From assembly GCA_027021085.1 (NCBI GenBank), contig JALUVB010000249.1, forward strand, positions 1 through 11,476: a stretch of 11,476 bases of DNA, given 5' to 3'. Shown here in pieces: positions 1-11,476 of the stretch; the stretch's first letter is position 1; every line of letters starts with the position of its first letter. The DNA is from a bacterium (GTDB lineage Bacteria; CAIJMQ01; JAADFP01). The notes under the pieces are model-generated. The model was not told where the DNA came from. It was given only the letters and a program-made list of their open reading frames with translations, and made no database searches. Made by a program: the position numbers and the translations under genes.

Positions 1-798
1 CCTTCTTTCCCCGGAAAAAACCGGGTCCTCGTGTTCTATGGCAAAGCCTCCCTGATATGAGTTTTCCCGGAGAATGTGGATAATCTTTTCCCACTCTATT
101 TCCCCGAAGCCGGGTATGCGGTATTGCCACCATCCTTTGCCAAAAATGGTTTCTTCCTCCAGGGTTTCTTCTAATATTTCTGTATCTTTGGCGTGGAAAT
201 GGAATACTTTCTCCACGCATTGCCTGAGGACCTTGATGTAATCCACTCCCAGCCAGAGGAGGTGCGAGGGGTCAAACTCCAACCCCAGGGAGGGAGACGG
301 GATTTCTTCCAGCATCATTTCCCATATTTTGGGTGCGTAGGCAATGTTGATACCGCGAAATGGGTGGCCATGCATCATGGGACAATTCTCTATGGCAATC
401 TTTATCCCTTTTTCTTCTGCCTTTTGCAGGATGGGAGTGAAGACTCTTTTAAATTCAGGGATATTTTCTTCCACAGAAAGCTCAGGAATTCTCCCGGCAA
501 AGGTTGCTATTACCTCTACGTTTAGCTGGGAGGCAATGTCTATAAGTGCAAGAAGGTGAGTATTTACCCTTTCCCTTTCCTCCCGCTGGGGAGAAAGGTG
601 ATTCGCATGCGTGGCCAGGGCGGTTATTTTTATTTGGTGCTCATCGAGTAGCTCCCTGATCCCTTCCTTGCCTATTTCCCTCCATGTTTTTATAAACTCA
701 CTTTCAGGATGTGCATCTGCTTCTATTCCCCGGAAGCCTGTATATCTGGCAAACTGCAGCTCTTCCCGAGAGAATTCTCCTAGGAAAGATAAAATCAT
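1..798 (-). CDS. Sugar phosphate isomerase/epimerase-like TIM-barrel protein (3' end beyond window)
   Basis: An open frame of 266 codons runs from ATG at 798 off the left edge without a stop, so only the C-terminal end is missing. Family members are usually about 270-320 residues. The translation looks like an AP-endonuclease-2/xylose-isomerase-like TIM barrel: IAIEN with Glu137, EFDPSH with Asp176 and His179, FHFHAKD with His202, and IEHED with Glu255 fit the usual divalent-metal ligands. Family members isomerise or epimerise sugars, ketoses or inosose derivatives; the substrate here cannot be read from sequence. A GGAGGT ribosome-binding site lies 6 nt before the ATG. The ATG overlaps the TGA of the upstream Gfo/Idh/MocA gene (shared ATGA, 798-795), so translation is probably coupled. 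Pairing of these two families is common in carbohydrate or inositol catabolism and suggests a shared pathway, by inference only. Confidence 0.85.
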   Translation of the reverse strand, partial: MILSFLGEFSREELQFARYTGFRGIEADAHPESEFIKTWREIGKEGIRELLDEHQIKITALATHANHLSPQREERERVNTHLLALIDIASQLNVEVIATFAGRIPELSVEENIPEFKRVFTPILQKAEEKGIKIAIENCPMMHGHPFRGINIAYAPKIWEMMLEEIPSPSLGLEFDPSHLLWLGVDYIKVLRQCVEKVFHFHAKDTEILEETLEEETIFGKGWWQYRIPGFGEIEWEKIIHILRENSYQGGFAIEHEDPVFSGERR

Positions 799-1850
799 AA
801 TTGTACCTCCCTCTTTTCCCGGGAAGAAGTGTAAATTGCCTCCAGGATGCGCAGGACTTCGTATCCCTTCTCGGCATTTGCAGAAGGTTCTTTCCCTTCT
901 TTTATACAGCGCAGGAATTCTTTTACCTCTTCCACGTATGTCTCGCCTTCGGGGATTTCAGGGATAATAGTTTCCTGCACTCCGTTTCTTTCCCGGTAGA
1001 TTTTTACGGGAGGGGCTGTGGCTCCTCCCCGGTCTCCGGCCAGGGAGATGCCATTGGCGGATTCCAGGTTAAGTGCCCAGCTTGCTTCTAGTATGGCTAC
1101 TTTGCCGCCGGAAAAGTGGATTATACCTCCTGCCAGGTCCTCCACGTCAAAAACCCTGGTTTTTATATCCTGTTCGTCGCGTGTGACAGGTGGAGGCCAT
1201 CCACCATCCCCTGCGCGGAAGCCGAATCTCTGGAAGGCAAATCCGCTCACTCTCTCCGGCCGGGGGAAGTCCATTATCCAGAGGAGACAGTCCAGGGCGT
1301 GTACTCCAATATCCACCAGTGGACCTCCACCGCTCATCTTTTTGGTAGTAAACCAGCCTCCCATACCAGGCACGCCCCTCCTGCGAAGCCATTTCCCCTG
1401 TGCATAATAAATATCTCCGAATTCACCTTGCTGAGCAAGTCTCTTAAGGTAGGAATAGGAAGACATAAATCTCCAGGTCATTCCCATCATTAAAACTTTT
1501 CCGCTTTCCTTGGCCTTTTTTACTATCTCCCTGGCTTCACGGGTATTCGTAGCCATGGGTTTTTCCAGGAGGACATGGCATCCTTTATCCAGGGATAGTA
1601 TGCTTTGAGAAGCATGCAGAAAATTTGGGGTGCAGATACTCACTGCATCAAGGTTCTCTTTTTCCAGCATTTCCTCCGGGTCTTTATAGCCCCGGGGGAT
1701 ACCGAATTCTTTCTCTACCTGTTTTACCTTGTTTAAGCTTGCATCGCTTACAGCGACGACTTCTACTTCCCCTGTTTTCTGGTAAGAAGAGATGTGTATT
1801 CTGCCTATGCCGCCTACTCCTATAACTCCTACTCTAAGCTTTTTTCCCAT
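795..1850 (-). CDS. Gfo/Idh/MocA-family NAD(P)-dependent oxidoreductase
   Basis: The predicted 351-residue protein has an N-terminal Rossmann domain with a GVGGIG dinucleotide-binding loop (residues 11-16). Next comes the family signature EKPMA, with the catalytic-site Lys97. The C-terminal alpha/beta domain contains GGGPLVDIGVHALD (residues 174-187), in which Asp180 and His184 sit where the family's catalytic residues lie. Members oxidise or reduce sugars, inositols or related polyols, and also bile pigments; no specific substrate can be assigned. A GTG at 1856 would lengthen the frame by two codons, but it overlaps the ribosome-binding site. The ATG at 1850 has GGAGGT (1860-1855) four bases upstream and is chosen. 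The 151-nt gap behind purF leaves room for a separate promoter. The gene overlaps the following isomerase-like gene by 4 nt, so those two form a tight pair. Confidence 0.93.
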   Translation of the reverse strand: MGKKLRVGVIGVGGIGRIHISSYQKTGEVEVVAVSDASLNKVKQVEKEFGIPRGYKDPEEMLEKENLDAVSICTPNFLHASQSILSLDKGCHVLLEKPMATNTREAREIVKKAKESGKVLMMGMTWRFMSSYSYLKRLAQQGEFGDIYYAQGKWLRRRGVPGMGGWFTTKKMSGGGPLVDIGVHALDCLLWIMDFPRPERVSGFAFQRFGFRAGDGGWPPPVTRDEQDIKTRVFDVEDLAGGIIHFSGGKVAILEASWALNLESANGISLAGDRGGATAPPVKIYRERNGVQETIIPEIPEGETYVEEVKEFLRCIKEGKEPSANAEKGYEVLRILEAIYTSSREKREVQL

Positions 1851-2001
1851 GCTCACCTCCCGGGAGACGTTATTGATGATGACTACTTCTCAATATACGC
1901 TGTGAAGGTTGCAAATTGTCTCGGCTGCACTCCAGACACAAAGTACAAACCCAGAACTTTTTCCGGGCAGGGTGCCAGAAAAACATTCTTCCTGCCCACT
2001 T

Positions 2002-3378
2002 TTATCCTCTTCTCTCCAGGATAAATTTATCTACCTTTTCCGCAGGTTTTACCGGGTAATTTCCTGTAAAACAAGCCGTACAGAAATTCTTCCCTTTCTG
2101 GGGCATGGCAGAAAGCATCCCTTCCAGGGAGAGGTAAGAGAGAGAGTCCAGTCCCAGGAATTTCCTTATCCCTTCTATCCCCATAACATTTGCTGCAAGT
2201 TCTTTGGAATCGGGAAAATCTATCCCGTAGAAACAGGGGAAGCGATGGGGAGGGCAGCTCACCCGCAGGTGGATTTCCTTTGCCCCGGCTGCCCGCAAGT
2301 TTTTCATCCTTACCCGCGAGGTGGTTCCCCGTACGATAGAGTCTTCCACTACGGCTATTTTCTTCTCTTTGAGTATGTAACGGCAGGGATTAAGTTTTAT
2401 CTTTACTCCCATGTCCCGGGTGCTCTGGGATGGCTGGATAAATGTTCTGCCCACGTAGTGATTGCGGATTACTGCCAGCTCAAAAGGTATTCCTCCCTTC
2501 TGGGCGTAACCCAGGGCAGCATAATTCCCGGAGTCAGGGATGGGGACCACAGAATCTGCATGTGAGGGGGCTTCTTCGTAGAGGTGTTCGCCCAGTCTTT
2601 TGCGGGTCAGATACACACTCCCGCCAAAAATCCAGCTGTCCGGGCGTGCGAAGTAGATGAATTCAAATATACAGAAAGAGGGTGTAACTTTTTTAAAAGG
2701 ATGATGGGAGGTAATTCCTGCCCGGTTTATCACCAGCATTTCTCCCGGCTCTATTTCTCTTATGAATCTTGCCCCGATAAGGTCAAAAGCACAGCTTTCT
2801 GAGGCTACTACGGGTGCTCCTCCCAGGTCCCCTAAGCTCAGGGGGCGAAACCCGTGCGGGTCCCTCACCGCGATTATTTTGTTCCCGGTGAGGATAACTA
2901 GGGAGTAAGCTCCTTTTATCCGGGAAAGGGCATCTGTTATCTTTCCTTCCACTTCTTTCTCTTTGCTTCTGGCTATGAGATGCACAATCACTTCGGAATC
3001 CATGGTGCTCTGGAAAATGGTGCCGTCCTTCTCCAGTTCTGCCCGCAGTGAGAAGGAATTTACCAGGTTACCGTTGTGAGCAATGGCAAGATATCCTTTT
3101 TGCCAGCGCACCAGGAACGGCTGGGCATTGCGCAGCGTGGAAGACCCTGTGGTGGAATAGCGCACGTGCCCGATAGCAAGGTTCCCGGGAAGATTTTCTA
3201 ACGCATCCCCGGTGAATACTTCTGAGGCAAGTCCCATTCCTAATTTATGGGACACTTTGTCTCCCTCGGAAGCCACTATTCCTGCGCTCTCCTGCCCCCT
3301 GTGCTGGAGAGCCCATAGTCCCAGGAAAGCCAGGGAAGCAGCATTGGGGTGACTATGAATACCAAATATTCCACACAT
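2002..3378 (-). CDS. purF: Amidophosphoribosyltransferase (glutamine PRPP amidotransferase)
   Basis: This enzyme catalyses the first committed step of purine synthesis: PRPP plus glutamine gives 5-phosphoribosylamine. The start is set by biochemistry. The frame is open upstream to 3435, but the class II glutaminase needs Cys as its mature N-terminal residue, and MCGIFGIHS begins at 3378 with Cys2. The result is 458 residues, full length. The N-terminal Ntn-hydrolase domain contains RYSTTG and HNGN; the C-terminal phosphoribosyltransferase domain has the PRPP loop VEDSIVRGTT (residues 344-353). Cys236, Cys382, Cys433 and Cys436 fit the [4Fe-4S] ligands of the Bacillus-type enzyme. No propeptide precedes Cys2, so Met removal alone would expose the nucleophile. 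A weak AGGGG lies about ten bases before the start. It follows hisF by 89 nt with a hairpin between them. Confidence 0.97.
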   Translation of the reverse strand: MCGIFGIHSHPNAASLAFLGLWALQHRGQESAGIVASEGDKVSHKLGMGLASEVFTGDALENLPGNLAIGHVRYSTTGSSTLRNAQPFLVRWQKGYLAIAHNGNLVNSFSLRAELEKDGTIFQSTMDSEVIVHLIARSKEKEVEGKITDALSRIKGAYSLVILTGNKIIAVRDPHGFRPLSLGDLGGAPVVASESCAFDLIGARFIREIEPGEMLVINRAGITSHHPFKKVTPSFCIFEFIYFARPDSWIFGGSVYLTRKRLGEHLYEEAPSHADSVVPIPDSGNYAALGYAQKGGIPFELAVIRNHYVGRTFIQPSQSTRDMGVKIKLNPCRYILKEKKIAVVEDSIVRGTTSRVRMKNLRAAGAKEIHLRVSCPPHRFPCFYGIDFPDSKELAANVMGIEGIRKFLGLDSLSYLSLEGMLSAMPQKGKNFCTACFTGNYPVKPAEKVDKFILERRG

Positions 3379-3422
3379 TTTAAACAGCCCCTGAATTAGC
3401 CTTGAGCCTTTTCTGCCTGTTC

Positions 3423-3447
3423 TCTTTCCCCGCAAAACCGGGAAAGA
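3423..3447 (-). other. Inverted repeat (hairpin) between hisF and purF
   Basis: TCTTTCCC at 3423-3430 and GGGAAAGA at 3440-3447 are perfect 8-bp complements around a 9-base loop. They lie inside the 89-nt hisF-purF spacer. In the leftward transcript no U-tract follows the stem, so this is not a standard intrinsic terminator. It could be an RNA-stability or processing element or a protein-binding hairpin affecting purF expression. Only the repeat itself is observed; the function is inferred. Confidence 0.4.
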
Positions 3448-3467
3448 AGCAACAAGCTACAATCATA

Positions 3468-4226
3468 TTATACTCTTACTTCCACACCTTTTTCTTGCAG
3501 GTATTTCTTGAGATGGGGGATGGTAAGTATGCCGTAATGAAAAAGGGAGGCGGCCAGTGCAGCATCGGCTTTACCCTCGGTGAGCACCTGGTAAAAATGG
3601 AGCGGTTTTCCTGCGCCTCCTGAGGCAATTATCGGTATATTTACTTTCTGGGAGACCAGGCGGGTAAGTTCTATGTCGTATCCCTTCTGGGTGCCGTCCG
3701 CATCTATGCTGGTGAGGAGAATCTCACCTGCTCCTGCTTTTTCTACCTCTTCTACCCAGTCCAGCACCTGTATCCCGGTGGGAGTTCTTCCGGAATTTAT
3801 GTAGACCTCCCATTTCCCGGGAGAAACATATTTGCCGTCTACTGCTACCACGATACACTGGCTGCCGAATTTTTCCGCGGCCTCCCATACCAGGGAGGGG
3901 TCTTTTACTGCGGCTGTATTGATAGAGACCTTATCTGCTCCGCTCTTGAGGAGTTCACGTATGTCGTCTAATGTTCTTATCCCTCCTCCCACGGTCAAAG
4001 GGATGAACACCTCTTCAGCGGTTTTGGCAACCACATTGAGCATGGTATTCCTGCCTTCTATGGTAGCAGTGATATCCAGGAAGACTATTTCATCAGCTCC
4101 CTCTTCGGAATAACGCGCAGCATTCTCTACGGGGTCCCCTGCATCCTGCAGGTTGAAAAAATTGATACCTTTTACCACCCTTCCCTCTTTTACATCTAAG
4201 CAGGGAATTATTCTCTTGGCCAGCAT
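3468..4226 (-). CDS. hisF: Imidazole glycerol phosphate synthase, cyclase subunit
   Basis: HisF is the (beta/alpha)8-barrel subunit of IGP synthase. It uses ammonia passed from HisH to convert PRFAR into imidazole glycerol phosphate, for histidine, and AICAR, which returns to purine synthesis. The 252-residue protein is the normal length. The catalytic aspartates fall at the usual positions Asp11 ([10 protein letters not shown]) and Asp130 (VVAVDGK). The phosphate-binding loops GGGIR (80-84) and ASGGAG are present, as is [14 protein letters not shown]. This is the canonical histidine-pathway type rather than the paralogue used with WbpG-like amidotransferases in surface-sugar synthesis. The frame is open further upstream to 4271, but the ATG at 4226 is chosen: it starts the conserved [11 protein letters not shown] and has GGGAG five bases before it. 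It begins one base after the guaA stop, so translational coupling is likely. Confidence 0.97.
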
Positions 4227-4227
4227 T

Positions 4228-5775
4228 TTACTCCCATTCAATGGTGGCGGGTGGTTTGGAGCTGATATCATAAACCACCCGGTTTACTCCTTTTACTTCG
4301 TTTATAATCCGGTTGGATATCCTGTCTAAAACCTGGTGGGGGATTCTTGCCCAATCAGCCGTCATTCCGTCCTCCGATACCACTATTCTTACCGCAATTA
4401 CATTTTCGTATGTTCTCTCGTCTCCCATCACTCCCACTGAGCGTACGGGAAGAAATACGGCAAAAGCCTGCCACAATTTGTCGTATAATCCCCCTCTTCT
4501 CACCTCTTCTTCCACGATATAATCCGCTTCCCGCAGAATTTCCAGGCTTTCCTCGGTTACTTTCCCGATGATGCGTACGCCTAACCCGGGGCCGGGAAAG
4601 GGATGGCGGGAAATTATTTCTTCGGGTAAATTCATTCTTCTTCCCAGTTCTCTTACCTCGTCCTTGAAAAGTTCGCGGAACGGCTCTATAAGCTCAAAGT
4701 TCATCTTCTCTGGCAGGCCTCCTACGTTGTGGTGGGTCTTAATGGTAGCAGAGGGCCCGCCGAAAGAAGAGACAGATTCAATGACATCGGGATAGAGTGT
4801 TCCCTGGGCCAGGAATTTGACTTTGCCGATGTGCTGTGTCTCTTCCTCAAATACCTTGATAAATTCCCTGCCGATAATTTTTCTTTTTTTCTCCGGGTCC
4901 CTTACTTCTTTTAGTGCCTCGAGGAATCTCTCCCGTGCCTCCACTATGCGAAGGTTGTGTCCCAGCTTTTTGCCAAATATTTCTTTTACCCGCTCCTTTT
5001 CTCCTTTTCTGAGCAAGCCGTTATCCACGAAAACGGCGAAAAGGTTTTTCCCTATTGCCTGGTAAAGGAGGGTTGCCAGTACCGAGGAGTCCACCCCCCC
5101 GGAAAGCGCACAGACTACTTTTTCTCTGCCTACTCTTTCCTTTATTTCTCTTATACTCTTTACCAGGAAAGATTCCATGGTCCAGGAAGGAGAGAGCCCG
5201 GCAATCTCGAAGAGGAAATTCTGAAAAACTTTTGTCCCTTTTGGAGTATGTACTACTTCCGGGTGGAATTGCACTCCAAAGACTTTTTTCTCCGGGTGGC
5301 CGATTACCGCGTGGAGGGAGTTGGGGGTGGAGGCAAGGGTAAGAAATCCCTCCGGCTTTTTCTCTATCCTGTCTCCATGGCTCATCCATACTGTTTCTTC
5401 TTTCTCGAAACCTTTAAGCAGTAAATCTTCCTTAGCTACCAGGAGGGGAGTCCTTCCGTACTCCCTTTTGTGGGAAGGCACAACTTTCCCGCCCATGACT
5501 TCTGCTATTAGCTGCAAACCATAGCATATCCCCAGTATAGGCACTCCTATACGAAAAATATCCGGGTCAGGAAAGGGCGCATCAGGAGTATGGACACTGG
5601 AAGGGCCGCCGGTAAGAATAAGCGCCTTTACTTTCCACTTTTTTAGTAGTTCAGCCTTTGTATTGTAGGGGACTATCTTGCAGTATACCCTGCATTCCCG
5701 CACTCTTCTGGCAATTAATTGATTGTACTGAGAACCGAAATCCAGAATCACTACAGGGCAGGTTTCCTCTTGCAT
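4228..5775 (-). CDS. guaA: GMP synthase (glutamine-hydrolysing), single-chain
   Basis: GuaA converts XMP, ATP and glutamine to GMP. The 515-residue protein carries the full two-domain architecture. The N-terminal class I glutaminase has the triad Cys84 (GICYGLQ), His171 and Glu173 (QFHPEV). The ATP-pyrophosphatase domain has the P-loop SGGVDS (225-230). A C-terminal dimerisation domain follows and ends in the family's terminal KPPATIEWE. An AGGAAG site lies about 9 bases before the ATG. The gene sits between hisH and hisF, separating the two subunits of IGP synthase, and ends one base before the hisF ATG. The 49-nt AT-rich spacer after hisH could hold a secondary promoter, but I cannot show one. 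No key residue is missing. Confidence 0.98.
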
Positions 5776-5824
5776 AATTTATTCTTCCTACCTAATTAAA
5801 CACTTAATTTAACATATCCTGTAT

Positions 5825-6466
5825 TTATAACCAAGTCTCGCGTTCTACGGGCAGTCCCAGAAAATTCCGAATGAGCTTTAATCCTGTCTTCGAACTCTTC
5901 TCCGGGTGAAATTGGCAGGCAAACATATTCTTGCAGATTACGGAGGAAGCAAAGTCTATTCCGTAGGGTGTAGCAGAGGAGATAACCGTCTCTTCTGCTG
6001 GAGCCACATAATACGAATGCACGAAGTAAAAGTAAGAGTTGTCTGGAATCTCTTTAAATATTTTGCTGGCGAGCGGTGAATTGCCAGTGGTAAGTTTTAT
6101 GTTATTCCACCCCATATGAGGTATTTTCAGCCCCGGGAGAGAGGGAAATTTTTTCACTTTTCCCGGTATAATGCCTAATCCGGCCACGTTGCCCTCCTCG
6201 CTCCATTCAAAGAGCAGTTGCAACCCCAAACAAATACCCAGGAAAGGGGTCCCTTCCCCTATTTTCTCTTTCAGCGGTTCTATCAGCTTTAGTTGGCGAA
6301 GGTTCTCCATGGCTCGGCCAAATGCCCCGACACCGGGAAGAATTAGCCTTGCAGCTTTTTCTATACGCAGAGGACTATCACTTATTACTACACTTTCCCC
6401 ACATTTTTCCACTGCCTTTGCCACACTCCTTAAGTTTCCCATACCGTAATCTACTATCACTGTCAT
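5825..6466 (-). CDS. hisH: Imidazole glycerol phosphate synthase, glutaminase subunit
   Basis: HisH is the class I glutamine amidotransferase subunit that makes ammonia for HisF. The 213-residue length is typical. It starts with the conserved VIVDYGMGNLRSV. The catalytic triad is Cys79 (FLGICLGLQ), His187 and Glu189 (CQFHPEKS), and the characteristic YFVHSYYV (residues 147-154) is present. The ATG at 6466 lies four bases after the stop of the upstream nucleotide-sugar dehydrogenase, and its GGAGA site lies inside the end of that gene, so the two are probably co-transcribed. Its partner hisF is downstream of guaA in the same strand block. The canonical sequence and a canonical HisF nearby favour histidine synthesis over a surface-polysaccharide amidotransferase role, despite the sugar gene next door. 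Confidence 0.96.
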   Translation of the reverse strand: MTVIVDYGMGNLRSVAKAVEKCGESVVISDSPLRIEKAARLILPGVGAFGRAMENLRQLKLIEPLKEKIGEGTPFLGICLGLQLLFEWSEEGNVAGLGIIPGKVKKFPSLPGLKIPHMGWNNIKLTTGNSPLASKIFKEIPDNSYFYFVHSYYVAPAEETVISSATPYGIDFASSVICKNMFACQFHPEKSSKTGLKLIRNFLGLPVERETWL

Positions 6467-6470
6467 AGGC

Positions 6471-8102
6471 TTATCTCTCCGACTTATTCCCCTCTATCTT
6501 TTCCTTGAGGTATCTTATGTGTCCCTTACCCACTCCTTTAACCTCACAACCTAATTTAAGGTAGGCTTTAATTTCTTCATCGTTAAGGATGTTCTGGGTA
6601 TCCACGATAGCGCATGGTTTTCCGACTGCTTCTACTATCTTTTCAGGAGAAAGTCCTAAGTATTCCCGGTGAGCCACGGCAAAGATTATTGCATCTTTTC
6701 CCTTCATACTTTCCCAGAGGTCTTTTTCCACCTTTGCCGAAGGAATCTCAGGCCATACTTTTACCAGGGGGTCATGCACAGAGGGAAGGGCTCCTCTTTC
6801 TTCTAAGGCATGCCAGAGTATTTCGGAAGGAGAATGACGTGTATCTCCTACATCGCACAAATATGAGGCACCCAGTATCAATACTTTCTGCTTTGCAAGG
6901 TTTCCTCCCAGTGCTTCCTGGGTTAAGTCTGCGGTATGCAGAGGCATAAGGTCATTTATATTAACCGATTCTACTGTCATGGGAAGCCCTACATGCTCTT
7001 TAAATTTTTCCCAGGTTCTCCAGTGCCCCAGGACAGAGTCATCATTTGCTCTATTTAGCTTGAAAATATCCTTATATGCCCAGTGGGCAAGAACAGGGTC
7101 TTTCGTAAGGCAATATCCTCCTACCCCTAAACCTGGAGACATAATGTTCCGGTGAGTAGGCCTAACCCGGATTGCATTAATCACCTCCCAGAGATTAATT
7201 CCTGCCTCTTCCGCCAGAAGGGTCCACTCGTATACAAAAGCTATATTTGTGGCCCGGAACGAATTTTCCATTGTTTTTGCCAATTCTGAAGCGTTGGTAT
7301 CTCCCAGCCGGGAAAGTGGGTACTTCTGGGTATTGAGGACTCTTTTTAAAAAGACCTCTGCTCGGTTTCCTGCTTCCTCGTCTATCCCCGCGTAGGCCCT
7401 CCAGAAATCCCGTATGGAAGTTACATAATTTGCTCCCGGCATTACTCTTTCGTAGGAATGCGCAATGCGGGGAGGATTCTTTTTGACATCTATCCCCCGT
7501 TTTTTAAATTCTTCCTCAAGAATGGGTTTCACAATGTTCTTGCAGGTTCCCGGCGGTACAGTGGTCTCTACCAATACCAGGCAATCTGGTTTTATATGTT
7601 CTCCCAGTTGTTTGATAGCCGCTTCAAAGGCTCTTGTATCACAGTACCCGATCTCTGCGCTGCCGAATGCCGGCTTGGTAGCATCCAGCTGGATGTCAAC
7701 TACCACTATATCTGCCAGTTCGTATGCTTTCTCATGCCAGGTAGCATGTAAGGTTTTTTTCTCAATAACTGTCTTTCTGAAAATCTCAGGTACCTCCTGG
7801 TCAGTAGATTCCACCGGTGGTTTCCCCTCGTTTATCACAGGAATCTTCCAGTAAGAGCGGGGAGAAGGTCTTTGTACGCCGTATACGAAGTAGTAAGGGT
7901 TACCTTCGGCATCTGTTGCATCTGCTATTACTGCTGCCATTATGCAGCCCACAAATCCCAACCCCTGCACAGCCACGATTTCTCGCCCTTTTTCCCTCTC
8001 TTCTGCAGCAATATTTTCCAGTAATTCAGCCTCTTTTTGATACTCTTCTTCCCCGGGGAAAGGATAGAATACACCATCGGGGGAATATGAACCATTACCC
8101 AT
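6471..8102 (-). CDS. Divergent UDP-glucose/GDP-mannose dehydrogenase-family nucleotide-sugar dehydrogenase
   Basis: Members oxidise NDP-sugars (UDP-Glc, GDP-Man, UDP-ManNAc) to uronic acids with NAD, usually for surface polysaccharide. At 543 residues it is about 100 longer than usual. Recognisable parts are the Rossmann loop GLGFVG (47-52), ETTVPPGT (179-186), ELAKTMENSFRATNIAF (273-289, with Lys276 and Asn280), the catalytic-cysteine segment GLGVGGYCLTKDP (Cys331), and the C-terminal domain with GDTRHSP (419-425). Oddities are an acidic N-terminal extension of about 40 residues, extra sequence after the first Rossmann strands (roughly 60-110), and LGASYLCDVGD where the family normally has a Lys after the aromatic residue. 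A TTG at 8123 would add seven residues, but a perfect AAGGAGGT (8115-8108) lies five bases before the ATG at 8102. It is the first gene of the leftward operon. The exact sugar cannot be assigned. Confidence 0.88.
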   Translation of the reverse strand: MGNGSYSPDGVFYPFPGEEEYQKEAELLENIAAEEREKGREIVAVQGLGFVGCIMAAVIADATDAEGNPYYFVYGVQRPSPRSYWKIPVINEGKPPVESTDQEVPEIFRKTVIEKKTLHATWHEKAYELADIVVVDIQLDATKPAFGSAEIGYCDTRAFEAAIKQLGEHIKPDCLVLVETTVPPGTCKNIVKPILEEEFKKRGIDVKKNPPRIAHSYERVMPGANYVTSIRDFWRAYAGIDEEAGNRAEVFLKRVLNTQKYPLSRLGDTNASELAKTMENSFRATNIAFVYEWTLLAEEAGINLWEVINAIRVRPTHRNIMSPGLGVGGYCLTKDPVLAHWAYKDIFKLNRANDDSVLGHWRTWEKFKEHVGLPMTVESVNINDLMPLHTADLTQEALGGNLAKQKVLILGASYLCDVGDTRHSPSEILWHALEERGALPSVHDPLVKVWPEIPSAKVEKDLWESMKGKDAIIFAVAHREYLGLSPEKIVEAVGKPCAIVDTQNILNDEEIKAYLKLGCEVKGVGKGHIRYLKEKIEGNKSER

Positions 8103-8230
8103 ACTTAACCTCCTTCTTTCCAAGTCCTGATTCTACCTGGGTAAATTCTACACAAAGCAGAAATTTTATTATCCATATCGTGCCGCTTCTCTACGGTAAA
8201 CAACTTGTGGCGTTGCGAGGAACACGCTCC

Positions 8231-8239
8231 ATTATATCA
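8231..8239 (-). promoter_or_regulatory. Extended -10 promoter for the leftward operon
   Basis: On the minus strand TGATATAAT (8239-8231) is a perfect extended -10 element (TGn plus TATAAT). No good -35 is seen 16-18 bp upstream, which is usual for extended -10 promoters. A start near 8224 would give a leader of about 120 nt before the dehydrogenase ATG at 8102. I recognised no riboswitch in that leader. The element overlaps the region where the -35 of the rightward promoter candidate would lie. Confidence 0.5.
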
Positions 8240-8246
8240 GAAAAAG

Positions 8247-8255
8247 TGGTATCAT
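8247..8255 (+). promoter_or_regulatory. Candidate extended -10 promoter for the rightward DUF72 gene
   Basis: TGGTATCAT is a TGn plus five-of-six -10 hexamer, with no convincing -35. Transcription would start near 8262, about 95 nt before the ATG at 8358. It overlaps the divergent leftward promoter, so RNA polymerase could occupy only one at a time. Support is sequence match only. Confidence 0.35.
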
Positions 8256-8357
8256 ATGTAGGAAATATAGGCAGGAGTGGTGAGCAGGGATAATCCTGTA
8301 AGATAGGTTTTCCCGGGCTCTCATTCAAGCTGCTTCTCCTGAGAAAAGGGGTATTAC

Positions 8358-9092
8358 ATGCTGAGAATAGGGACGAGCGGGTACTCCTATCCCCACTGGA
8401 AAGGGGTTTTCTATCCTTCCACCCTGCCTTCTTCTGGATGGCTTGAATACTACGTGAAAGTTTTTGATACCGTGGAGTTAAATGTCACCTTTTACCGCCA
8501 GGTTAAGAAAGAAGTTTTTGCTTCCTGGTATAAAAGGACCCCTGAAAACTTCCTTTTTGCCCTAAAGGGGCCCCGCTTTATCACGCATTTGAAAAGACTT
8601 AAAGATTGCAAAGACTCTCTAAAAATCTTTTTTGAGAATGCCCTGCCCTTGAGGGAAAAGCTGGGGGTGGTGCTGTGGCAGCTCCCTCCCTCGCTGGAAG
8701 AGGACGTTGTGCTTCTGGGGGAATTTTGCCATACACTCAAGGAGGAAGGTTACGGACGCTGCTTACATGCTTTTGAGTTCCGGCATGCTTCCTGGTTCAA
8801 AGATGAAACTTACGAAGTACTCAGAAATTTTTCCGCGGCTCTATGTATTGCCCACTCCAGACGCTGGCATTTGGAAGAAATAGTTACGGCAGATTTTGTT
8901 TATCTCAGGTTTCACGGAGGCACGGTTCTCTACGGCTCAGAGTATTCCGGGGAAGAGCTGGAAACATGGGCAAGGAAAATCAGGAGCTGGATGGAGGCAC
9001 AGAAGAGAGTGTTTGCCTATTTTAACAATGATTACCGGGGATTTGCGGTAAAAAATGCTTTAAAACTCAAAGAGATTTTAAGAATGTGGTAA
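8358..9092 (+). CDS. DUF72 (YecE-like) family protein
   Basis: This is a 244-residue TIM-barrel-like protein of the DUF72/YecE family, whose biochemical role is not established. The family signatures are clear: RIGTSGYSYPHWKGVFYP at residues 3-20, FDTVELNVTFYR, FEFRHASWF (near residue 140), YLRFHGG, and a C-terminal YFNNDYRGFAVKNA. The length is typical and the frame is intact. The ATG at 8358 has AAAAGGGG about seven bases upstream. There is no signal peptide or membrane segment, so it is probably cytoplasmic. It is the first rightward gene after the divergent promoter region. About 100 bp with a hairpin separate it from rpoD, so co-transcription with rpoD is uncertain. Nothing in the sequence indicates its substrate. 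Confidence 0.92.
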   Translation: MLRIGTSGYSYPHWKGVFYPSTLPSSGWLEYYVKVFDTVELNVTFYRQVKKEVFASWYKRTPENFLFALKGPRFITHLKRLKDCKDSLKIFFENALPLREKLGVVLWQLPPSLEEDVVLLGEFCHTLKEEGYGRCLHAFEFRHASWFKDETYEVLRNFSAALCIAHSRRWHLEEIVTADFVYLRFHGGTVLYGSEYSGEELETWARKIRSWMEAQKRVFAYFNNDYRGFAVKNALKLKEILRMW

Positions 9093-9129
9093 AATATGTG
9101 CAAGCTTGGGTAATTTTGGAACTATGATT

Positions 9130-9161
9130 CTCCGGATAAAAAGGCCGGAGGAGTGATTTTT
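9130..9161 (+). terminator. Weak intrinsic terminator-like hairpin after the DUF72 gene
   Basis: CTCCGG (9130-9135) and CCGGAG (9145-9150) are perfect 6-bp complements around a 9-base loop. A run of five T (9157-9161) follows, six bases after the stem. The gap between stem and T-run makes it a poor terminator. The right arm can instead pair with sequence further on: CCGG-AGGA (9145-9152) with TCCT (9161-9164) and CCGG (9168-9171). The region could therefore fold in two exclusive ways just before rpoD. Confidence 0.35.
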
Positions 9162-9190
9162 CCTCAACCGGAGCTAATTATTTTATCCAA

Positions 9191-10471
9191 ATGAAGAGAC
9201 TGGATCAAAAAATCAGGAAGCTGATCAATGCGGGCAAGAAGAAGGGACATCTTACCTACGATGAAATTAACGACCTTCTCCCTGACGAGGTAAATTCTCC
9301 GGAAGAAATTGACCAGGTGCTTGCTACCCTGGGAGAGTTGTCTATTCCCATAGTCTCTCCTGCCAAGCCACTGCATGGGAAAGCAAAGCCCAAGGAAATA
9401 AAACACCTGGAAACCGAAAGACCGCGCGAATACGATGCAGTACGGGCTTATCTTTACCAGATGGGGAAAATAAATCTTCTTACCAGAGAAGAGGAAGTAT
9501 ATTTGTCCCGCACCATTGAGGAGGGTAAGGAAAAGATTAGGGAGATTCTCTCCCGCATTATTCCCAAGGAAAACTTAGAATCTCTTCTGCAGGAGAAAAA
9601 GGTCAGGGATATTCTTAAGGAAATTAAAAGGTGTTACCAGAGCAAGACAGAATCGCCTTTCCCAAAAGAAGCAAGCCTGCCCTATCCGGTGGATTTTGAA
9701 AAATTTGCACGATTAATCCCCCGGATAAATGAGATAGAAAACGAAATAGAAAAAGCCAAGAAAAAAATGATAGAGTGCAACCTGAGATTGGTGGTTAGCA
9801 TAGCAAAGAAATATGTAAACCGGGGGCTGTCTTTTCTTGACCTCATCCAGGAAGGAAATATCGGATTGATGCGGGCCGTGGAGAAGTTTGAGTACAAAAG
9901 GGGATTTAAATTCTCAACTTATGCTACCTGGTGGATTAGACAGGCCATTACCAGGGCTATTGCCGACCAGGCAAGGACCATTCGCATCCCTGTACACATG
10001 ATAGAGACTATGAATAAACTCCTGAAAACCTCCCAGAATTTTGTCCAGGAAAAAGGGCGGGAACCTACGGCAGAAGAGCTTGCCGAACTTATGGAATTGC
10101 CGGTGGAAAAAATCAGGGCAATCTTGAAAATCGCACAACATCCTATTTCACTGGAAACACCGGTGGGCTCTGATGAAGATAGCCACTTCGGTGACTTTAT
10201 TGAAGATGAAGGAGCGGATCATCCGGTTGAGTCGGCTGCACGACAGATGTTGAAAGAACAAATAGACCACGTACTGGAGACGCTTCCGGAGAGAGAAAAA
10301 GAGATACTGAAAATGCGTTTTGGAATAGGCTCAAAACCTCCTCATACCCTGGAAGAAGTAGGGAGGAAATTCCAGGTAACCCGTGAGAGAGTGAGACAAA
10401 TAGAAGCCAAAGCATTAAAAAAACTTCGGCATCCTGCCAGAAGTAAAAAATTAAAAGGACACCTGGAGTAA
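9191..10471 (+). CDS. rpoD: Primary RNA polymerase sigma factor (sigma-70/RpoD)
   Basis: The 426-residue protein directs RNA polymerase to housekeeping promoters. Domains in order: a short region 1.1 (about 1-50, [20 protein letters not shown]); region 1.2 (about 80-112, [12 protein letters not shown]); a spacer (about 115-185); region 2 (about 192-265) with [38 protein letters not shown] and the -10-reading [17 protein letters not shown]; region 3 with the GDFIEDE finger (about 334-340); and region 4 (about 355-420) with the -35-reading helix [20 protein letters not shown]. This is the full primary-sigma pattern rather than an alternative sigma. The ATG at 9191 is the first in frame after a stop at 9137 and fits region 1.1, but no ribosome-binding site is properly spaced: the nearest GGAG (9169-9172) is 18 bases away. 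dnaG, a common neighbour elsewhere, is absent; DUF72 is upstream. Confidence 0.97.
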
Positions 10472-10564
10472 AAGGACAGGCTGTATGAGGAACCTACGAG
10501 ATGTTGCGGAATACTGTCGGTGTAATGTTGCAGAAAGGCAGTGATTTTGCCCGGAATATTTATC

Positions 10565-10593
10565 TTGACTTACCCGTGAGTGAGTGGTAAATT
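10565..10593 (+). promoter_or_regulatory. Sigma-70 promoter upstream of the tRNA
   Basis: TTGACT (10565-10570, five of six to consensus) and TAAATT (10588-10593, four of six) are separated by exactly 17 bp. Transcription would start near 10600, about three bases before the mature tRNA 5' end. It would drive the tRNA and very likely the zinc-ribbon gene behind it, since only three bases separate them and no terminator is seen. Confidence 0.6.
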
Positions 10594-10602
10594 ATCAGGC
10601 CA

Positions 10603-10676
10603 GGGCCCGTAGCTCAGATGGTTAGAGCAGCGGACTCATAATCCGCGGGTCGTAGGTTCGAGTCCTACCGGGCCCA
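10603..10676 (+). tRNA. tRNA with CAU anticodon, probably tRNA-Ile2 (alternative: elongator tRNA-Met)
   Basis: A complete 74-nt cloverleaf can be drawn by hand. The acceptor stem GGGCCCG/CGGGCCC is 7 of 7; the D stem is GCTC/GAGC; the anticodon stem GCGGA/TCCGC holds the loop CTCATAA (anticodon CAT). The variable loop is GGGTC, the T stem is GTAGG/CCTAC with loop TTCGAGT, and the discriminator is A. CAU tRNAs are initiator Met, elongator Met or lysidine-modified Ile2. The initiator is unlikely because position 1 pairs (G-C). C4-G69 and C5-G68 in the acceptor match known TilS-favouring pairs of Ile2, and the GGG start resembles tRNA-Ile, so Ile2 is favoured but not proven. The gene encodes no CCA: CCC follows the discriminator. 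The next start codon lies three bases downstream. Confidence 0.95.
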
Positions 10677-10679
10677 CCC

Positions 10680-11396
10680 ATGGAAAAGAATATAGCTTCT
10701 CAATTGGGAATTCTTTTAGAAATTCAGGATTTAGACATAAAAATCCACTCTATAGAAGAGAGTATTGCAGAAATCCCCAGGAAGCTTAAAGAAACAGAAG
10801 AGACACTGGATAATACCAGGAAGCAGATTAAAAAGTTCAAAAAGGATATAGAAAAAGCCATAGTAGAAAGAAAGAATAAAGAACTGGAACTTGAAAGTAA
10901 CCAGGGCACTATCCGGAAATATCAGTCCCAGCTTTACAACGTAAAGACCAACAAAGAATATGCCAGCCTGCTGCATGAAATAGAAGAGCTTAAGAGGCAG
11001 AATTCTGTTTTAGAGGATGGAATAATTGAACTCATGGAAAAGGTAGAATCCGGGGAGGAACTTCTGAATAAGAAGAAAAAAGAATTGGAAGAAGAAGAGC
11101 AGAACTACCAGGAGAAGGTGGAAGAAGGCAACAAGAATCTGGAGGAATTGAAAAAGAAAAGAGAGCAACTGGAGCATAAGAAAGCAGAGTTATCTCCCTC
11201 CATATCCTCAAGCTTGCTGGCCAGGTACAATAGGCTTATAAAAGCAAAGGGTATGGCGCTGGTGCCGGTGATAAATGGCACTTGCGGTGGTTGTCATATG
11301 GAACTCCCTCCCCAGGTACTGAACGAAGTTAAAAGCGGTAAAAGGTTAGTTGCCTGTGAAAGGTGTTCCCGCATCCTTTATCAAAAAGAGCCCTGA
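10680..11396 (+). CDS. Coiled-coil C4-type zinc-ribbon protein
   Basis: The 238-residue protein has a long charged N-terminal coiled coil (about residues 5-175), rich in Glu and Lys heptads, and a C-terminal C4 zinc ribbon. The zinc cysteines are Cys202 and Cys205 (TCGGC) and Cys226 and Cys229 (CERC). The conserved KTNKEYASLLHEIE (residues 89-102) marks the zf-RING_7/C4 zinc-ribbon family, which includes Helicobacter HP0958. Roles suggested for members involve nucleic-acid or protein binding; function here is not known. No ribosome-binding site precedes the ATG, because the tRNA ends three bases before it. The protein start matches the family N-terminus (LGILLEIQDLDIKI), so this ATG is probably genuine and no better start is visible. 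It is likely transcribed from the promoter ahead of the tRNA. Confidence 0.92.
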   Translation: MEKNIASQLGILLEIQDLDIKIHSIEESIAEIPRKLKETEETLDNTRKQIKKFKKDIEKAIVERKNKELELESNQGTIRKYQSQLYNVKTNKEYASLLHEIEELKRQNSVLEDGIIELMEKVESGEELLNKKKKELEEEEQNYQEKVEEGNKNLEELKKKREQLEHKKAELSPSISSSLLARYNRLIKAKGMALVPVINGTCGGCHMELPPQVLNEVKSGKRLVACERCSRILYQKEP

Positions 11397-11430
11397 GACA
11401 CTTTGACGTCTCAAGCTTGCCGATTGAGAC
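11394..11430 (+). repeat. Two overlapping, mutually exclusive inverted repeats at the end of the zinc-ribbon gene
   Basis: Three arms are visible: TGAGAC (11394-11399, containing the TGA stop), GTCTCAA (11408-11414) and TTGAGAC (11424-11430). The middle arm is perfectly complementary to the first over 6 bp and to the third over 7 bp, so only one hairpin can form at a time. No T-run follows, so it is not a standard terminator. Confidence 0.5.
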
Positions 11431-11476
11431 CGCCTGCTGAGTGATAATGCTATGTGCAACTCTTCTTTTGGGGAAG
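11431..11476 (+). ncRNA. Possible 5' end of RNase P RNA (truncated by window edge)
   Basis: The last bases CTCTTCTTTTGGGGAAG can form a stem-loop resembling the P3 helix that comes just before the conserved GAGGAAAGUCC of bacterial RNase P RNA. The preceding GTGCAA resembles the end of P2. In several bacteria, including actinobacteria, rnpB lies near a C4 zinc-ribbon gene of the type found here. The conserved core would start beyond the window, so this is a weak, testable suggestion. The start coordinate is approximate. Confidence 0.22.

Follow-up and report, generated by a model that had tools for sequence, protein, structure and literature searches.

Does the excision of a tRNA set the start of the mRNA that follows it? 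The question is raised by one end of a stretch of DNA from an uncultured bacterium (11,476 nt, here called the window), where a tRNA gene adjoins the start codon of a zinc-ribbon protein gene and where, because of this contact, almost no mRNA leader would be left once the tRNA had been excised. A first-pass annotation of the window had proposed that tRNA maturation releases a message with a 3-nt leader, one that needs leaderless-type initiation. We examined the locus, its counterparts in related genomes, and the signals for tRNA processing and translation around it. The best reading, to which we assign a probability of roughly 60%, is a bacterial form of tRNA punctuation that would give near-leaderless mRNAs.

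A tRNA gene adjoining a start codon

All features of the locus lie on the forward strand. The upstream neighbor is rpoD, encoding the primary sigma factor (9191 to 10471), whose stop codon lies 131 nt ahead of the tRNA. It is followed by a sigma-70-like promoter at 10565 to 10593, in which the promoter scan placed TTGACT from 10565 and TAAATT up to 10593 with 17 bp between them. A single site of this kind does not exceed the number in shuffled sequences (mean, 1.6), and the match taken alone is at chance level; however, the block is kept, bar one spacer base, in the only congener compared (G001). Transcription from this promoter would begin about 1 to 3 nt before the tRNA, which spans 10603 to 10676, scores 74.6 bits with Rfam, and has a CAU anticodon according to ARAGORN. 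The junction reads ...CGGGCCC-A(10676)-CCC-ATG(10680), with A10676 as the discriminator base. Rfam, ARAGORN, the promoter scan, and the sequence itself thus confirm the promoter-tRNA-CCC-ATG layout given by the first-pass annotation, and they bear out its statement that CCA is not encoded at the 3′ end of this tRNA.

The CCC spacer (10677 to 10679) consists of an encoded C74 plus CC, is the same in G001, and would be the entire leader left after tRNA 3′ processing. A ribosome-binding site has no room outside the tRNA, and the 3-nt gap supports the earlier argument that a normal leader would be impossible once the tRNA is excised. Our scan found no terminator between the tRNA and the zinc-ribbon open reading frame (ORF). 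In the predicted RNA fold, the acceptor, D, anticodon, and T stems are intact, and the AUG sits in a weak downstream hairpin. We rejected a chimeric assembly as the source of the junction, which is present in independent metagenome-assembled genomes (MAGs).

The tRNA is more likely to be tRNA-Ile2 than tRNA-Met. Initiator features are absent, and the acceptor stem carries C4-G69 and C5-G68, which we take to fit tRNA-Ile2 from the determinants of TilS. An initiator reading was rejected because the initiator-type CAU tRNA is encoded by a separate gene.

The ORF itself (10680 to 11396, 238 amino acids [aa]) matched the Pfam models CT398_CC, a coiled coil, and Zn_ribbon_9 at 56.8 and 55.7 bits, both above the gathering score. 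It resembles the CT398/CdsZ/HP0958 proteins (PDB 4ilo, 3na7, and 5y05) in having a coiled-coil hairpin and a C4 zinc ribbon, and the sequence match to CT398 covers residues 9 to 237. Unlike CdsZ, it falls short of the CdsZ equivalog cut-off (NF047363; 105.6 bits versus 275), and by these scores it is a relative within the CT398/CdsZ family and not CdsZ itself. Structures are known for the relatives CT398, HP0958, and MSMEG_4306; CT398 and HP0958 bind RpoN and secretion ATPase regulators (PMC5947703).

The frame is closed by a stop codon 27 nt 5′ of the ATG, and past the ATG no start-type codon occurs in frame until the TTG at codon 9. The N-terminus aligns with that of a homologue in G002, a genome of the same family but another genus; the start of this homologue has no tRNA closer than 120 nt. 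On this alignment the ATG at 10680 is credible as the start, as the earlier annotation had it, and we consider a wrong or downstream start codon unlikely.

Recurrence of tRNA-ORF junctions

The layout is genuine and conserved, and it recurs: the genome to which the window belongs (G000) holds five further junctions beyond the one first described. An ATG-initiated ORF of at least 100 aa begins within 12 nt of 6 of its 32 testable tRNAs, compared with 1 of 145 tRNAs (gap, 11 nt) in ten distant genomes. This excess is significant for G000 (Fisher P = 1.4e-4) and across five genomes (P = 9e-4), values to be read with a background that favors high-scoring tRNAs over a random sample and with related genomes that are not independent.

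The additional junctions, given with the distance from discriminator to ATG, are Thr(CGU) and cinA (2 nt), Glu(CUC), with CCA encoded, and a tonB-like gene (3 nt), Arg(UCU) and mscS (5 nt), Gly(CCC) and a gene for an nlpD-like lipoprotein (7 nt), and Arg(CCG) and map (9 nt). CinA and Map match their family models from residue 1, and the NlpD-like protein has an apparent lipoprotein signal peptide at its N-terminus. G000, G001, and G002, all of one family, share the cinA and mscS junctions. The nlpD junction also occurs in G005 and G006, which belong to another family, and the tonB-like junction occurs in G005 as well. The map gap is widened to 21 nt in G002, and no tRNA abutting an ORF start was found in G004. 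Among the MAGs concerned, G001 is labeled Caldisericota and G002 Calescamantes, and others from the same class are labeled Ratteibacteria and Omnitrophota.

Two of these tRNAs stand between protein genes. A permease-like ORF ends 8 nt (G000) or 2 nt (G002) before the tRNA-Arg(CCG) that precedes map, and a sugar-kinase-like ORF has its TAG stop inside the tRNA-Gly(CCC) itself, at tRNA positions 8 to 10 (L040, 1508 to 1510, on contig C53 of G000), with nlpD beginning just past the same tRNA. Excision of this tRNA-Gly would take away the stop codon of the kinase message.

Maturation of the tRNA and history of the locus

The first-pass annotation had assumed that RNase Z cuts after the discriminator base. 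This premise now appears weak, as no RNase Z match reached the cut-off in seven genomes of the class (best, 49 bits versus 293). The best-scoring frame in G000, a 264-aa open frame with a metallo-β-lactamase (MBL) fold, reached 38.7 bits versus 292.95, and this divergent protein is a candidate RNase Z. C74, on the other hand, is encoded without exception in G000, G001, G002, G004, and G005 (162 tRNA genes examined, of which only 40 encode the full CCA); in the background, a C follows the discriminator in 22 of 52 CCA-less tRNAs (P = 6e-20 versus the class rule). Universal C74 without CCA was absent from the other phyla compared.

The universally encoded C74 suggests a cut one base later than the RNase Z premise implied. 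The C74 rule would be accounted for if the tRNA were cut after C74 and then given CA; contact of RNase P with C74 is an alternative reason for it. Comparable cuts are known from Propionibacterium acnes, a species without an obvious RNase Z, and from Streptomyces coelicolor, both of which cleave CCA-encoding tRNAs between the two Cs (PMC3848588 and PMC4681348, respectively). In this model, the zinc-ribbon mRNA would start CC-AUG and the cinA mRNA A-AUG. The leader of the proposed near-leaderless message would more probably be 2 nt than the 3 nt first suggested.

Alternatively, each transcript may yield a tRNA or an mRNA, although not both. If RNase E/G, for instance, cut within the ORF and exonucleases then trimmed the tRNA back to C74, maturation would destroy the message and the protein would be made only from uncut or separately started transcripts. 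RNase E/G is present whereas RNase Z is not recognized, and such processing matches the E. coli-type route (PMC4681348). However, it would set housekeeping genes such as cinA, map, and the nlpD-like gene against the supply of tRNA, and yet their junctions are conserved. We regard this alternative as unlikely, if worth keeping in mind.

The history of the locus bears on a second alternative, neutral compaction, whereby the loss of a tRNA-Val and a leader brought the start codon up against the tRNA, the gene is weakly expressed from uncut transcripts or silent, and tRNA processing is irrelevant to it. G002 retains the order tRNA-Ile2, tRNA-Val, 120 nt, ATG, as compaction would have it, and the abutment is lost at this locus there. 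In G001, the promoter hexamers, tRNA, CCC, and ATG are all kept, but the zinc-ribbon frame is broken after about 60 codons by the tandem duplication of 7 bp in A-rich sequence (L002, about 1520 to 1550), a break that is either real or an assembly error. The tRNA-ATG spacing is kept in the congener, in support of the first-pass reading, but not in G002. Standing against compaction are the independent junctions with other genes, conserved across genera and above the background rate, and we consider it improbable.

Farther out, the zinc-ribbon gene is preceded by a tRNA, in most cases CAU and/or Val, in 19 of 30 genomes and, within 1.5 kb, in 48 of 80 contigs. The linkage is old and the direct contact derived. 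This old neighborhood, which corresponds to positions 9191 to 11396 of the window, with tRNA-CAU and/or tRNA-Val upstream of the CT398-like gene, extends over many phyla. RNase P RNA lies downstream of the zinc-ribbon gene in 11 of 18 loci examined. In two Omnitrophota contigs (L253 and L262, near 2490 to 2501), the zinc-ribbon frame is open into the tRNA-Val, with no ATG, GTG, or TTG between that tRNA and the matched zinc-ribbon region.

Plausible leaderless initiation and proposed tRNA punctuation

A message starting two or three bases before its AUG would have to be translated by leaderless-type initiation. The 16S rRNA of G001 carries a normal anti-Shine-Dalgarno sequence, and roughly half of the genes have a Shine-Dalgarno-like motif, as judged from contig samples of the two congeners, G000 and G001 (sample sizes near 415 kb and 257 kb, start codons called crudely). 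Both congeners show a roughly twofold excess of TANNNT boxes that end 4 to 10 nt before the ATG of genes lacking such a motif (47 versus 22.7 and 37 versus 17), while the box is depleted in genes that have the motif. There are thus signs of widespread promoter-made leaderless mRNAs in the genus. Because of this enrichment, and because examples of leaderless-type genes are kept between the congeners, leaderless initiation is plausible here, and the earlier claim that the zinc-ribbon message needs it gains support from how common such initiation looks in the genus.

A separate promoter within the tRNA gene, making a leaderless or short-leadered zinc-ribbon mRNA independently of processing, is very improbable: leaderless promoters do look common in the genus, and the T arm contains TAGGTT, which loosely resembles a −10 box and whose last T lies 21 nt 5′ of the ATG, but the acceptor stem GGGCCCACCC directly before the ATG holds no TANNNT box where a −10 box should be, and the promoter scan found no promoter within the tRNA.

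According to the punctuation reading, the promoter at 10565 would drive a single transcription unit comprising the tRNA and the zinc-ribbon gene. RNase P would cut the 5′ end of the tRNA, and a 3′ endonuclease would cut just past the acceptor stem and probably 3′ of the encoded C74. The 3′ cut would release the tRNA together with an mRNA that begins CC-AUG (or CCC-AUG) and that ribosomes would translate by leaderless initiation. Across the candidate class, tRNA genes would serve as punctuation before, and sometimes between, protein genes. We infer cotranscription, cleavage, the exact cut site, and translation of the product from sequence. More tentatively, and with rather less than even odds, punctuation may be class-wide, with a noncanonical 3′ tRNA endonuclease cutting at C74, a fixed set of near-leaderless mRNAs, and their output tied to tRNA maturation. 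The further idea of the first-pass annotation, that translation status could be linked to the output of the zinc-ribbon protein, is speculative.

Punctuation of mRNAs by tRNAs is textbook biology for mitochondria. For animal mitochondria, it is attributed to Ojala et al. (1981; cited in PMC5203842). As in that system, tRNAs here adjoin protein genes at several places, and their excision would set leaderless or near-leaderless 5′ ends. In contrast, the setting here is a bacterial chromosome, where a minority of tRNAs is involved, Shine-Dalgarno-led translation runs alongside, and cleavage is proposed; moreover, the mitochondrial 3′ cut is made by RNase Z/ELAC2, for which the seven class genomes gave no match over the cut-off. 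Bacterial leaderless mRNAs are known from P. acnes (PMC3848588), S. coelicolor (PMC4681348), and mycobacteria (PMC4633059), and they share a leader of less than 10 nt, which leaves no space for a Shine-Dalgarno interaction. Those mapped arise mainly from transcription starting at or near the start codon, whereas here tRNA 3′ processing would make the end.

Cotranscripts of a tRNA and an mRNA, as proposed here, also occur elsewhere, as with tRNA-tufB of E. coli. Similarly, a tRNA-Lys lies within the 159-nt 5′ untranslated region of TK0306 in Thermococcus kodakarensis (PMC4247193). No near-leaderless product is described for these two, while here only 2 to 9 nt separate discriminator and start codon. 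We found no bacterial precedent for tRNA punctuation in the literature searched, with most subscription journals outside its reach. If true, the bacterial version would show tRNA processing defining mRNA starts, it would be a natural source of leaderless mRNAs, and it would point to a further tRNA 3′ endonuclease in lineages without a recognizable RNase Z.
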